Program-made: the position numbers and the translations under genes
The notes under the pieces: generated by a model
What the model was told of the DNA's origin: nothing
The model's input: only the letters and a program-made list of their open reading frames with translations
Databases searched by the model: none
Shown here: in pieces, positions 1 through 56,411 of the stretch
How positions within the stretch are numbered: position 1 is the stretch's first letter
Layout: each line of letters begins with the position of its first letter
IMG/VR virus record: IMGVR_UViG_3300032893_000056
Span: 1 to 56,411 of that record
From: a virus
Length of the DNA: 56,411 nucleotides
Reading direction: 5' to 3' (one strand)

Positions 1-52
1 GCAACTTCAAACATGGGTTCAAGCCCTCCAAGGTAAGTTTAGTTCCAAATAA
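1..52 (+). CDS. 3' end of endolysin gene (partial)
   Basis: The first 52 bases are the last codons and TAA stop of the GH24 endolysin gene, identical to the end of the complete copy finishing at 53785. The window therefore begins inside a gene, which fits an arbitrary break in a circular map. Only the tail of the protein is encoded here. Confidence 0.85.
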   Translation, partial: QLQTWVQALQGKFSSK

Positions 53-56
53 ATAA

Positions 57-77
57 GGCCCCGAAAGGGGCCTTTTT
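57..77. terminator. Bidirectional Rho-independent terminator (left copy)
   Basis: A 6-bp perfect stem GGCCCC/GGGGCC with GAAA loop is followed by TTTTT on the plus strand and by a T-rich run on the minus strand. It sits between the convergent endolysin (+) and the 51-residue gene (-), so it can end both transcripts. Confidence 0.9.
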
Positions 78-79
78 CT

Positions 80-235
80 CTACAGTTCCTCGTCTCCCTC
101 ATCCACGATCTCGATATCTTTGTACCACGTAACTCGAAGAAGTCCTATATCAGCATTCACTCCAAATCCCAGAGTCTCATTGTCAAAGTATTCGAGACCC
201 ACACTCGCACCCTTAATCAGTTGCCAAGTAATCAT
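80..235 (-). CDS. Conserved small acidic protein, 51 aa (left copy)
   Basis: Last gene of the minus-strand arm. It starts at the ATG at 235, preceded by GGAGACATGAAGC, and ends one base from the terminator stem. The protein begins MITWQLIKGASVGLEYF and ends in an acidic tail (DEGDEEL). The copy at 53813-53968 differs at a handful of bases in this stretch, and all those I checked are synonymous, which supports a real gene under purifying selection. I do not recognise the family and no function can be assigned. Confidence 0.75.
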   Translation of the reverse strand: MITWQLIKGASVGLEYFDNETLGFGVNADIGLLRVTWYKDIEIVDEGDEEL

Positions 236-249
236 GCTTCATGTCTCCG

Positions 250-2139
250 TTAGAGCCATTCGCAAGCGCCACTCGAACAGGCGTATTCTTGCGAACCATT
301 AGTTGTATCTTCAGCTTTCTCATAGCCATCGAACATATTCCAATCGATCGATGGGAAGTTCGCGGCTAATTGTTGATAGTCCGCTTCGGAAAGATCCTGA
401 TATGGAGCCTGTTGATATACGTGATCAGAATGCGGAAGGAACGATACACCACCCACATCATCCAAGTGCTTATATACCCAAGCACCAACATCCATCCATT
501 CATGTTCTTTTACGTAAACAGTAATACTAGGATTGTGTTCACACCAATGACGCTTGAAAGATAGATAATGTTCCAACTGTTCGATTGCACCACGGTCCGA
601 TCGGACCACGCTACCAGTTGGAGAAGCCACTGGAAAACTGAACACAAGATTAGAAGGATTAGTAACGTCAGTTTCACAAGGCACACCTTGGTCTTTTAGA
701 AAAGTAGCAAGAGGGTCTTTAACATCAGCCCGAACAGTGCGAATATAGTACGGATTGTGACGAGGATGAATCCCACTAGCAGAATCAACAAGCTGGCTAA
801 CCGTACCAGATGGCTTGATCGTTGTGATGGCTGCACTGGCAGGAATCTGTAGCTTCTCCGCCCAATCCTTGTTAGTCGATACCGCATGATTCTTCATCCG
901 TGTAAGCGTATCAGCCAACCCATCGCTATTGCTCCCGTTAAGAAGGCTGTTATCCATAATACCAGTAAGGCTGACACCAAGCAGACGCTCTTCTTCAGCA
1001 TTTATCCTCCATGCTTTTCGGAGGTATCGGAAGTCTGTGAGAGTGCTTTGAAAGGTTCCGAGAATCGTAGCGAGTTCAACCTTGTTGCACAGCGTCTCGC
1101 AAGTATCTCCTGCTCGTACAATGACTTCGCTAAGATTGCAAAATCCGTTGGGTCGAAGGATGATTTCTCCGCAAGGGTTCGTTCCAAAATCCCAATCCAC
1201 ATCTCGACGTCCTGTAGCGCCCGCTTGGCGCTTCGCGCTAACCCGATTAAAAATTCCTCGCTCACCACTCTTTGATTCATATAGTGCGTGCCACTCCTTC
1301 ATCCAAATTCCAACATCAGGTCGTTCTGTGTATGCTACGCTGTTGTTAGCCAGTGCTCGATGGCCACTACCTTCCCACCAAGCACCGTTTTTAGCGTTAC
1401 GCATCCGTTCGTCAGTAAGGTTACTGAGAGAGATAAGAGCACTCCGACGAACACCACCAACCACGACAATCTGAGCAATCTTACATACCAGATCATGACA
1501 CTCCAGAGAGTTTAGTTTTCGGCCCACGGCCTGTTTGAATAGTTGCTTAGTGAAGTTGAATAGGTCCACCAAAGGCGCAGGACCACTTGCTCTGCCTCCG
1601 AAAGTTTTAAGGCGCGCTCCCGCAGGTCGGACTCGGCTAACATCAAGTATCGGAGATTGTCCTGAATATAGGAGGGAGATGAGTTGGCGAAAAGCGCTAG
1701 CCCAACCTTGCTTAGAATCCGCGACAACAATAACTGTTTCTGAATCGTAAATTCGTTCTGGAACTTCTGGAAGTTTATTGATGTACTGTCGTTCGACACT
1801 GAAGCCTACTCCTGTACCATTCATAAGAATAAACATACACTCATCAAAAGCCTTGGGATCATCGATGGGCAGATAACTACAATTGTATCCAGCAATGTTA
1901 TCTCGTTCAAGGGCTGGGCCTGCCACCATCAGTGCCCGCATGCTGGGGACTACATCCAGATTGTAGATCCCCTCAAACACTCGCTGGTAGGGGAACACAT
2001 CCCCATATCGATTAGCCCAGAAGTCACAGTATCGTTGGACTGTTTCGGACCATCGCTCCCGACGACCCTCCTTCTCTAGCCAGCGTGCGTACCTCGATTT
2101 ATATACGTATTCCTGCAAATCTGTAGAGAAATCACTCAC
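250..2139 (-). CDS. nrdJ: Class II (adenosylcobalamin-dependent) ribonucleoside-triphosphate reductase
   Basis: Monomeric B12-dependent reductase converting ribonucleoside triphosphates to deoxyribonucleotides with a cobalamin-derived thiyl radical. By analogy with the Lactobacillus leichmannii enzyme, the key cysteines are visible: C87 (NCSYLP) and C334 (FCNLSEV) as the redox pair, C323 (NPCGEI) as the thiyl radical site with the family's 11-residue spacing, and a C-terminal CSSGAC pair (C621/C626) that re-reduces the active site. At 629 aa it is shorter than the ~740 aa Lactobacillus enzyme, as phage forms often are. The start is a GTG overlapping the stop of the upstream acidic gene. It would supply dNTPs without needing oxygen or a second subunit, provided the host supplies B12. 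A second, diverged copy lies at 53983-55887. Confidence 0.95.
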   Translation of the reverse strand: MSDFSTDLQEYVYKSRYARWLEKEGRRERWSETVQRYCDFWANRYGDVFPYQRVFEGIYNLDVVPSMRALMVAGPALERDNIAGYNCSYLPIDDPKAFDECMFILMNGTGVGFSVERQYINKLPEVPERIYDSETVIVVADSKQGWASAFRQLISLLYSGQSPILDVSRVRPAGARLKTFGGRASGPAPLVDLFNFTKQLFKQAVGRKLNSLECHDLVCKIAQIVVVGGVRRSALISLSNLTDERMRNAKNGAWWEGSGHRALANNSVAYTERPDVGIWMKEWHALYESKSGERGIFNRVSAKRQAGATGRRDVDWDFGTNPCGEIILRPNGFCNLSEVIVRAGDTCETLCNKVELATILGTFQSTLTDFRYLRKAWRINAEEERLLGVSLTGIMDNSLLNGSNSDGLADTLTRMKNHAVSTNKDWAEKLQIPASAAITTIKPSGTVSQLVDSASGIHPRHNPYYIRTVRADVKDPLATFLKDQGVPCETDVTNPSNLVFSFPVASPTGSVVRSDRGAIEQLEHYLSFKRHWCEHNPSITVYVKEHEWMDVGAWVYKHLDDVGGVSFLPHSDHVYQQAPYQDLSEADYQQLAANFPSIDWNMFDGYEKAEDTTNGSQEYACSSGACEWL

Positions 2140-2318
2140 TCGTAATCTTCCTCCCCCTCATCGAAATATTCAAGCAATACATCGTATCGCTCCTCAATAT
2201 AATCTTCTAGTACCATAACCAATTCCGTACTTGTTACATTTAGCAACTCAATTAAAGTCAACTCATCCAATTGAGTAAGCGACGCTTTTAGTTCTTCTAG
2301 AGTTCTTTCATTAATCAT
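2136..2318 (-). CDS. Small acidic phage protein, 60 aa
   Basis: Begins MINERTLEEL and is rich in Glu, Asp and Leu, apparently helical. The ATG at 2318 lies inside the end of the upstream endonuclease gene, and its stop overlaps the nrdJ start, so the three genes are translationally coupled. A homologue occupies the right end of the window (56233-56411). Short proteins opening with MINERT recur in phages, but the function is unknown. Confidence 0.75.
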   Translation of the reverse strand: MINERTLEELKASLTQLDELTLIELLNVTSTELVMVLEDYIEERYDVLLEYFDEGEEDYE

Positions 2319-2727
2319 ATGTATTAATATATTTAATTGCTGCATTCATGATTGTGCTATCTTCTCGAAAGTAACCCAGCCCTACATTGCAAAAAGTACA
2401 AAGTAAGCCCCGGACGTTCCCCGTAGTATGATTGTGATCAACACATACTTTTGAATCTTCAAACAATTGGTTACAAATGGCACACCGATTTTCTTGTGCT
2501 TGGAGCAACTTATGGTATTGTTCGAGTGTTAATCCATAACGAACCTTTAAATTGCGTTTGAAAATATATTCTGGTGTCTCATTGACTTCTCGCCATTTTC
2601 TATTGGCTTCATTAATTTTCTGTGGATTTCGTTTATAATACTTCCGATTGTATTCATTTCGGCACGATTGGCACCACCGTTGTGATGGTGCTCGTGGGTT
2701 TATTTTACATTTTGAACAGAGACTCAT
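2311..2727 (-). CDS. Endonuclease VII-like HNH nuclease, 138 aa
   Basis: Recombination endonuclease VII family. An N-terminal zinc-binding pair (CSKCK, CQSC) is followed by the signature CAIC ... VDHNHTTG ... RGLLCTFCN, which combines two CxxC zinc ligands with the catalytic DHNH. Such genes are usually free-standing mobile endonucleases in phages, although T4 endonuclease VII itself resolves DNA junctions. Overlaps of 4 bases upstream and 8 downstream show tight insertion. In the right-end homologous locus a different endonuclease VII-like gene occupies a different slot, which suggests mobility. Confidence 0.88.
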   Translation of the reverse strand: MSLCSKCKINPRAPSQRWCQSCRNEYNRKYYKRNPQKINEANRKWREVNETPEYIFKRNLKVRYGLTLEQYHKLLQAQENRCAICNQLFEDSKVCVDHNHTTGNVRGLLCTFCNVGLGYFREDSTIMNAAIKYINTYD

Positions 2728-3038
2728 TCGTACTTAATAGGTGGTTGAAACCATACGTTTAGTTTTAGCATTCGTGCCACTTGAAATTCCGCATTGGCAC
2801 CTTCACTCTTTTCCCATCCCCGAAGCAGATAGATCCCATCACAATCGCACAAAGCTTTCAGATCGATCCGCATACACTCGATGTAATCCGCTTCAGGGTC
2901 CGGATTCAGTTCTACTGGATTGACAACCTCATATCCAAGTTGCCGCAGAGTCTTAGCTGTTGCATTGAAAGCAGGGAAGTTCAACTCTGGATAACCCCGC
3001 ATGGGACCTGCTATATAATATTTAGGGAGAATTCTCAT
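2724..3038 (-). CDS. DUF4406 protein, nucleoside deoxyribosyltransferase-like, 104 aa
   Basis: Matches the DUF4406 pattern: an opening YIAGPMRGYPELNFPAF, a central region ending in a DGIYLLRGWEKSEGA stretch, then AEFQVA. The fold is related to nucleoside 2-deoxyribosyltransferases, so a role in nucleotide or base handling is plausible but unproven. It starts at an ATGA overlap with the diphosphohydrolase gene upstream and sits in a run of nucleotide metabolism genes ending with nrdJ. Confidence 0.8.
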   Translation of the reverse strand: MRILPKYYIAGPMRGYPELNFPAFNATAKTLRQLGYEVVNPVELNPDPEADYIECMRIDLKALCDCDGIYLLRGWEKSEGANAEFQVARMLKLNVWFQPPIKYE

Positions 3039-3343
3039 TTGTTTAGATCATCCAAGTCAGGTCGGTTCTTCATCATGTGGGACAAGAACATTAGACAGCA
3101 TTGAGCGTGATCGACGTGAGGGAGGCCAGACTCTTCATCATAATACTCACCCCGTAGTATGGCAAATAGATGACGAAAAGCAGCAGCAATGAGGCGAGAA
3201 TAAACGATGCCACCTCGCCAATTATTTCTGGCATATTTTTTTGCACCGAACTCCAGTACCCTTGCAAGACCTTCCATAGCATCTGGGTCCAGAAGATCAA
3301 GTGGAACTTTTCCTTGATCATACTTGATTCCCTGTTCAGCCAT
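3035..3343 (-). CDS. dATP/dGTP diphosphohydrolase-domain protein, 102 aa
   Basis: Contains the phage dATP/dGTP diphosphohydrolase N-terminal domain signature: KYDQGKVPLDLLDPDAMEG, EFGAKKYARNNWR, SRLIAAAFRH, ESGLPHVDHA. This is an all-alpha MazG-like pyrophosphohydrolase type expected to hydrolyse purine dNTPs to dNMP. The start is placed at 3343 because GGGAGAGAGGA precedes this ATG; a longer frame would run into the upstream gene. No PurZ-like gene is visible, so there is no support for a Z-base genome. A role in dNTP pool balance beside nrdJ is the likelier reading. Confidence 0.8.
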   Translation of the reverse strand: MAEQGIKYDQGKVPLDLLDPDAMEGLARVLEFGAKKYARNNWRGGIVYSRLIAAAFRHLFAILRGEYYDEESGLPHVDHAQCCLMFLSHMMKNRPDLDDLNK

Positions 3344-3557
3344 TAATCCTCTCTCCCAGCGGGCCATAGAATGTAGGTTTATCGGAGGCAGTTTCAAGTC
3401 GGGCCAATCGAGTTTGAATATCAAGAAGAGCTAGTCCAAGTGTGTTAAATGACATGGCATCAGCACGTACTACATCAGGAATCTCACCTGCACTATTGGC
3501 TATTCCGCCTGCTTGGTAGATGAGTTCCTGTAGTCTCTTCCAGTCTTCACTGTCCAT
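3336..3557 (-). CDS. Hypothetical protein, 73 aa
   Basis: Predicted mostly helical; no family recognised. It overlaps the metallophosphoesterase gene upstream by 11 bases and the diphosphohydrolase gene downstream by 8, so it belongs to the same operon. Nothing indicates secretion or membrane insertion. Confidence 0.6.
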   Translation of the reverse strand: MDSEDWKRLQELIYQAGGIANSAGEIPDVVRADAMSFNTLGLALLDIQTRLARLETASDKPTFYGPLGERING

Positions 3558-4314
3558 ACTTTTTCCTCAAATAGTCTAGGGGGACGTACATTTCATCAAA
3601 CTCACCATCAGACACATCATGAAGCATAACAACACCACGCCAGTGATTATTACCTTGTGGCCCGAGGTAATCTTCATTATGCTCATAGCAAGAGCCAGCA
3701 ATGATGCTAGTAATGCGTTTACCATCAGCACGGTAAGCAGATGCACTTTGTCTCCCCTGTTGGTGACCTGCAACACAGGACATATGCTTCTTATTCAGTT
3801 GGGCAGCAGCAGTGGAGGCAGGACGGCCAGCCACACCAGTGACAAAATAATGGCTGTAAGCAACACCATCAATAACAACAACCTCAAGAAACGGATGTAC
3901 TTCCCAACCAGCAGCTTCGTAGCCCAAGTCGCTGAGGTCAAGAGTCCCATCCAACTTGGGATCAGAATTAATAGCACGACTAATACGATCCTCGTGGTTT
4001 CCGAGTGTAAGAACTCGTCGAGGGTGGTACTGACGTTTGCCATTTCGGCGCTGCTTATCATTGTAAGCATTGAGGGGACCGAGGAGAACTGCCATACCAT
4101 TTTTAGCTGCCTCAATGTCAGACTTGTATCGACGGCCTTCAAACGACTTCTTGCCCACATCGTAACTACTCAACGAGGGCATGTCAGCAAAATCTCCGAT
4201 CTGGACAATCACATCTGGTTGCTTATCCACGATGTAGTGGCCAATATTTTCCAGAAATTTTAGATCATCCTGCGCGCGTAGCTGTGTATCCGGAATTACC
4301 AAGTGTTTCGTCAC
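3547..4314 (-). CDS. Calcineurin-like metallophosphoesterase, 255 aa
   Basis: The dinuclear metal-binding motifs appear in order: PDTQ near the N-terminus, QIGDFAD, the GNHEDR signature around residues 105-110, and AGHQQG near residue 183. These define a metallo-dependent phosphatase/nuclease of the kind found in many podoviruses next to replication genes. The substrate cannot be read from sequence; DNA, RNA or a small phosphoester are all possible. The start overlaps the preceding stop by an ATGA. Confidence 0.85.
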   Translation of the reverse strand: MTKHLVIPDTQLRAQDDLKFLENIGHYIVDKQPDVIVQIGDFADMPSLSSYDVGKKSFEGRRYKSDIEAAKNGMAVLLGPLNAYNDKQRRNGKRQYHPRRVLTLGNHEDRISRAINSDPKLDGTLDLSDLGYEAAGWEVHPFLEVVVIDGVAYSHYFVTGVAGRPASTAAAQLNKKHMSCVAGHQQGRQSASAYRADGKRITSIIAGSCYEHNEDYLGPQGNNHWRGVVMLHDVSDGEFDEMYVPLDYLRKKYGQ

Positions 4315-4505
4315 TGCATCTCCTCCGGAGGTTCGTGAACATCGTGAGCACTTCGGAATTCATTGGTAGCTGTAAAGGGAATCATCCCACCTTTAATTAA
4401 GGCTTCAAGGCCGATCTCCAATACAAAGGAGAGTTCCTTCCCTTCCAGAACTCCTTGAAATACTACCGAGCCATCTTCCTTCTCTACTGTGTGCTTGATC
4501 ATCAT
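4311..4505 (-). CDS. Hypothetical protein, 64 aa
   Basis: The start is assigned to the ATG at 4505 because it overlaps the endonuclease I stop in an ATGA arrangement; a longer form from 4547 is open but less likely. The protein begins MMIKHTVEKEDGSVVFQG, looks beta-rich, and has no recognised family. It lies between endonuclease I and the phosphoesterase in the replication operon. Confidence 0.6.
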   Translation of the reverse strand: MMIKHTVEKEDGSVVFQGVLEGKELSFVLEIGLEALIKGGMIPFTATNEFRSAHDVHEPPEEMQ

Positions 4506-4870
4506 CGTTTGAGCCATTCCTTTGGGATAGTATCTATCGTGGCCCAAGGAATCCCGTGCTTGTCACACCATTCCGCGTATGTTGTATTGGATGCGCGGTT
4601 TAACTTATTGTTAGGATTTTGGAAAATTAGATAGATGGTTAGTTCGGGGTGTTGTTCTTTAATATGAAGATGTTTGGCACGATCTGCACTTTGCATCAAC
4701 CCCTTAGTTTCACAATATACCCCTTCTCGTACTTTCCAGTCAGGGGTATAACTGTGTTCCACAGTGTACTTGATCTTATCTTTTTCATATTCAAGTTGTG
4801 GATACTTCTTAGCAAAGGTTGCCTCGAAGTTGCTCTTATATTTGTCGTTACGCTTCTTCCGTCGGGCCAT
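4502..4870 (-). CDS. T7 gp3-like endonuclease I (Holliday junction resolvase), 122 aa
   Basis: Phage endonuclease I, which cleaves branched DNA junctions and in T7 helps degrade host DNA and resolve concatemers. The catalytic set is E16, D44, E54, K56 (PDW ... YCETKG), with the same 10- and 2-residue spacing as T7 D55/E65/K67. The C-terminal half keeps KEQHPELTIYLIFQNP and TTYAEWCDKHG. The ATG at 4870 is preceded by AAAGGAGA, so it is preferred over the upstream in-frame ATG. The gene overlaps the exonuclease gene by 23 bases, mirroring the functional pairing in T7. Confidence 0.95.
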   Translation of the reverse strand: MARRKKRNDKYKSNFEATFAKKYPQLEYEKDKIKYTVEHSYTPDWKVREGVYCETKGLMQSADRAKHLHIKEQHPELTIYLIFQNPNNKLNRASNTTYAEWCDKHGIPWATIDTIPKEWLKR

Positions 4871-5567
4871 TCGTCTCCTTTGGAGAGCTTCCACCTTGTG
4901 GAGTGGGGGCCTCCCACATTTTATTTTCTTCTCGAAGAATGTAAAGCAACTGGCAGTTCAGATGCAATCTTTCTTCGTTGTTGTATATCGCTCGCACAGC
5001 TTGGTACATGTCCCATTCGGTGGTGAGGTCGTCGATGATTTTTCCGGCGGTGACTGGTCCCATTCTTTTGAGTCCCGAGATAATGTTATCAGTTCGATCA
5101 CCGGTAAGAACAGAGCGATAAAAAGACCTAAGCCCATCAACAGTAGAGACCACATCAAACTCATTCTTTCTCCAGTTATAGTGGTTACCAGGAATCTGCT
5201 TCAAATCCTTATCAATGGAGCAAATGATAAAAGAATCGAGTCGGCTAGATGCGATACCGATTGCATCATCTGCCTCGTAGCCGTCAGTAACGGTTCCACC
5301 ATATTCAGTAACGATGTAAGCGTTTGCCTCTGCTCGGTATTGAGGTTCGGGTTTCCCTTTGCGGTTTGCCTTGTAATCTGGATAGATGCTATAACGGAAG
5401 TTATTAGATCCTGAAATAAAGCATTCAAAGTCGGTAGCTCCTGTAGTTTCTAGGATGCGCTTCATGAGATTATCAATATCCTCACGGCACGCATCCCAGC
5501 CCCACTGCTCATTGTACGCCGCACAACTGAATGCTACAATATCCGCGTCAATAAGAGCGACAGTCAA
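4848..5567 (-). CDS. 5'-3' exonuclease (T7 gp6/FEN-like), 239 aa
   Basis: PIN/FEN-type 5' nuclease. The acidic metal-binding residues are visible: D7/D9 (IDAD), YKANRKG at 65-71, EADD at 98-101, DKDL at 119-122 and GDRTDN at 156-161, which is also the helix-hairpin-helix region. In T7-like replication this enzyme removes RNA primers and degrades host DNA. It sits directly upstream of endonuclease I. The proline/glycine-rich C-terminal tail is outside the conserved fold. Confidence 0.92.
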   Translation of the reverse strand: MTVALIDADIVAFSCAAYNEQWGWDACREDIDNLMKRILETTGATDFECFISGSNNFRYSIYPDYKANRKGKPEPQYRAEANAYIVTEYGGTVTDGYEADDAIGIASSRLDSFIICSIDKDLKQIPGNHYNWRKNEFDVVSTVDGLRSFYRSVLTGDRTDNIISGLKRMGPVTAGKIIDDLTTEWDMYQAVRAIYNNEERLHLNCQLLYILREENKMWEAPTPQGGSSPKETNGPTEEA

Positions 5568-5569
5568 TA

Positions 5570-5776
5570 TTAGACCTCAAAGGTAAGGGTTTTAGTCTTT
5601 TCCTTGATCACGAAAGCAGCTTTCATCGCAGAATCTTCATCAAAAAAGAAACCAGCACTATCCCAATATGTTTGTTGAAGTCCACCACCAGCATCGTAAC
5701 TACGCTCATACATCAGTTCGTATGCATCTTCCCCACTATAATGACGATTAGGCCGCCACTCAATCTTACATTTCAT
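5570..5776 (-). CDS. Hypothetical protein, 68 aa
   Basis: The start is placed at the ATG at 5776, just after the stop of the 84-aa gene (TAATATG). The protein begins MKCKIEWRPNRHYSGEDAYE and ends TLTFEV, with a pattern of beta strands. No family is recognised. It lies three bases upstream of the exonuclease gene in the same operon. Confidence 0.6.
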   Translation of the reverse strand: MKCKIEWRPNRHYSGEDAYELMYERSYDAGGGLQQTYWDSAGFFFDEDSAMKAAFVIKEKTKTLTFEV

Positions 5777-5777
5777 A

Positions 5778-6032
5778 TTAGTACACGTCTCCATTAAGTG
5801 CCTTCTTTTGGTCCTCATAAGGCACAGCCACACGCCTATAGAATTCCTGCTTGGCACATTCAAGGACACCAATGATCTCATTGATACCACGATACGATTT
5901 GGTATCCATCGTATCCGCAAGGAACCGAGTGATTACGTAGTTGGCGATACCCGGACTGATCAGTTGGATATTCAGCAGTTCGTTCAGGGCGGGATCAACC
6001 AACTCCTGCTCCGATTGGTTGATGTATGGCAT
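5778..6032 (-). CDS. Conserved phage protein (DUF6899-like), 84 aa
   Basis: The sequence pattern MPYINQSEQELVDPALNELL ... ISPGIANYVITRFLADTM resembles a recurrent small phage protein that I believe is catalogued as DUF6899; the family number is from memory. No biochemical role is known to me. It ends YRRVAVPYEDQKK, a feature shared by many such proteins, and lies in the exonuclease operon. Confidence 0.65.
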   Translation of the reverse strand: MPYINQSEQELVDPALNELLNIQLISPGIANYVITRFLADTMDTKSYRGINEIIGVLECAKQEFYRRVAVPYEDQKKALNGDVY

Positions 6033-6033
6033 G

Positions 6034-6204
6034 TTACTTACCCCGGACCTTCTTCAAAGCGGGATTAGCCTTCTTCGCCGCAGGGGATGCCTTACGAGTA
6101 GCGCTAGCAAGAATGGCACCAGCACGATCCTTACTTACACCCTCTTCCTTTGCAATCTTATTTTGAACACTGGCAAAGCCAGGATGCGATTTTTTACCGG
6201 CCAC
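6034..6204 (-). CDS. Conserved small basic phage protein, 56 aa
   Basis: The start is the GTG at 6204, preceded at good spacing by GGAGG; upstream in-frame codons belong to an overlapping frame. The product begins (V)AGKKSHPGFASVQNKIA and continues SKDRAGAILASATRKASPAA, a lysine/alanine-rich pattern recurring in phages of many types. Function unknown. It overlaps the preceding gene by 11 bases. Confidence 0.72.
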   Translation of the reverse strand: MAGKKSHPGFASVQNKIAKEEGVSKDRAGAILASATRKASPAAKKANPALKKVRGK

Positions 6205-6358
6205 GAGAATTCCTCCGTTGGGGTTTAGTTGCTTTGCCTTGATCGGCATTATTAAATTCACGACCTACAGATTGGGGTACTCCAACCTTCTTTGCAAAGC
6301 CGGGCGAATGCGCAACAGCCGCCATGAAGCGCTTTTGTTTAGGCGTCTTGCTTGGCAT
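6194..6358 (-). CDS. Conserved small phage protein, 54 aa
   Basis: Begins MPSKTPKQKRFMAAVAHSPG and continues FAKKVGVPQSVGREFNNAD, closely matching a widespread short basic phage protein pattern. The gene is too short for usual length cut-offs but is well supported by this conservation and by its overlaps with both neighbours (20 bases upstream, 11 downstream). Function unknown; its basic character would allow nucleic acid binding. Confidence 0.78.
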   Translation of the reverse strand: MPSKTPKQKRFMAAVAHSPGFAKKVGVPQSVGREFNNADQGKATKPQRRNSRGR

Positions 6359-6545
6359 CTTCCACTACCTTTTCAGTATCTGCTGCAACAGTTTCAATCT
6401 TCTTTACTTCCTCTTCAGTTTGCGCCACCACGGTGTTGTGGTTGAAGAGCGCGTCAACCTTAGCCTCCAGAGTGACCAAACGCTGATGGACAGCATCAAA
6501 ACCAGCAATAACTTCATTCTTGAACTTCCCAATAAATCCGAACAT
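6339..6545 (-). CDS. Small coiled-coil protein, 68 aa
   Basis: The start is placed at the ATG at 6545, with GGAG ten bases upstream. After a hydrophobic N-terminus (MFGFIGKF) the chain is a heptad-like acidic helix (HQRLVTLEAKVDALF) and ends in a Glu/Lys/Val-rich tail. This looks like an oligomerising structural or regulatory protein, but no family is recognised. Confidence 0.6.
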   Translation of the reverse strand: MFGFIGKFKNEVIAGFDAVHQRLVTLEAKVDALFNHNTVVAQTEEEVKKIETVAADTEKVVEDAKQDA

Positions 6546-6606
6546 ATCACTTATCTCCGAAATAAAATCAACAATCTTAACTACTGCTGCGACTTTCAAA
6601 AGAAGA

Positions 6607-7170
6607 TCAGAAGGGGATATCCTCAGCGATGTCTTCAATGAGCCCAGAGTCTGTAGCAATCTTCGAAAAAGCTTCAGTATCAGTACCAAAAACGTACGAC
6701 TCAAGCTGCTTAGCCAGACCAATGATTTCCTCCGCTTTAAGAACGTTCTTGTCCGTCTTCAGGGCCGCTACCGCTGTGCTCAGGCTGCTCTGGCGGATGA
6801 TGTACACTTGCTTCTTGGCTCGCTCCTCCGGAGTCTCCCAACCACCTTTTGAAGTGGCAGTCGATGCATGAGGTGAGCCCGGCGCCGATTTCGAAACCTG
6901 TCCCCCCGCAGCGGGAGCACTCCCCTTCACTGCCTTTACCCAATCGTTGTACCCCTTATCGTTCTTGACGACTTCAATCTCATACACATCCGACGGCTTG
7001 GCTGACTGCATCGTGATTGCAGTATCCTTCCCTGCACCAAACGGCATCAGCTTCTTGGACTCCACCTTCCCGTTAAACGACAGATTCTTGTAGGCAACTT
7101 CCACAACTTGGTACGGACCCTTGGCACCTTGAACGGTATCCGTGGTAGCACTCAGAACTTGAATTTGCAA
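6607..7170 (-). CDS. Single-stranded DNA-binding-like protein, 187 aa
   Basis: An N-terminal beta-rich domain (residues ~1-85, apparently OB-like) is followed by a Gly/Ser/Ala/Pro linker and ends in EDIAEDIPF, the acidic tip with a terminal Pro-Phe that SSB proteins use to recruit replication partners. Position directly upstream of the polymerase C-terminal gene supports a role in replication. Identity as SSB is inferred from the tail, layout and context rather than from a clear family match. Confidence 0.68.
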   Translation of the reverse strand: MQIQVLSATTDTVQGAKGPYQVVEVAYKNLSFNGKVESKKLMPFGAGKDTAITMQSAKPSDVYEIEVVKNDKGYNDWVKAVKGSAPAAGGQVSKSAPGSPHASTATSKGGWETPEERAKKQVYIIRQSSLSTAVAALKTDKNVLKAEEIIGLAKQLESYVFGTDTEAFSKIATDSGLIEDIAEDIPF

Positions 7171-7212
7171 AACGCTCTCCTTAGTTGATATGATATATCT
7201 TATATTAGATTG

Positions 7213-7944
7213 TTACGAAAAGCAAGCATCTCGTGTAATTTTTTCCATGTTCTTGAGATCCATGCCGAACTTCACCTCACAGTCGAGGGGAACGACCCAC
7301 TCGTAACCGAAACATCTCTTGATGTTGGCGATCAGATCATCGAACACTTCGTAAAACAAGCGTGCGATCTGGGAAATATACTGAGCCTCCGCATCGATCA
7401 CAATCGAATCGTGTACGGTGGAAACAACCAAGGCTGGGATTCCACTTGATTTCAGTCGCCGGAAGAAGCTGATCCGGGCAATCATCATAACATCCGCACC
7501 TGTGCCCTGCACCGGGTAGTTCGTCAGAGTTGTCCATGGTATCTTTATCTCTCCCGATGGGCTACGACCAAGGTTGATGATCCACTGCCTTCCACTCGGA
7601 CCCTCCAATGGCCTTCCGGCAACGACACTGTTGCACCATTGTTTGTGGCACTTATCGATTCCGGAATACTTGGAGTAGAACTTTTCTCCGATTCCATCCC
7701 AGAACTTTGGATCGTTAGAGACGTGAGTAAAGGCTGGATCGTGCGCAAATGACCAACCACTTCCTCGATAGATTGTGCGGAAGAGATAGATCTTTGCAAT
7801 GAGGCGAGAAGGCAGATCAAATGATGCTTGGTTGAGACTATGTGTATCCGCTCCTGCAAGGACTTCAGCAATTCCTGTTGAGTCACGACTCATCTCCAGT
7901 AGTACGCGCCACTCAAGCTGGCTTGCGTCCGCTTGTATTAGCAA
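7213..7944 (-). CDS. DNA polymerase I (family A), C-terminal part of split gene
   Basis: Carries the polymerase palm and fingers: motif A DASQLEWRVLLEMS at the very start, motif B LIAKIYLFRTIYRGSG around residue 47, and motif C VHDSIV near residue 180. The start is a TTG three bases after the stop of a 61-residue gene. Everything upstream of motif A (exonuclease and thumb) is in the separate gene at 8261-9397. Together they would form one complete T7-like polymerase of about 620 residues. Whether the halves assemble as two chains or the gap is removed from RNA is unresolved. Confidence 0.9.
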   Translation of the reverse strand: MLIQADASQLEWRVLLEMSRDSTGIAEVLAGADTHSLNQASFDLPSRLIAKIYLFRTIYRGSGWSFAHDPAFTHVSNDPKFWDGIGEKFYSKYSGIDKCHKQWCNSVVAGRPLEGPSGRQWIINLGRSPSGEIKIPWTTLTNYPVQGTGADVMMIARISFFRRLKSSGIPALVVSTVHDSIVIDAEAQYISQIARLFYEVFDDLIANIKRCFGYEWVVPLDCEVKFGMDLKNMEKITRDACFS

Positions 7945-7947
7945 TAA

Positions 7948-8133
7948 TTAGACTCCGATAATGCCGTTATCATCTCCCTTAATCTCTCGAAGTTTGATCT
8001 GCAACTTCAATTCATCGAAAGTTTCCTTCGGAAGACCTTGAACAAAATCATAAAAATTATCACTGTACTCAAGAAGAACGAACATATCGTTCAACATCTT
8101 CTCTTCATTTAGCCGGGATTTGCTGCGAGCCAT
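7948..8133 (-). CDS. Small helical protein between the polymerase halves, 61 aa
   Basis: Begins MARSKSRLNEEKMLNDMF and includes a stretch FYDFVQGLPKETFDELKLQI. The composition and helical pattern look like a true protein, and the ATG overlaps the end of the preceding small gene. It ends three bases before the polymerase C-part starts. No family recognised. It is one of two genes filling the interruption in the polymerase. Confidence 0.6.
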   Translation of the reverse strand: MARSKSRLNEEKMLNDMFVLLEYSDNFYDFVQGLPKETFDELKLQIKLREIKGDDNGIIGV

Positions 8134-8264
8134 GTGGTGATCTCCGCATTTTGTTCATTAAGATTTTGAATCATCGCCAACAGATTGGTAATGTCCGCCT
8201 GATAGGCAGCCAATTGCTGTTGGTTATTCTGAAGGAGTTGTTGTAGTACTTGTTGAATTGTCAA
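8109..8264 (-). CDS. Gln-rich coiled-coil peptide between the polymerase halves, 51 aa
   Basis: An open frame beginning TTG ACA at 8264, overlapping the TGA stop of the polymerase N-part in the compact TTGA arrangement. The product is Gln/Asn/Leu-rich (MTIQQVLQQLLQNNQQQ) with a heptad-like pattern through LLAMIQNLNEQNAEI. Start-stop coupling on both sides argues for translation. No family recognised. Association with the split polymerase is only a suggestion. Confidence 0.55.
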   Translation of the reverse strand: MTIQQVLQQLLQNNQQQLAAYQADITNLLAMIQNLNEQNAEITTWLAANPG

Positions 8265-9397
8265 TCGTTATACCTCGAAATGAAAAGGTCGTTTGCTTCA
8301 CTATCTAGATTCTGGAGATTCGGGCCACTGGAACTGAGACGCCCGGTGGCTACGGTCACTTGATTAAATTGGCCGTGGAGATATCCCGGTTCCCAATTCT
8401 GTTCCGCTGCTTTCTTGACCAGTCCTTCATATGTCTTGGACAACAGAGTCTCCAGTCGTGTTTGCTTTTGGATAAGCTCGATAATCCTCCGAGTCTTTCG
8501 TGATGGTTTCAGCTTCAGTAGGGTATCAGCATTGGTAGCGAAGTACCCCTCCTTCTTAAGTGCTGACCCACGGAGAGGTTCAACCAGCCGAGGCAATTGG
8601 TGCTCTACTTTATTTACTTTGAAGCGAGGTTCACCAATTCGTTTGCCTGACTTGTAATAACCGATACACTCCCTTACTTCTTCAACAATCGTCCCACCGT
8701 AAAGAAAGGCAGACAGATGGTCCCCAGAAGAGAAGTTAATAGGCACATCAGGATAAACTCCGTGAAGTTCGTTGGTGATTTCTGATATCTCGTTTTTAAT
8801 CTCCTCAGCACGGCTCCTACAGAGTTCCTCATTATACCTGATGCCGTTCCACTCCATCTCCTCCAGTACCAACAGGTCCAAACACATCAGCCGCACTAGT
8901 CGCTTTGATGTTGGCGGCATATGTTCCATCTGGTTGTAGTACAAATTCAAGGTTTGTTGGGCATCCGTGGATGCATAGGATGAAAGTATCTCCCACGGAA
9001 TATCCTCCGTCTGAATTCCCTTCGCCCAATACTCCTTCGCCACTACGTCTTCCTTGTGTCCAAGCCCATATTTGACTAAAGACTCCTCCAGTGAGGGATA
9101 CTTCCATGTTTGATTGCTCCTTACAAATTCAGCTAGCTGGCAGTCCCAGACTCGTTTGTCCCCCCACTCGACTCCAAGTTTTCTAAGGACGTGTGCATCA
9201 TATTTGAAATTGAAACCAACGAGAAGGTCAGCTTGTCTAATTCGTTCTGCAAGTTCCGCAAGACTATCCGGGCTTGTCTTAACTGCTCCTGCACCACTTT
9301 GATCTGCCCAACTCCAGCATACATTTTTGAATCGTCGATCAAATGGGGCCCCAACATTATAGGTATTATTTTCCGTATCCAAAGCTAGAACTTTCAA
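8261..9397 (-). CDS. DNA polymerase I (family A), N-terminal part of split gene
   Basis: Contains the 3'-5' exonuclease (exo I: VLALDTENNTYN; exo II: LVGFNFKYDAHVL; exo III region: SSYASTDAQQT) and the start of the polymerase domain up to TGRLSSSGPNLQNLDSEAND, then stops before motif A. The start is placed at TTG 9397, which overlaps the HNH stop (TTGA) and has GGAGG upstream; this gives MKVLALDTENNT, parallel to the N-terminus of the HNH gene. Motif A and the rest follow in the gene at 7213-7944. Confidence 0.9.
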   Translation of the reverse strand: MKVLALDTENNTYNVGAPFDRRFKNVCWSWADQSGAGAVKTSPDSLAELAERIRQADLLVGFNFKYDAHVLRKLGVEWGDKRVWDCQLAEFVRSNQTWKYPSLEESLVKYGLGHKEDVVAKEYWAKGIQTEDIPWEILSSYASTDAQQTLNLYYNQMEHMPPTSKRLVRLMCLDLLVLEEMEWNGIRYNEELCRSRAEEIKNEISEITNELHGVYPDVPINFSSGDHLSAFLYGGTIVEEVRECIGYYKSGKRIGEPRFKVNKVEHQLPRLVEPLRGSALKKEGYFATNADTLLKLKPSRKTRRIIELIQKQTRLETLLSKTYEGLVKKAAEQNWEPGYLHGQFNQVTVATGRLSSSGPNLQNLDSEANDLFISRYND

Positions 9398-9822
9398 ATA
9401 CGCCTCCAAGATTTTCGGAGTTTGATAGCACTAACATTGGCTTTGGTAATTCCATACTCTTTGGCAATCTCCAATTGTGGTCGAACATCCTCACGTATCC
9501 GCAGTACCTGTTCTGCCGTTAACTTTGGTGTTCCATTTCGAGCTGCCCTCCCTTTACGTACCATATCCTCCATATTGTCTTTGTGTGTTCCTATGAACAA
9601 ATGAGCAATCTCATAACACGCGGGATTATCACAATGATGGCAAATTTTCATGCCTGTTGGAATAGGTCCGTTATATTTCATCCACTCCAATCTATGAACT
9701 CCTTGTGGACGACCCTCATATTGTTTCATTCCATAGCCGTCTTTGTCCTTATATCCCGCCCATTCTTTACACGGAACTGTATTCCACGTGTTATTCTCGG
9801 TATCGATCGCTAATACGTTCAC
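9394..9822 (-). CDS. HNH homing-type endonuclease carrying a polymerase-like N-terminus, 142 aa
   Basis: The first ~15 residues (MNVLAIDTENNTWNT) copy the exo I start of the DNA polymerase encoded immediately downstream. The remainder is a typical phage HNH nuclease: HRLEWMKYNGPIP, CHHCDNPACYEIAHLFIGT, KDNMEDMVRKGR, then a C-terminal helix-turn-helix-like segment (LTAEQVLRIREDV ... EIAKEYGITKANVSAI). It appears to have inserted at, or arrived with, the 5' end of a polymerase gene. The shared codons differ at many synonymous positions, so this is not a recent local duplication. Confidence 0.88.
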   Translation of the reverse strand: MNVLAIDTENNTWNTVPCKEWAGYKDKDGYGMKQYEGRPQGVHRLEWMKYNGPIPTGMKICHHCDNPACYEIAHLFIGTHKDNMEDMVRKGRAARNGTPKLTAEQVLRIREDVRPQLEIAKEYGITKANVSAIKLRKSWRRI

Positions 9823-10031
9823 TTATTCTGTTGTTCAAAAAGAGCAGTTGCCATCAACTCAAACGTATATTCCTTGATCTCCCTATCTTCAAATTCCTGA
9901 TTGTATGCACTCACTGTTTCATCAGCTTCATCAGCATCCGCTGCATGGAACACTGCACAGGGAATACTGGAGTTATCAACAAGGTTACGACGCATCACGA
10001 TGTATACAATTTGATACTTACGATCTGACAT
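9819..10031 (-). CDS. Hypothetical protein, 70 aa
   Basis: Begins MSDRKYQIVYIVMRRNLVD, with an alternating hydrophobic strand followed by an acidic helix (ADADEADETVSAYNQEF). No family recognised. It lies between the helicase and the HNH/polymerase genes and overlaps the HNH start by four bases. Confidence 0.6.
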   Translation of the reverse strand: MSDRKYQIVYIVMRRNLVDNSSIPCAVFHAADADEADETVSAYNQEFEDREIKEYTFELMATALFEQQNK

Positions 10032-10043
10032 TTATTCTCCCAA

Positions 10044-11282
10044 TCACAGGTCCACATACCTACCACGTTCAGGATCTAGAAGTGCCTCCCAGCGTGCATG
10101 TCTCATATTGGAATCAGAATCTTCATCACCAATGAGTTTATTCTTACTCAAATGGAGATATCGTAGATTCTCATAACCAATGTCATTCACCTTCCCTATC
10201 CCGAGTATCCAGTCTGCTTCGGCCTGTTTACTCGTCTTGGCATTGGCTACATTTGCCATAGTAAGCCATCTCTGACCCTCACCTGAGCCATCAGCTTGAC
10301 ATACACCAATGATGGGGCAGTACTTCTTAGCTAACTCACGAGCCCAGATGTAGATAGAGCCAAGTCGGAGATCTTCCCGATCATTATCAAATCCCTTCAC
10401 CTTATCTATCTGATCAAATACAATCAATGAAGGTTTATGTTTATCAATCAAGCGTTCAATCTGAACTTTTGAAGCAGATACGATATCGACAATCTTGAGT
10501 CGTCCTTTGATGATCTCTTGGAATCGTTCTCCATTACCTTTTACATCTCTCATCAATTCTGTAAGAGTCAGATTCAGAACTGACTGGTAGCACCGAAGCA
10601 TCACCTTATTAGATTGCTCTTCATTGTTTAGCCAGAGGATGGGTCCTTCGGCGTGCTGAGCCATATATGTAACTTCACTAGCCAAGAACGTAGTTTTACC
10701 AGTCTCCGGTCTCGCAAAGATAAAGCCGAAGTCTCCTTTACGAAGTGATCCAAGAGCTTTATTAAGAGAGTTAAGACGAAATCTAAGGCCCGCCACAGTA
10801 TGACTTGAAGCAATAAGCTCCCCAAGGTCATCAGATGTGAAAGTAATTTCACCGGAATCTTCATCGTTAGCATCCTCGCTATTTGTTGATAGTCCCTCCA
10901 TTAGCTTGAGCACATCAGAGACGCCCTTCCTGCCGTCCGCAGCATCGTAGGCTAGTACGGATAGCTCCCGAAGCTTGTGGGCCGTCTGGAGGCCTTCTAT
11001 GAGCTTCAGAGTGCTATCGACACTGGAGTCGTTCTCCTTCAGAGCTTGGAACACCTCGGTGTAGTACTCACCCTTCTGTCTCGGTGTGGCGAAGAACAGG
11101 TTACTGAGATCATCAACGGATAGATCCACCGGATCATCTGTAGATTTAAAATATCCATCGAGAGTTGTGATTACTGGATATAGTTCCTTGGTAAGATACT
11201 CCAGTTTTATGTTATCTCGGTAAGCCTCGTAAAACTCTTTGGAGCACAGGTGTTTAATAATCGATAGATTCATATCTCCCAT
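10044..11282 (-). CDS. Replicative DNA helicase, DnaB/RecA-fold, 412 aa
   Basis: A poorly conserved N-terminal ~155 residues precede a RecA-type motor: Walker A ARPETGKTT (190-198), a catalytic region WLNNEEQ (218-223), Walker B LIVFDQID (286-293) and a downstream CQADGSG loop. This matches phage DnaB-like helicases that pair with a separate primase, here the TOPRIM gene at 14079-14855; T7 has both on one chain. An alternative start is the ATG nine bases downstream. It belongs to the operon driven from the promoter near 11.8 kb. Confidence 0.9.
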   Translation of the reverse strand: MGDMNLSIIKHLCSKEFYEAYRDNIKLEYLTKELYPVITTLDGYFKSTDDPVDLSVDDLSNLFFATPRQKGEYYTEVFQALKENDSSVDSTLKLIEGLQTAHKLRELSVLAYDAADGRKGVSDVLKLMEGLSTNSEDANDEDSGEITFTSDDLGELIASSHTVAGLRFRLNSLNKALGSLRKGDFGFIFARPETGKTTFLASEVTYMAQHAEGPILWLNNEEQSNKVMLRCYQSVLNLTLTELMRDVKGNGERFQEIIKGRLKIVDIVSASKVQIERLIDKHKPSLIVFDQIDKVKGFDNDREDLRLGSIYIWARELAKKYCPIIGVCQADGSGEGQRWLTMANVANAKTSKQAEADWILGIGKVNDIGYENLRYLHLSKNKLIGDEDSDSNMRHARWEALLDPERGRYVDL

Positions 11283-11712
11283 TCACAAGAGTTTTATTTT
11301 TAAGATACTCTTCAACTGCTGCACGAACTTGTCGAGGGGTAAAAGAGGCACGCCTAACGGGTGCTGTTTGCGTAGGCTTCTGATCGAGGATATCACCTAC
11401 TTGTTTGAAGTGCTCCACCCGATCTTCGGTAGCCATAGCTTTGAGGTTGGACCAAGCGAGATTACGTGGGTTACCATCCTTGTATCCAATCAGGTGATCT
11501 GGCCATTCACCTGTAGCCATGAACCAAGCCAGCTTGGGTCCGTGAAACTTCTCACCGTTGAAGGTGATACAGAGATACCCATTAATGGAAAAGGAACCCG
11601 CAGTTTCACTGCGACCTTTTCGATGGTTTACCCAATAAAAATTACCAGTATCTTCTTCATATTTTATTTCTTTAAGAAGATTATATAGATTACTATTATA
11701 TGTTTTAATAAT
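11254..11712 (-). CDS. HNH endonuclease with non-canonical start, ~152 aa
   Basis: The C-terminal ~88 residues have an ATG, but the frame stays open well upstream and encodes the rest of an HNH protein: GSFSINGYLCITFNG, KFHGPKLAWFMATGEWPD, GNPRNLAWSNL. No ATG, GTG or TTG opens this longer frame. An ATT at 11712 lies eight bases after AAAGGA and is the best start candidate. The usual DH of the HNH core (IDHinG) reads LIGYKDG, so the catalytic histidine appears lost and the enzyme may be inactive. It is the first gene after the 11.8 kb promoter and overlaps the helicase start. Confidence 0.62.
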   Translation of the reverse strand: MIKTYNSNLYNLLKEIKYEEDTGNFYWVNHRKGRSETAGSFSINGYLCITFNGEKFHGPKLAWFMATGEWPDHLIGYKDGNPRNLAWSNLKAMATEDRVEHFKQVGDILDQKPTQTAPVRRASFTPRQVRAAVEEYLKNKTLVNGRYESIDY

Positions 11713-11757
11713 CTTTTTATTCCTTTATATAAACTACCTGAACCGAAGAAAGAAAAA

Positions 11758-11783
11758 CAGAAGAAGTTAAATTTTTTCTTCTG
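11758..11783 (-). promoter_or_regulatory. Leader hairpin downstream of internal promoter
   Basis: Perfect 8-bp inverted repeat CAGAAGAA/TTCTTCTG, followed on the minus strand by TTTTTCTTT. It lies about 15-40 bases into the transcript from the promoter at 11805-11833. A related hairpin follows the related promoter near 28.19 kb, so it may act as an attenuator or processing site. Confidence 0.55.
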
Positions 11784-11804
11784 TAAAAAGAAAGAAGACT
11801 ATTG

Positions 11805-11833
11805 ATGGTATATATTCTTGATCACTTTGTCAA
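11805..11833 (-). promoter_or_regulatory. Sigma70-like promoter driving the helicase/polymerase operon
   Basis: Perfect -35 TTGACA and -10 TACCAT with a 17-base spacer. The -35 and spacer closely resemble those of the minus-strand promoter at 28185-28213. It would transcribe the HNH gene, helicase, polymerase and onward. An inverted repeat CTAGGGT/ACCCTAG lies just upstream (11840-11868). Confidence 0.7.
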
Positions 11834-11894
11834 GCATACTAGGGTATCTACCTACTCGACACCCTAGCTGCTCTACCATCAGACGTACATTATC

Positions 11895-12242
11895 TCACAT
11901 CTCTACAGGTTTGTCAATCCCCTCCTTGCGCTCGATCTCGGCTTTGCGGGCGGCGTCTATCGCGGCATCCCACTGGCCCCACGGCGTCGAGAGCATGATC
12001 CTTTGCTGGTCTGGAATGCTCGAACGCATCTTTAGCCACCTATACCGCTCCGCGTCCTCCGCGTCGCTCAGCGCTGCTTGCGATGCTGCCGCGCGGGCTT
12101 GCCATGCCTTCCATGATGCTCGTGCAGCCGGGTACGCATATTCATCGCTGTTGTGAGCGCTACGCACGATGCTAATGGCTTCGTTGAGCGCCCATGCCTC
12201 AAACGCCGCCCGCTTGCCGTCCTTCATCGTTTCATTGGTCAT
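11895..12242 (-). CDS. Hypothetical Ala-rich helical protein, 115 aa
   Basis: The start is set at the ATG at 12242, preceded by GGAGGACAACCA. The protein is Ala/Arg/Trp-rich and helical (AAFEAWALNEAI, ASWKAWQARAAASQAAL). Base composition here is visibly richer in G and C than in the flanking genes, suggesting recent acquisition, perhaps from a high-GC host or phage. No function can be assigned. Confidence 0.65.
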   Translation of the reverse strand: MTNETMKDGKRAAFEAWALNEAISIVRSAHNSDEYAYPAARASWKAWQARAAASQAALSDAEDAERYRWLKMRSSIPDQQRIMLSTPWGQWDAAIDAARKAEIERKEGIDKPVEM

Positions 12243-12403
12243 TGGTTGTCCTCCTGCCAGTCCATCTCTCCATCCACGTATCCCTCGATCCACTCCCAGA
12301 AGCGATCGTCGTCAGCCTCGTAAGGATTAGATTCTTCGGACTCACCATGATACCCAGCATAGTGCCCTTCATTGTATACGCGTGTCATATAGATCTTACT
12401 CAT
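12239..12403 (-). CDS. Ribosome modulation factor-like small protein, 54 aa
   Basis: Starts at the ATG overlapping the upstream stop (GGATGAGTAA). The central pattern GHYAGYHGESEESNPYEAD followed by WEWIEGYVDGEMDW resembles the GYxAGxxGRSxxxCPY...WLxGW layout of ribosome modulation factor, but with an acidic tail in place of basic residues. The similarity is by eye only and the charge difference argues for caution. Confidence 0.55.
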   Translation of the reverse strand: MSKIYMTRVYNEGHYAGYHGESEESNPYEADDDRFWEWIEGYVDGEMDWQEDNQ

Positions 12404-12734
12404 CCGGTATAACTGCACGGTGTCCAACATTCCTCTCAAGAGCCTTAGCACAATGATCCTTTTGGAAGATGGCTAGGAAAGAACACATCCGGCATCCCCA
12501 CCCCCATCGAGGATACAGTAGACTCTGTTCATATGCCTGAGCCTTCGCAGAACGGCTTGAGATCGTCTCGTCGGGGTCACCCCCTAGGATGGTATTACCC
12601 AAGCAGTCCAACGTCACCAAGACGTTTTTAACGTACCCGTCGTCTTTGCTGTACTGATAGAGTCCGAAGGGAGACTTCACCAGTCGGGCTGCTGCGATGG
12701 TACAGTTTTTGATATAGAGTACCACTTTGTTCAT
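12396..12734 (-). CDS. Conserved phage protein, 112 aa
   Basis: Contains the segment NVLVTLDCLGNTILGGDPDE followed by TISSRSAK and a tail WGCRMCSFLAIFQKDHC, a pattern I have met in unannotated proteins of several phages. Paired cysteines (CRMC) may bind metal. The role is unknown; it precedes the RMF-like gene with an ATGA overlap. Confidence 0.65.
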   Translation of the reverse strand: MNKVVLYIKNCTIAAARLVKSPFGLYQYSKDDGYVKNVLVTLDCLGNTILGGDPDETISSRSAKAQAYEQSLLYPRWGWGCRMCSFLAIFQKDHCAKALERNVGHRAVIPDE

Positions 12735-12874
12735 CGCTTTGTTTGCCTCTCCAGATAAGCTTTAAAATCCTTTTCATCGGTATCTTCAATAATCTCTTCT
12801 TCCTTTTTATCCGGAAGGGGATGGCCCAATACTACAGGAGAATCATTACTGTTGTCTTGGTTTGAATGCGTCAT
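12731..12874 (-). CDS. Small acidic protein, 47 aa
   Basis: Short frame starting at the ATG at 12874 and overlapping the next gene's start (GCGATGA). The product is Asn/Asp/Glu-rich (MTHSNQDNSNDSPVV ... KKEEEIIEDTDEKDF), so probably disordered. Coding status rests on the tight overlap and the absence of another feature in this gap. Confidence 0.5.
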   Translation of the reverse strand: MTHSNQDNSNDSPVVLGHPLPDKKEEEIIEDTDEKDFKAYLERQTKR

Positions 12875-12933
12875 ATAATACCTTTAAAATAAGAATGGTT
12901 AATACAAACTTACCAAGATAATCCCAGAATAAA

Positions 12934-13593
12934 TCACTTGACAGGAGTTGCAATATTGATGCCATAAGGAGTTTCACCAAAACCTTGAGGGTTAAAAATG
13001 GCTTCTGCTTGTCCCAAAACACAACCTTCTTCAGTATCGATTACTGCTCCACCACTATTTCCCGGAAGAATCTTGGCATCCAGAATAATCACACCGTCAT
13101 TATCGGGCTTCTGAATATATCCAAAGGACATACTATCCATAACCCCATATGGTGCTCCCATAATGGCGATAAACTCTCCGTAATAAGGTTTGAATGTACA
13201 AACTTTGAGGCCCGAGACCACGTGACTTGTGTCCGTTTTCGGAATGAGTGTGGCAAAATCCTCCTTATCAGCATCAACGGTACTTACCCAATCAGTTTTC
13301 CAAAGCTCTATTGTCTTATCCGAGAAATACACAACCACTTCGTGTTCTCCCGGATGGAAGTCAAAACAGTGTGCAGCCGTGTGAATCTTTCCATCTTTTG
13401 CACTGATCCAACCAGAACATACGGCTCCGCCATCCGTCTCAAACTGCACCACATTCTCTTGTAACTGCGTCAATGTGGGAGGTTGATGACTGTTGATATA
13501 GTTAACTTCCACCTTCTGATGAATACCAATAGCTACTAATACTGCGAATGAAAGTGCTCCAAGAAAGGAACCGAATTTGATAAGAGTGTTCAT
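12934..13593 (-). CDS. Trypsin-like serine protease with N-terminal membrane anchor, 219 aa
   Basis: Chymotrypsin-fold peptidase with the full triad in order: H75 (TAAHC), D112 (KEDFATL) and S180 (LPGNSGG). C59 and C76 could form the classic disulfide beside the catalytic histidine. A hydrophobic segment at residues ~8-25 suggests a signal peptide or anchor, placing the domain in the periplasm. Such proteases are unusual in phage early regions. It could cleave envelope or competing-phage proteins, or be a host-derived accessory gene. It overlaps the 62-aa gene upstream by four bases. Confidence 0.88.
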   Translation of the reverse strand: MNTLIKFGSFLGALSFAVLVAIGIHQKVEVNYINSHQPPTLTQLQENVVQFETDGGAVCSGWISAKDGKIHTAAHCFDFHPGEHEVVVYFSDKTIELWKTDWVSTVDADKEDFATLIPKTDTSHVVSGLKVCTFKPYYGEFIAIMGAPYGVMDSMSFGYIQKPDNDGVIILDAKILPGNSGGAVIDTEEGCVLGQAEAIFNPQGFGETPYGINIATPVK

Positions 13594-13778
13594 TTGAGGA
13601 TCTCAGCAAGTTTTTCATCATCATAAATTGCGTGAATCATCTCATTAGCCAAGCGAATACTCTGACGCATAAGACCATCAGTGGTCTGAAATTGCGTAGT
13701 TACACTATTGCTTAGCATTGCATCAAAGATACCAGCAGAATAACAAAGCAGCCTTTCTTTTTCAGAATTAACTTTCAT
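13590..13778 (-). CDS. Hypothetical protein, 62 aa
   Basis: Helical protein beginning MKVNSEKERLLCYSAGIFD. The gene overlaps the protease start in ATGA fashion, so both are likely co-translated. No family recognised. Confidence 0.6.
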   Translation of the reverse strand: MKVNSEKERLLCYSAGIFDAMLSNSVTTQFQTTDGLMRQSIRLANEMIHAIYDDEKLAEILK

Positions 13779-13780
13779 GC

Positions 13781-14092
13781 TTAAGCCACCAGTGAATCGT
13801 CAGGATAAAACCAGTGAAAACTCTCCGATCCATCATATTCATGAATCTCGAAACGATTACCTTTTGGCACCCATTCAATTCGAAGGTCTGGAGCCCCTCC
13901 CGTATAAAGATATTCACCGGGATATTTATTTTTAACATACTCCGGAATATCTTCACGCCTATTCTCTTCTACCATTTGCACCACAACCGGATCAAATATG
14001 AGTTCTTCTTTGTTATGCCAGCTATACCAACCAGCACCATAGCCGGGAGAATAAAGCACGGCAATCTTTCCATCACGTTCAACTTTGTCCAT
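13781..14092 (-). CDS. Conserved phage protein, 103 aa
   Basis: The start is set at the ATG at 14092, preceded by AAGGAAAAAGTTT. It opens MDKVERDGKIAVLYSPGYGA and continues GWYSWHNKEELIFDP, a pattern seen in small proteins of many phages next to replication genes. The function is not known. It overlaps the primase gene by 14 bases. Confidence 0.65.
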   Translation of the reverse strand: MDKVERDGKIAVLYSPGYGAGWYSWHNKEELIFDPVVVQMVEENRREDIPEYVKNKYPGEYLYTGGAPDLRIEWVPKGNRFEIHEYDGSESFHWFYPDDSLVA

Positions 14093-14855
14093 AAACTTTT
14101 TCCTTAATATAGCGTTGAATGGCAACCTCGCTATAATCTTTTGGATCTAGCTCCGTATAGATCACATAGGATTTACAGCCTAATAGGTCAGTTCGTTCCT
14201 TCTGCTTCTGTGCATCTTTATACTTATCAGCATCCAACCACCACACTAGGTGGTCAAATCGCTTGCTGATCCGGGCAAGTTTCCGAGGCGAAACTGTTGA
14301 AGAAAAGCACGGGATTCCGACAAAGCCGGACTTTCCCACTTTGAGTGCGCTGATGCAATCTTCGACAAATACTCCAACCGGACCGTCCGTTTGTTTTGGA
14401 GGATAAGTTGCAATAACTTCTTCTGGTGTTCCTCCAGTAAAGAAGCGTGATTTGTGGTCGGTGCCGCTTCTGAAGTTTCGGGCTTGCCAGAGGACAACAT
14501 CCTCATCTTGTCCATAAAAGAGGTATACGAGTTGTTCACGACGTTGACTCCATTTGATGTTGTTACGAATAAGATCTTCTACATGTAGATCATACTTCCT
14601 TATCCAATGAATGGCAGCCTCTCCGTACTCAAAGTTAAGGTCTTCAGGAGGGGGTCGTAGTCCTTGATCTGATAATGATGGTGCCGAATTACCCCTTTCA
14701 GCCCCTCTAATTGCCGTTTCCACTTCTCCTCGGTAGAATTTTCCGCATCCAAAACAAAAACCCGTCCCGTTAGAATACCATCCAACGTTGTCTCGACTAC
14801 CACACGTCTCACAAGGGCCGTGTCGAACAAATCTAGTTCGGTCTCGTTCATACAT
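14079..14855 (-). CDS. DNA primase with zinc finger and TOPRIM domain, 258 aa
   Basis: An N-terminal zinc-binding CETC...CFGC (C15, C18, C34, C37) reads template signals for primer start. A TOPRIM catalytic core follows, with VFVEDCISALKVG holding the catalytic Glu and WWLDADKY supplying the metal-binding Asp pair. It corresponds to the primase half of T7 gp4, with the helicase encoded separately at 10044-11282. The RBS is AGAGGT before the ATG at 14855. Confidence 0.9.
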   Translation of the reverse strand: MYERDRTRFVRHGPCETCGSRDNVGWYSNGTGFCFGCGKFYRGEVETAIRGAERGNSAPSLSDQGLRPPPEDLNFEYGEAAIHWIRKYDLHVEDLIRNNIKWSQRREQLVYLFYGQDEDVVLWQARNFRSGTDHKSRFFTGGTPEEVIATYPPKQTDGPVGVFVEDCISALKVGKSGFVGIPCFSSTVSPRKLARISKRFDHLVWWLDADKYKDAQKQKERTDLLGCKSYVIYTELDPKDYSEVAIQRYIKEKVYGQS

Positions 14856-15162
14856 GTTTACCTCTATTGACTTTCTTGGGTTTGATGATCTCCATCGTCA
14901 ACAACGGAGCCACAGTTACCCACAACTGGTAGTGTTCATCTTCGGCTCGATTGGTGGAGATGCATTCTTCCTTCTTACGTACGATATAACCAGCCGAACC
15001 CTTTGCCTTGTCGATTGCTTGCGCTGCTCGTCGCATTGATAATTGTACCTCCGGACACATACAGCTACTTGGTTGGTCACACGTAGTGTTCTTTTTCCAC
15101 GCGTCACCACTTTCAAACACCCTTCCACAAGCCTTACAGGTAACCTTACCGACTGTCTTCAT
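14848..15162 (-). CDS. Zinc-ribbon protein, 104 aa
   Basis: The start is assigned to the ATG at 15162 after GAAGAAGGG; the longer frame upstream overlaps another gene. It contains CKAC near residue 9 and a second cysteine cluster (CDQPSSCMC), suggesting zinc binding, followed by a basic region. Family unknown. It directly precedes the primase gene. Confidence 0.6.
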   Translation of the reverse strand: MKTVGKVTCKACGRVFESGDAWKKNTTCDQPSSCMCPEVQLSMRRAAQAIDKAKGSAGYIVRKKEECISTNRAEDEHYQLWVTVAPLLTMEIIKPKKVNRGKHV

Positions 15163-15394
15163 CGTACCCTTCTTCGAGTCCAGTGATCCCAAACCCACTT
15201 GTTTCGAAGCTTTCATCGGTTGCATCATCTCCCATATCAATGTTTTCGACGTAACCTTCTCCGTCGACGGCAGCAATATCATCAGCAACATAAGAATAAC
15301 AACGATCACATAGATCCACGAAGCTTCCATTGGATGAATATTTCCTTGTTGATTCTCGATTGTTTAGTCGTTTATCGCAGGAAAGGCATCTCAT
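15146..15394 (-). CDS. Small zinc-ribbon phage protein, 82 aa
   Basis: Begins MRCLSCDKRLNNRESTRKY with a second CDRC pair near residue 30, forming a four-cysteine zinc ribbon, then a long acidic tail. Proteins starting with this pattern recur in podoviruses; their role is not established. The ATG touches the last base of the preceding gene. Confidence 0.7.
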   Translation of the reverse strand: MRCLSCDKRLNNRESTRKYSSNGSFVDLCDRCYSYVADDIAAVDGEGYVENIDMGDDATDESFETSGFGITGLEEGYDEDSR

Positions 15395-15837
15395 TATCGA
15401 CGACCTCGAAGAATTTGTTGGTTTGCTAGGCGGATCAGTGCTTCTTGACGGAGCCGTTGTTGGTTCTCATTCAGATCGTTCCAACCAATAGCGAATTCTT
15501 CCTGTACCGCATATACGGGTTCTGGTTCCTGTTTCTTTTTCACATTCGGTGGTACCAGAGTAAGGATAATATCTTCCTGCGTGAGCCGATCCGGGAAGTT
15601 GCGGGCCTTACTGTTGAAGTAAGACACCTGGCCCGTGATCGGAGCCTTAATGGACTCCAGCGCATCATTGGTTTCAATCACCAACATGGCCCCTTCCTGC
15701 TCCACACGACGCGTATCGGCTTGCAGCACATGGAAACATTCATTCATCTTGCGGTTGATGAACGCTTGCACGAATCCGATGTTGATAGTCCCATCTTCTT
15801 GCTCATCAATCCAGATATCACCTTGAACTTGTTTCAT
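15394..15837 (-). CDS. GcvH/lipoyl-domain-like protein lacking the lipoyl lysine, 147 aa
   Basis: Residues ~5-85 follow the layout of glycine cleavage H protein: a strand-turn-strand start (GDIWIDEQEDGTINIGF), then the hairpin IETNDALESIKAPITG, which aligns without gaps to the VESVKAASDVYAPVSG region around the lipoylated lysine of GcvH. The modified lysine is replaced by Asp58, so the fold may be kept without the cofactor. The C-terminal ~60 residues are extra. The gene lies just downstream of the amide-ligase cassette, where it could be a carrier or scaffold, but this is inferred from position. Confidence 0.6.
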   Translation of the reverse strand: MKQVQGDIWIDEQEDGTINIGFVQAFINRKMNECFHVLQADTRRVEQEGAMLVIETNDALESIKAPITGQVSYFNSKARNFPDRLTQEDIILTLVPPNVKKKQEPEPVYAVQEEFAIGWNDLNENQQRLRQEALIRLANQQILRGRR

Positions 15838-16007
15838 TTCCGAATCTCCTCAACGGATACAGCGGTTACCAGATATCGCTTGCCATAGAATTTCTGGCGA
15901 CGATCTACGATCTTAACAGGAAAGTTATCGGTGCGAACGTACCCATCGAGTTCCCATTCCCCGTCTTCAATTCGGGTCACGGTTATAACATAGAGTTCCA
16001 ATTTCAT
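15834..16007 (-). CDS. Hypothetical protein, 57 aa
   Basis: Open frame from the ATG at 16007, overlapping the ATP-grasp stop and ending in an ATGA overlap with the GcvH-like gene. It begins MKLELYVITVTRIEDGEWEL, looks all-beta and ends with a basic helix. No family recognised; the double overlap supports coding. Confidence 0.65.
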   Translation of the reverse strand: MKLELYVITVTRIEDGEWELDGYVRTDNFPVKIVDRRQKFYGKRYLVTAVSVEEIRK

Positions 16008-16738
16008 CACACACCTCGAATGTGTTTTACAAAAGCCGCTGCGTATTTGTCCACCGTCGATCCCTCAAGACCGGGAGCCGTGTTGACTTCCAAACAGTAC
16101 ACCTCGTTCCGTTTGGCATTATATATGAGGTCAACGGCTCCAAAGTCCAAGCCAAGTTTCGACACAGCCGCCACCGCCATTTCTCGCAGTCGCTCTGGTT
16201 CGACGATGTTTTCACGACAATAGACCCATCCGGTCTGATGATTACGTACCTGAAAGTTTGTAGCGAAGTCGTCGGGGAGATCTCTTCGCTTTCGCTTTTC
16301 TTGAACATCGATCACTTCTCCAAAGGCTACGTGAACACGGAACTCCTGTTGCTTCTTCACATATCGGACATATAGCGGCGCAGCAGGCAGCGTAGCATCT
16401 TGCTCACTAACCAATACAATCCCAGCCCCGCTATGACCAGTAAGCTTAGTACGAGCCACAACAGCCACATGATCTTCTCGAAGCCACTTGTAGGCCACAT
16501 CAACATCGGTTGTGAATTCAGGAATTCGAATACCTTCTGCATCTTTCAGGGCCTCGAAAGTATGTAGCTTATTACCAGCACGAGCCACAGAATCAAACCG
16601 ATTGATAACGTGATCCACCCTAACATTCCCATTACTGCACCCCCAATTAATCAAATGCCGAACACCTCGTCGATCAAAGATCGGATTGGGGCGATCATTG
16701 TAGAGTCGTACCACTCGGGACGACAATAACTGAGCCAT
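16007..16738 (-). CDS. ATP-grasp carboxylate-amine ligase, 243 aa
   Basis: RimK-like ATP-grasp fold. After an N-terminal domain (LYNDRPN ... RHLINWGCSN) come the ATP-binding loop VVARTKLTGHSGAGIVLV, the strand YVRYVKKQQEFRVHVAFG and the metal-binding C-terminal LGLDFGAVDLIYNAK ... YCLEVNTAPGL. These enzymes form amide or peptide bonds through an acyl phosphate. The start is placed at the ATG at 16738, overlapping the upstream glutaminase gene by 44 bases. It forms part of a cluster with two further COOH-NH2 ligases and two glutaminases. Confidence 0.9.
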   Translation of the reverse strand: MAQLLSSRVVRLYNDRPNPIFDRRGVRHLINWGCSNGNVRVDHVINRFDSVARAGNKLHTFEALKDAEGIRIPEFTTDVDVAYKWLREDHVAVVARTKLTGHSGAGIVLVSEQDATLPAAPLYVRYVKKQQEFRVHVAFGEVIDVQEKRKRRDLPDDFATNFQVRNHQTGWVYCRENIVEPERLREMAVAAVSKLGLDFGAVDLIYNAKRNEVYCLEVNTAPGLEGSTVDKYAAAFVKHIRGV

Positions 16739-18329
16739 TCTTGCCGACAGGTTCGCCGCTGACTGACTCGCTATCTTGTATGGCAGCAGAGCGACTAGTC
16801 GCGGGCTGGCCCTTACGATCCTGTTGAACTGCAAGTTTCTTCTGGTAGTACGTTTGGCTGTATTTTGCATAGAACTCCCCATCGAGGGCCTTCATAATAC
16901 AATCGGGACACACGACTTCAACTGCGTTAATCGGATTGCCACTCTGAGTCTTGCCGTGGACACCCTTGGTTTTGACACTTGTCCAACCACGTTCCCAATC
17001 TTCGATTAGACCACCACAATCACGGCAGGAACAGGTGTCAGTTACATGATGCCACAGGCGCTCACTAACAACTTGAGCATTGTGGGCCAGTGTTTGCGGA
17101 AGCAATTCACAATCCCGAACATAGACCGAGATACCACAGACAGTCTTGGTACACCAGCCCACCTTGGCAAGAATGGGAAATTCCATCCACCGAGGCCACT
17201 CATTCCCAAGGAGGCTGCGAGGCAAGAACCCTTGAGCGTCGTACATCTCGACGCCGGGCTCGACGACTTTGCCTGTCCATTTGATAGCGCCGTTGGGCAA
17301 GGCTTTCACATCCCAGATCTTCACCGCGATCTCTCGGCCTTTTGGGAGGTCTGCCAACTCCACCTTCAAAGACTGTTGCTGTGCCTCCAGACTAGTAAGG
17401 CCATCCTCTCCACCGACCTTCTTCGATTTGGAGTCGCTGTTCGTCGTACTGGTCGACGTCAGAGCACACGTCTTTTGCATCGGTGATGCAGGGGAACAAT
17501 CTTTTTTTGCCGCCGGAAAGGTTACCTGCGTCCCCTTCAGCGGCAATGCCTCCCCCAAGTCATCCTCCCATGTGCCGGCAACGCCTTGCGAGGCCATCCA
17601 AGCCTTGTATCGAGCTGCCATCTGCGGATCTTGATGGAGACCCACTGGCTCTGTCTTCAACTCACCCCTCAGATTGAATGTGAGCAACTCCCCGGGTTCA
17701 ATTTCCTTTGACTCAATGACTTTGATACGCTCACGGATACACGGAATGGTCGCCATCCACGACTCACTGGCGAGAAAGTAGAAGTCATCTGTGGTGATCA
17801 AAGACAGGGGCCGTTGGTCATTCCGCACAGCATGGAACAACTCCGTTTCCATATCGAACCACAGCAGAGCAAACGCCCCTTCGATAGTGGGGATAACTTT
17901 CTGTGGTGTACCTTCCGTCAGTGCATGGCAGATTGCATGGCTATCAACTTCCACCTTTTCAGTGGTGAGCTTTTCCCAACCATAATCGAGAGTACCATTG
18001 TGCATCAGCACGATGTTCTTCTCATAGAACGGATGGGCATTCTCATTGGTCACATTGCCACGAGTTGCTGCTCGGTTGTGGCCCGCAAGAATACGACCTT
18101 CACCTGTGGAACGCAGTCGAAACTGATTCCATTGTTGACACCGGAGCATGAAGTATGGCTGCTCCGCTTGTTTCATCATATCCACCGATCCATCTCGGCG
18201 AATGTTGATAACTCCAGTCGAATCTTTGCCTCGAACAGTATCGAAAATCAACATCTGTTCGAACATATCCAGAGTCTTTGAGTTGAAACCCATCGGTCGT
18301 CGAGCGACAATGCTTACGAGGCCGCACAT
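16695..18329 (-). CDS. Class II glutamine amidotransferase (Ntn hydrolase) with C-terminal zinc ribbon, 544 aa
   Basis: The N-terminal ~240 residues form a GATase-II domain: nucleophile Cys2 exposed after Met removal (MCGLVSIVARR), oxyanion and substrate loops GHNRAATRG and NAHPF, then LMHNGTLDY. It would release ammonia from glutamine. The middle is low-complexity (Ser/Thr/Lys). The C-terminal part carries a zinc ribbon (CSCRDCGG ... CPDC) and no recognisable synthetase domain, so ammonia would be delivered to a partner, most simply the adjacent ATP-grasp or amidoligase enzymes. Confidence 0.9.
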   Translation of the reverse strand: MCGLVSIVARRPMGFNSKTLDMFEQMLIFDTVRGKDSTGVINIRRDGSVDMMKQAEQPYFMLRCQQWNQFRLRSTGEGRILAGHNRAATRGNVTNENAHPFYEKNIVLMHNGTLDYGWEKLTTEKVEVDSHAICHALTEGTPQKVIPTIEGAFALLWFDMETELFHAVRNDQRPLSLITTDDFYFLASESWMATIPCIRERIKVIESKEIEPGELLTFNLRGELKTEPVGLHQDPQMAARYKAWMASQGVAGTWEDDLGEALPLKGTQVTFPAAKKDCSPASPMQKTCALTSTSTTNSDSKSKKVGGEDGLTSLEAQQQSLKVELADLPKGREIAVKIWDVKALPNGAIKWTGKVVEPGVEMYDAQGFLPRSLLGNEWPRWMEFPILAKVGWCTKTVCGISVYVRDCELLPQTLAHNAQVVSERLWHHVTDTCSCRDCGGLIEDWERGWTSVKTKGVHGKTQSGNPINAVEVVCPDCIMKALDGEFYAKYSQTYYQKKLAVQQDRKGQPATSRSAAIQDSESVSGEPVGKNGSVIVVPSGTTLQ

Positions 18330-18334
18330 AGAGG

Positions 18335-19252
18335 TTAGATTCCTTTAACGATTTTGGTGGTAAAGAACGGAGCGGTAGCAACGTCTCGCTCAACAATCAA
18401 CTTCGTGGTCGTGCCGGTGGAGATAAACGCTTGCTTCATATTGGCCACAGATTCACGAATCTCTTCGTAACCAGTATATCCAAGAGCTCCCATATTTGAA
18501 GTTCCGAAGATATCCAATAACAGCAGGCCGACGTTGACGGACTCGTCAAATCCATGCAGCAGTTTTCGAAGCTCACCTACATCTGACTTATGGACGAAAT
18601 CCACCAAACGGGTAAGCATATCCACCCACTTCGTGAGCTTGGCCACATCGCGAGTACCGTGCATATGGCGGAACTCAATGGTGCCTTTCTCTCGTAACGG
18701 AACCAGATTCAGCCCGGAATACTTCGACCAACCATCGGTAACGTTGTTCAATCGCTTATCTGCGATACCGGAAAGTTGGGCTGTCTCCAGTACAGGAACA
18801 CAAAAGATATTCTTGTTTCGCCCACGACCAGCAAATCGATAGAACAACGGTTCGAACACTGAATACAGCAGCACAATATTCGAGATCTTTTCGATGGGCA
18901 CATCTTGACAGTTCACGTGGACATGTACACTTGTCCGAGGACTGAAGCAACATTCATCCATCAGTGCTTCATTCATCAGATTGTGCAGTGCTCCCGGTGC
19001 ATATCGCGCTTGGATGGGCCGAGTGAGCCATTCGATGCCATTATTGCGCAAGCTCCCATCATCGGTAGCTGTCCACACAGCCTTTGGATATTGACGAAGC
19101 TCATGATTTTCCACTTCAACTTCAATGCCAACCAGCCGATTTGATAGTCCTTCTTCCGGCTGGATACCATCAGGCACATGCTCTCCCACCGCATCTAGTC
19201 CGAAGTAATTTCGAACGGTTACCACCTTCGGAGCAGCAGGTTTCTTCGCCAT
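18335..19252 (-). CDS. Amidoligase (glutamine synthetase-fold COOH-NH2 ligase), 305 aa
   Basis: Amidoligase family signature: VGIEVEVEN for metal binding, DDGSLRNNGIEWLTRP, SVHVHVN, and KGTIEFRHMHGT, which holds the conserved Glu and Arg. These enzymes share the glutamine synthetase fold and ligate amines to carboxylates. The start is set at the ATG at 19252, one base after the upstream stop and after GGAAGC; upstream in-frame ATGs at 19264 and 19276 are alternatives. It belongs to the phage ligase/glutaminase cassette described from comparative genomics by Aravind and colleagues. Confidence 0.88.
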   Translation of the reverse strand: MAKKPAAPKVVTVRNYFGLDAVGEHVPDGIQPEEGLSNRLVGIEVEVENHELRQYPKAVWTATDDGSLRNNGIEWLTRPIQARYAPGALHNLMNEALMDECCFSPRTSVHVHVNCQDVPIEKISNIVLLYSVFEPLFYRFAGRGRNKNIFCVPVLETAQLSGIADKRLNNVTDGWSKYSGLNLVPLREKGTIEFRHMHGTRDVAKLTKWVDMLTRLVDFVHKSDVGELRKLLHGFDESVNVGLLLLDIFGTSNMGALGYTGYEEIRESVANMKQAFISTGTTTKLIVERDVATAPFFTTKIVKGI

Positions 19253-19253
19253 C

Positions 19254-19874
19254 TTAGCTTCCATGTAGAACCTCATTGACGTTAGCTTCCATCACCTCTT
19301 CATACAAGGTGGCCAGTTTCCCATCAGCAGTCACACGAGCAACCGGATCTGTCCAGAACAGCAACAGATGCTCCTTCGCCTGAGTCGGACTGAGTGCAAT
19401 CGAGAAGTTATTCTCCAATGCAACACTCCGAGCCATGCGCTTATCTAACAGTTGCAGGGCTTCACCTATCGGATATGTCTTGTGCTTAAATGCGGCACTC
19501 ACCGTATTGATGGACATATTATGTCCCGGCCCACCCAGATGGCGCATGGTAGTGGACAACGTACTATTGTCTGAACAGATACCACGCCGCCACTGACGAG
19601 CAGGCCGCCTATGGAAATAACACGCATTGCTCCCATGTTGAAATACACCACTCTTGGGATAACGGAACATCAGGCTGTGATCCGAACTACCAAGATTTAT
19701 AGTCATGGAGCCGTAGTCCGCAGACTCAAGGTGTAGCACACCTACCTTGCTCTCGTCGTGTTCTACTTGGCGGACGAATACCAGCGTTTCAATTCCCTTA
19801 CCCTTCATCTTCAGCCAGACGTAGGTCTCTTGCCAGCGTCGGCGAAAGTCTTCTACTACCTGTGCGTTATCCAT
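19254..19874 (-). CDS. Unknown protein within the amide-ligase cassette, 206 aa
   Basis: No family recognised. Charged N-terminal helix, beta-rich middle (SMTINLGSSDHSLMFRYP), an Arg/His-rich stretch (ACYFHRRPARQWRRG) and a helical C-terminus. It sits between the two COOH-NH2 ligase genes with 1-base gaps on both sides, so it is co-expressed with them and may be a partner or substrate. Confidence 0.75.
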   Translation of the reverse strand: MDNAQVVEDFRRRWQETYVWLKMKGKGIETLVFVRQVEHDESKVGVLHLESADYGSMTINLGSSDHSLMFRYPKSGVFQHGSNACYFHRRPARQWRRGICSDNSTLSTTMRHLGGPGHNMSINTVSAAFKHKTYPIGEALQLLDKRMARSVALENNFSIALSPTQAKEHLLLFWTDPVARVTADGKLATLYEEVMEANVNEVLHGS

Positions 19875-19875
19875 A

Positions 19876-20652
19876 TTAAAGGTCGAACTCCAGTTTCAGT
19901 TCAGCCAGCAGATCCATGTCGCTCTCGTTGATACAGCGTTGAATCCTTATACCTTGTTCTTCCGTGAAGCCTTTGCCACTACGAGCATAAGCAAGAGCCT
20001 TCTCCGACTGGTCCCATGCCCATTGAATACGCTCGTCCGTTTCGATCCAAGCGTTGGATGCCGTGCGATACTCCACACCATACGGCTTGTACCGGAATGC
20101 ACCAGCTTTGCCATACAACTCCCTCCGTTGTTTGTCGTGGTCAAACTCCAACATGAGACAGCCCACGAACAGATCCATTGCCTTGATTACTTCGATCGGA
20201 TCATCGACACCCATATCCAATGCAACATGAATGTGACCACCACACGAACGAAGATTCTTATTCTTCGAACGCGGGCGGGGATTCATCCGACCATCCTTCC
20301 ACGCATTGAAGTCGGGCTCACACCCGAACGTTTGAGCTTCTCGACTGTGCAATTGTTCGTCGGTAAACTCAGCCGATGGGATGATACACATCTCCAGACC
20401 AAGGGACTTCGCCTTCTCGGCGATCCATTCCTTGTTGATGTTGATGTGCTTGATGAAGTCTGCTGCGGATTGGCACGGCGGAGTGTTGAACTCCACTGCA
20501 ACGTTATCCTCCTGCACAGCGTTGCCCTGTTCATCGATGGGCATCGGACGTTCCTTTGAACCCCCGATCTTACGAACACTGCTGATGAACTCTCCATTCA
20601 GCGGATTGCGGAGAAACACTTCCGGGTCGCTTCCGAGCATAAAGTTTTGCAT
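19876..20652 (-). CDS. COOH-NH2 ligase type 2 (phiEco32-like), 258 aa
   Basis: Matches the phage phiEco32-like COOH-NH2 ligase type 2 family: LGSDPEVFLRNP at the N-terminus, VAVEFNTPPC, then CGGHIHVALD in the metal/nucleotide site and GVEYRTASNAW near the C-terminus, all within a glutamine synthetase-like fold. It would form an amide bond between an amine and a carboxylate. The ATG at 20652 has GGGAG seven bases upstream. This start overlaps a copy of the GTTTG-N6-CAAAC-type element, so its translation may be regulated. Confidence 0.88.
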   Translation of the reverse strand: MQNFMLGSDPEVFLRNPLNGEFISSVRKIGGSKERPMPIDEQGNAVQEDNVAVEFNTPPCQSAADFIKHININKEWIAEKAKSLGLEMCIIPSAEFTDEQLHSREAQTFGCEPDFNAWKDGRMNPRPRSKNKNLRSCGGHIHVALDMGVDDPIEVIKAMDLFVGCLMLEFDHDKQRRELYGKAGAFRYKPYGVEYRTASNAWIETDERIQWAWDQSEKALAYARSGKGFTEEQGIRIQRCINESDMDLLAELKLEFDL

Positions 20653-20670
20653 GTTCAAACTCCCTTACAG
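20644..20670. repeat. Palindromic element A (GTTTG-N6/7-CAAAC family)
   Basis: On the minus strand this reads CTGTAAGGGAGTTTGAAC followed by ATGCAAAAC. It resembles element B across about 27 bases and spans the end of the class I glutaminase gene, the RBS and the start of the COOH-NH2 ligase gene. The core differs from the other copies by one extra A. Confidence 0.6.
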
Positions 20671-21339
20671 ATCGTTAAGGATAAACTTATGAACAAGTTG
20701 CATACAATACTGTACAAACGGATCATTCTCCGGGTCCGAATGGAACTCCGGGTGACCCTGAATAGCCAATGCCTTGATCTTCGGGAACCACACAATCTCA
20801 GGTTCTACCTTATCCTCCATACGTGGATCAGACGTATCATCCCCAATGATGTAGCAACCACGCGAGCGAGGCTTCTGTGCCCACGCAATCATCTCGTGAT
20901 CCACATCAAACGGATACATCATCTGATGGTGTACCGAACTAGTCACGATATCATCACGTCCATCGAACGTAGACAACAGGTGCCTCCTGCCGTGGTTCTC
21001 GACGTGTTGGATCAACCGTCCCCCAGCAAGGGCACATACCAGTTGAGCGCCTCGACATACACCAATAATGGGGATATCCCTCTTGATGCACTCTTCGACG
21101 GCGGCTTTTTCGACGATATCACGGTGAGATAGACGGGCATCAGCCCCATTTGCCGCAGATACCTTGTCTCCGTAGATGGTCGGCGAGATATCTTCCCCAC
21201 CCCATACAACCAGCGCGTCAATGTCGGCTCCATCGGCGATATCCTTTGGACGAACAAACAAACCCTTCGGGTACACTTGATCAAACGGCTCATGTTCACC
21301 TGTACCCATCCCAAGATAACCCAACGTCTTAATAGTCAT
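20665..21339 (-). CDS. Class I glutamine amidotransferase-like hydrolase (peptidase C26), 224 aa
   Basis: Gamma-glutamyl hydrolase/GATase-I fold. Nucleophile elbow GVCRGAQLVCALAGG, with WGGEDISP earlier and the catalytic His in IQGHPEF near the C-terminus. It either releases ammonia from glutamine or cleaves gamma-glutamyl amides. The start is set at the ATG at 21339 with GAGG upstream; nearby in-frame ATGs are alternatives. It is the first enzyme of the ligase cassette and could supply nitrogen for, or reverse, the ligase reactions. Confidence 0.85.
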   Translation of the reverse strand: MTIKTLGYLGMGTGEHEPFDQVYPKGLFVRPKDIADGADIDALVVWGGEDISPTIYGDKVSAANGADARLSHRDIVEKAAVEECIKRDIPIIGVCRGAQLVCALAGGRLIQHVENHGRRHLLSTFDGRDDIVTSSVHHQMMYPFDVDHEMIAWAQKPRSRGCYIIGDDTSDPRMEDKVEPEIVWFPKIKALAIQGHPEFHSDPENDPFVQYCMQLVHKFILNDL

Positions 21340-21368
21340 TGTCATCATCCTCGTCAATAATCCGATCT

Positions 21369-21734
21369 TCAACCGTTTTTTTGATTGTAAATGTACCAGC
21401 TATCTACCGTGTTGCTGGAATTTTCGTTGTAAAACGTGCCGATGTGCTTGGCATCTGGATGTGCCTTGACAAGAGCACGCAATTCTCCCGCACAGTAGCC
21501 CTCTTCATCCTTCACCCCATAAACATCTTCCTCATATTCGTCCGGATACTTGGGCTTGACAAAGTTGAAGATAAGAGGTTGATCTTGGGCTTCTTCGAGG
21601 GCACTCTTCAACACCTTTTCCCATGAGTTATGTTGAATCTCGCAGGAGCTATAACCATCCCGCACGCGGAAATAACCGGCTTCATAGAAACCGCAGCAGT
21701 GGGGAAGGGGATTCACATCACAGCCGTATCTCAT
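21369..21734 (-). CDS. Hypothetical protein, 121 aa
   Basis: Cysteine-containing N-terminus (MRYGCDVNPLPHCCGFYEAG), acidic middle and a C-terminal YNENSSNTVDSWYIYNQ. No family recognised. It lies directly upstream of the class I glutaminase in the same operon and overlaps the gene before it by four bases. Confidence 0.65.
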   Translation of the reverse strand: MRYGCDVNPLPHCCGFYEAGYFRVRDGYSSCEIQHNSWEKVLKSALEEAQDQPLIFNFVKPKYPDEYEEDVYGVKDEEGYCAGELRALVKAHPDAKHIGTFYNENSSNTVDSWYIYNQKNG

Positions 21735-22132
21735 GGTTGATTCTCCTTCAGAACCAATTCACCAGCATTGTTGAACGTTTTCTCGATTACCGGAGCCTCA
21801 CCGGTTTCATATACGGAGAGCACACCAAGCACACCATACAAAACCTTTGGATTCTTGGTTGCCAACTCCTTTGCATGGACTTCTGCAATCTCTTGAGTGG
21901 AGAAAACGATCACCGGATCACGCAACTCACTGCGAATCAACTCCTGCCCAAAACCATCTGCTTCCAGATAAATCGGATTGGGTTCAGCAGCGACCAATTC
22001 CTCCGGAGCAGGACCAACATCGAAGTTACGAAAACCGCGCTGTCCACGAGGCGCTTGTGGCATCTGTCCGAGAACAGGTTTGGTATTGTCTCGTTGCCGC
22101 CCGAGACGAATCACATAAAACTCAGGTTTCAT
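21731..22132 (-). CDS. Hypothetical protein, 133 aa
   Basis: Begins MKPEFYVIRLGRQRDNTKP, with a Gly/Arg/Pro-rich linker and then a mixed alpha/beta region containing AEVHAKELATKNPKVLYGVL. No family recognised. ATGA overlap with the next gene. Confidence 0.62.
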   Translation of the reverse strand: MKPEFYVIRLGRQRDNTKPVLGQMPQAPRGQRGFRNFDVGPAPEELVAAEPNPIYLEADGFGQELIRSELRDPVIVFSTQEIAEVHAKELATKNPKVLYGVLGVLSVYETGEAPVIEKTFNNAGELVLKENQP

Positions 22133-22135
22133 ATC

Positions 22136-22381
22136 CTACTCCACAATAATCTGGGGAACTCCATTATCGACTAGAAAATCAGCATCAGCATTGGTGAGTC
22201 TGACCTGTGAAACAATTGCTAATGGCCGTAGACCCTCCAACTTCCGACCTGTTTTTTCCTCCAATGCCAGCAACACCTCCGGAAAAGAGCGATATCGGGA
22301 CAAGATACCATAATACTGGCCCCGAGCAATCACCGTTGTATACAGTTCATAATATGGCCATTCATTGGTCTGAACGATCAC
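22136..22381 (-). CDS. Hypothetical protein, 81 aa
   Basis: Begins MIVQTNEWPYYELYTTVIAR and ends NADADFLVDNGVPQIIVE. Mixed alpha/beta pattern, no family recognised. Part of the continuous run of small unknown genes upstream of the ligase cassette. Confidence 0.6.
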   Translation of the reverse strand: MIVQTNEWPYYELYTTVIARGQYYGILSRYRSFPEVLLALEEKTGRKLEGLRPLAIVSQVRLTNADADFLVDNGVPQIIVE

Positions 22382-22929
22382 ACTTCCACTCCTTGAGCTT
22401 CTGCGATGGCATCAAGAGTATCGTCATCCAAAGCCGCATGAATGACAATCAAATCTTCTGCCCACGCTTGCTCTATCTCTCCGATCATATGCCACTTGAC
22501 CGAGTATGGATGATATGGAGCCATCATTCCACGTGGAATCTTGTGGACAAGCATGATGGTTCCCCACTGCTGAGACCACTTATGGTGGCCCTTAGCTGCC
22601 CACTTACGACACACAATGGCACCTTCACCAAAACCCTCCACTCGCTTGAGATCCAGATAATCTTGAACCTCTTGAAGTGAGGGATGCGGAGTCAACAGAT
22701 ATTGAACCTCCTTGGGAACACGACTATTCATCGCATTCTTGCTGCTAATCAAACGACAATTCGTTCGATCTCGATAGTTTACAAGATTCACGGGTTCTTT
22801 CCTCGGATCGGTGTATGGCTCCGGAGTTTTCTTTTTCTCCCCAAATGAAAGATTGTGAGTAATGGGAGCCTCAAAATAATACTTACCCGGCTCCCCCTTG
22901 TCCACATACACATGTGCTCGCTTAGCCAT
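22378..22929 (-). CDS. Hypothetical protein, 183 aa
   Basis: A basic N-terminal third (KKKTPEPYTDPRKEPV) is followed by a Trp-rich middle (CRKWAAKGHHKWSQQWGT) and an acidic C-terminal helix. No family recognised. Overlaps neighbours by 4 and 8 bases. Confidence 0.65.
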   Translation of the reverse strand: MAKRAHVYVDKGEPGKYYFEAPITHNLSFGEKKKTPEPYTDPRKEPVNLVNYRDRTNCRLISSKNAMNSRVPKEVQYLLTPHPSLQEVQDYLDLKRVEGFGEGAIVCRKWAAKGHHKWSQQWGTIMLVHKIPRGMMAPYHPYSVKWHMIGEIEQAWAEDLIVIHAALDDDTLDAIAEAQGVEV

Positions 22930-23752
22930 CTTTTCTTACGCCAAGGTCTTCAACAACATAATTTTGTATTCCTTTGAGATAGGCGTTCCCGCCAAGAAAA
23001 GGAGCGAAACCTCCTTGGTCAATCGGTTGCGGAACAACCGGAGCCGGGTCCAGTTTTGGAACCCCTGCCCTGAGTGCAGGTCGAACATCTGATGCCCCAA
23101 CGGCACCAAGAGATCCCCGTTCTCCAGCTTTTGCCTTTTGTTGAGCCATTGCTTCACGAGCTTGTCGTTGTTCATCTTCCCACACTCCTTTCATATAAAG
23201 GGGAATAAAGGTGCTTTCGGTATTCCAATACACCCAGTCGTTAAGCTTTTCTGCACAGTTGCGTGGATTCCACCGAATCAGGTGCAGATTTTCGGGACCG
23301 TGGACATTATTGGGGAAAATGCCCATATCCACCGCACCATGATCCATAAACCACTTTGGCAGGTCACAATCACCCCACTTATTCTCAAACTGACTTTCCG
23401 TCACACACATCAACAGATCAGGAACCCGCAAAAACCCTTCCTTTGGTTCCCAATACAACATTCCCCGGAGAATCATGGACAGCGCTTCTTGCCACTGGAT
23501 ACTGTCGCTTGTCCAAATTCCGTGCAACTGTTCAATCGAGCTTGTACCACAACAGATAAACACGCCGTTTTCAACCATGAGAGAATTCCAACCCTGTCTC
23601 TGCGTGATACAAGTCTTAACGTTGTACACACGAGGCGGAAACTGGCCTGCTCCGATGTGTTCCGCCCGAATCGTAGAAAAGGCTTCCGGCTTCATCCAAC
23701 CAGTTGAATCAAAGATGTTGCTGGCTTTTAAAGAAACAGGTTTGTGCGTCAC
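22922..23752 (-). CDS. Hypothetical protein, 276 aa
   Basis: The start is placed at the GTG at 23752 after GGGAG; a TTG four codons upstream is an alternative. A mixed alpha/beta domain of ~215 residues contains CCGTSSIEQLHGIW and LRVPDLLMCVTESQF, followed by an Ala/Gln/Pro-rich C-terminal tail. No family recognised, despite being one of the longest early genes. Confidence 0.68.
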   Translation of the reverse strand: MTHKPVSLKASNIFDSTGWMKPEAFSTIRAEHIGAGQFPPRVYNVKTCITQRQGWNSLMVENGVFICCGTSSIEQLHGIWTSDSIQWQEALSMILRGMLYWEPKEGFLRVPDLLMCVTESQFENKWGDCDLPKWFMDHGAVDMGIFPNNVHGPENLHLIRWNPRNCAEKLNDWVYWNTESTFIPLYMKGVWEDEQRQAREAMAQQKAKAGERGSLGAVGASDVRPALRAGVPKLDPAPVVPQPIDQGGFAPFLGGNAYLKGIQNYVVEDLGVRKDG

Positions 23753-23870
23753 AGCCGCTCCCAATAAAAATCAACGGTTGACTTTCCGACTTTTCCTTTT
23801 CTTCCTCGCCGATTTGGCGCAAAAGAGCATTGATCTCGTCGAACGATTCTTCATTCAGAACAGGAATCAC
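23709..23870 (-). CDS. Possible small protein, 53 aa
   Basis: GTG-initiated frame overlapping the stop of the 85-aa gene (GTGA) and running 44 bases into the next gene. The N-terminal half (VIPVLNEESFDEINALLRQI) looks like a normal helical protein. The C-terminal part, in the overlap, is less convincing. Without it this interval would be non-coding. Confidence 0.4.
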   Translation of the reverse strand: MIPVLNEESFDEINALLRQIGEEEKEKSESQPLIFIGSGCDAQTCFFKSQQHL

Positions 23871-24124
23871 AGCGCCTCCATGATGGCATCAAAAGGTTTC
23901 TGGTCGTGCAGCACAAAAATCTCCCGCACATAACGAGCGGACTTCAGACGGCCTTCAGCCTTCACACGACCAGTTCGGCGACAGAAATTGTCGCGTTCAT
24001 GGCACTTGGCAAGAGCGAAGCGAACGATACCATTTTCGTAGATAAATGCCACAGTCGTGCCACCCTTGACCGTGACACAATGATTAGCGTCGCGATTGCG
24101 AAGATGAATAAACTTAGCATCCAT
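23867..24124 (-). CDS. Hypothetical basic protein, 85 aa
   Basis: The start is set at the ATG at 24124 with GGAGAG upstream. Begins MDAKFIHLRNRDANHCVTVK. It has regularly spaced basic residues and an all-beta N-terminal pattern, ending HDQKPFDAIMEAL. No family recognised. Confidence 0.62.
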   Translation of the reverse strand: MDAKFIHLRNRDANHCVTVKGGTTVAFIYENGIVRFALAKCHERDNFCRRTGRVKAEGRLKSARYVREIFVLHDQKPFDAIMEAL

Positions 24125-24263
24125 AGTTACTCTCCAGAATGACCAATCGTTCAGATACATCTTTGTACTCTTTTGCAAGAGCGCGTAACGCTAACGCGAC
24201 TGGAGAGATTACATCATCTTGCTCCAGCACATCAGCAATTCTTAATGCTTCGGTGATATCCAT
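24114..24263 (-). CDS. Small helical protein, 49 aa
   Basis: Frame from the ATG at 24263: MDITEALRIADVLEQDD, then VALALRALAKEY and SERLVILESNYGC. The amphipathic helical pattern and 11-base overlap with the next gene support coding. No family recognised. Confidence 0.58.
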   Translation of the reverse strand: MDITEALRIADVLEQDDVISPVALALRALAKEYKDVSERLVILESNYGC

Positions 24264-24268
24264 GTCGA

Positions 24269-24616
24269 CTACTCCTCGTATTCGACTTCAAATTCCTTGA
24301 TGATGGGGCGATCGTAGATTTTCGCCCACTTACGATTCCTTTCAGTATCACTACACACGTGAACGGCCTTATTCGTGTTTCGATACAAAAAGAACTTCGC
24401 TTTCTTGAATTCAGGGAGCATTCGAAGGCTAGTCGGCGGTCGGAAAGCGATATTACCATTAACGCCATATTCGTAAACAATATCTCCCCTTGTAGTAGTT
24501 CCAATGAATCGGAAATTGTTTTCAAAGAGGATGCCATTATAGAACTGAACAAAAGGCTTCCCAGCTTTTGCCTTTTCCAGATCAAACGGCTTGAGCTTCA
24601 ACGGGTCCATATCCAT
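24269..24616 (-). CDS. Hypothetical protein, 115 aa
   Basis: The start is set at the ATG at 24616 after GGAGTTTGGCT. The opening MDMDPLKLKPFDLEKAKAGK followed by PFVQFYNGI resembles a short module found in assorted phage and bacterial proteins of unknown role. Beta-rich centre and acidic C-terminus. Confidence 0.65.
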   Translation of the reverse strand: MDMDPLKLKPFDLEKAKAGKPFVQFYNGILFENNFRFIGTTTRGDIVYEYGVNGNIAFRPPTSLRMLPEFKKAKFFLYRNTNKAVHVCSDTERNRKWAKIYDRPIIKEFEVEYEE

Positions 24617-24791
24617 AGCCAAACTCCTTAGAAAGATCGGTTGCATGAAAACGAGCAGAACGGATGAAATAATCCGGATACAACTTTTCCGCTTCACTGT
24701 GTGCTTCAACGATAGTTTGCGTATTGACGTGAATCCGCTTAACGTCAAACGGAGCCTGCGTATTTACCATCGTTACTTCCCAATTAGTCAT
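24582..24791 (-). CDS. Hypothetical protein, 69 aa
   Basis: The start is set at the ATG at 24791, which has GCAGGAGG at ideal spacing. It includes FDVKRIHVNTQTIVEAHSEA and PDYFIRSARFHATDL, an alpha/beta pattern. Overlaps the next gene by 35 bases. No family recognised. Confidence 0.6.
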   Translation of the reverse strand: MTNWEVTMVNTQAPFDVKRIHVNTQTIVEAHSEAEKLYPDYFIRSARFHATDLSKEFGYGYGPVEAQAV

Positions 24792-24802
24792 AAAACCTCC
24801 TG

Positions 24803-24988
24803 CTAATGCATTGGTGCTGCGAGTAAAGAACCCATCAAAATCGGATAGGCTTGGCACAACTCTGAAATAGAATCGCATCCCAATTCCGGGTGCGCCGCAA
24901 GATATTTTTCGAACGCTTCACTACCACTTGACGCTTCATGGCGTTCAATCATATTCAGGCTTGTATTGTGGATGATTGCATATTCCAT
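24803..24988 (-). CDS. Hypothetical protein, 61 aa
   Basis: Begins MEYAIIHNTSLNMIERHEAS; an alpha/beta start followed by a helical C-terminus with two cysteines. Its RBS (TTTGGAGA) lies immediately after palindromic element B, suggesting regulation through that site. No family recognised. Confidence 0.6.
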   Translation of the reverse strand: MEYAIIHNTSLNMIERHEASSGSEAFEKYLAAHPELGCDSISELCQAYPILMGSLLAAPMH

Positions 24989-25002
24989 GGCAAATCTCCA
25001 AA

Positions 25003-25028
25003 GTTTGCAGGTTCAAACACCCTTACAG
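25003..25028. repeat. Palindromic element B (GTTTG-N6-CAAAC family)
   Basis: The minus strand reads CTGTAAGGGTGTTTGAAC then CTGCAAAC, immediately followed by the RBS of the 61-aa gene. The core is the 16-base imperfect palindrome GTTTGAACCTGCAAAC. It is one of five related copies in the minus arm. Confidence 0.7.
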
Positions 25029-25032
25029 GTGC

Positions 25033-25140
25033 CTAACACCATACAATTTCGTCAAACGACACGAATTGATGGTCAATTAGGCCTTTACCCTTACGCAGAC
25101 GATAATAGCCATCCGGGAAGATATACATTTTGTTAACCAT
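25033..25140 (-). CDS. Possible small protein, 35 aa
   Basis: Short frame starting at an ATG that overlaps the previous stop (ATGGTTAA): MVNKMYIFPDGYYRLRKGK and ending FDEIVWC. The compact arrangement with two similar small genes upstream supports coding. Function unknown. Confidence 0.5.
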   Translation of the reverse strand: MVNKMYIFPDGYYRLRKGKGLIDHQFVSFDEIVWC

Positions 25141-25288
25141 GATGGTAATTATCCGTGTCAGTCCATTCTTGATGGACGGTGTAGTTAACATCGGTCACTT
25201 GCATCATACTGTTTTGCAAGTGTTGATTGCGGCAATCGATTACCCAAAGGTGCATAACCGTTGCCAACCCGACAAGTGCGGTAACCAT
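25133..25288 (-). CDS. Small protein with hydrophobic N-terminus, 51 aa
   Basis: Starts MVTALVGLATVMHLWVIDC, a short hydrophobic stretch that could be a membrane segment, then a polar His/Asp-rich tail. It follows the 49-aa gene with a one-base gap and overlaps the next by eight bases. No family recognised. Confidence 0.52.
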   Translation of the reverse strand: MVTALVGLATVMHLWVIDCRNQHLQNSMMQVTDVNYTVHQEWTDTDNYHHG

Positions 25289-25289
25289 A

Positions 25290-25439
25290 TCAATGCTCCT
25301 GTTCCGAAGTCAAAAAGAGCCATGCCTGCTCATAATTACCTTGTCCGTCGAATGCGGACCATTCAAAACCATAGTCATCCACTACAAGGGAACAGAACCA
25401 ACATGGGGAGTTATCGCTTACGGCAAAGTCTAAAACCAT
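25290..25439 (-). CDS. Small acidic protein, 49 aa
   Basis: Frame from the ATG at 25439, preceded by CTGGAG adjoining palindromic element C. Contains CWFCSLVVDDYG (a CxxC pair) and an aromatic-rich C-terminus. First gene after the double terminator, so it may begin a transcript or depend on read-through. Confidence 0.55.
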   Translation of the reverse strand: MVLDFAVSDNSPCWFCSLVVDDYGFEWSAFDGQGNYEQAWLFLTSEQEH

Positions 25440-25449
25440 GATGACTCCA

Positions 25450-25484
25450 GTTTGAACGTACAAACATCCTTACAAACCTGTAAG
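25450..25484. repeat. Palindromic element C
   Basis: Core GTTTGAACGTACAAAC at 25450-25465, with an adjoining second palindrome CTTACA-N4-TGTAAG at 25469-25484. It sits directly upstream of the RBS of the 49-aa gene, as in copy B. Confidence 0.7.
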
Positions 25485-25508
25485 ACCATCTACAGGGCCT
25501 TGTAATGC

Positions 25509-25530
25509 AAAAAGCCCGCATATAGCGGGC
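25509..25530 (-). terminator. Rho-independent terminator
   Basis: On the minus strand GCCCGC-tatat-GCGGGC is followed by TTTTTGC. It is the second of two hairpins after the 281-aa gene and should end its transcript strongly. Confidence 0.9.
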
Positions 25531-25549
25531 ATCGAAAGGAAACAGAGGA

Positions 25550-25568
25550 ACCCCGCATAAAGCGGGGT
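25550..25568 (-). terminator. Hairpin upstream of main terminator
   Basis: Perfect stem ACCCCGC/GCGGGGT with a 5-base loop, lacking a clean T-run on the minus strand. With the terminator at 25509-25530 it forms a tandem pair isolating the 281-aa gene from downstream genes. The stretch 25569-25634 shows nothing else recognisable. Confidence 0.65.
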
Positions 25569-25634
25569 CCGGTTACTTCAGTTCAAGGTAGTTAGCTGAA
25601 ACTACCAGAAACCATTGTACAGTGGTATTACAGA

Positions 25635-26480
25635 TCATTCTTCGGTAACTTCCTCTTCTTCAACGTGCTCAACCTCAAGTGCGCCGGATTCTGCCCCCGC
25701 ACGTAGCAGTGCTTCCGCTTCGGCGTCGCTAACTTCAGACTGGCCTGCGTTATCGGCCTTGAGAACGCCTTGCAGGCCGGACATAATCAGGGCCAATACT
25801 TCCCGATCATACTTTTTGGACAAGCGTTCTATTTCCTTTTCCGCCTGTTCCAACATTTGATCTTCACGCGCCTTTATCACCTGCTTTTGCGCGACTTCAG
25901 CAATGCGAGCTTGCCACGAAACAAACGACTCATTGACCGCGCGAGGCGTTTCCTTCGTTGCATCAAGAAAAGCCTGTGTTTCTGCTTTGGTTTCGCGCAA
26001 ACGGGCCTTTTGGGCCTTCTGTGCATCCGACGGGATATCGTGTCCCGTCCAGATCTTGCCGGCCCGCTCCAAAGCAGGCTTGGCCATGTTGCGGGCTTCG
26101 AGCCAACCCGTTTGATCGGTAAAGCCCATTGCCTGCATTTCAGGTGCCGCAAACTTCAGGGCACCATAAATCTGTTGCACGAACGTGCGAACGTTCATTG
26201 CCGTATTACGCTTCGGCCCGCGTTCTTTCTCAGGTACGCCGTTCGCTTCATCGGCCTTTGCGGCAAGCTTCACAAGCTCATCGCACGCACCCTTAACTTG
26301 CAGGGCATCAGCGTTCGGGACCAAAACCTCACGAATCCACGCCATGCGCGTTTGGGTTTGCGCATCCGGGACCATGAACATGTTATACAACCCTTGACCC
26401 GTAACAATCAATTGACGGGTTTCGGGGGCCTTATTGATGGGTTCGAGCTTGTTCTCGACAACCGCAGCAGTAGCAGACAT
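25635..26480 (-). CDS. Unknown helical protein in its own transcription unit, 281 aa
   Basis: The start is placed at the ATG at 26480 (MSATAAVVENK) with TGGAGA upstream. It is mainly alpha-helical with long Lys/Glu/Ala stretches (residues ~150-235 look like coiled coil) and a strongly acidic C-terminus (EHVEEEEVTEE). No family recognised. It alone is flanked by a good promoter (26588-26616) and a tandem terminator, implying strong, independent early expression, as expected for an abundant DNA-mimic, host-takeover or nucleoid-associated factor. Those roles are speculation. Confidence 0.8.
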   Translation of the reverse strand: MSATAAVVENKLEPINKAPETRQLIVTGQGLYNMFMVPDAQTQTRMAWIREVLVPNADALQVKGACDELVKLAAKADEANGVPEKERGPKRNTAMNVRTFVQQIYGALKFAAPEMQAMGFTDQTGWLEARNMAKPALERAGKIWTGHDIPSDAQKAQKARLRETKAETQAFLDATKETPRAVNESFVSWQARIAEVAQKQVIKAREDQMLEQAEKEIERLSKKYDREVLALIMSGLQGVLKADNAGQSEVSDAEAEALLRAGAESGALEVEHVEEEEVTEE

Positions 26481-26515
26481 TTTGAAAGTCTCCACAGGAT
26501 GAACAAACACCAAAA

Positions 26516-26549
26516 GTTTGAACCCTCAAACTTGCTTACAGCCTGCAAG
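26516..26549. repeat. Palindromic element D
   Basis: Core GTTTGAACCCTCAAAC at 26516-26531 plus the adjoining near-palindrome CTTACAGCCTGCAAG. It is located in the 5' leader of the 281-aa gene, downstream of its promoter. Confidence 0.68.
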
Positions 26550-26587
26550 GGAGATTCAAACGACCGATACAACACCATACAATGAGG

Positions 26588-26616
26588 ATTATAGGCGATA
26601 GGCAAGTCAGTACCAA
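26588..26616 (-). promoter_or_regulatory. Sigma70-like promoter for the 281-aa gene
   Basis: The minus strand reads TTGGTA, a 17-base spacer, then TATAAT. The perfect -10 and ideal spacing place the start site near 26581, giving a ~100-base leader that contains palindromic element D. Confidence 0.75.
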
Positions 26617-26670
26617 GGGGTATTTACAAATTGTTACATTTGTAAGGTAATTGTAAGATAGTTTGAATAG

Positions 26671-26696
26671 ACAAAAGAAAAGCCCCATAAAGGGGC
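26671..26696 (-). terminator. Rho-independent terminator
   Basis: The minus strand forms GCCCC-tttat-GGGGC followed by TTTTCTTTTGT. It ends the transcript of the small-gene cluster 26719-27697. Confidence 0.85.
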
Positions 26697-26718
26697 CTTA
26701 GAGGGTTTACAACAGGTT

Positions 26719-26910
26719 TCAATCGAATCTGGCTACATCCCTATACTCAACATCTTCGGGCGGTTCTATGGGCCATTTAACCCCCTTAGCGCGCCTCTTT
26801 GCATTCTCAATGTTCCACAGCTTGTCGAGATACCAAAGGTAGGCAAGCCAGAAACCGACGAACACTTCGCCACAGAGAACGATCTTACAGATCAATGACA
26901 CAATATCCAT
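26719..26910 (-). CDS. Small membrane protein, 63 aa
   Basis: One hydrophobic segment (LICKIVLCGEVFVGFWLAYLW) in the N-terminal third, then a basic and a proline/acid-rich cytoplasmic tail (KWPIEPPEDVEY). Last gene before the terminator of the leftward early cluster. No family recognised; likely an inner-membrane early protein. Confidence 0.62.
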   Translation of the reverse strand: MDIVSLICKIVLCGEVFVGFWLAYLWYLDKLWNIENAKRRAKGVKWPIEPPEDVEYRDVARFD

Positions 26911-26918
26911 AATAGGGG

Positions 26919-27083
26919 TTATTCCTCAAAAACCGACAAGGTAAAGGGGATTTGGAACTCAATTAAGGTATTAATGTAATCATGCATACCCTCTGTCTCA
27001 CTAGCTGCGGATAGATAGAACGCAACTACCTGTGAAACCCCCTCTTGCGTAAACCTAACTTCGGCGATCCATTCCTTAGACAT
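26919..27083 (-). CDS. Small protein, 54 aa
   Basis: Frame from the ATG at 27083: MSKEWIAEVRFTQEGVSQVV followed by AFYLSAASETEG. Strand-helix pattern, acidic end (FTLSVFEE). The tight spacing with neighbours and protein-like composition support coding. Function unknown. Confidence 0.58.
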   Translation of the reverse strand: MSKEWIAEVRFTQEGVSQVVAFYLSAASETEGMHDYINTLIEFQIPFTLSVFEE

Positions 27084-27088
27084 AATGG

Positions 27089-27163
27089 TTACCCCTTAAT
27101 CCAATAGTAAAGAGCGATTGCTCCCGTAGCGACACCTGAGACAACTACGCGAACGATATCCAT
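27089..27163 (-). CDS. Tiny membrane peptide, 24 aa
   Basis: Frame from the ATG at 27163, overlapping the preceding stop (TGATG). MDIVRVVVSGVATGAIALYY and a short polar end: essentially a single membrane span. Size makes the call tentative, but tiny membrane peptides are common in phage early clusters. Confidence 0.42.
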   Translation of the reverse strand: MDIVRVVVSGVATGAIALYYWIKG

Positions 27164-27276
27164 CAATATTTCCCCTTGCTGTCATTACGCTGTTTTTCGG
27201 CTTTATCCGCTGCATCCATTACCGTACCATACACCCAAATAGCAATGGGAAGAATGAAAAACATCAAGTCATACAT
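27163..27276 (-). CDS. Small membrane protein, 37 aa
   Basis: The start is set at the ATG at 27276, overlapping the end of the zinc-ribbon gene. A single span (MYDLMFFILPIAIWVYGTV) is followed by a charged Lys/Asp tail. No family recognised. Confidence 0.52.
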   Translation of the reverse strand: MYDLMFFILPIAIWVYGTVMDAADKAEKQRNDSKGKY

Positions 27277-27490
27277 AATCCCATCCTTTGTAGTCTTTTG
27301 CGATTTGTTCGGCTTCACCAATAGCCTTGTCAAAACAGGCTTGACACCCGTGGCTCTCAATCCATCCGCCCCCATTCCACACGTAGCGGGAACGCTTCTT
27401 AACATCCTCCTCTTTTACAAAGGTGTTACAGATTGGGCAGGGAACAGCGGTTGTTACCTGAAAGTGATAGCTCGGACGATAGCGGGACAT
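27269..27490 (-). CDS. Zinc-ribbon protein, 73 aa
   Basis: Cysteine pairs CPIC (res ~18-21) and CQAC (res ~49-52) indicate a structural zinc site, in an otherwise charged small protein ending KDYKGWDYV. Early-cluster position suggests a host-interaction or regulatory role, not determinable here. Confidence 0.65.
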   Translation of the reverse strand: MSRYRPSYHFQVTTAVPCPICNTFVKEEDVKKRSRYVWNGGGWIESHGCQACFDKAIGEAEQIAKDYKGWDYV

Positions 27491-27493
27491 AGC

Positions 27494-27697
27494 TTAATGC
27501 TCCTCAATGAGACAACCGATGGTACGCATTCCGGCTTGTTCGAATGATTGACCGTTAGCAAACCGATAGGCATTCCACCATGCAGCGTTTGAACGCCGGG
27601 ACAGATCAGCGAACGGCTTTACAAGGTTACCGAAGTCATCCACTACGGAATGCCAATCGACGTCAACCGGGACATACTTGAAGTGAGTAAGGATCAT
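27494..27697 (-). CDS. Hypothetical protein, 67 aa
   Basis: First gene of the leftward arm, about 490 bases from the nearest promoter. Begins MILTHFKYVPVDVDWHSVVD, has GGAGG-type RBS (CAGGAGGGT) and an aromatic middle (SNAAWWNAYRFANG). No family recognised. Confidence 0.62.
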   Translation of the reverse strand: MILTHFKYVPVDVDWHSVVDDFGNLVKPFADLSRRSNAAWWNAYRFANGQSFEQAGMRTIGCLIEEH

Positions 27698-27775
27698 ATA
27701 CCCTCCTGTTGAACATGACTACATCTTAGCACAAATACAGGGAAGTGCATCAGGGAATACCCTAGGATTGGGTTA

Positions 27776-27791
27776 GTTTGAACATGCAAAC
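27776..27791. repeat. Palindromic element E
   Basis: GTTTGAACATGCAAAC, a 16-base imperfect palindrome matching the cores of elements B, C and D. It lies about 80 bases upstream of the first leftward gene, in the leader of the transcript from the 28.19 kb promoter. Confidence 0.68.
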
Positions 27792-28124
27792 TCGGGTGTT
27801 ATGGGTCTGACGAGCACCTATGGACGGATGAGCTAACTCATTGATTATCATTCTCAGCTCGTAATAACAATCATTCTCATCTAGCGCACCCTCTTTTTCT
27901 TCTTAAAAATACCATCTCTTTGAAGGGGGGATGGGGGGAAAACCCGAAGGCTCGAAAAGCTCGAAAGGATGGATGCTACATTTTTATATATTTTTGAAAG
28001 GAGGGGATGTCTTAGTATTTACCCTTAGTTATCTATTCTTTACCCACTGAGGAGCTCGGATCAAAAAACCGATCCTCGCAAGCTCGAAGAGCTAATACTA
28101 AAACCTTCAAACAGAAAGAAGAAA

Positions 28125-28164
28125 CAGAAGTTGTAGTTTTTTTTAATTTAAACTACTTCTTCTG
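28125..28164 (-). promoter_or_regulatory. Leader hairpin of the leftward transcript
   Basis: Inverted repeat with arms of about 15 bases (CAGAAGTTGTAGTTT and AAACTACTTCTTCTG, two mismatches), followed on the minus strand by TTTCTTCTTTCTG. It is related in sequence and placement to the hairpin at 11758-11783. Confidence 0.6.
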
Positions 28165-28184
28165 TAAAGAAGAAAGAACTTATA

Positions 28185-28213
28185 ATGGTATATATTCTTA
28201 ATGCATTTGTCAA
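28185..28213 (-). promoter_or_regulatory. Sigma70-like promoter, leftward (early)
   Basis: TTGACA and TACCAT separated by 17 bases on the minus strand. The spacer and flanks match the promoter at 11805-11833. It initiates the leftward transcript into the small-gene cluster. Confidence 0.72.
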
Positions 28214-28261
28214 GTACTTTTTGTACTTTTGTAGAAATATTTGTGTTTGTAAAGAAAAAGC

Positions 28262-28290
28262 TTGACAAATCGATCAAGATAGTATATAAT
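28262..28290 (+). promoter_or_regulatory. Consensus sigma70 promoter, rightward
   Basis: Perfect TTGACA and perfect TATAAT with a 17-base spacer, so expected to be very strong with host holoenzyme. Its -35 and part of the spacer (CTTGACAAATCGATCAAGA) resemble the two leftward promoters. It drives terminase and the structural operon. Confidence 0.9.
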
Positions 28291-28338
28291 ATACATCTGT
28301 TGTAGAAAAGTTGTTGACAAACTGTCTCAACTATGTTA

Positions 28339-28351
28339 AAGGAGGTGATCC
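28339..28351 (+). promoter_or_regulatory. Orphan 13-base perfect Shine-Dalgarno match
   Basis: AAGGAGGTGATCC is complementary over 13 bases to the bacterial 16S rRNA 3' end. There is no ATG, GTG or TTG at functional spacing; the first gene starts 70 bases downstream. The intervening leader can form two small stems (CGTCC/GGACG and CCTGG/CCAGG). It could be a ribosome standby site. Confidence 0.7.
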
Positions 28352-28420
28352 TTTATCTCGTCCAGCAGGGGGCGGACGTTAAGCTAAACCCCTGGCCTAA
28401 CAATCCCCAGGAACCCAGAG

Positions 28421-29014
28421 ATGCTTTCAGACAAAGTTAAAAATCAGTACATGCCGACCAGAAAGCGGCGTCCTGATGGGGAAGCTGGATTCCGTCGTCG
28501 ATTCAGTGATTCCCAAAAAATTGAAGCAGTAACGACCTACTTGATGCTTGGCAGCCTAACACTTGTTTCATCGGTGCTCAAGATCAACATCAATACCCTT
28601 AAGCTCTGGAAAAAGAGTGAATGGTGGAAAGAGGTCGAGCGAGATCTTCGTACTCAGCAAGATCTTCAACTATCCAAACGTCTCCAGAATATTGTTACCA
28701 GATCTCTGGATGTGATTGAAGATCGGATGGAGCGGGGAGATTTTGTATATGACCAAAAGACCGGTCAGATGCGACGTAAACCGGTAAACATGCGAGATGC
28801 AGCCAAAGTAATGATGGATCTCAACGAAAGGGCCGAGACTCTGGTTGACCGTCACATCCAAAATGAAAGTATCTCGACAGACAAAGTTGAACAGACACTC
28901 AAGAATCTTGCTGATGAATTCGCAAGAATCGCAAACCAAGTTACCTCCAAATCAGCAGTTGAGGTTACTGATGTACTTTTCGGAGACGATACCCGTGCCA
29001 AGGATGAAACCTAA
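28421..29014 (+). CDS. Terminase small subunit, 197 aa
   Basis: An N-terminal basic arm and helix-turn-helix (FSDSQKIEAVTTYLMLGSLT ... NINTLKLWKKSEWW) is the expected DNA-recognition part. A long helical middle should drive oligomerisation, and an acidic tail contacts the large subunit. Identity rests on this layout and on position two genes before the large terminase. It recognises the packaging site and delivers DNA to the motor. Confidence 0.8.
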   Translation: MLSDKVKNQYMPTRKRRPDGEAGFRRRFSDSQKIEAVTTYLMLGSLTLVSSVLKININTLKLWKKSEWWKEVERDLRTQQDLQLSKRLQNIVTRSLDVIEDRMERGDFVYDQKTGQMRRKPVNMRDAAKVMMDLNERAETLVDRHIQNESISTDKVEQTLKNLADEFARIANQVTSKSAVEVTDVLFGDDTRAKDET

Positions 29015-29252
29015 TGGAGAGCGAGACTACTCCTACGATACCCACTACGAAGCCAGTGCTGCCCAGCGAAAGCACCGATCTGAGCGCGTATTGGCCCGAA
29101 GGGAAATGGCCAAAGAAGGGAAGGTTCACAAAGGTGATAATAAGGATGTTGATCACAAGCGCTCGCTATCTAATGGCGGGTCAAACGATCGATCAAATAT
29201 GCGTGTCACGAGTGCTCACTTTAACCGCTCCCGGAAGAACAAAGACAAATGA
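29004..29252 (+). CDS. HNH-type protein next to terminase, 82 aa
   Basis: The start is the ATG at 29004, overlapping the small terminase by 11 bases. The C-terminal half has DVDHKRSLSNGGSNDRSNMR, the core of a compact HNH domain in which DH and N are the metal and catalytic residues. HNH proteins beside terminase assist cos cleavage in some phages. Others are simple homing genes, so the role is open. Confidence 0.75.
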   Translation: MKPNGERDYSYDTHYEASAAQRKHRSERVLARREMAKEGKVHKGDNKDVDHKRSLSNGGSNDRSNMRVTSAHFNRSRKNKDK

Positions 29253-30766
29253 TCTTGACAGCAGATGTAGTGTCAGGGTTTGTCGGAAGTGTCCTTGCTC
29301 CGAAGTTTGAAGATAGTTGTGCCTCGCCAGCATTCCACCATGAAATGTGGGAGTATTGCTGCTCTAAGAATCGCTACATTGCTATCGCTGCACCTCGGGG
29401 TCATGCGAAAACAACAGCAGTAACTCTTGGATACGGGTTGTCGTGTTTGCTGTTTCGAGAACGAAAATTCATGTTGTTGGTCTCTAACACGGAAGCACAA
29501 TCAGCACTATTTCTCGGAAATATCAAGCAACAACTTACAACTAACGAAACTCTGATTGACCTGTTCGGGATTAAACGACAACCTGATGGAAAGGTCAAAT
29601 TCATAAAAGATAGCGAAACAGACATCATCGTAGAGATGGATGACGGACATCAGTTCCGGATTATCGCTAAAGGTAGTGAACAAAAAGTTCGTGGTACCAC
29701 TTGGGGAACTGCTCGACCAGATCTGATTATTTGTGATGATATGGAAAATGATGAGCAGGTTATGTCCAAAGATCGTCGAGAAAAGTTCAAACGATGGTTC
29801 ACAGGCGCTTTGATTCCCTGTATGTCAGACAAAGGTATCATTCGAATGGTTGGCACCATCCTCCACATGGATAGTATGCTGGAGAATCTGATGCCTAAAC
29901 CCTACGATAAGAACACAATAACACTGCCTCTCAAGGAATACAGTCGTAAACCTATGAAGTGGGTGTCGATTAAGTACCGAGCCCATACAGACGATTTTAA
30001 GCAGCTTCTATGGCCTGAAAAGAAGTCAGCGGAGGATTTCCGAATTGAACGTGCTGATGCATTTGCCAATGGTCTTCAAGACGTTTATAGTCAGGAATAT
30101 CTTAATATTCCGATTGATGAATCGAGTACCTACTTCCGAAGAGCAGATTTTCGACCAATGGCAGAAGCAGACTTCTCGAAACCGGTACGCTTTTATATCA
30201 CCTGCGACTTGGCAATTTCCGATAAAGAGTATGCCGACTATTCTGTGTTTGTAGTTGGATCTGTCGATGAAGACAAGATTCTCAGTATTCGGAATGTGAT
30301 CCGGGAACGGATGGATGGTCGAGAGATTGTCGATACGATTCTAGCATTGCAACGGATGTACAAACCTGAAGCAATCGGTATTGAAGAAATGCAAGTATCC
30401 AAAGCAATTGGACCATTCCTTCGAGAAGAGATGGTCAAGCACAATAACTTCATCTCTCTGTATCCTCTGAAGCATGGTGGTAAGGATAAACTGACTCGCA
30501 GCCGTTCCATTCAAGCACGTATGCGTGCTCACGGATGTAAGTTCGATAAGTCGGGGGACTGGTATCCTCTCTTTGAAGAAGAGTGTATGCGATTCCCTAG
30601 GGATAAGCATGATGACCAGGTAGATGCTTTTGCTTATCTTGGTATGATGCTTGATGTGATTATCGAAGCACCTACGGTAGAAGATCTTGAAGAAGATGAA
30701 TATCAACGCGAACTAGAAGAATCCGGATTGGGTGATTCTGGTCGTAACGAGATAACGGGATATTGA
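29249..30766 (+). CDS. Terminase large subunit, 505 aa
   Basis: Packaging motor ATPase and nuclease. Walker A APRGHAKTT (48-56), Walker B LIICDD (159-164), coupling region TILHMDSMLEN. The C-terminal RNase H-like nuclease has the acidic residues in YITCDLAISDKEYADY, IGIEEMQVSK and KHDDQVDAFAYLGMM. The start overlaps the HNH gene stop (ATGA). Length is normal for podovirus terminases. Confidence 0.95.
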   Translation: MILTADVVSGFVGSVLAPKFEDSCASPAFHHEMWEYCCSKNRYIAIAAPRGHAKTTAVTLGYGLSCLLFRERKFMLLVSNTEAQSALFLGNIKQQLTTNETLIDLFGIKRQPDGKVKFIKDSETDIIVEMDDGHQFRIIAKGSEQKVRGTTWGTARPDLIICDDMENDEQVMSKDRREKFKRWFTGALIPCMSDKGIIRMVGTILHMDSMLENLMPKPYDKNTITLPLKEYSRKPMKWVSIKYRAHTDDFKQLLWPEKKSAEDFRIERADAFANGLQDVYSQEYLNIPIDESSTYFRRADFRPMAEADFSKPVRFYITCDLAISDKEYADYSVFVVGSVDEDKILSIRNVIRERMDGREIVDTILALQRMYKPEAIGIEEMQVSKAIGPFLREEMVKHNNFISLYPLKHGGKDKLTRSRSIQARMRAHGCKFDKSGDWYPLFEEECMRFPRDKHDDQVDAFAYLGMMLDVIIEAPTVEDLEEDEYQRELEESGLGDSGRNEITGY

Positions 30767-33063
30767 TGGCGATCAACAACACTCCTGGAAGTGCCCTCCA
30801 GGCTATGCAAGCGGGCGCACAACAGCCTGCTGACGGTGGACAAGGGGGTGGTATGGGTCAGGGCTTCGATCCCAACCAAGACCCGTATAACCTCGCTGCT
30901 GTGGGTCAGATGGCAGGCCAACAACAACAGCAGATGAATCAGATGCCCCAAGGAGGTCCCGAACAACCGGATATCCAGCACCCAGATTATCAGCATCCTA
31001 GCCAAAAACTTCGTGGTTTCATCGAAGAAGTCAACATCGCTGAGCATTTGGATGACGATAAGCTCAAGAAAATTGGATATGATTGTGCGGAAGGTTTTGA
31101 AACTGATCTAATGTCTCGGGAAGTTTGGGAACGGAAGTGTGATGAATATACGAAACTGGCTCTCCAAATTCAAGACCAAAAAGCCTACCCATGGCCAAAG
31201 GCCAGTAATGTTAAATATCCTCTTCTATCTACTGCTGCTATGCAGTTTGCTGCACGGGCTTATCCAACTCTGGTTCCTTCAGATGGTAAAGTGGTTCTTG
31301 GGCAAGTAATCGGTAAAGATCCAGACGATTCAAAGCAAGAACAAGCTGAGCGTATCTCAACCTATATGTCTTATGACATTATGCATCAGATGACGGGTTG
31401 GGAAGAAGACATGGACAAACTTTTGATCATGCTTCCAATTGTTGGGATCATGTTCAAAAAGACTTATTGGGACCCGATTAAGAAGAAAAACTGTAGTCAT
31501 CTGCTTTTGCCAAAGAGTGTTGTGGTCAATTATTGGGCCACGAATATGTGTGATACGGAACGGATCAGTGAGATCATTCCCATGTCTAAGCGTATTCTCA
31601 AACAGAAGCAAATGAGTAAACTGTATCTAGATTGTGATCTTGGGGCTCCTCCTAGCATTCCTTTTGAGTTCCATCCACGCCAGACGGATTGGATGCCTTC
31701 AAATGATGATACGACACCTTATGAGATCATCGAGCAACATTGTTATCTAGATCTGGATGAGGATGACTATGCTGAACCGTACATTGTTACGTTTCATCGA
31801 CAATCTCGAAAGGTTCTCCGGATTACTGCACGGTATGATGAGAGCACTATTCTATTTAATGATGATGGTACTCTTGCTGGTATTGAGCCCATTCATTACT
31901 ATACTAAGTTTGGCTTTATTCCTAGCCCTGATGGTAGTTTCTACGATATTGGGTTTGGGATGCTTCTGGGTCCTCTCAATGAATCGGTCAATACACTCAT
32001 TAACCAGTTGGTTGATGCAGGTACACTGAATAACCTTCAAGCTGGCTTTATTGGGAAGGGCCTTCGACTTCGTATGGGCGATATGCGCTTCATGCCCGGC
32101 CAATGGCAAGCAGTGAATGCAGTAGGCGATGATCTCAAGAAGCAGATTTTCCCACTTCCTACTAAAGAACCGAGTCCGGTTCTGTTCCAATTGATGGGAA
32201 CTCTGATCACTTCGGGTAAGGAATTGGCCTCTGTAGCTGAAATCTTTACTGGTAAAATGCCCGGTCAGAATACTCCTGCTACGACCACGATGGCTACGGT
32301 TGAACAAGGGATGAAGGTTTTCACGGCAATTTATAAGAGAATTTATCGTGCGCTCCAAGAGGAATTTTGCAAACTCTTTAAACTCAATGCCACGTATCTT
32401 GATCCCCAAACGTACAGTTCCGTCATTAATGAACCGATTGGACCGGATGATTTCGACGAAACAACGTATCGAGTTATTCCAGCAGCGGACCCCAATGCTG
32501 TTAGCGCTCAGGAAAAACTTCAGAAAGCAGAGAGTCTGCTCCAGCTTCTTCCGATTGGTGTTCTCGATCCTGTGGCAGTTATTAAGCGTGTTCTTCAAGC
32601 TCAGGAACAGCCGAACTTCGAACAACTCCTTAATCAACAGGTACAACAGACAGGCCAAATGCCTCCACCGCCGCCTGATCCGAAGGTACAAGAACTTCAA
32701 ATGAAGCAGCAAGCTCAACAGCAAGATGCTCAATTGAAGATGACTATGGGTCAGCAACAGATGGAATTGGATGCACGAGATAAGCAACAACAGATGGCTA
32801 TGGCCGCACAAGAGCATCAACAGAAGATGCAAATGCAAGCCCAAGAAGCTCAGATGAATGCTGCTGCTCAAGCACACCAAATCCAAGCTCAGATTCAAGG
32901 TGAAAACCTGAAGATGCAGCACCAGCAACAAATGCATCACCAAGCACTACAACAGACACAAGAAACGCATAAGGCGAATCTCAAACATACCGCAGAGGTC
33001 ACAAAATCGAAAGCCGCAGCAGCCAAACACGCGCCTTCCAAGACTGGAAGCGCCAAGAAATAA
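30766..33063 (+). CDS. Portal protein, 765 aa
   Basis: P22-type large portal: a conserved core of ~600 residues (PWPKASNVKYPLL, a trans-membrane-like helix region, then TGKMPGQNTPATTTMATVEQ) forms the dodecameric DNA channel at the head vertex. The last ~130 residues are extremely Gln/Met/Ala-rich and would form a long coiled barrel like the P22 portal barrel. The start is the ATG at 30766, overlapping the terminase stop (TGATG). Confidence 0.92.
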   Translation: MAINNTPGSALQAMQAGAQQPADGGQGGGMGQGFDPNQDPYNLAAVGQMAGQQQQQMNQMPQGGPEQPDIQHPDYQHPSQKLRGFIEEVNIAEHLDDDKLKKIGYDCAEGFETDLMSREVWERKCDEYTKLALQIQDQKAYPWPKASNVKYPLLSTAAMQFAARAYPTLVPSDGKVVLGQVIGKDPDDSKQEQAERISTYMSYDIMHQMTGWEEDMDKLLIMLPIVGIMFKKTYWDPIKKKNCSHLLLPKSVVVNYWATNMCDTERISEIIPMSKRILKQKQMSKLYLDCDLGAPPSIPFEFHPRQTDWMPSNDDTTPYEIIEQHCYLDLDEDDYAEPYIVTFHRQSRKVLRITARYDESTILFNDDGTLAGIEPIHYYTKFGFIPSPDGSFYDIGFGMLLGPLNESVNTLINQLVDAGTLNNLQAGFIGKGLRLRMGDMRFMPGQWQAVNAVGDDLKKQIFPLPTKEPSPVLFQLMGTLITSGKELASVAEIFTGKMPGQNTPATTTMATVEQGMKVFTAIYKRIYRALQEEFCKLFKLNATYLDPQTYSSVINEPIGPDDFDETTYRVIPAADPNAVSAQEKLQKAESLLQLLPIGVLDPVAVIKRVLQAQEQPNFEQLLNQQVQQTGQMPPPPPDPKVQELQMKQQAQQQDAQLKMTMGQQQMELDARDKQQQMAMAAQEHQQKMQMQAQEAQMNAAAQAHQIQAQIQGENLKMQHQQQMHHQALQQTQETHKANLKHTAEVTKSKAAAAKHAPSKTGSAKK

Positions 33064-33101
33064 CTCAGGCAATCTTTGAGACTCTTAAGGCCCTAAAAGC
33101 T

Positions 33102-33239
33102 GTGAGTCTTGAACACCTAGAGTTTAATGCGGGCAAAGAGCCCACAGAAGACCGGTACCATGTAGGATTTATTGCCGGAATCAACGCAGTGTTGAACGTT
33201 CATCTAGATGATCTTGTAGAGGATATTAATGACGATTAA
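33102..33239 (+). CDS. Small conserved-looking protein after portal, at least 45 aa
   Basis: Frame ending GINAVLNVHLDDLVEDINDD and overlapping the co-chaperonin start by 11 bases. The only standard start is the GTG at 33102. The frame is open and protein-like for about 40 codons further upstream (FQDWKRQEITQAIFETLKAL), overlapping the portal 3' end without an ATG, GTG or TTG. That suggests a non-canonical start, a -1 frameshift from portal, or a sequencing error. The full frame resembles small proteins found beside portal genes. Confidence 0.58.
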   Translation: MSLEHLEFNAGKEPTEDRYHVGFIAGINAVLNVHLDDLVEDINDD

Positions 33240-33570
33240 AGCTGTTCTCCATCGGCTTGTAGTCAAGCCTGTTGAATTGGAAGAGTATGATGAAGTTGAT
33301 GCCAAACTCAAAGAACTTGGGTTTGTCAAAGGTATCACCGAAGAAACTAAGTATCACAAGACTCAAATTGACCAAGGTTATGTGTTGGATGTAGGTCCGA
33401 CGGCTTTTCTGGATTATGTAAAGAAGCACGATCTTCCAGTTCCTGTCAAAGTTGGTACTCTTGTTACGTATGCTCGCCACAGTGGCAAGTGGCTCAAAGA
33501 TGGTGAAGAAGATGTAGTAGTTATCAATGATGATGATGTGCTTGCATATCACGTCAAATCAGAGGAATAA
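33229..33570 (+). CDS. GroES-like co-chaperonin, 113 aa
   Basis: Cpn10 pattern: KAVLHRLVVKPVELEEYD at the N-terminus, a mobile-loop region, then QGYVLDVGPTAFLD, VKVGTLVTYARHSGKWL and VVVINDDDVLAYHV. It would cap host GroEL, as T4 gp31 does to fold its capsid protein. Its position between portal and scaffold genes fits a role in folding the major capsid protein. Confidence 0.88.
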   Translation: MTIKAVLHRLVVKPVELEEYDEVDAKLKELGFVKGITEETKYHKTQIDQGYVLDVGPTAFLDYVKKHDLPVPVKVGTLVTYARHSGKWLKDGEEDVVVINDDDVLAYHVKSEE

Positions 33571-33576
33571 ACAGAG

Positions 33577-34359
33577 ATGAGCGAAGAAATCCAAGCCTCC
33601 CAAAACGAAGGCACAGCAGTTCCCGGTGAATTTACCCCAACTCAACAAGAGGCAATTAGCCAAGGTTGGGTGCCCAAGGAAGAGTATGAAGGTGATCCGG
33701 AAAAATGGGTAGATGCCGGTGAATTTGTCCGCCGCGGTGAACTATTCCGTAAGATTGAATCTCAATCCAAGGAACTCAAGGATGTGCGAAAGGCCCTTGC
33801 AGAACTGGCTAAGCACAATTCCAAAATTCGAGAGATTGAGTATCAACGTGCTCTCGACGCTCTTAAGCAAGAGAAGAAGCTAGCTCTTAATGAAGGTGAT
33901 GCAGATCGAGTTGTAGATATCGATGAAAAGATCGATCTCGTAAAGACACAACAACGCCAAGACCAACAAGCGGCTGTGCAGGCAGCAGTGCCTCAAGAAG
34001 TCCATCCTGAGTTGAAGAACTGGATTAACCGCAATGGTTGGTATGAAACGACTCCCTCAATGCGAGGCTGGGCAGATGCCCGAGGTGTTGAACTTGCACA
34101 AGAAGGCAAGTCTCCCAATGAAGTCCTTAGCATTCTGGAACGGGAAGTCAAAACTCGCTTCAGTGAAAAGTTCCACAACCCTAACAGGGAAAGGCCCGCT
34201 GCGGTAGAGGCTCCGGCCCGTACCCGTGGTACTAAGGCAGAGCCCGAATACGAGTTGTCGGATGTTGAGAAACAAGTTATGAATACTCTCATTCGCCAAG
34301 GTGTGATGACGAAAGAGAAGTATATTGCCGATCTCAAGGCAATCAAGGAAAAGAATTAA
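33577..34359 (+). CDS. Capsid scaffolding protein, 260 aa
   Basis: Acidic, highly helical protein: EFVRRGELFRKIESQSKELK, then Lys/Glu/Gln-rich coiled coil to ~residue 150, and a basic C-terminus (MTKEKYIADLKAIKEKN) of the sort that binds coat protein. Length, charge layout and location between portal and capsid genes are typical. It directs procapsid assembly and then leaves. Confidence 0.85.
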   Translation: MSEEIQASQNEGTAVPGEFTPTQQEAISQGWVPKEEYEGDPEKWVDAGEFVRRGELFRKIESQSKELKDVRKALAELAKHNSKIREIEYQRALDALKQEKKLALNEGDADRVVDIDEKIDLVKTQQRQDQQAAVQAAVPQEVHPELKNWINRNGWYETTPSMRGWADARGVELAQEGKSPNEVLSILEREVKTRFSEKFHNPNRERPAAVEAPARTRGTKAEPEYELSDVEKQVMNTLIRQGVMTKEKYIADLKAIKEKN

Positions 34360-34377
34360 TCCCAGAGGATCAACGAA

Positions 34378-34815
34378 ATGAACCGTAGAAACGCTAATAC
34401 ATCGGTAGACTCGAATGTGGTTGCGGAGGCGCGACCGAAACGGATTGCAGTTGGTTTGCGTCCGAAACTGGCTCTCATTGGAAAAGACCCCAACTACGAA
34501 TATCGTTATGTGAATGATACTCCGGGTCGTATTTCAATGTTTAAACAAGGTGGTTGGGAACTCGTGACTAATCATGAGGTAGACACCGGTAACTTCCGTG
34601 CAGAAGATGCATCGGAACTCGGTAGTCTGGCTTATTCGATTGTCGATAGCGGTACTGGACTGAAGGCTTATGTCATGAAGATTCGAAAAGAGTGGTATGA
34701 TGAATTCATGCAAGAGGCTGAACAGGAAGTCCACCGAACTGAGGAAACCCTTCGCCCTAATGATAACGATGGCGGATATGGCTCTGTTAAAATTGATCGT
34801 TCTGGTCGAAAGTAA
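34378..34815 (+). CDS. Conserved head-region protein, 145 aa
   Basis: Contains EYRYVNDTPGRISMFKQGGW, then a central domain and a C-terminal YDEFMQEAEQEVHRTEE. A protein with this type of sequence often precedes the capsid genes in podoviruses; its role, whether head assembly or minor scaffold, is not certain. A Gly/Asp-rich flexible tail follows. Confidence 0.65.
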   Translation: MNRRNANTSVDSNVVAEARPKRIAVGLRPKLALIGKDPNYEYRYVNDTPGRISMFKQGGWELVTNHEVDTGNFRAEDASELGSLAYSIVDSGTGLKAYVMKIRKEWYDEFMQEAEQEVHRTEETLRPNDNDGGYGSVKIDRSGRK

Positions 34816-34861
34816 AACATCCGTTAGCCATCTATATATTTAACCTAAATGGAGTTTATAA

Positions 34862-35476
34862 ATGGCTAACGTTAGTCGCCCGAATGGCCTCCGTCCGGTG
34901 AAGCATATTAACGGTTCCCCCTTCAATGGTCAAGTGAACCGCTATTACGCTGCTTCTACGGATGGCACGGCTATTTTCAATGGTGATCTGGTAACCCTCG
35001 CGGCAGTCACCGAAAACCCCGGTGCTACACTTCTGGGTGGTTTTAATGCAACTGTTGGTGGTACCCAAGGTGTGACCAAAGCTACGCTTGGTGCAGGTAA
35101 TCCTGTGGTTGGTGTTGCTGTTGGTTTTATGATTAATCCCCTTAACTTGAATACGCCGCAGTATCGTACGGCTTCGACGGCAATGTATGTTCTCGTTGCG
35201 GACAATCCGGATACCGTGTTTGAAATTCAATCCCAAGTCGCTCCGACGCCTACGGATCTGAATAGCAATGCAGTGGTTACGGATGGTGGTGGTTCGACTA
35301 CGACTGGTCTTTCGGGTCAATATATCAGTTCGTACAACACTGGTGCAACGAACCAGCTTAAGGTTGTTGGTGCAGTTCAACGTGTTGACAACGATATCAC
35401 GTCGGCAAATTACAAGGTTCTTGTTGTGCTTAATAACCACCAGTATAACGGTGGCACCGGCACGGCTGGCGTCTAA
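34862..35476 (+). CDS. Capsid decoration/structural protein, 204 aa
   Basis: Begins MANVSRPNGLRPVKHINGSP, a conserved phage structural pattern, and is rich in Gly, Thr, Val and Asn with a beta-sheet character. It lies immediately before the major capsid gene and shares its biased codon use, as expected for an abundant protein. It is most likely a cement or decoration protein. Confidence 0.75.
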   Translation: MANVSRPNGLRPVKHINGSPFNGQVNRYYAASTDGTAIFNGDLVTLAAVTENPGATLLGGFNATVGGTQGVTKATLGAGNPVVGVAVGFMINPLNLNTPQYRTASTAMYVLVADNPDTVFEIQSQVAPTPTDLNSNAVVTDGGGSTTTGLSGQYISSYNTGATNQLKVVGAVQRVDNDITSANYKVLVVLNNHQYNGGTGTAGV

Positions 35477-35491
35477 TAGGAGGATTAAAAA

Positions 35492-36406
35492 ATGCCCGGT
35501 CTTATTAATAGTAGTTCATTTGCCAAGGCCCTTTGGCCCGGTGTAAATACATGGTATGGTAAGTCGTATGATGAGTATCCGGTTGAGTGGGACAAACTCT
35601 TCGAAAAGTTTACCTCGCGTAAGCAGTATGAAGAAGATGTTGGTATCTCGTCTTTTGGTCTTGCTTCGGTGAAACCGGAAGGTTCGGCTATCACGTATGA
35701 TGGTGAAAACCAAGCGTTCACGACTCGCTATACGCACGTTGTGTATGCTCTTGGCTTCCAGATCACGCGTGAAATTATGGAAGATGATCAGTATGACGTG
35801 GTTGGTCAGCGTCGTGCTCAAGGTCTTGCATTCTCGATCCGCCAGACGAAGGAAGTGGTTGGTGCCAACGTGTACAATCGGGCCTTCAACTCGTCGTATG
35901 TTGGTGGTGATGGCGTCTCGATGATCAATGCATCGCACCCGAACTTCGCTGGTGGTACGTGGTCGAATCAGATCGCTACCGCAGCCGACCTTTCGGAAGC
36001 GGCCCTTGAACAAGCTTGTATTGACATTGCCAACTTCACGAACGATCGTGGTCTGCGTATTGCTGTTCGTCCGGAATCGCTTATTCTTCCGATTCAACTT
36101 GAATTTGAAGCTGAGCGTATCCTGAAGACAGAGCGGCGTGTTGGTTCGAATCTGAACGACATCAATGCAATCCGTGAGACGGGTCGTTTCCCGAAGGGCA
36201 TCGTCCTTAACCACTACTTCACGAATCCGCTTGCTTGGTTCATCCGCACGGATGTGAAGAATAGTCTGAAGATGTTTGAGCGTCGTGGTGACGAATTCGA
36301 GATGGATAACGACTTCGATACTGAAAATGCTCGCTTCAAGGCAACGTCGCGTTATAGCTTTGGTTGGACTGATCCGCGTGGTATCTACGGTTCGGCTGGC
36401 GTCTAA
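35492..36406 (+). CDS. Major capsid protein, 304 aa
   Basis: Preceded by AGGAGGATTAAAAA, the strongest RBS in the late arm. Motifs such as WYGKSYDEYPVEWDKLFEKF, FQITREIMEDDQYD and a C-terminal ATSRYSFGWTDPRGIYGSAGV match major capsid proteins of several podoviruses, presumably with the HK97 fold. A terminator-like hairpin follows directly, as is common behind coat genes. Confidence 0.9.
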   Translation: MPGLINSSSFAKALWPGVNTWYGKSYDEYPVEWDKLFEKFTSRKQYEEDVGISSFGLASVKPEGSAITYDGENQAFTTRYTHVVYALGFQITREIMEDDQYDVVGQRRAQGLAFSIRQTKEVVGANVYNRAFNSSYVGGDGVSMINASHPNFAGGTWSNQIATAADLSEAALEQACIDIANFTNDRGLRIAVRPESLILPIQLEFEAERILKTERRVGSNLNDINAIRETGRFPKGIVLNHYFTNPLAWFIRTDVKNSLKMFERRGDEFEMDNDFDTENARFKATSRYSFGWTDPRGIYGSAGV

Positions 36407-36415
36407 TCTGAATCC

Positions 36416-36435
36416 GGGGCCTCTTCGGGGGCTCC
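36416..36435 (+). terminator. Hairpin after major capsid gene
   Basis: Stem GGGGCC/GGCTCC (one G-U pair) with a TCTTCGGG loop and a short TT only. Probably a weak attenuator or an mRNA-stabilising 3' hairpin that keeps capsid mRNA more abundant than downstream messages. Confidence 0.55.
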
Positions 36436-36452
36436 TTAATGGAGAAATTTAA

Positions 36453-36932
36453 ATGGGTATTAAAAATGTAGCTGATCTCGTTCAGCTCAACCCCAGTTTC
36501 CCGGATGCCCTGAACCCGGTTCGCAAATCGTATCTGGTAGTTCCCTTTCAGGTTCTGCGCACGAATACGACTGCTACGAAGATCGCTGTTCTTCCGGCGG
36601 ATGCAACGATTCTTGGTATTCGGATGTACAGTACGACGGCATCCAATGCTGGTACGACGGCCACGATTGCTCTTACCGGCCAAGGTGTTGGTCCTTCGGG
36701 TCAAGCAATGAACTTTGGTACGTTCAACGTTCTTGCTGCCGGTGGTTTGACTCCGGGGACGGTGCTGTTGAATACGACGGTTGGTCCCTCGGGTACTGGT
36801 GTTTACAATCTGGAACGTGCTCCAGCAGTACAAACGCAAGGCGACATGATCATCTATGCAACGTACGCGGAAACGGGTACGGCTTCGAGCACGGGTGGTC
36901 CGTGGTATTTTGTGATTGAGTATGTGAGGTAA
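36453..36932 (+). CDS. Structural protein, 159 aa
   Basis: Beta-rich, Thr/Gly/Ala-rich: SYLVVPFQVLRTNTTATKIA ... LPADATILGIRM ... GDMIIYATYAETG. It resembles small virion proteins encoded after the capsid gene in podoviruses, possibly head decoration or completion. No catalytic motif. Confidence 0.68.
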   Translation: MGIKNVADLVQLNPSFPDALNPVRKSYLVVPFQVLRTNTTATKIAVLPADATILGIRMYSTTASNAGTTATIALTGQGVGPSGQAMNFGTFNVLAAGGLTPGTVLLNTTVGPSGTGVYNLERAPAVQTQGDMIIYATYAETGTASSTGGPWYFVIEYVR

Positions 36933-36933
36933 T

Positions 36934-36958
36934 GGGAGGGGGCTACGGCCCCCATCCC
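36934..36958 (+). terminator. Strong hairpin between structural genes
   Basis: GGGAGGGGGC-tacg-GCCCCCATCCC: an almost continuous stem of about ten G-C pairs with a TACG tetraloop, lacking a T-run. Likely an attenuator or RNA-stability element. Confidence 0.6.
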
Positions 36959-36963
36959 TACTT

Positions 36964-37413
36964 ATGGCACTCGATAACGGAAAAATTGCATGGAAAATTG
37001 GATCGAATGATCTGATTGTTCCTGATCGAAAGCCGATTCTTTATGCATCGGTTGTTCTTAATGCCGCGTCAGGAACAACTCCTGTTACGCTGATTACAGG
37101 TTCACCTTATTATTATATCACGCGTCTTTTGGTATCTATCGATCCCACCTGTACGACTTCTGGTGGTGGTATTGTAGCGGTGAATTTTACTGATTCCGCT
37201 TTTGGTCTCATTGGTTCCGCACGCGGATATTGCCCGGCTTCCTTTACTGCTCCTACAATGGCCATCGCATCTACCATTGTTGAATCTGGTACGGGCTACT
37301 ATTTCAACTCGACGACGGTGGGTTCTACCCTTTCGGTGGCTCTCAATAACGCACTTACTGCTGGTTCGTATCGGGTGGCAATTAATTATGGTCTTACTAA
37401 CTATACGGCTTAA
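36964..37413 (+). CDS. Structural protein, 149 aa
   Basis: Beta-rich Ser/Thr/Gly protein (LYASVVLNAASGTTPVTLIT ... TGYYFNSTTVGSTLSVALNN). No family recognised. Its location and composition match virion accessory proteins. Confidence 0.65.
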   Translation: MALDNGKIAWKIGSNDLIVPDRKPILYASVVLNAASGTTPVTLITGSPYYYITRLLVSIDPTCTTSGGGIVAVNFTDSAFGLIGSARGYCPASFTAPTMAIASTIVESGTGYYFNSTTVGSTLSVALNNALTAGSYRVAINYGLTNYTA

Positions 37414-37418
37414 ATATC

Positions 37419-37733
37419 ATGAGACGAATCACTGAAACAGTTACCGGCGTTGGTACGTCGCCTATCCTGCCGATGGATTATCGGTCACAAGTATTTAATG
37501 TCGGGTTCGGCTGTGAAGTTACCGGTTCTGCTACCTACACAGTCCAACATACCTTTGATGACATTTACAATACGGCAATCACTCCCGTGTGGTTCAACCA
37601 TGCCTTTGTCGCAGGCGCGACTACGAATATGGATGGTAACTATGCATTCCCTATTGCCGCTATGCGCTTGAATATTACTGCCGGCACTGGTAGTGTCACG
37701 ATCAATATCCTGAGCACCTCTGGTCAAGGCTAA
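37419..37733 (+). CDS. Structural protein, 104 aa
   Basis: Begins MRRITETVTGVGTSPILPMD; a compact all-beta domain (SATYTVQHTFDDIYNTAITP) ending GSVTINILSTSGQG. The pattern is seen in small phage virion proteins, perhaps a head-tail or decoration element. Function unknown. Confidence 0.65.
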   Translation: MRRITETVTGVGTSPILPMDYRSQVFNVGFGCEVTGSATYTVQHTFDDIYNTAITPVWFNHAFVAGATTNMDGNYAFPIAAMRLNITAGTGSVTINILSTSGQG

Positions 37734-37735
37734 GT

Positions 37736-38953
37736 ATGACAATATCCATTTATTCCGGGGTTACTGCTTCGGGTGGATCAGGATCGGGATCATCATATAA
37801 ATATACGACCGGGACTACTTATACCGGACTGGTAGCTACACGCTGCAAGGCGGCGACTGCTGGTAATCAAGGCGTGCTGCAACATATGGCCCGCTCAATT
37901 CACGTAGCACGAACTAATATCACCCAGATTGGTGTTGCTGTTGCTAATTGGTATGTTAGTTCGACATATGAGTTCAGCGGCGGAGCCGATTGTACTGTTA
38001 AAGTCAGCATTGAGTATCCACTAGGCGGTACGATTTATCCCCTCACTTTTGGCGGAAATGCGACCGGACTCGTCTATAATCTGACCACTCTCATGAGTGA
38101 TCTGGCAAATGTGAATATTCCCAATGGAGCGACTTTTGCAGTTCGGGAATACCGAGTTTGTAACTCTGGAGGTTCTCCGGTTTGTAATGGTGGCAGTGAG
38201 AATATGTTTCTCGATCAGACCAATGGAGAATGTTATGCACAGGGTAATAGCCTAAGTGATTTGACTGGCGTTCCCGGTACGTTTGCTAATACCGGAAATA
38301 TGATCACTCTTGCGTTTTATCGCCCTGTGGCGATATTTGGCCCAACGACAGTTCCAAGTTATGCCCTTTGTGGTGCAAGTGCTACTGAAGGATATATGGA
38401 TCAATATAATGGGTCATGGGATTGTGGATTGGTTGCTCGTACAATCGGTCCAATTCGTGCTTATACGAATCTTGGACGCGGCGGAGAGACGATTCAGAAT
38501 GTCACGGATACGGGTAATTTTTCGCTCCGGGCACAAATTGTTAAAGCCTTTTGCACACACATGACATGTGACTATGGTGCTAATGACTTTATAGCCGGTG
38601 CAAATGCCCAAAATACTCTAGCACGACTTCTAAAATTTCGTGCTATGTTTCCAGAGAAGTATTTCTACTATGTTACTAGTTGTCCTGATACTACTTCAAC
38701 TGATGGTTGGACGACAGTTGTTAATCAGACTGTGGAGACTGGAGCAAGTGAGCGAGTAGAATACAATAACTATGTTCGGGCAAATACCAGTTGGGCCGGA
38801 AGTAATTTTGATGGTGTCTATGACACTACTCCCATCACGGAGTCTTCAATTAACTCATCGAAATGGGTACCGGGACTGACCACAGATGGGGACCATCCGA
38901 CACCCGCAGGCTATGCAGCTATCGCCGCATCAGGTATTATCAAGGTAATGTAG
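37736..38953 (+). CDS. SGNH/GDSL hydrolase, probable tail-associated esterase, 405 aa
   Basis: The N-terminal ~195 residues are a beta-rich domain that probably mediates virion attachment. The C-terminal SGNH hydrolase shows block I GASATEG (nucleophile S215), block II GRGGE, block III GANDF (281-285) and block V TDGDHPTPAGY (D384, H387). Such enzymes deacetylate surface polysaccharides. In a run of fibre and spike genes it is most likely a receptor-modifying tail component. Confidence 0.85.
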   Translation: MTISIYSGVTASGGSGSGSSYKYTTGTTYTGLVATRCKAATAGNQGVLQHMARSIHVARTNITQIGVAVANWYVSSTYEFSGGADCTVKVSIEYPLGGTIYPLTFGGNATGLVYNLTTLMSDLANVNIPNGATFAVREYRVCNSGGSPVCNGGSENMFLDQTNGECYAQGNSLSDLTGVPGTFANTGNMITLAFYRPVAIFGPTTVPSYALCGASATEGYMDQYNGSWDCGLVARTIGPIRAYTNLGRGGETIQNVTDTGNFSLRAQIVKAFCTHMTCDYGANDFIAGANAQNTLARLLKFRAMFPEKYFYYVTSCPDTTSTDGWTTVVNQTVETGASERVEYNNYVRANTSWAGSNFDGVYDTTPITESSINSSKWVPGLTTDGDHPTPAGYAAIAASGIIKVM

Positions 38954-38954
38954 C

Positions 38955-39128
38955 ATGACTTCTAATGTCACTATTGTTCCTCATGTGGAAGAAGGCTCTG
39001 GTGTTACACAGTATCCGAGTGTGACTGAATATCTTTCAACCACATCGGGAGCAACTCCCGGATATCTGAATCTAATGTCTAGTGGCATTCTTTTGTTGAT
39101 GACTAACGGTGGCGTTCTTCTAGTATAA
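38955..39128 (+). CDS. Small protein, 57 aa
   Basis: Frame from the ATG at 38955, two bases after the hydrolase stop. MTSNVTIVPHVEEGSGVTQY and a C-terminal LMSSGILLLMTNGGVLLV. The composition resembles the neighbouring virion proteins. No family recognised. Confidence 0.6.
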   Translation: MTSNVTIVPHVEEGSGVTQYPSVTEYLSTTSGATPGYLNLMSSGILLLMTNGGVLLV

Positions 39129-39140
39129 TTAAGGTATAAT

Positions 39141-40181
39141 ATGGCAGCTAATCAAAATGTAACACAACTTACACAGCAGAGCGGGACTGCCGATACTACG
39201 TCTCTATTTTATGCTGTGACTAATAGCACCACCGATACTGGTCTTCCTTTGTCTGTGCTTGTTCATAGTTTAGGACTTACCGGCACTCCTACAGCACCCA
39301 CAGCCTCTCCCGGAACGAACACTACACAAATCGCAACTACGGCTTATGTAGCAACTAGTTATGCTCCATTGGCCTCACCCACGTTTACAGGAACTGTGAC
39401 GATTCCTAGTGGAGCATCTATTGCAGGATATTTGACTTCTGCACTGGCAGCTTCCACATATGCCCCATTATCTAGTCCTACGTTTACTGGCACAGTAACT
39501 ACAAATAACTTAACGGCCTCTGGTGCTTTGACCGGGTTTGTTGGCCGACTATTAAACGTTCAAGTTTTTACTGCAAGTGGTACTTATACACCTACAACTG
39601 GTACAAACTCGATTATTGTAGATGTCGTAGGTGGTGGTGGTTCAGGTGGGGGTGTCGCCTCGACTTCATCTTCACAGTGGGCTTCTGCGTCTGGAGGTGG
39701 GGGTGGTTCTTGGGCGCGTTCCCGACTAACTTCGGGATTTTCTGGCGCGACGGTGACTGTTGGTGCAGGCGGTGCGGCACCTTCTGCTGGCGCGAACAAT
39801 GGTAATGCTGGTGGAACATCTTCATTTGGTGCGGGAATTAGTGCTCCTGGTGGAAGTGCTGGTAGTGGGCTAGTTGCATTTTCGGCGGCTTTTGTTAATC
39901 CAGCGGCACAAAATGCAGTAGCAACTGGCGGCACAATTGTTAACAGTAATGGTCAAACTCCTGCACCTGCTATTGGTTTGGGACTTACTGCTACTGTTTC
40001 TGGGGGTGGAGGTAACTCTCCCTATGGTTCGGGAGGACAACCCCGAGCCGGATCTGGTGCTGGTATTGCCGGAACAGGTTATGGTTCGGGCGGTGGAGGA
40101 GCAAATGCTAATGCAAGTGCTTCCGCCGCAGCCGGAGCCGCTGGACAAGGCGGAATTGTTGTTGTTTACGAATACTCCTAA
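39141..40181 (+). CDS. Tail fibre protein with glycine-rich receptor domain, 346 aa
   Basis: The N-terminal part carries two copies of the fibre-type repeat YAPLxSPTFTGTVT. The C-terminal ~190 residues are extremely Gly/Ser/Ala-rich (VVGGGGSGGG, ASGGGGGSWARS, SGGGGNSPYGSGGQPRAGSG), like polyglycine-II sandwich tips such as the T-even gp38 adhesins. It is likely a receptor-binding fibre. The low-complexity tip would readily vary by recombination. Confidence 0.82.
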   Translation: MAANQNVTQLTQQSGTADTTSLFYAVTNSTTDTGLPLSVLVHSLGLTGTPTAPTASPGTNTTQIATTAYVATSYAPLASPTFTGTVTIPSGASIAGYLTSALAASTYAPLSSPTFTGTVTTNNLTASGALTGFVGRLLNVQVFTASGTYTPTTGTNSIIVDVVGGGGSGGGVASTSSSQWASASGGGGGSWARSRLTSGFSGATVTVGAGGAAPSAGANNGNAGGTSSFGAGISAPGGSAGSGLVAFSAAFVNPAAQNAVATGGTIVNSNGQTPAPAIGLGLTATVSGGGGNSPYGSGGQPRAGSGAGIAGTGYGSGGGGANANASASAAAGAAGQGGIVVVYEYS

Positions 40182-40183
40182 TC

Positions 40184-40627
40184 ATGGCTCGTAATTGGTT
40201 TAAAAATGGTGAGTGGAATGTTTGGTGTATGGTTTGTAATCGAAAGATTAAATCCGGCATTGCACTCAAACGTTGGGATGGACTAATTGTCTGCCCGGAG
40301 GATTACGAGAATAGACATCCACAAGACTTTATTCGGACCCGACAAGAACGTATAACCGTTCCCTTTGCCGCGCCAACTTCGTTTAATCTGTTCGATGGAC
40401 CTGATTATCCTCAATATCCATATTGCACCGCTACTGGATCTAGTGGTATTCCCACGTACGCCATTGCAGGTTGTATGAGACCCAATTTAGGATTTCCAAA
40501 TGGTCTTCCAACCACACCTGTTGAGATTCCAGATGAACCAAATTATATTGCCTTGTCACTGCTCTCTGGTGGAAATTGGCTTACAGTTAGTGGAAATACT
40601 TTAGTGACGGTGACTTTGGATGACTGA
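40184..40627 (+). CDS. Conserved phage protein with zinc-like cysteines, 147 aa
   Basis: The N-terminus has CMVCNRKI and CPEDYENRHPQDFIR, a compact zinc-binding motif recurring in a podovirus structural-region protein. The remainder is beta-rich and Pro-rich. The function is not known; it may be a tail-assembly factor. Confidence 0.65.
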   Translation: MARNWFKNGEWNVWCMVCNRKIKSGIALKRWDGLIVCPEDYENRHPQDFIRTRQERITVPFAAPTSFNLFDGPDYPQYPYCTATGSSGIPTYAIAGCMRPNLGFPNGLPTTPVEIPDEPNYIALSLLSGGNWLTVSGNTLVTVTLDD

Positions 40628-40820
40628 ACTACATGAACGAATCGCAGCACTTGAAGAACGTGCTGAACTAAAAGAACAACAAATTGAAAAGATTCTAAAG
40701 CATGTAGAATCGATTGATGCTCAATTAAATAAATATAAAGGATTTCTTGGGGCCATCTGGTTTGCAATCTCCTGCGTGGGAATCTTTCTCAGTGGGTGGA
40801 AGTTTCTACATAAAGGGTAA
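40620..40820 (+). CDS. Coiled-coil membrane protein, holin-associated, 66 aa
   Basis: Residues 1-40 are a heptad coiled coil (ERAELKEQQIEKILKHVESI), followed by one membrane segment (FLGAIWFAISCVGIFLSGW) and a short basic end. This is the XhlA/hemolysin-like layout found beside holins. It overlaps the holin gene by its stop (TAATG). Confidence 0.72.
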   Translation: MTELHERIAALEERAELKEQQIEKILKHVESIDAQLNKYKGFLGAIWFAISCVGIFLSGWKFLHKG

Positions 40821-40825
40821 TGATT

Positions 40826-41215
40826 ATGAGTATAACTGGTGTTGGTGAAGTCGCTGATTTGGCATCTACCATTGTCAATAAAATTTGGCCCGATAAAACA
40901 GCCCAAGAACAACAAGAAATCGCAGCCGCCGCCGCCATTATTCAAGGCCAATTGAATATCGACAATACCGAAGCCTCCAATCAGAAGATCTTTGTGTCTG
41001 GCTGGAGACCATTTATTGGTTGGATTTGTGGCTCATGTCTTGCCTGGAATTATGTGGGCACTCCACTTGTGACATCAATCATGATAATTCTTGGACATCC
41101 GGTATCAATTCCGCAAGCGGATCTCAGCGAGATGATGCCAATTCTTATCGGTATGTTGGGCCTTGGCGGTATGCGTACGTATGAAAAAATTAATGGGGTA
41201 AGTAGTGGCCACTAA
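40826..41215 (+). CDS. Holin, 3-TM GTA type, 129 aa
   Basis: Matches the '3TM holin for gene transfer agent release' family: GWRPFIGWICGSCLAW with following membrane segments VTSIMIILG and MMPILIGMLGLGGMRTYEK. It would permeabilise the inner membrane to release or activate endolysin. The ATG at 40826 is nine bases from AAAGGG; the ATG at 40820 is also possible. Note the distance from the endolysin gene, 12 kb away. Confidence 0.82.
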   Translation: MSITGVGEVADLASTIVNKIWPDKTAQEQQEIAAAAAIIQGQLNIDNTEASNQKIFVSGWRPFIGWICGSCLAWNYVGTPLVTSIMIILGHPVSIPQADLSEMMPILIGMLGLGGMRTYEKINGVSSGH

Positions 41216-42695
41216 TCAAACATTTGTAGATTTTGTTACACCTGTCCCTGCCGATTGGTTGAATTATGTTAACACAACTGTCAATGAAAGTATTTCTGTA
41301 AAACAAACAGGTGCTTTTGGTGATGGTGTTCATAATGATACGACTGCCTTTTTGGCAGCAATCGCCACAGGTAAAAATGTCTATGTTCCCCAAGGTACAT
41401 ATAACATCAATCAAACTTTGATTCTGAATAATCAACATTTGTTTGGTGATGGACAAAATACATCATTTATTCGCTGGATTGGAACCAATGTCACCGATAC
41501 TATTATCTATCTGGGGGCTCTGGGAACCGTAAGTAAGGTATATATTTCATTTAACAATGCAGATGGTTCGAGCATTGTTACTGGAACCGAAACATCAGGT
41601 CAACGTGTTTGTATTGATGTGGGTGCCGGACAGTACCCAGTACAACGTGGTGGTGGTGTACATCAAGTAAAATTTGGTGAATGTGGGACGGCATTATTCA
41701 ATTCGTCTAATTCTAATCAGTCGTGTTTTAGTGCCCATTTTTTCGATATTGAATGCCAAAATTTCTCATATGCGGGAATAGAGTTTCTGTCTCCAGTTCG
41801 TACGGGGAATGTCTATTCAAATATCTATTTCAATGCTCCCAAGTGGCCAAACATTACCTATGCATTGTGTCTAGCTGGTGAAGAAAGTGAATCGTCAGTG
41901 GATCAAATTAATATTGAATCCATGACTTGTATTCAGGGTGCATTCTTTTCTGGATGCCGCGCGTTGCGTGTCGGCACGATGCATTTTGAAGAGTGTATCC
42001 TAAGCACCGATAGTTCTGGGTATATTCAGTGGCGAAATTCCGCTGGTCAGATTGATTCATTGACATTTTACTATTGTAACTTTACAACTCCTAATCTGTA
42101 TCTAATTAAACTTGGCGATTCTACCTATACAGGAGCTAATTTTAATCCCAACACTTGTGATTATCTTCGCATTGGAGTGCTTCATTGTAAAGGACTAAAC
42201 AATGGTAATGGAGATAACACCGGCATCGGCAGTTATCCGGGATTCTACTTTATTGCGAGGCCAGCGGGTGCCGCCGGAACGATGTGGTGTCAAATTGATG
42301 CATATGTCTGGAATACCTTTCTGACTGATCAGGCAACCTATGAAGCATTTCCTGCCGATCCACAAGGCAATATTGCACAGATCCGTACAGCAGCAGGTCC
42401 ACTAACGTGGGGTTCTACGATCCCAACTTCTGGCTTTAGTCCGGCTTATTGGAGAGATACTTCAGGGATTGTTCATCAGTTTGGTACATTTTCTGTCGGT
42501 GGAAATGCTACAGTGACGGTATCCTATCCTATTCCGTTCTCGAATCAGGCTTTTTGGGTAAATGCTATGCCTATCGATACTAGTACAAGTTCCACCTATA
42601 GTATCCGGACGAATCCAGTCAATGCCAGTACATTTCAAATTACAAACACAAGTTCTACTACAATTACAGGTCGTTGGGCAAGTGAAGGGATATAA
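41205..42695 (+). CDS. Tailspike, right-handed beta-helix (pectate lyase-like), 496 aa
   Basis: GTG start at 41205 overlapping the holin stop. A short virion-binding head is followed by the pectate lyase superfamily opening SVKQTGAFGDGVHNDTTAF and YVPQGTYNI, then repetitive beta-helix coils to about residue 390 and a C-terminal beta domain. Likely a trimeric spike that binds or cleaves surface polysaccharide. A deacetylase and a fibre are encoded just upstream. Confidence 0.85.
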   Translation: MATNQTFVDFVTPVPADWLNYVNTTVNESISVKQTGAFGDGVHNDTTAFLAAIATGKNVYVPQGTYNINQTLILNNQHLFGDGQNTSFIRWIGTNVTDTIIYLGALGTVSKVYISFNNADGSSIVTGTETSGQRVCIDVGAGQYPVQRGGGVHQVKFGECGTALFNSSNSNQSCFSAHFFDIECQNFSYAGIEFLSPVRTGNVYSNIYFNAPKWPNITYALCLAGEESESSVDQINIESMTCIQGAFFSGCRALRVGTMHFEECILSTDSSGYIQWRNSAGQIDSLTFYYCNFTTPNLYLIKLGDSTYTGANFNPNTCDYLRIGVLHCKGLNNGNGDNTGIGSYPGFYFIARPAGAAGTMWCQIDAYVWNTFLTDQATYEAFPADPQGNIAQIRTAAGPLTWGSTIPTSGFSPAYWRDTSGIVHQFGTFSVGGNATVTVSYPIPFSNQAFWVNAMPIDTSTSSTYSIRTNPVNASTFQITNTSSTTITGRWASEGI

Positions 42696-42697
42696 TC

Positions 42698-43462
42698 ATG
42701 ACTACATCGGGTAATGCCAACTGGAATTATACTAGAGATCAAATAATCAATGCTGCCTATCGTAAGATTGGTATTGGTGTTGATGGTTCCACTGCCACAA
42801 CAACCCAACTCACCAATGCACAAGAGGCACTGAATAATCTAGTATTTTCACTATATGCCATTGGCATGCCTGTGTGGGCCATGACCACGACATATTTTAC
42901 TTTAACTCAAGGGGTATATCAATATCCGGTGGGTACAGGGATTGGAACTGGTAATTTGAATATTGTAGCTCCGCTTAAGATTACACAAGCATGGAATCTG
43001 GATGTGACAGATCCGATGAATACTTATCGGATTCCAATGAACATCTATACTCAATATAATTATAATCTATTGAGTGCTCCACTGGATCAAGGATATCCAA
43101 TCCACCTTTGGTATCAACCCGGCAATCAATCCGGAATGATCAATATTTGGCCTGCTCCGGATTCAGCTAGTGCTCTGTATAGACAAATTTGGTTTGTATA
43201 TCAACGTCCCTTTGATCAATTCAATGCGAGTACGGATACTCCGGATTTTCCTCAAGTATGGATTGAGCCGTTGATTTATTCGTTGGCACACCGTCTTGCC
43301 CCAGAATTTGGCCTTCCTTTGAGTGAAGTCGATAAACTAAATGAGACGGCCAATACATTAATCATGAATGCTCTGAGTTTTGGTACAGAAGAAGGGGCTT
43401 TGTTTATTCAACCAGATTGGGTGGTTATGGGTATGGGACAAGGGAATCCCAATGGATATTAA
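42698..43462 (+). CDS. P22 gp4-like head-tail adaptor, 254 aa
   Basis: Tail accessory factor that binds under the portal. Recognisable: TRDQIINAAYRKIGIGV, ALNNLVFSLYAIGMPVWAM, and the C-terminal DFPQVWIEPLIYSLAHRLAPEFGLP. This family seals the head-tail junction in P22-like podoviruses. Confidence 0.85.
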   Translation: MTTSGNANWNYTRDQIINAAYRKIGIGVDGSTATTTQLTNAQEALNNLVFSLYAIGMPVWAMTTTYFTLTQGVYQYPVGTGIGTGNLNIVAPLKITQAWNLDVTDPMNTYRIPMNIYTQYNYNLLSAPLDQGYPIHLWYQPGNQSGMINIWPAPDSASALYRQIWFVYQRPFDQFNASTDTPDFPQVWIEPLIYSLAHRLAPEFGLPLSEVDKLNETANTLIMNALSFGTEEGALFIQPDWVVMGMGQGNPNGY

Positions 43463-43775
43463 TTTTGCTAAATGGTATGCTAAGTTTCGAGGATCGTCAG
43501 TCTTTTTGTGGGGACTTCTGGGTTTTATTGTCTCGTGGTTAGTATTACACTCTATACTTATTTGGTGGGATAAGGATCTAGCTGTCATTAATCTTATCTT
43601 GAGTTCAGAAGCTTCTGTATCTCTGGCCTTTTTTGCTATGATGCAAGAGCAAACTGATATGCAGCACTCAGAGGTAATGAATGTCATCAAACAAATGTTG
43701 GAGCAATCTCAAAAAGTTGACGCAGAGATTCTAGAAACTGTGGAAGATATCGAGGATAAAATCGATGAGCACTAA
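43452..43775 (+). CDS. Two-span membrane protein, 107 aa
   Basis: The start is set at the ATG at 43452, overlapping the gp4-like gene by 11 bases. Two hydrophobic segments (SVFLWGLLGFIVSWLVLHSI and LILSSEASVSLAFFAMM) precede a C-terminal acidic coiled coil. The spacing resembles DUF1003 membrane proteins. A membrane protein between two tail genes is odd; superinfection exclusion or lysis control are possible roles. Confidence 0.6.
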   Translation: MDINFAKWYAKFRGSSVFLWGLLGFIVSWLVLHSILIWWDKDLAVINLILSSEASVSLAFFAMMQEQTDMQHSEVMNVIKQMLEQSQKVDAEILETVEDIEDKIDEH

Positions 43776-45219
43776 CCCCTATTTTACACAGCTACATACT
43801 CAACGATTTTCGTTTATTGGATCTCCCCAACAGCGCGATGGTACGGATGCCAAAGATCAACGATTTGTCAATCTATATCCTGAGTTAATTAAATCACCAA
43901 TCAGTGATGGAAAGAAGTACTATCTCAAGAAAAGGCCGGGACTGGCTCTGACAACTACAATTCCTGGGGCATCGGGAACTGTGCTTGGCTTTTTTTATTG
44001 GGAATATAATACTACCTATTATTCTGTAGTAGGCAGTACACTCTACGCTGGAACAACCTCTATTCTAACAGGAATTTCCACATCTGCTGGAACCACGGGC
44101 TTTACAGTATTTCGTAGTGATTCCGAAGATATATTGTTTTTTTGTGACGGAGTTAGTGGTTGGGTTATTACTAATACCAATACCGTAATTCCAGTCACTG
44201 ACTCTAATTTTCCATCTCCACACATTCCAACGCCTGTCTTTCTAGATGGTTATATTTTCTTGCCTAAGCAAGGAACACAATCCATCTATAATAGTGCATT
44301 GCAAGATCCGCTAACTTGGCCATCTGATGGTTTTATTGATGCAGAAATGTATCCTGATAATTTGATCGGGCTATACAAGGTCCAGAATTATATTGCCGCT
44401 GTGGGATCAGATTCTATTGAATGGTTTTATGATAATGCAAATGCAACGGGTAGTCCCCTGCAACGCAATGCTCCGGCCGTGTCTCAATTTGGAAGTCCCT
44501 ACGCAGCAGCAACAATCAATCAAACGGAAAGAGAGTTGATTCTGGTAGGACAAACAAATAATGGTGGTAGAACTGTTTGGACGCTGAATGGATTTCAACC
44601 AACAGAGATTGCTAATGAACCAGTGCGAGAAGCTTTGGATCTGGAAGGGGCATCTATAGCCGGAGCTAGTGCATTTACTATCCAAAGTGCGGGCCATAAA
44701 TGGTATGTTCTAAATCTTATTGGAGCCGGTCGAACCTTTGTGTTTGATTTTGAAGAAAACATGTGGCATGAGTGGACTTCCGGACTAGGGCAACAAGTAT
44801 TCGGTATGCGCTTTGCGGCAGATAGTGGTAATGGTTATCCCCTTATGATGGGCTATGGTGGAGGCCTACAATACATCTTTGCTCCAACAGAGTATACTGA
44901 TGCCGGAACAACAATCAATTGTCAAGTAACGACAGTCAAACTTGATTTTGATACCATCATGCGAAAACGTTTCTTCCGATTGTCTTTGATCTGTGATGGC
45001 CCTAATGATGATTCCAATGTCCCGATGAATGTGGCATGGAGTGATGACGACTATAATACTTGGGTTGGCAATCTAACAATGGAAGTAAATGCAAGTTATC
45101 CAACAGTAACTCAACTTGGGTATTCTCGGAGACGCGCATTTCAGTTCACCTTCCAACAACCGTATCCTCTTCGTATGGAATCATTTGAATTGGATTACAC
45201 ACAAGAAGTGAGACGCTAA
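43765..45219 (+). CDS. P22 gp10-like tail hub protein, 484 aa
   Basis: Begins with the gp10-type signature: RFSFIGSPQQRDGTDAKDQ then RFVNLYPELI and KRPGL. The remainder is a beta-propeller-like series of repeats with Trp/Gly turns. In P22, gp10 extends the tail channel below gp4 and holds DNA in the head. It overlaps the preceding gene by 11 bases. Confidence 0.85.
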   Translation: MSTNPYFTQLHTQRFSFIGSPQQRDGTDAKDQRFVNLYPELIKSPISDGKKYYLKKRPGLALTTTIPGASGTVLGFFYWEYNTTYYSVVGSTLYAGTTSILTGISTSAGTTGFTVFRSDSEDILFFCDGVSGWVITNTNTVIPVTDSNFPSPHIPTPVFLDGYIFLPKQGTQSIYNSALQDPLTWPSDGFIDAEMYPDNLIGLYKVQNYIAAVGSDSIEWFYDNANATGSPLQRNAPAVSQFGSPYAAATINQTERELILVGQTNNGGRTVWTLNGFQPTEIANEPVREALDLEGASIAGASAFTIQSAGHKWYVLNLIGAGRTFVFDFEENMWHEWTSGLGQQVFGMRFAADSGNGYPLMMGYGGGLQYIFAPTEYTDAGTTINCQVTTVKLDFDTIMRKRFFRLSLICDGPNDDSNVPMNVAWSDDDYNTWVGNLTMEVNASYPTVTQLGYSRRRAFQFTFQQPYPLRMESFELDYTQEVRR

Positions 45220-45221
45220 TT

Positions 45222-45725
45222 ATGGCAGCAGGAGTTCCTCCACCTCCATTGAATTCCCCATCTGGGAGTTATTATTGGCTAGAATGGTATACCAATCTCA
45301 CCAACTTCTTGAATGGAACAAACATTCCATGGGCGAATCTGAATTTCACTGGATCTAATCTTCATGATATTATTACCAGATTGCACAATACGCTGCAAAG
45401 TATTCAAGGCGGCAATGCTGGTGGAGATTTAACTGGAACAGGAAATGCTTGGCACATGTCCGGTCGTGGATATGTATCCTCATCTGGTACTGGTACAGGA
45501 CTTCCCTCTGGATGGTCTATTGTTCATACGAGCACAGGAACTTATACCCTAACTCATAATCTTGGTCTGGCTTCTCCCAATATTGGAGCACTTGCCACAT
45601 CAAATACAACGGGTGTGCTGGTTCAGTGGATTGATGTATCTACTACAAATACGGTGGTGTTCCATTTGACAAATACCTCTGGATCGGCCACTGATGGAAA
45701 TTTTACTTTTGTGGTCTCCTCCTAA
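45222..45725 (+). CDS. Tail-associated protein, possibly needle or plug, 167 aa
   Basis: Pro-rich N-terminus, helical middle (LHDIITRLHNTLQSIQGG) and a C-terminal beta domain (WSIVHTSTGTYTLTHNLGL). Encoded straight after the gp10-like gene, where P22 encodes the gp26 needle. The identification as a needle is by position only. Confidence 0.55.
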   Translation: MAAGVPPPPLNSPSGSYYWLEWYTNLTNFLNGTNIPWANLNFTGSNLHDIITRLHNTLQSIQGGNAGGDLTGTGNAWHMSGRGYVSSSGTGTGLPSGWSIVHTSTGTYTLTHNLGLASPNIGALATSNTTGVLVQWIDVSTTNTVVFHLTNTSGSATDGNFTFVVSS

Positions 45726-46171
45726 TGATTAAAACACAATTGACCCGAGAAGATGCCTTGGTGGTTCTTGAGATGGGTCGTCGATTCCATAGTGAATCAC
45801 AATTCAAAGACACGCCCTATGATGAACAACGGTGTTGGGGACTGCTTGAAGCTACCGTGTCTCATCCCGATCAGTTCTTCATCGCATACGATGATCAGTT
45901 CAAAGGATTCATTATTCTTCAAATGGGGATACAATTCTTCTCCGGATTGAAGTGGGCTGCTGATCAAGTTTTCTATGTGGCACCAGAATACAGAGGAGGC
46001 TCGCTTGCTATGCGCCTTCTTCGCGCAGGAGAAGCATGGGCTAAGGAAAAGGGAGCCTCTGAATTTACGATTATGCATAATGCTGGTATCGGGTTGGAGA
46101 CAGCCGAAAAGTTTTATACCAAACTTGGGTTCGGACTTTCCGGCCTTATCTTCAATAAAAAGGTAAATTAA
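45725..46171 (+). CDS. GNAT family N-acetyltransferase, 148 aa
   Basis: GNAT fold with acetyl-CoA pyrophosphate loop EYRGGSLAMRLLRAGEAW, preceding strand QVFYVAPE and C-terminal YTKLGFGLSGLIFNKK. The donor is presumably acetyl-CoA; the substrate cannot be read. Such genes recur near the ejection proteins of related podoviruses. It starts within the stop of the preceding gene (TAATG). Confidence 0.85.
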   Translation: MIKTQLTREDALVVLEMGRRFHSESQFKDTPYDEQRCWGLLEATVSHPDQFFIAYDDQFKGFIILQMGIQFFSGLKWAADQVFYVAPEYRGGSLAMRLLRAGEAWAKEKGASEFTIMHNAGIGLETAEKFYTKLGFGLSGLIFNKKVN

Positions 46172-46172
46172 T

Positions 46173-47588
46173 ATGTGTGGTATTGTTGATGATCTTCTAC
46201 CCGTAATTGGTAGTATCGCAGGATTTGCACTAGGAGGTCCGTGGGGAGCTGCTGCTGGCGGGGCATTGGGGGGGTCTATTGGTAACTATGCCCAAACCCA
46301 TAATTGGGGTTCTGCCGCACTTGGAGGTGTCACAGGGGGTATTGGAGGCTACTTTGGAGGTGGCTCACTTGCAAATGCTCTACAAGGTATTGGACAAGCC
46401 GGTGTCGGAGCAACCTCTGCTGCATTTGATACTGGTCTTGCTTCCAGTACGGCTCCAACGACTCTTGGTGGATTGGAAGGCGCAGCAGGCGGTGCTGCCA
46501 TGTTCGGTCCAGCCGCCGGTACAGGTACTGCAATTGGCTCCGCTGCGGCTGGGCTTGGTGGAGGTGGTTTGGGTGAAGCCGGTGCTGGGGCTCTTTCTGG
46601 TGTGACGGATACCGGATTGGGATATCTGGGTGGTCTTGGTGGAGGCACTCAAGGAACTGGTCTTGGACTTGGTACCAGTCTTGGTGGACAAGCGGGTCTT
46701 ACTGGTGCTGAGGCAGCAACTTCCGGTGGTGGAATTACTACTGGCCTCGGGCAGGGTGTCGGACAAGCTAGCCCTGTTTCAACTCTTGGGCAAACTAATG
46801 CTACGAACACTGGAGTTCTTGGAACCCAACCGACGACTCCCATTGGGACAGGCACGGGTTTGGAAGGTTCACAAGTAGCAACCACGGGTTCTGGTGCTCC
46901 GGTTGCATTTAACTCTAACAGTGGGACTGCACTGGAAGGAGCCCAAGCTGCCACTCAGGGCGGTGGTCAATCCGGTACTCTTGCAGCAATGTATGGACCT
47001 ACAAGTACCGCTCCAGCAAGTCCAATTGGTCAAGGAATTGCCGGTACACAAGTGGAAGTGCCGGGAGCAAGTAACGTTCAATTTGGAGCATTGGGAGAAG
47101 GAACCCCAGCGGCTCCGGGTGTAGCAGCAACTGGCGCAACGACAGGGGGAGCCAAAGTGGGTGAAAATCTTATGAGCATGTATCAGCAGTATGCGCCATG
47201 GATGCGCTTGGCAAATACGGGATTGAATGCATACCAACAGTATGCGCAACAGCAAGCACAGAATCGTTACGCTGATCAGATCAATCAGATGTTTGCTCCG
47301 AATAGTCCATATGCACAACAGATGCAACAAACTCTGGCACGCCAAGACGCTGCTGCGGGGCGTAATAGCCAATATGGTAATCGTGCTGTGCAACTGGCGG
47401 CTGCGTTGACTCAGGCACGTGCGCAAGCTCTGGGCAATCAAAATTACTATCGTGCTGCTACGGCCACTCCTGGGGCATCGATGCTTAATGGTTTGTTTGC
47501 CAATTTCTCCAGTCCCCAAGGGATTCAACAATTGGGTCAGATTGGTAGTGCGGGTCTTAATGGCCTTCAATCTCTCTTCGGTGGATAA
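46173..47588 (+). CDS. Internal virion/ejection protein, Gly-rich, 471 aa
   Basis: The N-terminal two-thirds is Gly/Ala/Thr-rich with an opening hydrophobic glycine-zipper region (IGSIAGFALGGPWGAAAGGA) that could insert in membranes. The C-terminal ~140 residues are Gln/Ala-rich helix (LNAYQQYAQQQAQNRYADQI). Together with the next two genes it occupies the position of P22/T7-type ejected pilot proteins that build a DNA channel through the envelope. Confidence 0.75.
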   Translation: MCGIVDDLLPVIGSIAGFALGGPWGAAAGGALGGSIGNYAQTHNWGSAALGGVTGGIGGYFGGGSLANALQGIGQAGVGATSAAFDTGLASSTAPTTLGGLEGAAGGAAMFGPAAGTGTAIGSAAAGLGGGGLGEAGAGALSGVTDTGLGYLGGLGGGTQGTGLGLGTSLGGQAGLTGAEAATSGGGITTGLGQGVGQASPVSTLGQTNATNTGVLGTQPTTPIGTGTGLEGSQVATTGSGAPVAFNSNSGTALEGAQAATQGGGQSGTLAAMYGPTSTAPASPIGQGIAGTQVEVPGASNVQFGALGEGTPAAPGVAATGATTGGAKVGENLMSMYQQYAPWMRLANTGLNAYQQYAQQQAQNRYADQINQMFAPNSPYAQQMQQTLARQDAAAGRNSQYGNRAVQLAAALTQARAQALGNQNYYRAATATPGASMLNGLFANFSSPQGIQQLGQIGSAGLNGLQSLFGG

Positions 47589-47590
47589 TT

Positions 47591-48568
47591 ATGCCGTATC
47601 AAAATGACATGATGAGTTTGGCAGATGTGGTTGGTCCGGCCTACGCTGCTCAGCAAATGGGCATGCAGAATGATGAAGCTAACCAACAAGAACAAATAAA
47701 AACGCAGATTGCCCAGCAAACAATGCCCCAAGATATTCAGAAAGCTACTCTGGTAAACCAACTTCTTGGTGCTCAAGGTTATGCTGAACAAGGTCTCGGA
47801 ATGCAACAACAAGCAAAGGGTCTTGCTGATCTCTATGCTGCTCCTTCAGCGGCTCAAGCTCAAGTTGCTGGTAATCAAGCTAAGCTGACCGAAGTTCATG
47901 TAGGTCAACTCCAAAGTCTTGGTCAAATTGTTGGTCAGTTGGATAATCAACTCCAAGGTATTCCGGATGCAGCTAAACCGGCTGCTGTTGGTCAATTCCT
48001 CGATAGCAATGGTGTTCAAGACCCGGGTATCCGTCAAATGATGTTGAATGCAGCTAGTCAGCCGGGTGGCCTTACTCAAATCTCCAATGGTCTATTCCAA
48101 GCCAGTACTGCTGTGCGTTCGAAACTTGCCGAAGAAAATGTACGTGGCGGTTATCAATTGGCAACCACTGGAATGGACGTAGCTGGTCGTGAACAAGTGG
48201 CGAAGCAACAAGCAGACGCTCGTCGCTACATTGCTGATCAGAAAGCTCAAACCGATCGACTCAAACAAACCACTGATCAAGCGCTCGCGCAGATTGTCAC
48301 TCGTCTTGGAACTCCCAATGAACAACCAGGTGATCGTGAACGAGCACAATTCCTGCAACAACAATCTGAACAGCTTCGTCAGATGCAAGCTCTCACTAAT
48401 CAGCAACTGCTTGGTATTGGTGTACCGCAAGCGAACATCAATCAAATTCCGCAAGCAGGTGGTGCTCCGGCTCCCAATGTCCCTCAAGGGCAGGGGAACA
48501 ATGCTCCTCCGGCAGGGGCTGAAGATGCAGTGACGGCAGAAATGCGTAAACGTGGACTCTTAAAGTAA
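47591..48568 (+). CDS. Internal virion/ejection protein, helical, 325 aa
   Basis: Gln/Ala-rich helical protein (QQMGMQNDEANQQEQIKTQI, long coiled segments to ~residue 285) with a Pro/Gly-rich tail. It lies between the Gly-rich and transglycosylase-bearing ejection proteins, matching the middle pilot protein of podoviruses. No enzymatic motif. Confidence 0.72.
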   Translation: MPYQNDMMSLADVVGPAYAAQQMGMQNDEANQQEQIKTQIAQQTMPQDIQKATLVNQLLGAQGYAEQGLGMQQQAKGLADLYAAPSAAQAQVAGNQAKLTEVHVGQLQSLGQIVGQLDNQLQGIPDAAKPAAVGQFLDSNGVQDPGIRQMMLNAASQPGGLTQISNGLFQASTAVRSKLAEENVRGGYQLATTGMDVAGREQVAKQQADARRYIADQKAQTDRLKQTTDQALAQIVTRLGTPNEQPGDRERAQFLQQQSEQLRQMQALTNQQLLGIGVPQANINQIPQAGGAPAPNVPQGQGNNAPPAGAEDAVTAEMRKRGLLK

Positions 48569-48572
48569 AACT

Positions 48573-51500
48573 ATGGCTCTTGATCTCTCCGGCCTCAGCG
48601 ATGAGGCTCTCCAACAACTGTACCAATCCCAGCAGACGATTCAAAAGTTGGAATCAAACAACGCTCCCGATACGTCGACGATTACCAGTCCCAAAGGAGC
48701 CCAAGGATCTATGCAGGTTATGCCTGCCACTCAAGTCCGGCCCGGATTGGGTGTCACTCCGTCGAATGGTACTCCTCAAGACACGGCCCGCGAGGGCCGT
48801 GATTATTTGGCTGCCCTGACTCAGAAGTATGGTAATCCGATGTATGCTGCTATGGCATATAATTGGGGGATGGGTAATATGGATAAGTGGTTGAAGAGTG
48901 GTGCTGATCTTTCAAAGGTTCCTGATGAAACCTTGAAATATGCCTATAACTATAACAAAGCCAATCCTCAACAGCAACCTGCTGCTACTCCGGCGGTCAC
49001 CTCGGTTTCGACTGATCCGTCAAAGATGACTGATGAGCAGTTGAAGCAAGCTTACACTCAGCAGCAACAGCAAGCTTCATCTGGTGGACTATGGAACAAC
49101 ATCAAGGGTGCGGGACTTCAGGCCGCTAATTTGGGCGTGATGGGTCTGGAAGCAGTTCCCGGCATGGCATCTGGTATCGCTCATCTTGGTGAGAATCTCT
49201 ATGGCGGTCAAAACCTCTCTCAAGCTTTGCAAGGAGCAGTATCCCAGACTGGCCAAGAATTCCAACAATTTGGCGCGGAAAATATTCTTAACAAAATGGG
49301 AGTGGATACTTCAGGTCTGCATGGTACCCAAGGATACCAAGTTGGTGAGAAGATCATGAATCTTCCCGGTGAAGCTATTCATGCCGCTGCACCTTACCTT
49401 GCTCAAGGCATTGCTAATCAGACGGGGTATGATAAACCTATTACTCCCCAAGATGTACAGGATGTAGAGAACCTTGGTAACGCTGCCATGATCGCAGCAC
49501 CGATAGCTCATGTTCTTGGTCGTGGAGCGGGGGTTATTCCTAAAGATTTGGAAACGAAACTGGATACTGGTAATTGGGATCAACCGGGAACTCCTCCGGG
49601 TCCTGAAGCCACACCCACCAGTAACTTTGAAACGGAACCAATTCCGTATCGCCAATACTTCCAACAACCTGATCTCTTCGGTCCGGGGGAAGGTGGAGAA
49701 GCTCCGGCTGGTCCGGGTCTTGGTCTGCGTCCTGATGTAGAAACACCGGAACCCGGGACTCGTGGTGGGTTGAGCAATGCTCGTCAGATGGAACTTCAAC
49801 TAAACCAAGGTGAAACTCTCCGAGTGTCTCCGGAAGGTGAAGTATTCCCTGAAAGTGTTGCTGGACTTCGAGATCAAATGTCTGCTCGGGTAAAGGACTT
49901 CAATGAGGCCGTCCAACGTGGTGATGAGTTTACCCAAGGTGATCTGTTTAATGAACTGAGCCAGCGTTCATATGATCAGTATACCGGTGAACAACCTCGT
50001 GCGCTCAGTGAAGATGAGTTCACCCAGACGATGCAGAATCTGGCAAATCAAGAGGGAACTCGATTTGAACTTCCTGAAGATCCCAAGAAAGCCTATGAAC
50101 AATATCTAAATACCGTTTCTGATGAACAAGGTGGTCTCTTTGACCGCCCCACCATCGCCAAGAATTTTGTGGAAACGGCTGCGCAAGCAGCGGTGGATCG
50201 ATTTGTCAATGACCATCCGACTGTGAAAGCCAATGAACAAAAACTTGCTGCTGCACAGTTGGCCTTTGATCAAGCTCGTGACAGTCAAACTAAGATGGGT
50301 GCTGCTGGTGATCTGAAGCGTGCCCAAGATCTGGTGGACAAGTCTCGTGAGAATATCGCCAAGTTCTACAAGGGTGATGGTCGCTTTGGTATGTATGAGA
50401 AGGATGGGATTATCCACATGAATAGTGGTGTGCCTATTCCGGACTGGATCAAGAATGGTCTGTTGAAGATGCTCCAAGGATTGCATGGAGTTGTGGTGGA
50501 ATTGGCTGACCGTGCTTTCCAGAAGTTCCGCAACATAAACTCGGCAGCCAAGGTCTTCCAAGCTGGGATGCGTCAAGCAGCCAATGAGCGAGCTACTCGT
50601 TCTGTAGATACCAAGGTCAATGAGAAACAGGTTGATCTGATCAAGAAGAATGTTCCGGGTGAAGGCATTAAGGAGTTTGTTCCCGATGACCGGCCTTATC
50701 AGGAGGCCAAGCAGGATCTGGCTGCTGCCCCGGATATGTCTTCGAATTGGATTACTCGCAATATCACTAGCCAAGGTGGTGTATGGGCAAGTGCTCTCTC
50801 AAAGAGTCCTACGGTTAAGTGGGCCTTCACTCACATCCAGAATGCAATCAAGGAAGCTGATTTTACGTCCAAACGTTTGTTGACCAACAATGATGATGGT
50901 CTACGTACTCTGATCCAGAAGATGAATTCACGGGAGAAGGGTGAGATCCATGCTTTGATGGATATGGATGAAGGACAAACTCTCCGTTCTGATAATGAAC
51001 TTCGTCAACGCGGATTCAATGAGAAGCAACGTGCCTATTACCAACGCTTCCAAGAAGTAATGGGTGAAGTATATGATCGCTTCAACAAGGCTATGGTTGA
51101 CGCAGGAATGCCTCCGGTAGATAAGCGGGTGGCCTATATGACTTCTCGTTTCATGGGGGACTTCCGCTCATTGGTGTACCAGAAGGGTACTACCAAGCCT
51201 GTTGGCTTTATTGGTGGAAACACCAAGTGGCATGTGGAGGGTGTGAAGAACTTGCTGGAAAAACAGAATCCCGGTAAGTATGATTTTGAACCTACCACAT
51301 TGAATCGCCAGTTCCAAGGAAAGGTTGGTCCCGATATGTTCCAAGGGTATCTGAATGTGTTGAATCATTTCCAGTTGAATGATCCAGCCATGAAAGAAAT
51401 CATGGATACCTATCGTCAGTACTTCACGTCCAATGCTGCTAAGGCTATGGGTGCTTTGAAGCACGCTAAGGAAAAGGGTGGTATCTTTGGTGCAGAAGGT

Positions 51501-53240
51501 AAGAAGGCTTGGCTGACCCAAGAACAGAATGCTATTGAAGGGATGAAATCTCAACTTGTATATGCAGATCACATGATTAAGTGGTCAGCCATGCAAGAAG
51601 CAGCCGGTAAGGTCAAGGAGATGATGAATGATCCCGATATCAATCAACCTAATGCCAAAGCCTATGTGAAGGATTATCTCTCGAATGCTTTGGGTCAATC
51701 GACCTCAAAGTGGGCACAGGGTGTATCGAGTGTTCTGGATGGAGTAGCTCAACAAACGGGTATAGGTCCTTCGGTATTGCGTGGCTTGAACAGCACCCAG
51801 AAGAGTGCTCTACTTCAACTGTGGCTGGGTTTCTTCCGTCTACCACATGCTCTACTCACGATGACTCAGTTTCTCCAAAGCAATCCTGCAATGGCTGAAC
51901 TGGTACGTAGTCGAGGAGAAGGTAACTTCTGGGCAAACAGCTATAAAGGTCTAGGTACCACGATGCAGATGGCCCTGAAGCAGTTGAATCCTGAGCACAA
52001 GCTCAGTGGTTTTGATCAAGCAATCTGGGATTACAACCAAAAGAATCAAGTATTCAATGCCAACTTGACAAACCATCTTGCTGATGTCAATAGTTCCAAG
52101 GCTGGTCGAGCTTTTCGTCATATTATGGAAGCAAACATCACTTATCCGGAAGCAGCTATTCGTTCGAGTACCTTCTCTATCTGGGCACACACCCTGAAGG
52201 AAGCAGGTTATTCGACTAAGGATGCTCTTGGTACCGCTGAGAATCTGACTAGGGCCGCTTTGACGGATTATCGGCCTTCGGAACGTCCGCTGGTGTTTGG
52301 TAAAATGGGTATGATGGGTGATATTGCATCGACACTCACGCGCTTCAAGATGAATCAGATCAGTCAGCATCAGTACTTTGGTAAGGAAGCGATTGGAGGC
52401 AAGAATTTTACTCCGATGGCAGCTTTGTTGGCTTCGTCGATTGCATTTGCTGGCGTGTCAGGTCTACTTGGTTTCAACTACGCAGATGAAGCCTACCAAC
52501 AAATCACTCATCATGTGCTGGGTAAACCAGATACTCTGAAGGCTGTGTTGCTTCGTAATCTTCCTGATTGGGCTAACTATGGAATGTTTGCACAGTTTGG
52601 TATCAATATGCAAGGATCATTCAGCAACGCGGATACCATCCCCGATAATCCGATTTCGACACTGTTCCCGACTAGCAGTACTCTGATGGACATGGGGAAG
52701 AGTGCCTACGAGGCAGCATACTACCATGATGATACGACGATGAAGAAGATGCTGTACAACTTCTCACCAACTTCTATCAAAGGCATCGAAGAAAATCAAT
52801 TGTTTAGTAAGGATGTGGGTAATGGTAACAAGTTGTATATCAACCCCAACACTGAGAAAGGGCAGGCTATTCGGACTCCCGGTGAACAAATGACGCGTAA
52901 TCTGGCTTTCCATCCGATTACTGAAGCTCGTAAACGGGACATTGATCAAGCCAAGAAAACGATCGATCAGGGGTATAGCAATCTTAGGGAGAAGGATCTT
53001 AAGCGGATTGAGCACCAATTTGCTCAAGGCACTGTGACCGATGCAGACCGGGAGCGATTCAAGCAAGATTGGACAAGTCACCGTGGGGATGTATCTGCGG
53101 CCAACTCGATTACTGAGTATCTCCGTAACCAGAAACTTACGGACTTCCAGCGTGACGAACTGGCTGGTGCTCAAGGAAACGTCCAGGCCAAGGAATCGCT
53201 GAAAGATATTTTTGCAATGAAAGGGAATGTGAATCGATGA
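48573..53240 (+). CDS. Large internal virion protein with N-terminal lytic transglycosylase, 1555 aa
   Basis: Residues ~20-130 form an SLT transglycosylase domain: catalytic Glu27 (KLESNNAP), GAQGSMQVMPATQ (42-54), AYNWGMGN (~95-102). It would open peptidoglycan during DNA entry. A low-complexity linker follows, then more than 1200 residues of mostly helical sequence with a late hydrophobic stretch (LLASSIAFAGVSGLLGFNYA). This is the layout of T7 gp16-like ejected motors. Confidence 0.88.
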   Translation: MALDLSGLSDEALQQLYQSQQTIQKLESNNAPDTSTITSPKGAQGSMQVMPATQVRPGLGVTPSNGTPQDTAREGRDYLAALTQKYGNPMYAAMAYNWGMGNMDKWLKSGADLSKVPDETLKYAYNYNKANPQQQPAATPAVTSVSTDPSKMTDEQLKQAYTQQQQQASSGGLWNNIKGAGLQAANLGVMGLEAVPGMASGIAHLGENLYGGQNLSQALQGAVSQTGQEFQQFGAENILNKMGVDTSGLHGTQGYQVGEKIMNLPGEAIHAAAPYLAQGIANQTGYDKPITPQDVQDVENLGNAAMIAAPIAHVLGRGAGVIPKDLETKLDTGNWDQPGTPPGPEATPTSNFETEPIPYRQYFQQPDLFGPGEGGEAPAGPGLGLRPDVETPEPGTRGGLSNARQMELQLNQGETLRVSPEGEVFPESVAGLRDQMSARVKDFNEAVQRGDEFTQGDLFNELSQRSYDQYTGEQPRALSEDEFTQTMQNLANQEGTRFELPEDPKKAYEQYLNTVSDEQGGLFDRPTIAKNFVETAAQAAVDRFVNDHPTVKANEQKLAAAQLAFDQARDSQTKMGAAGDLKRAQDLVDKSRENIAKFYKGDGRFGMYEKDGIIHMNSGVPIPDWIKNGLLKMLQGLHGVVVELADRAFQKFRNINSAAKVFQAGMRQAANERATRSVDTKVNEKQVDLIKKNVPGEGIKEFVPDDRPYQEAKQDLAAAPDMSSNWITRNITSQGGVWASALSKSPTVKWAFTHIQNAIKEADFTSKRLLTNNDDGLRTLIQKMNSREKGEIHALMDMDEGQTLRSDNELRQRGFNEKQRAYYQRFQEVMGEVYDRFNKAMVDAGMPPVDKRVAYMTSRFMGDFRSLVYQKGTTKPVGFIGGNTKWHVEGVKNLLEKQNPGKYDFEPTTLNRQFQGKVGPDMFQGYLNVLNHFQLNDPAMKEIMDTYRQYFTSNAAKAMGALKHAKEKGGIFGAEGKKAWLTQEQNAIEGMKSQLVYADHMIKWSAMQEAAGKVKEMMNDPDINQPNAKAYVKDYLSNALGQSTSKWAQGVSSVLDGVAQQTGIGPSVLRGLNSTQKSALLQLWLGFFRLPHALLTMTQFLQSNPAMAELVRSRGEGNFWANSYKGLGTTMQMALKQLNPEHKLSGFDQAIWDYNQKNQVFNANLTNHLADVNSSKAGRAFRHIMEANITYPEAAIRSSTFSIWAHTLKEAGYSTKDALGTAENLTRAALTDYRPSERPLVFGKMGMMGDIASTLTRFKMNQISQHQYFGKEAIGGKNFTPMAALLASSIAFAGVSGLLGFNYADEAYQQITHHVLGKPDTLKAVLLRNLPDWANYGMFAQFGINMQGSFSNADTIPDNPISTLFPTSSTLMDMGKSAYEAAYYHDDTTMKKMLYNFSPTSIKGIEENQLFSKDVGNGNKLYINPNTEKGQAIRTPGEQMTRNLAFHPITEARKRDIDQAKKTIDQGYSNLREKDLKRIEHQFAQGTVTDADRERFKQDWTSHRGDVSAANSITEYLRNQKLTDFQRDELAGAQGNVQAKESLKDIFAMKGNVNR

Positions 53241-53785
53241 ACAACATGAAGATGAGTCAGAACGGTCTCAACTTGATCGAGACCTCTGAAGGATGCCGCA
53301 CTACTGCCTACCAAGACAGTGTGGGTGTCTGGACAATCGGATATGGACATACATCTAATGTATCTCCTGGGGAGACTTGCACGTTGCAGCAAGCCCAAGA
53401 GTGGCTTCAACAAGACGTATCAGGGGCAGAATATGTGGTCAATACGGTTGTTAAAGCGCCTCTCAATCAGAACCAGTTTGATGCTCTTGTGGATTTTGTA
53501 TTCAATCTTGGCAGCGGTAACTTTCAGAGTTCTACACTTCTCAAGCTCCTCAATGCGGGAGATTACCAGGGTGCATCGAATGAGTTCCCCAAGTGGAATC
53601 ACGCAGGGGGAGTAGTGGAGCCGGGCCTCACAACCCGGCGGTTGGCTGAACAGAAATTGTTCAACACACCCATTACTTTGCCCACCACAACTTCAGCACA
53701 AACAGGAGCAACGCAATCGCCAACGCTAGTAGAGCAACTTCAAACATGGGTTCAAGCCCTCCAAGGTAAGTTTAGTTCCAAATAA
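53237..53785 (+). CDS. Endolysin, T4-type lysozyme (GH24), 182 aa
   Basis: Muramidase cleaving peptidoglycan. The catalytic set E18/D27/T33 (SEGCRTTAYQDSVGVWTIGY) keeps the 9- and 6-residue spacing of T4 E11/D20/T26. No signal sequence is seen, so holin-dependent release is expected. Residues ~145-182 form a Thr/Gln-rich tail beyond the usual domain. The start overlaps the preceding stop (ATGA). The gene ends just before the bidirectional terminator. Confidence 0.95.
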   Translation: MNNMKMSQNGLNLIETSEGCRTTAYQDSVGVWTIGYGHTSNVSPGETCTLQQAQEWLQQDVSGAEYVVNTVVKAPLNQNQFDALVDFVFNLGSGNFQSSTLLKLLNAGDYQGASNEFPKWNHAGGVVEPGLTTRRLAEQKLFNTPITLPTTTSAQTGATQSPTLVEQLQTWVQALQGKFSSK

Positions 53786-53789
53786 ATAA

Positions 53790-53810
53790 GGCCCCGAAAG
53801 GGGCCTTTTT
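53790..53810. terminator. Bidirectional Rho-independent terminator (right copy)
   Basis: Same GGCCCC-GAAA-GGGGCC stem with T-runs on both sides as at 57-77. It separates the convergent endolysin and minus-strand genes. Confidence 0.9.
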
Positions 53811-53812
53811 CT

Positions 53813-53968
53813 CTACAGTTCCTCGTCTCCCTCATCCACGATCTCGATATCTTTGTACCAAGTAACTCGAAGAAGTCCGATATCAGCATTCACTCCAAAT
53901 CCCAGAGTCTCATTGTCAAAATATTCGAGACCCACACTCGCACCCTTAATCAGTTGCCAAGTAATCAT
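53813..53968 (-). CDS. Conserved small acidic protein, 51 aa (right copy)
   Basis: Same protein as at 80-235; the base differences I could trace are synonymous. ATG at 53968 with the same GGAGACATGAAGC ribosome-binding region. Confidence 0.75.
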   Translation of the reverse strand: MITWQLIKGASVGLEYFDNETLGFGVNADIGLLRVTWYKDIEIVDEGDEEL

Positions 53969-53982
53969 GCTTCATGTCTCCG

Positions 53983-55887
53983 TTAGAGCCATTCACACGC
54001 ACCGGAGGTGCATGAGAGTTCTTGGGCTCCGTTAGTTGTATCTTCAGCTTTCTCATAACCATCGAACATGTTCCAATCGATCGACGGGAAGTTCGCGGCT
54101 AATTGTTGATAGTCCGCTTCGGAAATATCTTGGTAAGGAGCTTGCTGATATACGTGCTCGCTGTGCGGAAGGAATGATACACCACCCACATCATCCAAGT
54201 GCTTATATACCCAAGCGCCAACATCCATCCATTCATTTTCTTTTACGTACACAGTAATAGAAGGATTGTGTTCACACCAATGACGCTTAAAAAGAAGGTA
54301 ATGGTCAAGCTGTTCAATGGCAGACCGATCACTCCGCACAAGGCTGCCGCTAGGAGAACGGACAGGAAAACTGAACACAAGGTTCGAAGCGTTAGTAACG
54401 TCCGGTTCACAAGGAACCCCTTGGTCTTTTAGAAAAGTAGCAAGAGGGTCTTTAACATCAGCACGAACAGTTCTGATATAATACGGATTATGACGCGGAT
54501 GGATGCCACTAGCAGAATCAACAAGCTGACTGACAGTACCAGAAGGCTTAACGGTAGTGATAGCAGCACTCTGAGGAATACCCAAGGTGGCTGCCCATTG
54601 TTTGTTGGTTTCAACCGCATGATTCTTCATACGCTCCAATGTATCAGCGAGCAGACGCCCACTGTGATCACTAACGCTACCGTTAAGAATGGGATTGTCC
54701 ATGATGCCAGTAAGGCTAACACCCAGGAGACGCTCTTCTTCAGCATTTACCCTCCAAGCTTTTCGGAGGTATCGGAAGTCGGTGAGAGTTGATTGAAAGG
54801 TTCCGAGAATCGTAGCGAGTTCGACTTTGCTGCACAAAGTCTCGACTGTATCTCCAGCTCGTACAATAACCTCGCTAAGATTGCAGAAGCCATTGGGTCG
54901 TAGGATGATCTCACCGCAAGGGTTCGTTCCAAACTCCCAATCCAATTCTCTACGTCCTGTAGAGCCTGCTTGGCGCTTTGCAGATACGCGATTAAAAATG
55001 CCTCGCTCACCGGACTTACTTTCATATAGTGCGTGCCACTCCTTCATAAAGATACCGATATCTGGCTTTTCCGTGTAGGCTACGCTGTTATTAGCCAGAG
55101 CACGGTGACCACTAGACTCCCACCAAGCGCCGTTCTTGGCGTTACGCATACGCTCGTCTGTGAGGTTAGACAGGCTAATAAGAGCACTCCGACGCACACC
55201 CCCAACAACCACGATCTGAGCAATCTTGCAAACAAGGTCATGACATTCCAGAGAGTTTAGCTTTCGTCCGACTGCATTCCTAAAAAGATTGACTGTGAAG
55301 CTAAATAGGTCAATAAGGGGTGCAGGTCCGGATGCTCGTCCACCAAACGTTTTAAGTCGAGCCCCCGCAGGTCGTACACGAGACGTATCCCACTTGGCCA
55401 CCTGACCAGCATATAGTAGGGAAACCAACTGCCGGAAAGCAGAAGCCCATCCCTGTTTAGAATCTGCGACAACGATAACAGTATCCGAGTTATGGAGCGT
55501 GTCCGGGATTTCCGGTAGCTTGTTGATGTATTGTCGTTCGACACTGAATCCTACTCCTGTTCCGTTCATTAATACGAACATAACTTCTGAGAATGCTGCT
55601 TGATCGTCAATGGGCAGATAGGAACAGTTATATCCTGCGATATTATCCCGTTCCAAGGCAGGTCCTGCCGTCATTAGTGCGCGCATGCTAGGAACTACGT
55701 CAAGATTATAAATACCCTCGAAGACCCTTTGGTATGGGAATACGTCCCCATACCGGCCTGCCCAGAAGTCACAGTAACGGGTAACGGTCTCGACCCACGT
55801 TTCTCGACGACCCTCTTGCTGAAGCCATCTGGCGTAGCGACTACGAAATACATACTCTTGGAGATCGGTGTTAAAGTGTTTCGTCAT
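53983..55887 (-). CDS. nrdJ: Class II ribonucleoside-triphosphate reductase, second diverged copy
   Basis: 634 residues, five longer than the left copy, with the same cysteines: NCSYLP, NPCGEI, FCNLSEV and the C-terminal CTSGAC (C626/C631). Most differences from the left copy are conservative, and both frames are intact. It starts with ATG, whereas the left copy starts with GTG, and overlaps the endonuclease VII-like gene by 17 bases instead of the acidic gene. It is either an allele from a second strain or a duplicate. Confidence 0.95.
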   Translation of the reverse strand: MTKHFNTDLQEYVFRSRYARWLQQEGRRETWVETVTRYCDFWAGRYGDVFPYQRVFEGIYNLDVVPSMRALMTAGPALERDNIAGYNCSYLPIDDQAAFSEVMFVLMNGTGVGFSVERQYINKLPEIPDTLHNSDTVIVVADSKQGWASAFRQLVSLLYAGQVAKWDTSRVRPAGARLKTFGGRASGPAPLIDLFSFTVNLFRNAVGRKLNSLECHDLVCKIAQIVVVGGVRRSALISLSNLTDERMRNAKNGAWWESSGHRALANNSVAYTEKPDIGIFMKEWHALYESKSGERGIFNRVSAKRQAGSTGRRELDWEFGTNPCGEIILRPNGFCNLSEVIVRAGDTVETLCSKVELATILGTFQSTLTDFRYLRKAWRVNAEEERLLGVSLTGIMDNPILNGSVSDHSGRLLADTLERMKNHAVETNKQWAATLGIPQSAAITTVKPSGTVSQLVDSASGIHPRHNPYYIRTVRADVKDPLATFLKDQGVPCEPDVTNASNLVFSFPVRSPSGSLVRSDRSAIEQLDHYLLFKRHWCEHNPSITVYVKENEWMDVGAWVYKHLDDVGGVSFLPHSEHVYQQAPYQDISEADYQQLAANFPSIDWNMFDGYEKAEDTTNGAQELSCTSGACEWL

Positions 55888-56233
55888 TATTCCTTTTTAG
55901 ATACTCAATGATTCGTTCAAAAGTTTCAATCTTGTCGTAGAACATTCCTAGGCCTAAGTTACATTGGCGACAGAGAAGTCCTCTCACTTTACCTGAAGTA
56001 TGACAATGATCAATATCCGCAGTCTCATTTATTTCTTTAAGGCACAGAGCACACTTGTGGTCTTGATCTTCTAACATCACATTTAAGCTTTCGGGGGTGA
56101 TTCCGAACTTCTTTTTACGGTAATAAATCTTTTGTCGCTCTAGATAAGCTGCTTTGTTCTTATGATAGCGGGCCCGTTGTTTAGCATTTTGATCCTCTCG
56201 GTTAGCGGCCCACCAGTCCTTGTTATACCCCAT
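55871..56233 (-). CDS. Endonuclease VII-like HNH nuclease inserted between acidic gene and nrdJ, 120 aa
   Basis: Signature CALC ... DIDHCHTSGKVRGLLCRQCN, with a basic N-terminal helix (RARYHKNKAAYLERQKIYYRKK). It starts in TAATG overlap with the acidic gene and ends inside nrdJ. The family matches the gene at 2311-2727 but the two are clearly different proteins, with divergent N-termini and different insertion sites. Confidence 0.88.
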   Translation of the reverse strand: MGYNKDWWAANREDQNAKQRARYHKNKAAYLERQKIYYRKKKFGITPESLNVMLEDQDHKCALCLKEINETADIDHCHTSGKVRGLLCRQCNLGLGMFYDKIETFERIIEYLKRNNDETL

Positions 56234-56411
56234 TAATCTTCCTGATCTTCTTCAGCAAAGTATTCCAGCAGAATGTCATACCGTTCCTCAATCTGATCAA
56301 TGAGCATCGGAGCTAGTTCCTCACTAGTGATATCCAGAAGCTCAAGGATTGTCAGTTCATCTTCTTGTTGGAGACGTTCAATCATCTCACTAATTGTTCG
56401 TTCATTAATCA
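56233..56411 (-). CDS. Small acidic protein, partial at 5' end (right copy)
   Basis: Homologue of the gene at 2136-2318: (M)INERTISEMIERLQQEDELT ... IEERYDILLEYFAEE. Only the first base of its ATG falls outside the window. Substitutions relative to the left copy preserve charge and hydrophobic pattern. Confidence 0.72.
   Translation of the reverse strand, partial: INERTISEMIERLQQEDELTILELLDITSEELAPMLIDQIEERYDILLEYFAEEDQED

Follow-up and report, generated by a model that had tools for sequence, protein, structure and literature searches.

The window analysed here, namely the whole 56,411-nt stretch of the virus record IMGVR_UViG_3300032893_000056, encodes a family A DNA polymerase in two adjacent frames, an N chain and a C chain, with two small genes, g51 and g61, lying between them (Table 1). 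The frames and coordinates given in an earlier sequence-only reading were verified: the N chain stops at 8261, the C chain starts at 7944 and two small frames occupy the interval. The N chain extends from a TTG at 9397 (the list of open reading frames had placed its start at the in-frame TTG 9409) to a TGA at 8261-8263 and ends in ..GRLSSSGPNLQNLDSEANDLFISRYND*, and the C chain extends from a TTG at 7944 to a TAA at 7213, its start reading TTG CTA ATA CAA GCG GAC GCA AGC (MLIQADAS).

Table 1. Features of the window and of the polymerase loci of its relatives; positions are those of the sequence named in the second column
Feature	Sequence	Position	Strand	Remark
Ribonucleotide reductase gene	window	250-2139
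HNH gene before ribonucleotide reductase	window	2311-2727
C chain	window	7213-7944	minus	motif A, fingers, motif C
Motif A catalytic aspartate codon	window	7927-7929	minus	C-chain residue 6; Taq D610
g61, 61-aa gap gene	window	7948-8133	minus	ATG start; overlaps g51 by 25 nt
Shine-Dalgarno-like GGAG	window	7953-7956	minus	8 nt before C-chain TTG
g51, 51-aa gap gene	window	8109-8264	minus	TTG start overlaps N-chain stop (TTGA)
Shine-Dalgarno-like GGAG	window	8142-8145	minus	8 nt before g61 ATG
N chain	window	8261-9397	minus	3'-5' exonuclease, thumb, first palm segment to ISRYND
Shine-Dalgarno-like GAGG	window	8273-8276	minus	8 nt before g51 TTG
HNH endonuclease gene	window	9394-9822	minus
GGAGG	window	9403-9407	minus	before N-chain TTG 9397
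Ribonucleotide reductase gene	window	53983-55887	minus
HNH gene before ribonucleotide reductase	window	55871-56233
Insert after LFR in motif B	L014	4257-5000
Insert after LFR in motif B	L085	2440-3185
Insert after LFR in motif B	L106	4267-5012
Insert after LFR in motif B	L128	2052-2589
Insert after LFR in motif B	L172	1503-2200
Insert at NYPV/QGTGAD	L103, L183
Insert at GRLSSSKP/NLQN	L071/L072
Broken motif A	L013, L018, L042, L045, L046, L051, L056, L062, L069, L074, L075, L077, L078, L080, L093, L116, L124, L137, L140, L170, L183
Break CTT[TAGCCC]GAA	L042, L062, L124, L183
Break CTT TAG CTT	L046
Break CTG TAA CTG	L137
Break CTT TAG CTC	L170
Break CTT[T]GAG	L075, L077
Break CTT[TA]GAG	L051, L074
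Sigma70-like promoter	L116	3180-3275		in decayed C-start copy
Sigma70-like promoter	L137	7195-7270		in decayed C-start copy
Sigma70-like promoter	L140			in decayed C-start copy

The polymerase chains and the gap genes

The N chain contains the exonuclease motifs DTEN, NFKYD and YASTD and matches the PHROG and Pfam DNA polymerase profiles as well as DNA_pol_A_exo1, and the C chain contains motif A (QADASQLEWR), motif B (R-K-F-Y, in the fingers), NYPVQGTGAD and motif C (VHDSIV). The two cover complementary parts of the Pfam model DNA_pol_A (PF00476), positions 50-133 and 154-378, respectively, both above the cut-off. With the columns of motifs A, B and C and of RLSSxxPNLQN invariant, the two are confirmed to constitute together one family A DNA polymerase, and no second PolA was found in the record. 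In an alignment with the Taq polymerase the C-chain profile starts at residue 605 (LLVALDYSQ, with D610 as the motif A Asp) and the N chain ends just before it, thereby placing the break in the turn that precedes the motif A strand (Taq ~604/605). AlphaFold2 modelled the C chain alone as a palm-fingers fold (pLDDT 92.9), and Foldseek searches with this model recovered Pol theta and the Pol I of Bst, with query-normalized TM values of about 0.65-0.80, suggesting that the C chain is able to fold as a unit.

The start-stop coupling that had been proposed for the small frames holds for the N-chain/g51 and g51/g61 junctions, which overlap; the g61 and C-chain frames are close but adjoin without overlap, as the C-chain TTG begins 3 nt past the g61 stop. 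Neither small protein gave a usable match in Pfam or PHROGs. Homologues of g51 are nevertheless present in the polymerase gaps of the relatives L002, L031, L033 and L035, and those of g61 in the gaps of L002, L004, L031 and L035, with dN/dS of 0.04 for g51 against L002, where dS is saturated, and of about 0.2 for g61 against L002, L031 and L035. Both genes are thus under purifying selection, in agreement with the earlier view that the gap is coding. Recent horizontal transfer of g51, which has 88% amino acid identity in L002 vs 65-67% for the polymerase, was considered and rejected because its synonymous sites are as saturated as those of the polymerase.

At the other end of the N chain, the first 14 codons (MNVLAIDTENNTWN) of an HNH endonuclease gene repeat the polymerase N-terminus, and the N chain restarts past this gene with a recoded copy (LKVLALDTENNTYN) and a new GGAGG ahead of it; this segment is a homing endonuclease insertion with a regenerated gene start. 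HNH genes also precede each of two ribonucleotide reductase genes at the opposite ends of the record, whose proteins are 87% identical and whose DNA is 82% identical over 2 kb; the pair may be duplicates or else two variants located close to the ends.

The split point is conserved across relatives

Although no locus was recovered when viral contigs were first scanned with one N-chain sequence, tblastn and scans of sequence collections gathered 183 sequences, 166 of them scorable as split (159) or fused (7). Upon removal of identical copies 136 split loci were left, comprising 133 at the split point of the window and 3 of the ICP2 type. The N chains of split relatives are 38-66% identical to that of the window. 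The split point is identical in the 133 distinct relatives irrespective of what the gap contains, which, together with the conservation of both gap frames as proteins, shows that the split is more than a chance occurrence.

What lies around this point is highly variable. Over the 121 loci in which it was measured, the distance from the N-chain stop to the C-chain start extends from an overlap of 17 nt (-17 nt, in eight loci) to 3598 nt, with -1, 0 and 1 nt among the values in between, and all three frame relations between the chains occur (52/36/33). The frames overlap in 15 relatives, and the largest gap, 3.6 kb in one relative, has several genes inside it. In 111 of the 121 loci the C-chain start codon aligns to the first position, the chain nearly always beginning five residues ahead of the motif A Asp, and in 61 of the 121 the start is preceded by a Shine-Dalgarno-like motif (vs 12% in the background). 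Where the gap measures at least 60 nt, it contains an open reading frame of at least 40 aa in 94/97 loci. A single small three-helix family occupies the gap at about 65 loci, and the gaps of others contain genes of zinc-ribbon, helical or unrelated type. L007, which is among the relatives nearest to the window (65% and 64% identity), reads ..FISRFND TAA ATGCTTATC.., in frame and with a 0-nt gap (TAA-ATG), and like L016, L090 and other loci is split without any gap gene.

A broken frame is unusual for an essential enzyme and might mean that the polymerase gene is decaying or was misassembled, and that no working enzyme is produced here. We consider this scarcely credible, as every catalytic motif is retained, dN/dS is about 0.15 where calculable, the record has no other PolA, and the identical split is seen in the isolates MEP401, MEP402 and QDWS535 and in many assemblies.

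The intron reading of the gap

A split DNA polymerase was reported in 2023 in MEP401-type phages, with the question of an intron left open (PMC10580990). The Methylophilales phages MEP401 and MEP402 resemble the window in having homologous N (39-40%) and C (37-38%) chains and the same split point with an open reading frame in the gap, but in that study their gap is treated as a possible intron with an unassigned small frame, whereas the window, which belongs to another branch of the clade, has two other small genes. The closest isolate, Alcaligenes phage vB_Af_QDWS535 (UCR75322/UCR75321; 48% and 51%), shares the split point as well, but is gapless, the N-chain stop and C-chain start overlapping as TAATG.

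If the gap were a group I or another self-splicing intron, removal of 7942-8263 would restore a single polymerase chain. As the sequence-only reading had pointed out, such removal does join YND-LIQADAS in frame, with a T (U in the RNA) preceding the excised stretch and a G as its last base, though this is a weak criterion; moreover, real group I introns occur in the same genes of relatives. One of these, the insert in the C gene of L014, was recognized as Rfam Intron_gpI (E=3e-11) and serves as a positive control, indicating that true introns are recognizable in this gene family by the same method. Inserts in seven further relatives are similarly placed and have a clear HNH frame in all but one; of these eight inserts, the relaxed Rfam search covered that of L014. 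These polymerase-gene inserts begin with TAA or similar, and they interrupt codons of conserved motifs, never the junction at which the polymerase of the window is split. In the window, by contrast, Rfam gave no match at gathering thresholds, and a covariance search of 7800-8400 with E up to 10 yielded only chance matches at the level of snoRNAs, with no group I core (P3-P9) in the gap, so that the suggestion of a group I intron did not survive. Nor were continuous exons found in insert-free relatives, L007, L090 and L016 each keeping a stop and a start at the junction. Given the relatives with 0-nt or overlapping frames at the very point where another has 3.6 kb with several genes, gap genes that are kept as proteins, starts with their own ribosome-binding sites, and the lack of an Rfam match at a useful E-value alongside a positive control, the intron reading is refuted as far as sequence allows, and we regard it as very improbable.

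A probable two-chain polymerase

We therefore favour, with a probability of about 0.92, a polymerase whose single operon yields two polypeptides that assemble non-covalently into one enzyme. The preference of the sequence-only reading for two chains is sustained by the split conserved in 133 relatives, the independent starts, the complementary Pfam halves, the single PolA per genome, the coding gap genes and the want of an intron, all evident from the sequence. Translation would end at 8261, resume on the two coupled small genes and initiate once more at TTG 7944. The N chain, with the exonuclease, thumb and first palm strand, would then associate with the C chain, which brings the motif A palm strand, fingers and motif C, and the gap would be a tolerated site at which small genes arrive and leave. 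In relatives with no gap, low-level stop readthrough could additionally give some fused enzyme.

That the N and C chains assemble and are active we infer in part from comparable systems. In phage 25 the two halves of a split family B polymerase, 43A and 43B, co-purify and are active (PMC2988022), and T4-like 43A/43B and Aeh1 NrdA-a/NrdA-b are, like the window locus, essential enzymes in two chains, reported to be assembled and active (PMC2988022); they differ in being a family B polymerase and a ribonucleotide reductase, in their split sites and in having a homing endonuclease or an untranslated spacer. The window shares with such genes-in-pieces the two adjacent frames whose halves are jointly complete, and its gap has no homing endonuclease gene, which is found in some members of that group but not in all. 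By this analogy the window chains most likely assemble as 43A/43B of phage 25 do.

The earlier proposal also made the gap products extra subunits of the polymerase, and this part fared less well than its two chains. Dedicated third and fourth subunits joining both chains might be expected from the strong conservation of g51 and from a small three-helix family, A4, that is encoded at about 65 loci and almost only in this gap. However, g51 and g61 are both absent from L007, in which the halves abut as separate frames, and are hence not obligatory parts of the enzyme; L016, L090 and others are likewise split with no gap gene. Membership of g61 in the widespread A4 family, suggestive by eye, was not established (hhalign probability 5%), and the A4 fold found no match in the PDB. 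Dedicated subunits thus seem unlikely, but gap proteins may have a loosely associated accessory role, since a small helical family different from g51 and g61 fills the gap in most other relatives.

Origin of the split

In a maximum-likelihood tree of N plus C (92 taxa, 611 columns) the loci split at the point of the window (site A) are monophyletic (82/82, support 99), and the split dates back to the ancestor of a large clade of phages. The Vibrio phages ICP2, ICP2_2013_A_Haiti and VP41s3 resemble the window in encoding a family A polymerase in two frames with a gene or short spacer between them, but group with the fused L179/L181 (support 100) and then the fused L028 (96), and are split about 20 residues earlier (..PNLQNISN* / MSDIKRCIISRF..). 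Two independent splits in one linker would be the simplest reading of this tree, with later re-fusion as the alternative. The spacer of ICP2 holds the HNH gene 51 and that of ICP2_2013_A_Haiti is TAA GGAATTACT ATG, 9 nt in length. GenBank joins the ICP2 frames (L021, HQ641345 40112-42680) as one CDS around HNH gene 51; against this, the spacer of only 9 nt in ICP2_2013_A_Haiti indicates that the ICP2 polymerase too is probably made as two chains. With HNH genes occupying the gap in ICP2 and in nine relatives, and another at the N-chain start of the window, we are encouraged to infer that the split arose when a homing endonuclease gene inserted itself.

Broken motif A in relatives

The C frame of 21 relatives has a further interruption, of 1-10 nt, in or next to the Q-L-E-W of motif A (Table 1 lists the loci and several of the breaks, among others). 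The window lacks such a break, reading CAG CTT GAG TGG without a gap, and thus has no gene 60-like bypass cassette. A stop codon stands directly after the leader (usually ending DASQL) in 15 of the 21 (p about 5e-16 vs 3/64). Both sides of the break are under purifying selection, with pN/pS of 0.26 for the leader codons and dN/dS of about 0.1 for the downstream C frame. GGAGG precedes the C start in 18/21 broken vs 5/113 intact loci (p=4e-15), and one HNH/EndoVII-like family occupies the gap in 8/20 broken vs 0/117 intact loci (E<1e-5; p=5e-8); with the different HNH gene in the gap of L056, homing endonucleases are present at nine broken loci. Upstream of the endonuclease, L056, L062, L069, L137, L140 and L170 also have a first copy of the C start, which has decayed. 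Sigma70-like promoters (TTGACA/T, 17 nt, TATAAT or TATACT) observed in the decayed copies of L116, L137 and L140 could drive the endonuclease gene.

Sequencing or assembly error was rejected as the general cause, because the N and C chains of 144 loci are otherwise free of frameshifts and stops that lack an explanation, and because several of the variants turn up repeatedly in separate assemblies; the single homopolymer cases L018 and L116 could be errors. The broken-locus records searched have no second PolA, and pattern scans for further stop-led motif A loci returned only known ones, plus L184 and L191 in unrelated sequence.

The precedent is the T4 gene 39 - mobA - gene 60 locus, where a stop-led coding gap of 50 nt is bypassed by ribosomes (PMC2988022, PMC5009743). 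The relatives, about 20 in number, are alike in their split gene, gap endonuclease gene, strong new start and stop-led short gap near the downstream start, but differ in that their gaps measure 1-10 nt, lie within motif A at codon 10-12 and come in several variants. Ribosome skipping would best explain these sequences, and we lean slightly towards decoding of their motif A by frameshifting or short bypassing. In this view a homing endonuclease cassette introduced a strong new start followed by 9-12 codons, with DASQL usually at their end, and a gap of 1-10 nt, usually stop-led, e.g. CTT TAG CTT, CTG TAA CTG, CTT TGA G or CTT TAG CCC GAA. An intact motif A would result where ribosomes pass over this gap, which would also shield the phage from its own endonuclease. 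Loci without an endonuclease would need a separate account, such as endonuclease loss or protection against that of a competitor. If true, these loci would represent a family of stop-hops that occur in nature, akin to T4 gene 60 and built upon a polymerase that was split beforehand.

Implications

As the split had been published before for MEP401-type phages, the window adds a new case to a group already known, and comparison of the relatives answers the published question of whether or not an intron is involved (PMC10580990). It points to a replicative family A polymerase that is divided next to its catalytic aspartate and works as two chains throughout a phage clade, and offers a natural test bed for the small proteins of the gap and for the tolerance of a polymerase to splitting. 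Bypassing of the T4 gene 60 kind has long been presumed to have short counterparts, with 'stop-hops' described from synthetic constructs (NAR 2016 review, PMC5009743), and the stop-led gaps of the relatives would make this long-sought class testable.

Follow-up and report, generated by a model that had tools for sequence, protein, structure and literature searches.

A polymerase start at the head of an HNH endonuclease gene: a probable spliceless homing element in a split viral DNA polymerase

How does an HNH endonuclease gene come to begin with the N-terminus of a DNA polymerase, and how does that polymerase come to begin a second time where the endonuclease gene ends? The question is raised by a viral DNA of 56,411 nt (positions 1 to 56,411 of IMG/VR record IMGVR_UViG_3300032893_000056, called the window here), in which a chimeric HNH_3 endonuclease ORF of 142 aa with a GTG start (9394..9822, minus strand) precedes the N half of a family A DNA polymerase (8261..9397, minus strand), which comprises the exonuclease and the first part of the polymerase domain (Pfam DNA_pol_A and DNA_pol_A_exo1). 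In minus-strand translation the HNH ORF opens with MNVLAIDTENNTWNT and continues with VPCKEWAGY. Residues 1-15 correspond to the polymerase start, a prefix of 14-15 codons, and the nuclease core begins at about residue 16. The nuclease has no start codon of its own ahead of the first core cysteine, and the polymerase prefix is fused to it in frame.

The polymerase 5′ end is thus present twice. The displaced copy (GTGAACGTATTAGCGATCGATACCGAGAATAACACGTGGAATACAG; 9777..9822, minus strand) heads the HNH ORF, and its GTG at 9822 is overlapped by the TGA stop of a small upstream ORF (9819..10031, minus strand). The working copy (9352..9397, minus strand) opens the polymerase N half as MKVLALDTENNTYNVGAPFD from a TTG (9397-9395) that overlaps the HNH stop TGA (9396-9394). 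There is a further in-frame TTG at 9409, and we favour the TTG at 9397 because of the alignment with relatives and because of the spacing to a ribosome-binding-like GGAGG, read directly from the DNA inside the HNH 3′ end (9403..9407, minus strand), 5 nt before that TTG. The two copies are identical at 30 of 46 bases (65% at the DNA level, 71% at the protein level) and differ mainly at synonymous sites (pS 0.81, pN 0.18). The score of their match, at an offset of -1 relative to the HNH stop, was 56; the 99.9th percentile of 6299 mispaired controls was 46.7, so that the match is far above chance. The original prediction had described the polymerase N-terminus on the HNH protein, the restart at a TTG overlapping the HNH stop, two copies differing at about a third of bases, mostly synonymously, and the duplicated start with a GGAGG inside the HNH 3′ end, and it was accurate in all of this.

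Which of the two starts belonged to the resident gene can be approached through relatives that lack the HNH gene. A single-protein search of viral contigs with the polymerase found no relatives and GenBank phages gave no polymerase match at 60% or more, and relatives were therefore taken from an alignment search, which gave 80 polymerase loci (L020 lies on the same contig as L008). The division of the polymerase into two halves, the second of which starts with MLIQADASQLEWR at motif A (7213..7944, minus strand; Pfam DNA_pol_A), is common to the window and L020/L008, L010, L013 and L021. At this split, two small ORFs (51 and 61 aa) lie between the halves in the window (7213-8264, minus strand); similar small ORFs are present in L021 and one ORF in MEP401, and the halves are adjacent in L020 and L010.

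The nearest polymerases, L020 and L021, each about 65% identical to that of the window, are the only two uninterrupted relatives, and both are without the HNH gene. In both, the polymerase start is intact (MSNALAIDTENNTWNKGNPFDRRF and MSEPLALDTENNTWNTGAPFDGRF, respectively) and is overlapped by a gene that, judged by eye, resembles the upstream ORF of the window. The position of the displaced copy relative to the upstream gene matches that of the polymerase start in L020 and L021 and, because the similar gene runs directly into the intact polymerase there, the displaced copy can be said to hold the place of the resident start. Its stretch LAIDTENNTWN is identical to that of L020. The displaced copy agrees with each of the uninterrupted relatives at 30/40 bases and the working copy at 27/40 and 25/40, so that the former appears slightly closer to them, by a weak difference of a few bases in 40, and sliding identity along the polymerase gave no clear breakpoint or recombination point. 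On the best reading, the insert would consist of the HNH gene together with the polymerase start downstream of it, and the resident start would now drive the nuclease. The original prediction, in which the HNH gene probably arrived with a foreign polymerase 5′ end, is supported in substance; which copy would be the foreign one is judged from synteny and the modest difference in similarity. The best reading remains that the element entered the polymerase gene at its exo I codons and that the polymerase received a second start with different codons, and the comparison of 5′ ends that the original prediction had proposed did bring out uninterrupted forms, in L020/L008 and L021.

We consider it probable that the HNH gene constitutes a homing element that works without splicing and swaps gene ends, and that it has entered the coding sequence of the split family A polymerase near the 5′ end, after about codon 15 (TGGAATACAG). 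The junction copies and empty sites described above favour this reading, as do HNH homologs without the prefix, the low confidence with which the prefix is modelled, the recurrence of the arrangement, the exchange tracts at helicase loci and the likeness to I-HmuI and I-PpoI; cleavage and mobility are what we infer from them. The nuclease would cut uninterrupted polymerase genes at or near the conserved exo I stretch, and the break would be repaired from an element-bearing genome, with the HNH gene and the working copy copied in together by co-conversion. The polymerase would become a working hybrid and the resident start would be displaced; cutting followed by such repair would leave a polymerase that is either a resident-donor hybrid or wholly of donor origin. 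The displaced copy may then serve as translation start for the nuclease and as left homology arm for the next round, and the different codons of the working copy may protect against re-cutting.

To place the window among other HNH genes, we took HNH loci from viral contigs and bacterial genomes and compared the stretch before the HNH core with the gene start at the HNH stop (316 usable ORFs, with the mispaired controls given above). At a score of at least 45, a displaced copy of the neighbouring gene's end was found in 15 of 286 non-redundant HNH_3-type clusters, where the mispaired controls predict 0.68; at a score of at least 50 there were 10 of these clustered HNH cores against 0.28 expected. 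A few of the 15 (L414 and L195) are not clear, and two, L361 and L167, are 3′ cases. Nearly all strong matches lie at offsets of -10 to +4 from the HNH stop, and most of the HNH genes surveyed have no duplicated end. The sample was picked by similarity to the HNH of the window and two other HNH groups, and the rate of about 5% therefore applies to that sample only.

Besides the polymerase of the window, good 5′ cases have as targets an AAA_24 ATPase (L412), a C5 methylase (L407), an ASCH-like protein with a weak Pfam match (L408), a glycosyltransferase (L148), a YqaJ recombinase (L393), an SF2 helicase (L183 and relatives, L191 and the isolate Vibrio phage 1.191.O, MG592561), an N6/N4 methylase with a displaced ORF of 65 residues (L389) and genes of unknown function (L178 and L325). 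SSB is the target twice, fused and at a lower score in L287, and not fused in L417, where the target is named from the sequence only. In L287, Pfam itself finds SSB profile positions 1-20 in the HNH protein (E 9e-4), which illustrates how an HNH prefix can pass for a domain of the target and cause annotation errors. Around position 3429 of L417 there is a second SSB-type gene start (MTDTIITVVGNLVEDPTLRF), of which a displaced copy lies upstream of an HNH gene, out of frame. In-frame fusion was found in most cases with different targets, and the helicase group is mostly unfused, with HNH genes that have their own start. The arrangement in the window is thus one of a recurring kind, found next to many different targets.

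Several further candidates were set aside. L414 (score 65) was not counted as good, there being no clear gene on that strand, and L340, L194 and similar high scores came from arginine/serine-rich stretches away from the HNH stop. A broad screen for 3′ matches was dominated by low-complexity sequence and its matches were mostly rejected; only L361, and possibly L167, look like real mirror cases. In L361 (2456-3560), a Rad52-like gene ends with AESQAFRRAAARFGLGLYLYDK and a stop, followed by the HNH gene and then by a displaced SSNAEAMALRRCCAKFGLSLDLWVK end, also closed by a stop.

Pooled over 16 pairs, the displaced and working copies gave pS 0.77 and pN 0.25. Both were thus functional coding sequence while they diverged, for which separate genomes are the simplest setting. 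When the displaced end was traced as a trait on a tree of 309 HNH cores, 17 changes were needed for 20 tips; the trait is scattered over the tree, which implies repeated gain or loss. For the methylase target of L407, methylase-like starts that match the displaced copy are present in 13 other Pseudomonas genomes. Most of them read on, uninterrupted, into methylase sequence, and a few have frame breaks; the displaced copy was the query, and the greater likeness to it is therefore partly due to selection. For L408, only a partial uninterrupted match was found, in the same genome (L439). A more general statement, for which we see about even chances, would be that some 5% of the HNH_3 genes of phages and prophage-like contigs are members, or recent descendants, of a general class of homing elements that need no splicing. 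Such elements would enter essential genes within the first few codons, at the site that they themselves cut, would take over the displaced start to have the nuclease translated, and would restore the target with a start whose altered codons resist cutting.

The helicase loci carry signs of movement. Two different HNH types occur there, and with both of them the displaced copy ends at the same codons (LYA or LYAW). Between L197 and L203, identity is 93% over the segment that extends from -678 to +1590 relative to the HNH stop and 82-85% in the flanks, and L212 and L220 are 88% identical in a tract of HNH gene and helicase and 72-80% in the flanks; the exchange tracts thus include both the target and the HNH gene. 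L168 and L207 are 90% identical in the upstream flank and 83% from +997, and in between, over their different HNH genes and the initial ~1 kb of helicase sequence, no match was detectable. Over -933 to +2340 relative to the HNH stop of L168, these two loci present one site with common flanks and a swapped cassette. Both have an HNH gene at the same helicase site, and no recognisable displaced copy was found in either, from which it follows that displaced starts can be lost and that the displaced copy is not required for persistence.

These observations also bear on the possibility that the insertion arose by non-homologous joining during recombination, in which case the HNH gene would either be a passenger or cut at some place other than the junction. 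In favour of this, free-standing phage homing endonucleases such as Seg and Mob of T4, which home without an intron, have cut sites that lie hundreds to thousands of bases away from the endonuclease gene (PMC2988022), and boundaries of exchange can be marked by nuclease genes (PMC10448857). However, the occurrence of two HNH types at identical helicase codons fits cutting at the site, as do junctions that lie in or adjoin conserved motifs (exo I, the SSB start, LRxYQ of the helicase and SGIEA of the methylase), and we regard this explanation as unlikely. Seg and Mob have no intron or intein, adjoin replication genes and co-convert flanking sequence (PMC2988022). The element described here resembles them in position and in the lack of an intron or intein and would likewise co-convert its flank; unlike them, it is inserted inside coding sequence and leaves a displaced gene end behind.

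Tandem duplication of the polymerase start within one genome, with the HNH gene captured between copies that subsequently drifted, would account for both copies being in one genome, and drift could explain their differences. However, a displaced copy free of polymerase function should not keep its amino acids while most synonymous sites change, unless the prefix were under selection in the HNH protein, and the island-like identity tracts at the helicase loci indicate exchange between genomes, which makes such a duplication quite improbable.

The nuclease itself speaks for a displaced start rather than for a polymerase-like segment that belongs to the HNH protein. Residues 41-84 match Pfam HNH_3 (PF13392; E=1.6e-13, 50.4 bits against a gathering cut-off of 24.8), and 24 sequences share H62, C64, C69, H74 and N83 without exception, so that both profile and core residues place the protein in this family. 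We take H62 and N83 to be the equivalent of the I-PpoI catalytic pair, from our own reading of the profile alignment and general knowledge. The closest GenBank proteins are the gp7.7 HNH proteins of T7-group phages 13a and SEA1f, 49% identical over residues 16-18 to 140-142; they are found at another genomic place and open with MTDC and LTPC, almost at the core and without a polymerase prefix. The original prediction had held that absence of the N-terminal match from homologous HNH proteins would count against it. The absence is real, but it is expected if the prefix is a displaced resident start, outside the nuclease proper. The AlphaFold model has a mean pLDDT of 88, and residues 1-10 average 54.

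It is accordingly very unlikely that the prefix is a chance or functional mimic, for instance a partner-binding segment of the HNH protein that was never derived from a polymerase. Being in frame, the prefix would become part of the translated HNH protein, but its match to the working copy exceeds the controls, it sits at the polymerase start position of the relatives, it is lacking in homologs and modelled with low confidence, and other HNH genes carry the starts of other neighbouring genes.

I-HmuI is an HNH enzyme encoded by a group I intron in a DNA polymerase gene. It is the best solved structural match of the AlphaFold model (Foldseek prob 0.99, E 0.006), its home is likewise a polymerase gene, and the sequence profile weakly matches both I-PpoI and I-HmuI. 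That the window's HNH gene is intron-encoded or part of an intein whose splicing element was missed is nevertheless scarcely credible: polymerase introns often house HNH genes, but the search for intron sequence that had been proposed for the junction gave no Rfam match at the gathering threshold in the window and none at E<=1 around the locus, and the HNH ORF ends with its own TGA instead of continuing in frame into both exteins, and the polymerase restarts with a complete start of its own, so that nothing needs splicing. Stop and restart stand here in place of the splicing of I-HmuI. The gene is free-standing in that it lies outside any intron or intein, and it does not lie between genes without interrupting one, being inserted after about codon 15 at the resident start position.

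The closest known system is that of the fungal mitochondrial mobile ORFs, which form gene hybrids in atp6 of Allomyces and in atp6, atp9, cox2 and nad3 of Glomus (PMC3630166). There, a homing endonuclease ORF lies in a conserved gene, a replacement end of foreign origin continues the gene in phase, the resident end has been pushed to the far side, and the copies differ mainly synonymously (PMC3630166). A displaced resident end and a replacement end, again with mainly synonymous differences, likewise flank the endonuclease ORF of the window. However, the fungal ORFs replace the 3′ end, encode LAGLIDADG or GIY-YIG enzymes and reside in mitochondria (PMC3630166), whereas mostly the 5′ end is affected here, as in the polymerase of the window, by HNH_3 genes on viral and bacterial-genome contigs. 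In the fused cases the displaced start also drives the nuclease, unlike in the fungal ORFs. An open-access literature search found no phage report of displaced gene starts, an absence that is weak evidence. If our reading is true, neither an intron nor an intein is needed for a homing gene to enter the coding sequence of an essential gene, and the arrangement stands between classic intron homing and intergenic free-standing homing. Cut sites would then be predictable from sequence alone, and such elements would supply phage replication genes with recoded 5′ ends.

A second HNH-like ORF is located at 11254-11700 of the window (minus strand), with an HNH_3 match that is weak and below the cut-off. 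It overlaps the start of a DnaB-like helicase gene, of which no duplicated start was found there. L020 also carries an HNH-like ORF at this place, but a different one.

Follow-up and report, generated by a model that had tools for sequence, protein, structure and literature searches.

A phiEco32/LUZ24-type island of linked amide-bond ligases with accessory genes in an uncultivated phage genome: comparison across viruses and a candidate glutamate-centred pathway

Introduction

Phages of the phiEco32/LUZ24 type carry an island of amide-bond-forming enzymes regarded as a putative peptidoglycan modification module, a proposal that passages of two later papers credit to Iyer et al. 2009 (PMC11945000, PMC10580990) and for which the same passages suggest a role in superinfection exclusion. 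In phiEco32, Salmonella phage 7-11 and the LUZ24-PaP3-UFV-P2 phages the order of genes is shared: COOH-NH2 ligase, a protein of ~190-206 aa, Amidoligase_2, class-II GATase (GAT-II) and ATP-grasp ligase.

Here we compare these systems with an island in the viral record IMGVR_UViG_3300032893_000056, of which the whole stretch analysed (56,411 nucleotides) is termed the window. The island is already described, since the window holds the phiEco32/LUZ24-type module plus accessory genes. The initial annotation, which read it as an amide/peptide-ligase island, is partly supported.

Results

The seven genes listed by the initial annotation are all present on the minus strand where it placed them (Table 1). 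Its span of 15394-21339 holds for the genes but not at the upper end, as the C26 ORF starts at 21372. The six genes from C26 to ATP-grasp form a tight chain (16007-21372) in which neighbours are separated by 1-6 nt or overlap, the GAT-II and ATP-grasp genes by ~188 nt. A distance of 169 nt separates the chain from the start of the GcvH-like gene. COOH-NH2 ligase, Amidoligase_2, GAT-II and ATP-grasp are thus linked on one strand, as in the phiEco32/LUZ24-type island. Replication genes adjoin the island, and the phiEco32/LUZ24-type islands are likewise tight same-strand clusters near replication genes. The window differs by an extra C26 gene upstream and an extra GcvH-like gene downstream. A DNA-level search of phage records gave no match, and an Rfam search returned nothing.

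Table 1. Genes of the island
Gene product	Position	Strand	Length	Family match (E-value)	Motifs
C26/GATase-I	20665-21372	minus	235 aa	Peptidase_C26 1.9e-18 (Pfam)	GVCRG (Cys nucleophile), HHQ, GHPE
phiEco32-like COOH-NH2 ligase type 2	19876-20658	minus	260 aa	COOH-NH2_lig 2e-10 (Pfam); phrog_3815 1.4e-70	
206-aa protein	19254-19874	minus		phrog_11055 5e-7; no Pfam match	
Amidoligase_2 (GCS/GS-like)	18335-19276	minus	313 aa	Pfam 6e-8; phrog_7469 2.7e-40	GxExE, H.H intact
Class-II GATase (Ntn, Cys2)	16695-18329	minus	544 aa	GATase_6 7e-13; phrog_4736 1.5e-58	
ATP-grasp ligase, RimK/MptN type	16007-16882	minus	291 aa	RimK 8.6e-5; phrog_2599 3.3e-72	
GcvH-like (lipoyl-domain) protein	15394-15837	minus	147 aa	GCV_H 2.5e-5 (Pfam)	Asp58 at lipoyl-lysine position

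To assess linkage, the COOH-NH2 ligase gene served as the anchor for a set of 41 non-identical viral loci. Genes for GAT-II and for ATP-grasp are present in 41/41 of these, Amidoligase in 40/41 and C26 in 35/41, always on the same strand. When the ORFs of the neighbourhoods were clustered without supervision, the top five families were GAT-II, Amidoligase, COOH-NH2 ligase, ATP-grasp and C26. The set recurs in diverse phages, hundreds of them, and this recurrence together with the clustering excludes chance. The island genes are inherited as a unit. Among 84,980 cellular genomes the search found 9 contigs, all MAG. The expectation that the core genes would stay linked in related phages therefore holds, and three ATP-dependent ligases with a class-II glutaminase stand as a conserved linked pathway.

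The accessory genes vary. The closest named relative, Alcaligenes phage vB_Af_QDWS535, has the same gene order as the window from C26 through the GcvH-like gene (identity 52% for the COOH-NH2 ligase, 28% for the 206-aa protein and 39% for the Amidoligase); its divergent GcvH-like ORF is unannotated and only 94 aa long, with Tyr where the lipoyl-lysine would be, and a GGCT gene lies further upstream. The ~190-206-aa protein between COOH-NH2 ligase and Amidoligase_2 is present in the window, the match to its counterparts in UFV-P2 and 7-11 being mainly positional (18-19% identity). The UFV-P2 island contains GGCT, HNH and DUF7195 genes, none of which was found in the window island. In a further group of islands (for example L035, L061, L067) the same enzyme families appear in a different order (ATP-grasp, C26, COOH-NH2 ligase, GAT-II, Amidoligase), with GGCT present and the 206-aa protein absent. 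Since the 206-aa protein and GGCT are never present together in the 41 loci, the data suggest two island types; linkage of the 206-aa gene, one of the points raised initially, holds in one architecture and fails in the GGCT type. A reduced island of the OM43-phage type keeps three of the core enzymes in the window's order (Amidoligase, GAT-II, ATP-grasp), and COOH-NH2 ligase, C26 and the 206-aa protein were not detected within that stretch.

COOH-NH2 ligase and Amidoligase_2 are members of the GS/GCS-like ligase group. The AlphaFold2 model of the COOH-NH2 ligase (pLDDT 95.5) has gamma-glutamylmethylamide synthetase (GmaS) as its nearest fold in Foldseek (E 7e-6), with YbdK and glutamine synthetase similar, so structure prediction bears out the assigned ligase fold; by query length, its TM-scores against GS-fold enzymes fall in a moderate range of about 0.34-0.57. 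Profiles of the COOH-NH2 ligase, the 206-aa protein and the Amidoligase yielded nothing useful when searched against PDB sequences.

The third ligase belongs to the RimK alpha-glutamate-ligase group of ATP-grasp enzymes. Its closest solved structures are RimK alpha-L-glutamate ligases, its NCBIfam match is MptN, and the metal/ATP residues are kept among homologues (Lys 80/80, Asp 79/80, Glu 78/80, Asn 75/80). We leave its substrate unassigned because the matches fall under the equivalog cut-offs; for GS/GCS-fold and ATP-grasp enzymes alike, fold alone cannot give exact substrates. A conserved N-terminal sequence, LLPYKIxSQSA, falls inside the overlap with GAT-II. PHROG labels the family 'ribosomal protein S6 glutaminyl transferase'.

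GAT-II is a class-II (Ntn) GATase with an intact glutaminase centre, having the catalytic Cys in 88/88 sequences, the N-terminal MCG, HxR and HNG motifs and the Asp. Its C-terminal region is Cys-rich and poorly conserved, and any function given to it, as to the 206-aa protein, is a guess. The class-I protein had been counted as another, independent ammonia source, a view that the comparison does not sustain. Peptidase_C26 scores 67.5 bits in Pfam against 34.3 for GATase, and the NCBIfam top matches are gamma-glutamyl-CDP-amidate hydrolase and gamma-Glu-GABA hydrolase; C26 hydrolases thus outscore the synthase-associated GATases typical of ammonia donors. The Cys-His-Glu centre is intact and of the gamma-glutamyl-hydrolase type (Cys115, His216 and Glu218 in the window ORF; Cys 75/79, His 78/79 and Glu 78/79 among homologues), and the HHQ motif is kept in 84/87. 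From its sequence, the protein is probably a gamma-glutamyl hydrolase (C26).

The 206-aa protein is modelled with confidence (pLDDT 94) as small Tudor/SH3-like beta-barrels. Against the PDB the model gave no match at E<=0.001 and none of full length, with only single Tudor/SH3-like barrels aligning well, and the significant BFVD matches are phage proteins without assigned function; on these grounds an enzymatic role was rejected. No catalytic motif was recognised, and a scan with the protein as single query found nothing. Because the barrels are confidently predicted and have no full-length PDB match, the model points to the protein probably being an adaptor.

The GcvH-like protein resembles GcvH (glycine cleavage H protein) in its lipoyl domain, a similarity that is weak but consistent; it narrowly passes the cut-off in Pfam (E 2.5e-5) and falls short of those in NCBIfam. 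The lipoyl-attachment lysine (ESVKA) is found in 0/15 homologues, which have Asp (10), Glu (1) or Tyr, Arg, Leu and Ala (1 each) in its place. As the lysine is replaced in all 15/15, canonical lipoylation is ruled out by the residues at this position, and with it a role of the protein as lipoyl carrier; the initial suggestion of a carrier is not supported. No glycine-cleavage partners were seen near the gene. It follows ATP-grasp only in the window phage's subclade, so that it has no general linkage to the island. A Zn-ribbon protein with an acidic tail (15146-15394) adjoins the ATP-grasp side. It was rejected as a dedicated LysW-like carrier, since many phages have the Zn-ribbon without an island in the flank examined and its C-terminus is not conserved.

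Discussion

We propose, with a probability of roughly 55%, that the island specifies a pathway of amide-bond formation that is phage-specific, centred on glutamate and located in the host cytosol, perhaps acting on a peptidoglycan precursor. That the alternative architecture carries GGCT, a gamma-glutamyl enzyme, counts for a glutamate-centred pathway. Each ligase would use ATP to activate a carboxyl group and then couple it to an amine, the RimK-type enzyme adding glutamate. GAT-II would cleave glutamine, supplying ammonia for an amide cap and glutamate for the ligases. Gamma-glutamyl bonds would be cut or recycled by C26 and, in the other island type, also by GGCT. The 206-aa protein may tether enzymes or substrate, which is a guess, and the GcvH-like protein may be a structural partner of ATP-grasp without the usual lipoate carriage. 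The acceptor would most likely be a cytosolic peptidoglycan precursor or other small peptide, following the published proposal as outlined in passages of PMC11945000 and PMC10580990; peptidoglycan itself is a putative target, named in a computational proposal (Iyer et al. 2009) quoted there second-hand. The phage would putatively benefit by keeping out rivals or by a change in lysis of the wall.

Enzymes of the gamma-glutamyl-amine pathway include PuuA/PuuD and GmaS, and the combination of GS-fold ligase, C26 hydrolase and GGCT parallels their chemistry. The island might accordingly make a small molecule in free form, either a gamma-glutamyl amide or a short peptide, with gamma-glutamylated polyamines as an example. 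Instead of acting on the wall, this product would remodel the nitrogen/polyamine metabolism of the host or inhibit one of its enzymes. The GmaS-like fold of the COOH-NH2 ligase and the gamma-glutamyl hydrolase matches of C26 favour this, as does a yeast two-hybrid interaction between LUZ24 gp9 and the host gamma-glutamylpolyamine synthetase (PMC4635203), although gp9 is not established as an island protein. One-step gamma-glutamylation would, however, need fewer than three ligases and GAT-II, and the literature searched reports no metabolite; we hold this reading to be unlikely, though of some weight. The same surplus of enzymes bears on the addition of glutamate or an amide to a host protein (e.g. 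ribosomal/translation) with the RimK-type ATP-grasp as key enzyme. The closest solved structures, RimK S6--L-glutamate ligases, and the PHROG S6 family name are in its favour, but that name is mere annotation and simple protein glutamylation dispenses with the two other ligases, GAT-II and C26, which makes this improbable.

Modification of phage DNA, in which a base would bear a carboxyl or amine group as a handle for extension by amide ligases, as in carboxymethylcytosine-glycine, has a precedent in CmoY, an asparagine-synthetase-like phage amide ligase that acts on a DNA base handle and has some relatives with a glutaminase domain (PMC12783734). The adjoining replication genes would also fit. 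The island ligases and CmoY are nevertheless different families, and no handle-installing gene (C5-methyltransferase, CmoA, hydroxymethylase) was recognised in the families of recurrent neighbours up to 9 kb away, which are partly annotated, or among the larger window ORFs scanned. Nor was a carboxymethyltransferase with asparagine-synthetase-like ligase of the CmoX/CmoY type recognised in the recurrent neighbours or larger window ORFs, small ORFs having been partly scanned. DNA hypermodification is therefore disfavoured and, in our judgement, very improbable. We place hardly any credence in the GcvH-like protein as a new kind of carrier, in which the swinging lysine has given way to a conserved acidic residue that would be aminoacylated by the RimK-type ATP-grasp, the amide product being built on the protein. 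LysW-type carriers offer a parallel, since their product is built on the terminal glutamate of the protein.

A pathway of five to six enzymes is kept as a unit in hundreds of sequenced phages, whose hosts include Pseudomonas, Escherichia and Vibrio, and almost never in bacteria. The comparison narrows the test by setting apart two architectures (206-aa and GGCT) and a minimal form of three genes; it also predicts a hydrolase in place of another ammonia donor and brings out an accessory that is lipoyl-like but lacks the lysine. The island variants define mutants for a search for the product in tractable lytic phages.

Organisation and conservation of the island

The record is a single viral sequence of 56,411 bp. 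Its plus strand carries terminase, portal, head and tail genes, and its minus strand carries the replication genes. Within this minus-strand arm, the island lies upstream of the primase gene (14079-14855), and its first six genes either overlap or are spaced by 1-6 nt. The overlap of about 188 nt between the genes for the class-II glutamine amidotransferase (GAT-II) and ATP-grasp is genuine: it contains the conserved N-terminal sequence of ATP-grasp (LLPYKIxSQSA), which relatives share.

Coordinates of the island genes and of other features in the window
Feature	Position	Strand	Transcription order in island
C26/GATase-I	20665-21372	minus	first
COOH-NH2 ligase	19876-20658	minus	second
206-aa protein	19254-19874	minus	third
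Amidoligase_2	18335-19276	minus	fourth
GAT-II	16695-18329	minus	fifth
ATP-grasp	16007-16882	minus	sixth
GcvH-like	15394-15837	minus	seventh
Zn-ribbon protein, 82 aa	15146-15394	minus	
Protease-like protein (phrog_9683)	12934-13593	minus	
DNA polymerase, two ORFs	8261-9409; 7213-7944	minus	
Ribonucleotide reductase, two genes	250-2139; 53983-55887	minus	
Promoter-like element, two copies	11805-11833; 28185-28213	minus	
Sigma-70 consensus	28262-28290	plus	
GDSL-esterase-like protein	37736-38953	plus	

Scanning IMG/VR with an alignment of the COOH-NH2 ligase gave 378 relatives; 80 loci were retained and scanned with iterated profiles built for each island family. Linkage was counted in 41 non-identical loci that extend at least 5 kb upstream and 7 kb downstream. 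GAT-II and ATP-grasp (both 41/41), Amidoligase_2 (40/41) and C26 (35/41) accompany the COOH-NH2 ligase, on the same strand every time. This supports the linkage of the three ligases and the class-II glutaminase from the initial annotation. The order C26, COOH-NH2 ligase, 206-aa protein, Amidoligase, GAT-II, ATP-grasp is exact in 46 of 89 scanned sequences; in a few cases, sequences in this set overlap on the same contig. Unsupervised clustering of all neighbouring ORFs ranks GAT-II, Amidoligase, COOH-NH2 ligase, ATP-grasp and C26 first, with primase behind them. Among 50,697 phage records the COOH-NH2 ligase matches 315 and the amidoligase 322, with nearly equal host-genus breakdowns. Among 84,980 prokaryote genomes, matches fall on nine contigs only, all from metagenome-assembled genomes, eight of them carrying further island genes. 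These distributions make the island essentially a viral trait.

Predicted enzymes

Active sites or motifs are conserved, and intact in the window, in GAT-II (Cys2, HNR, HNG), ATP-grasp (Lys108, Asp254, Glu268, Asn270), COOH-NH2 ligase (DPE, Glu58, GGHxH, Arg/Tyr-Gly), amidoligase (GxExE, HxH) and C26 (Cys115/His216/Glu218, ORF numbering). The predicted COOH-NH2 ligase structure (pLDDT 95.5) matches glutamine synthetase, YbdK and gamma-glutamylmethylamide synthetase, which supports the ligase fold. The nearest relatives of ATP-grasp are RimK glutamate ligases.

The class-I protein had been proposed as an ammonia source independent of GAT-II. It lies nearer Peptidase_C26 (67.5 bits) than the general GATase model (34.3), so a second donor is less likely. 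Its top NCBIfam matches, both far under cut-off, are gamma-glutamyl-CDP-amidate hydrolase and gamma-glutamyl-GABA hydrolase, and 84 of 87 sequences carry an HHQ motif, which is typical of the gamma-glutamyl hydrolase group. We read the class-I protein as a predicted gamma-glutamyl hydrolase.

Two forms of the island

No Pfam family matches the 206-aa protein. Its AlphaFold2 model (40 homologues as input; pLDDT 93.9) has no full-length PDB counterpart at E<=0.001. Single Tudor/SH3-like barrels give the better local matches, and significant matches among viral models are uncharacterised phage proteins. We take the 206-aa protein as a putative binding adaptor. Of the 41 full loci, 21 have it and 16 have the gamma-glutamyl enzyme GGCT; none has both (Fisher p 4.7e-8, without phylogenetic correction). 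Across all 89 sequences, 56 have only the 206-aa protein, 22 only GGCT, one both and ten neither. The island therefore has two forms, and the proposed linkage of the 206-aa gene holds for one of them. A reduced form (Amidoligase-GAT-II-ATP-grasp), found in phages via the neighbouring Zn-ribbon gene, resembles the OM43-phage case (PMC10580990). The Zn-ribbon protein, with an acidic tail and encoded just upstream of primase, belongs to a widespread phage family (at least 582 relatives in IMG/VR).

The proposed linkage of the GcvH-like gene, whose product was suggested as a possible carrier, did not extend to most islands, which have other gene families behind ATP-grasp. The gene follows ATP-grasp in close relatives of the window, and a divergent form does so in an Alcaligenes phage; tblastn against annotated phage records gave no match. 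The lipoyl-domain similarity is genuine yet weak. In an ungapped alignment, Asp58 falls on the lipoyl-lysine of E. coli GcvH (AESVKAASDIYAPVSG versus IETNDALESIKAPITG); 15 homologues have Asp (10), Glu, Tyr, Arg, Leu or Ala (one each) there, and none Lys. A family of about 240 aa with a CR/KDFLND-like motif fills the slot of the GcvH-like gene, just 3' of ATP-grasp, in viral loci L021, L023, L025, L027, L039, L042, L063, L064, L078 and L085.

Other features of the window

The promoter-like element (TTGACAAANNNATNAAGAATATATACCAT) has two exact-pattern copies with similar flanks, where chance predicts none; these are probably leftward promoters of the phage. The sigma-70 consensus is perfect (12/12) and lies where the two transcription arms diverge. 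The ribonucleotide reductase genes, one per contig end (protein 88% identical, DNA about 81%), stem either from duplication of one gene or from an assembly that joined two strain variants. The DNA polymerase ORFs lie about 316 nt apart; Rfam found no intron. The interruption may be due to a frameshift, to an intron that went unrecognised or to a gene encoded in two parts. The protease-like protein, encoded amid replication genes, has an N-terminal hydrophobic stretch. The GDSL-esterase-like gene adjoins tail-fibre genes, and its product is perhaps a receptor- or capsule-deacetylating enzyme.

Discussion

An identical gene order is listed for UFV-P2 (PMC3890496). The LUZ24-type set (GGCT, ATP-grasp, aminohydrolase, amidoligase, COOH-NH2 ligase) was previously reported as a putative peptidoglycan modification module, with suggested roles in superinfection exclusion or lysis preparation (PMC11945000); a cell-wall suggestion is repeated for phiEco32 (PMC10580990). 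We found no experimental test of the island enzymes in the open-access papers searched.

The initial annotation correctly recognised a phage pathway that is known, widespread and uncharacterised; we infer its mechanism from its protein families. To this the present analysis adds the C26 reassignment, counts that quantify the linkage, a division into two mutually exclusive architectures, a predicted fold for the 206-aa protein, and an accessory, lipoyl-like but lysine-less, that marks a local variant.
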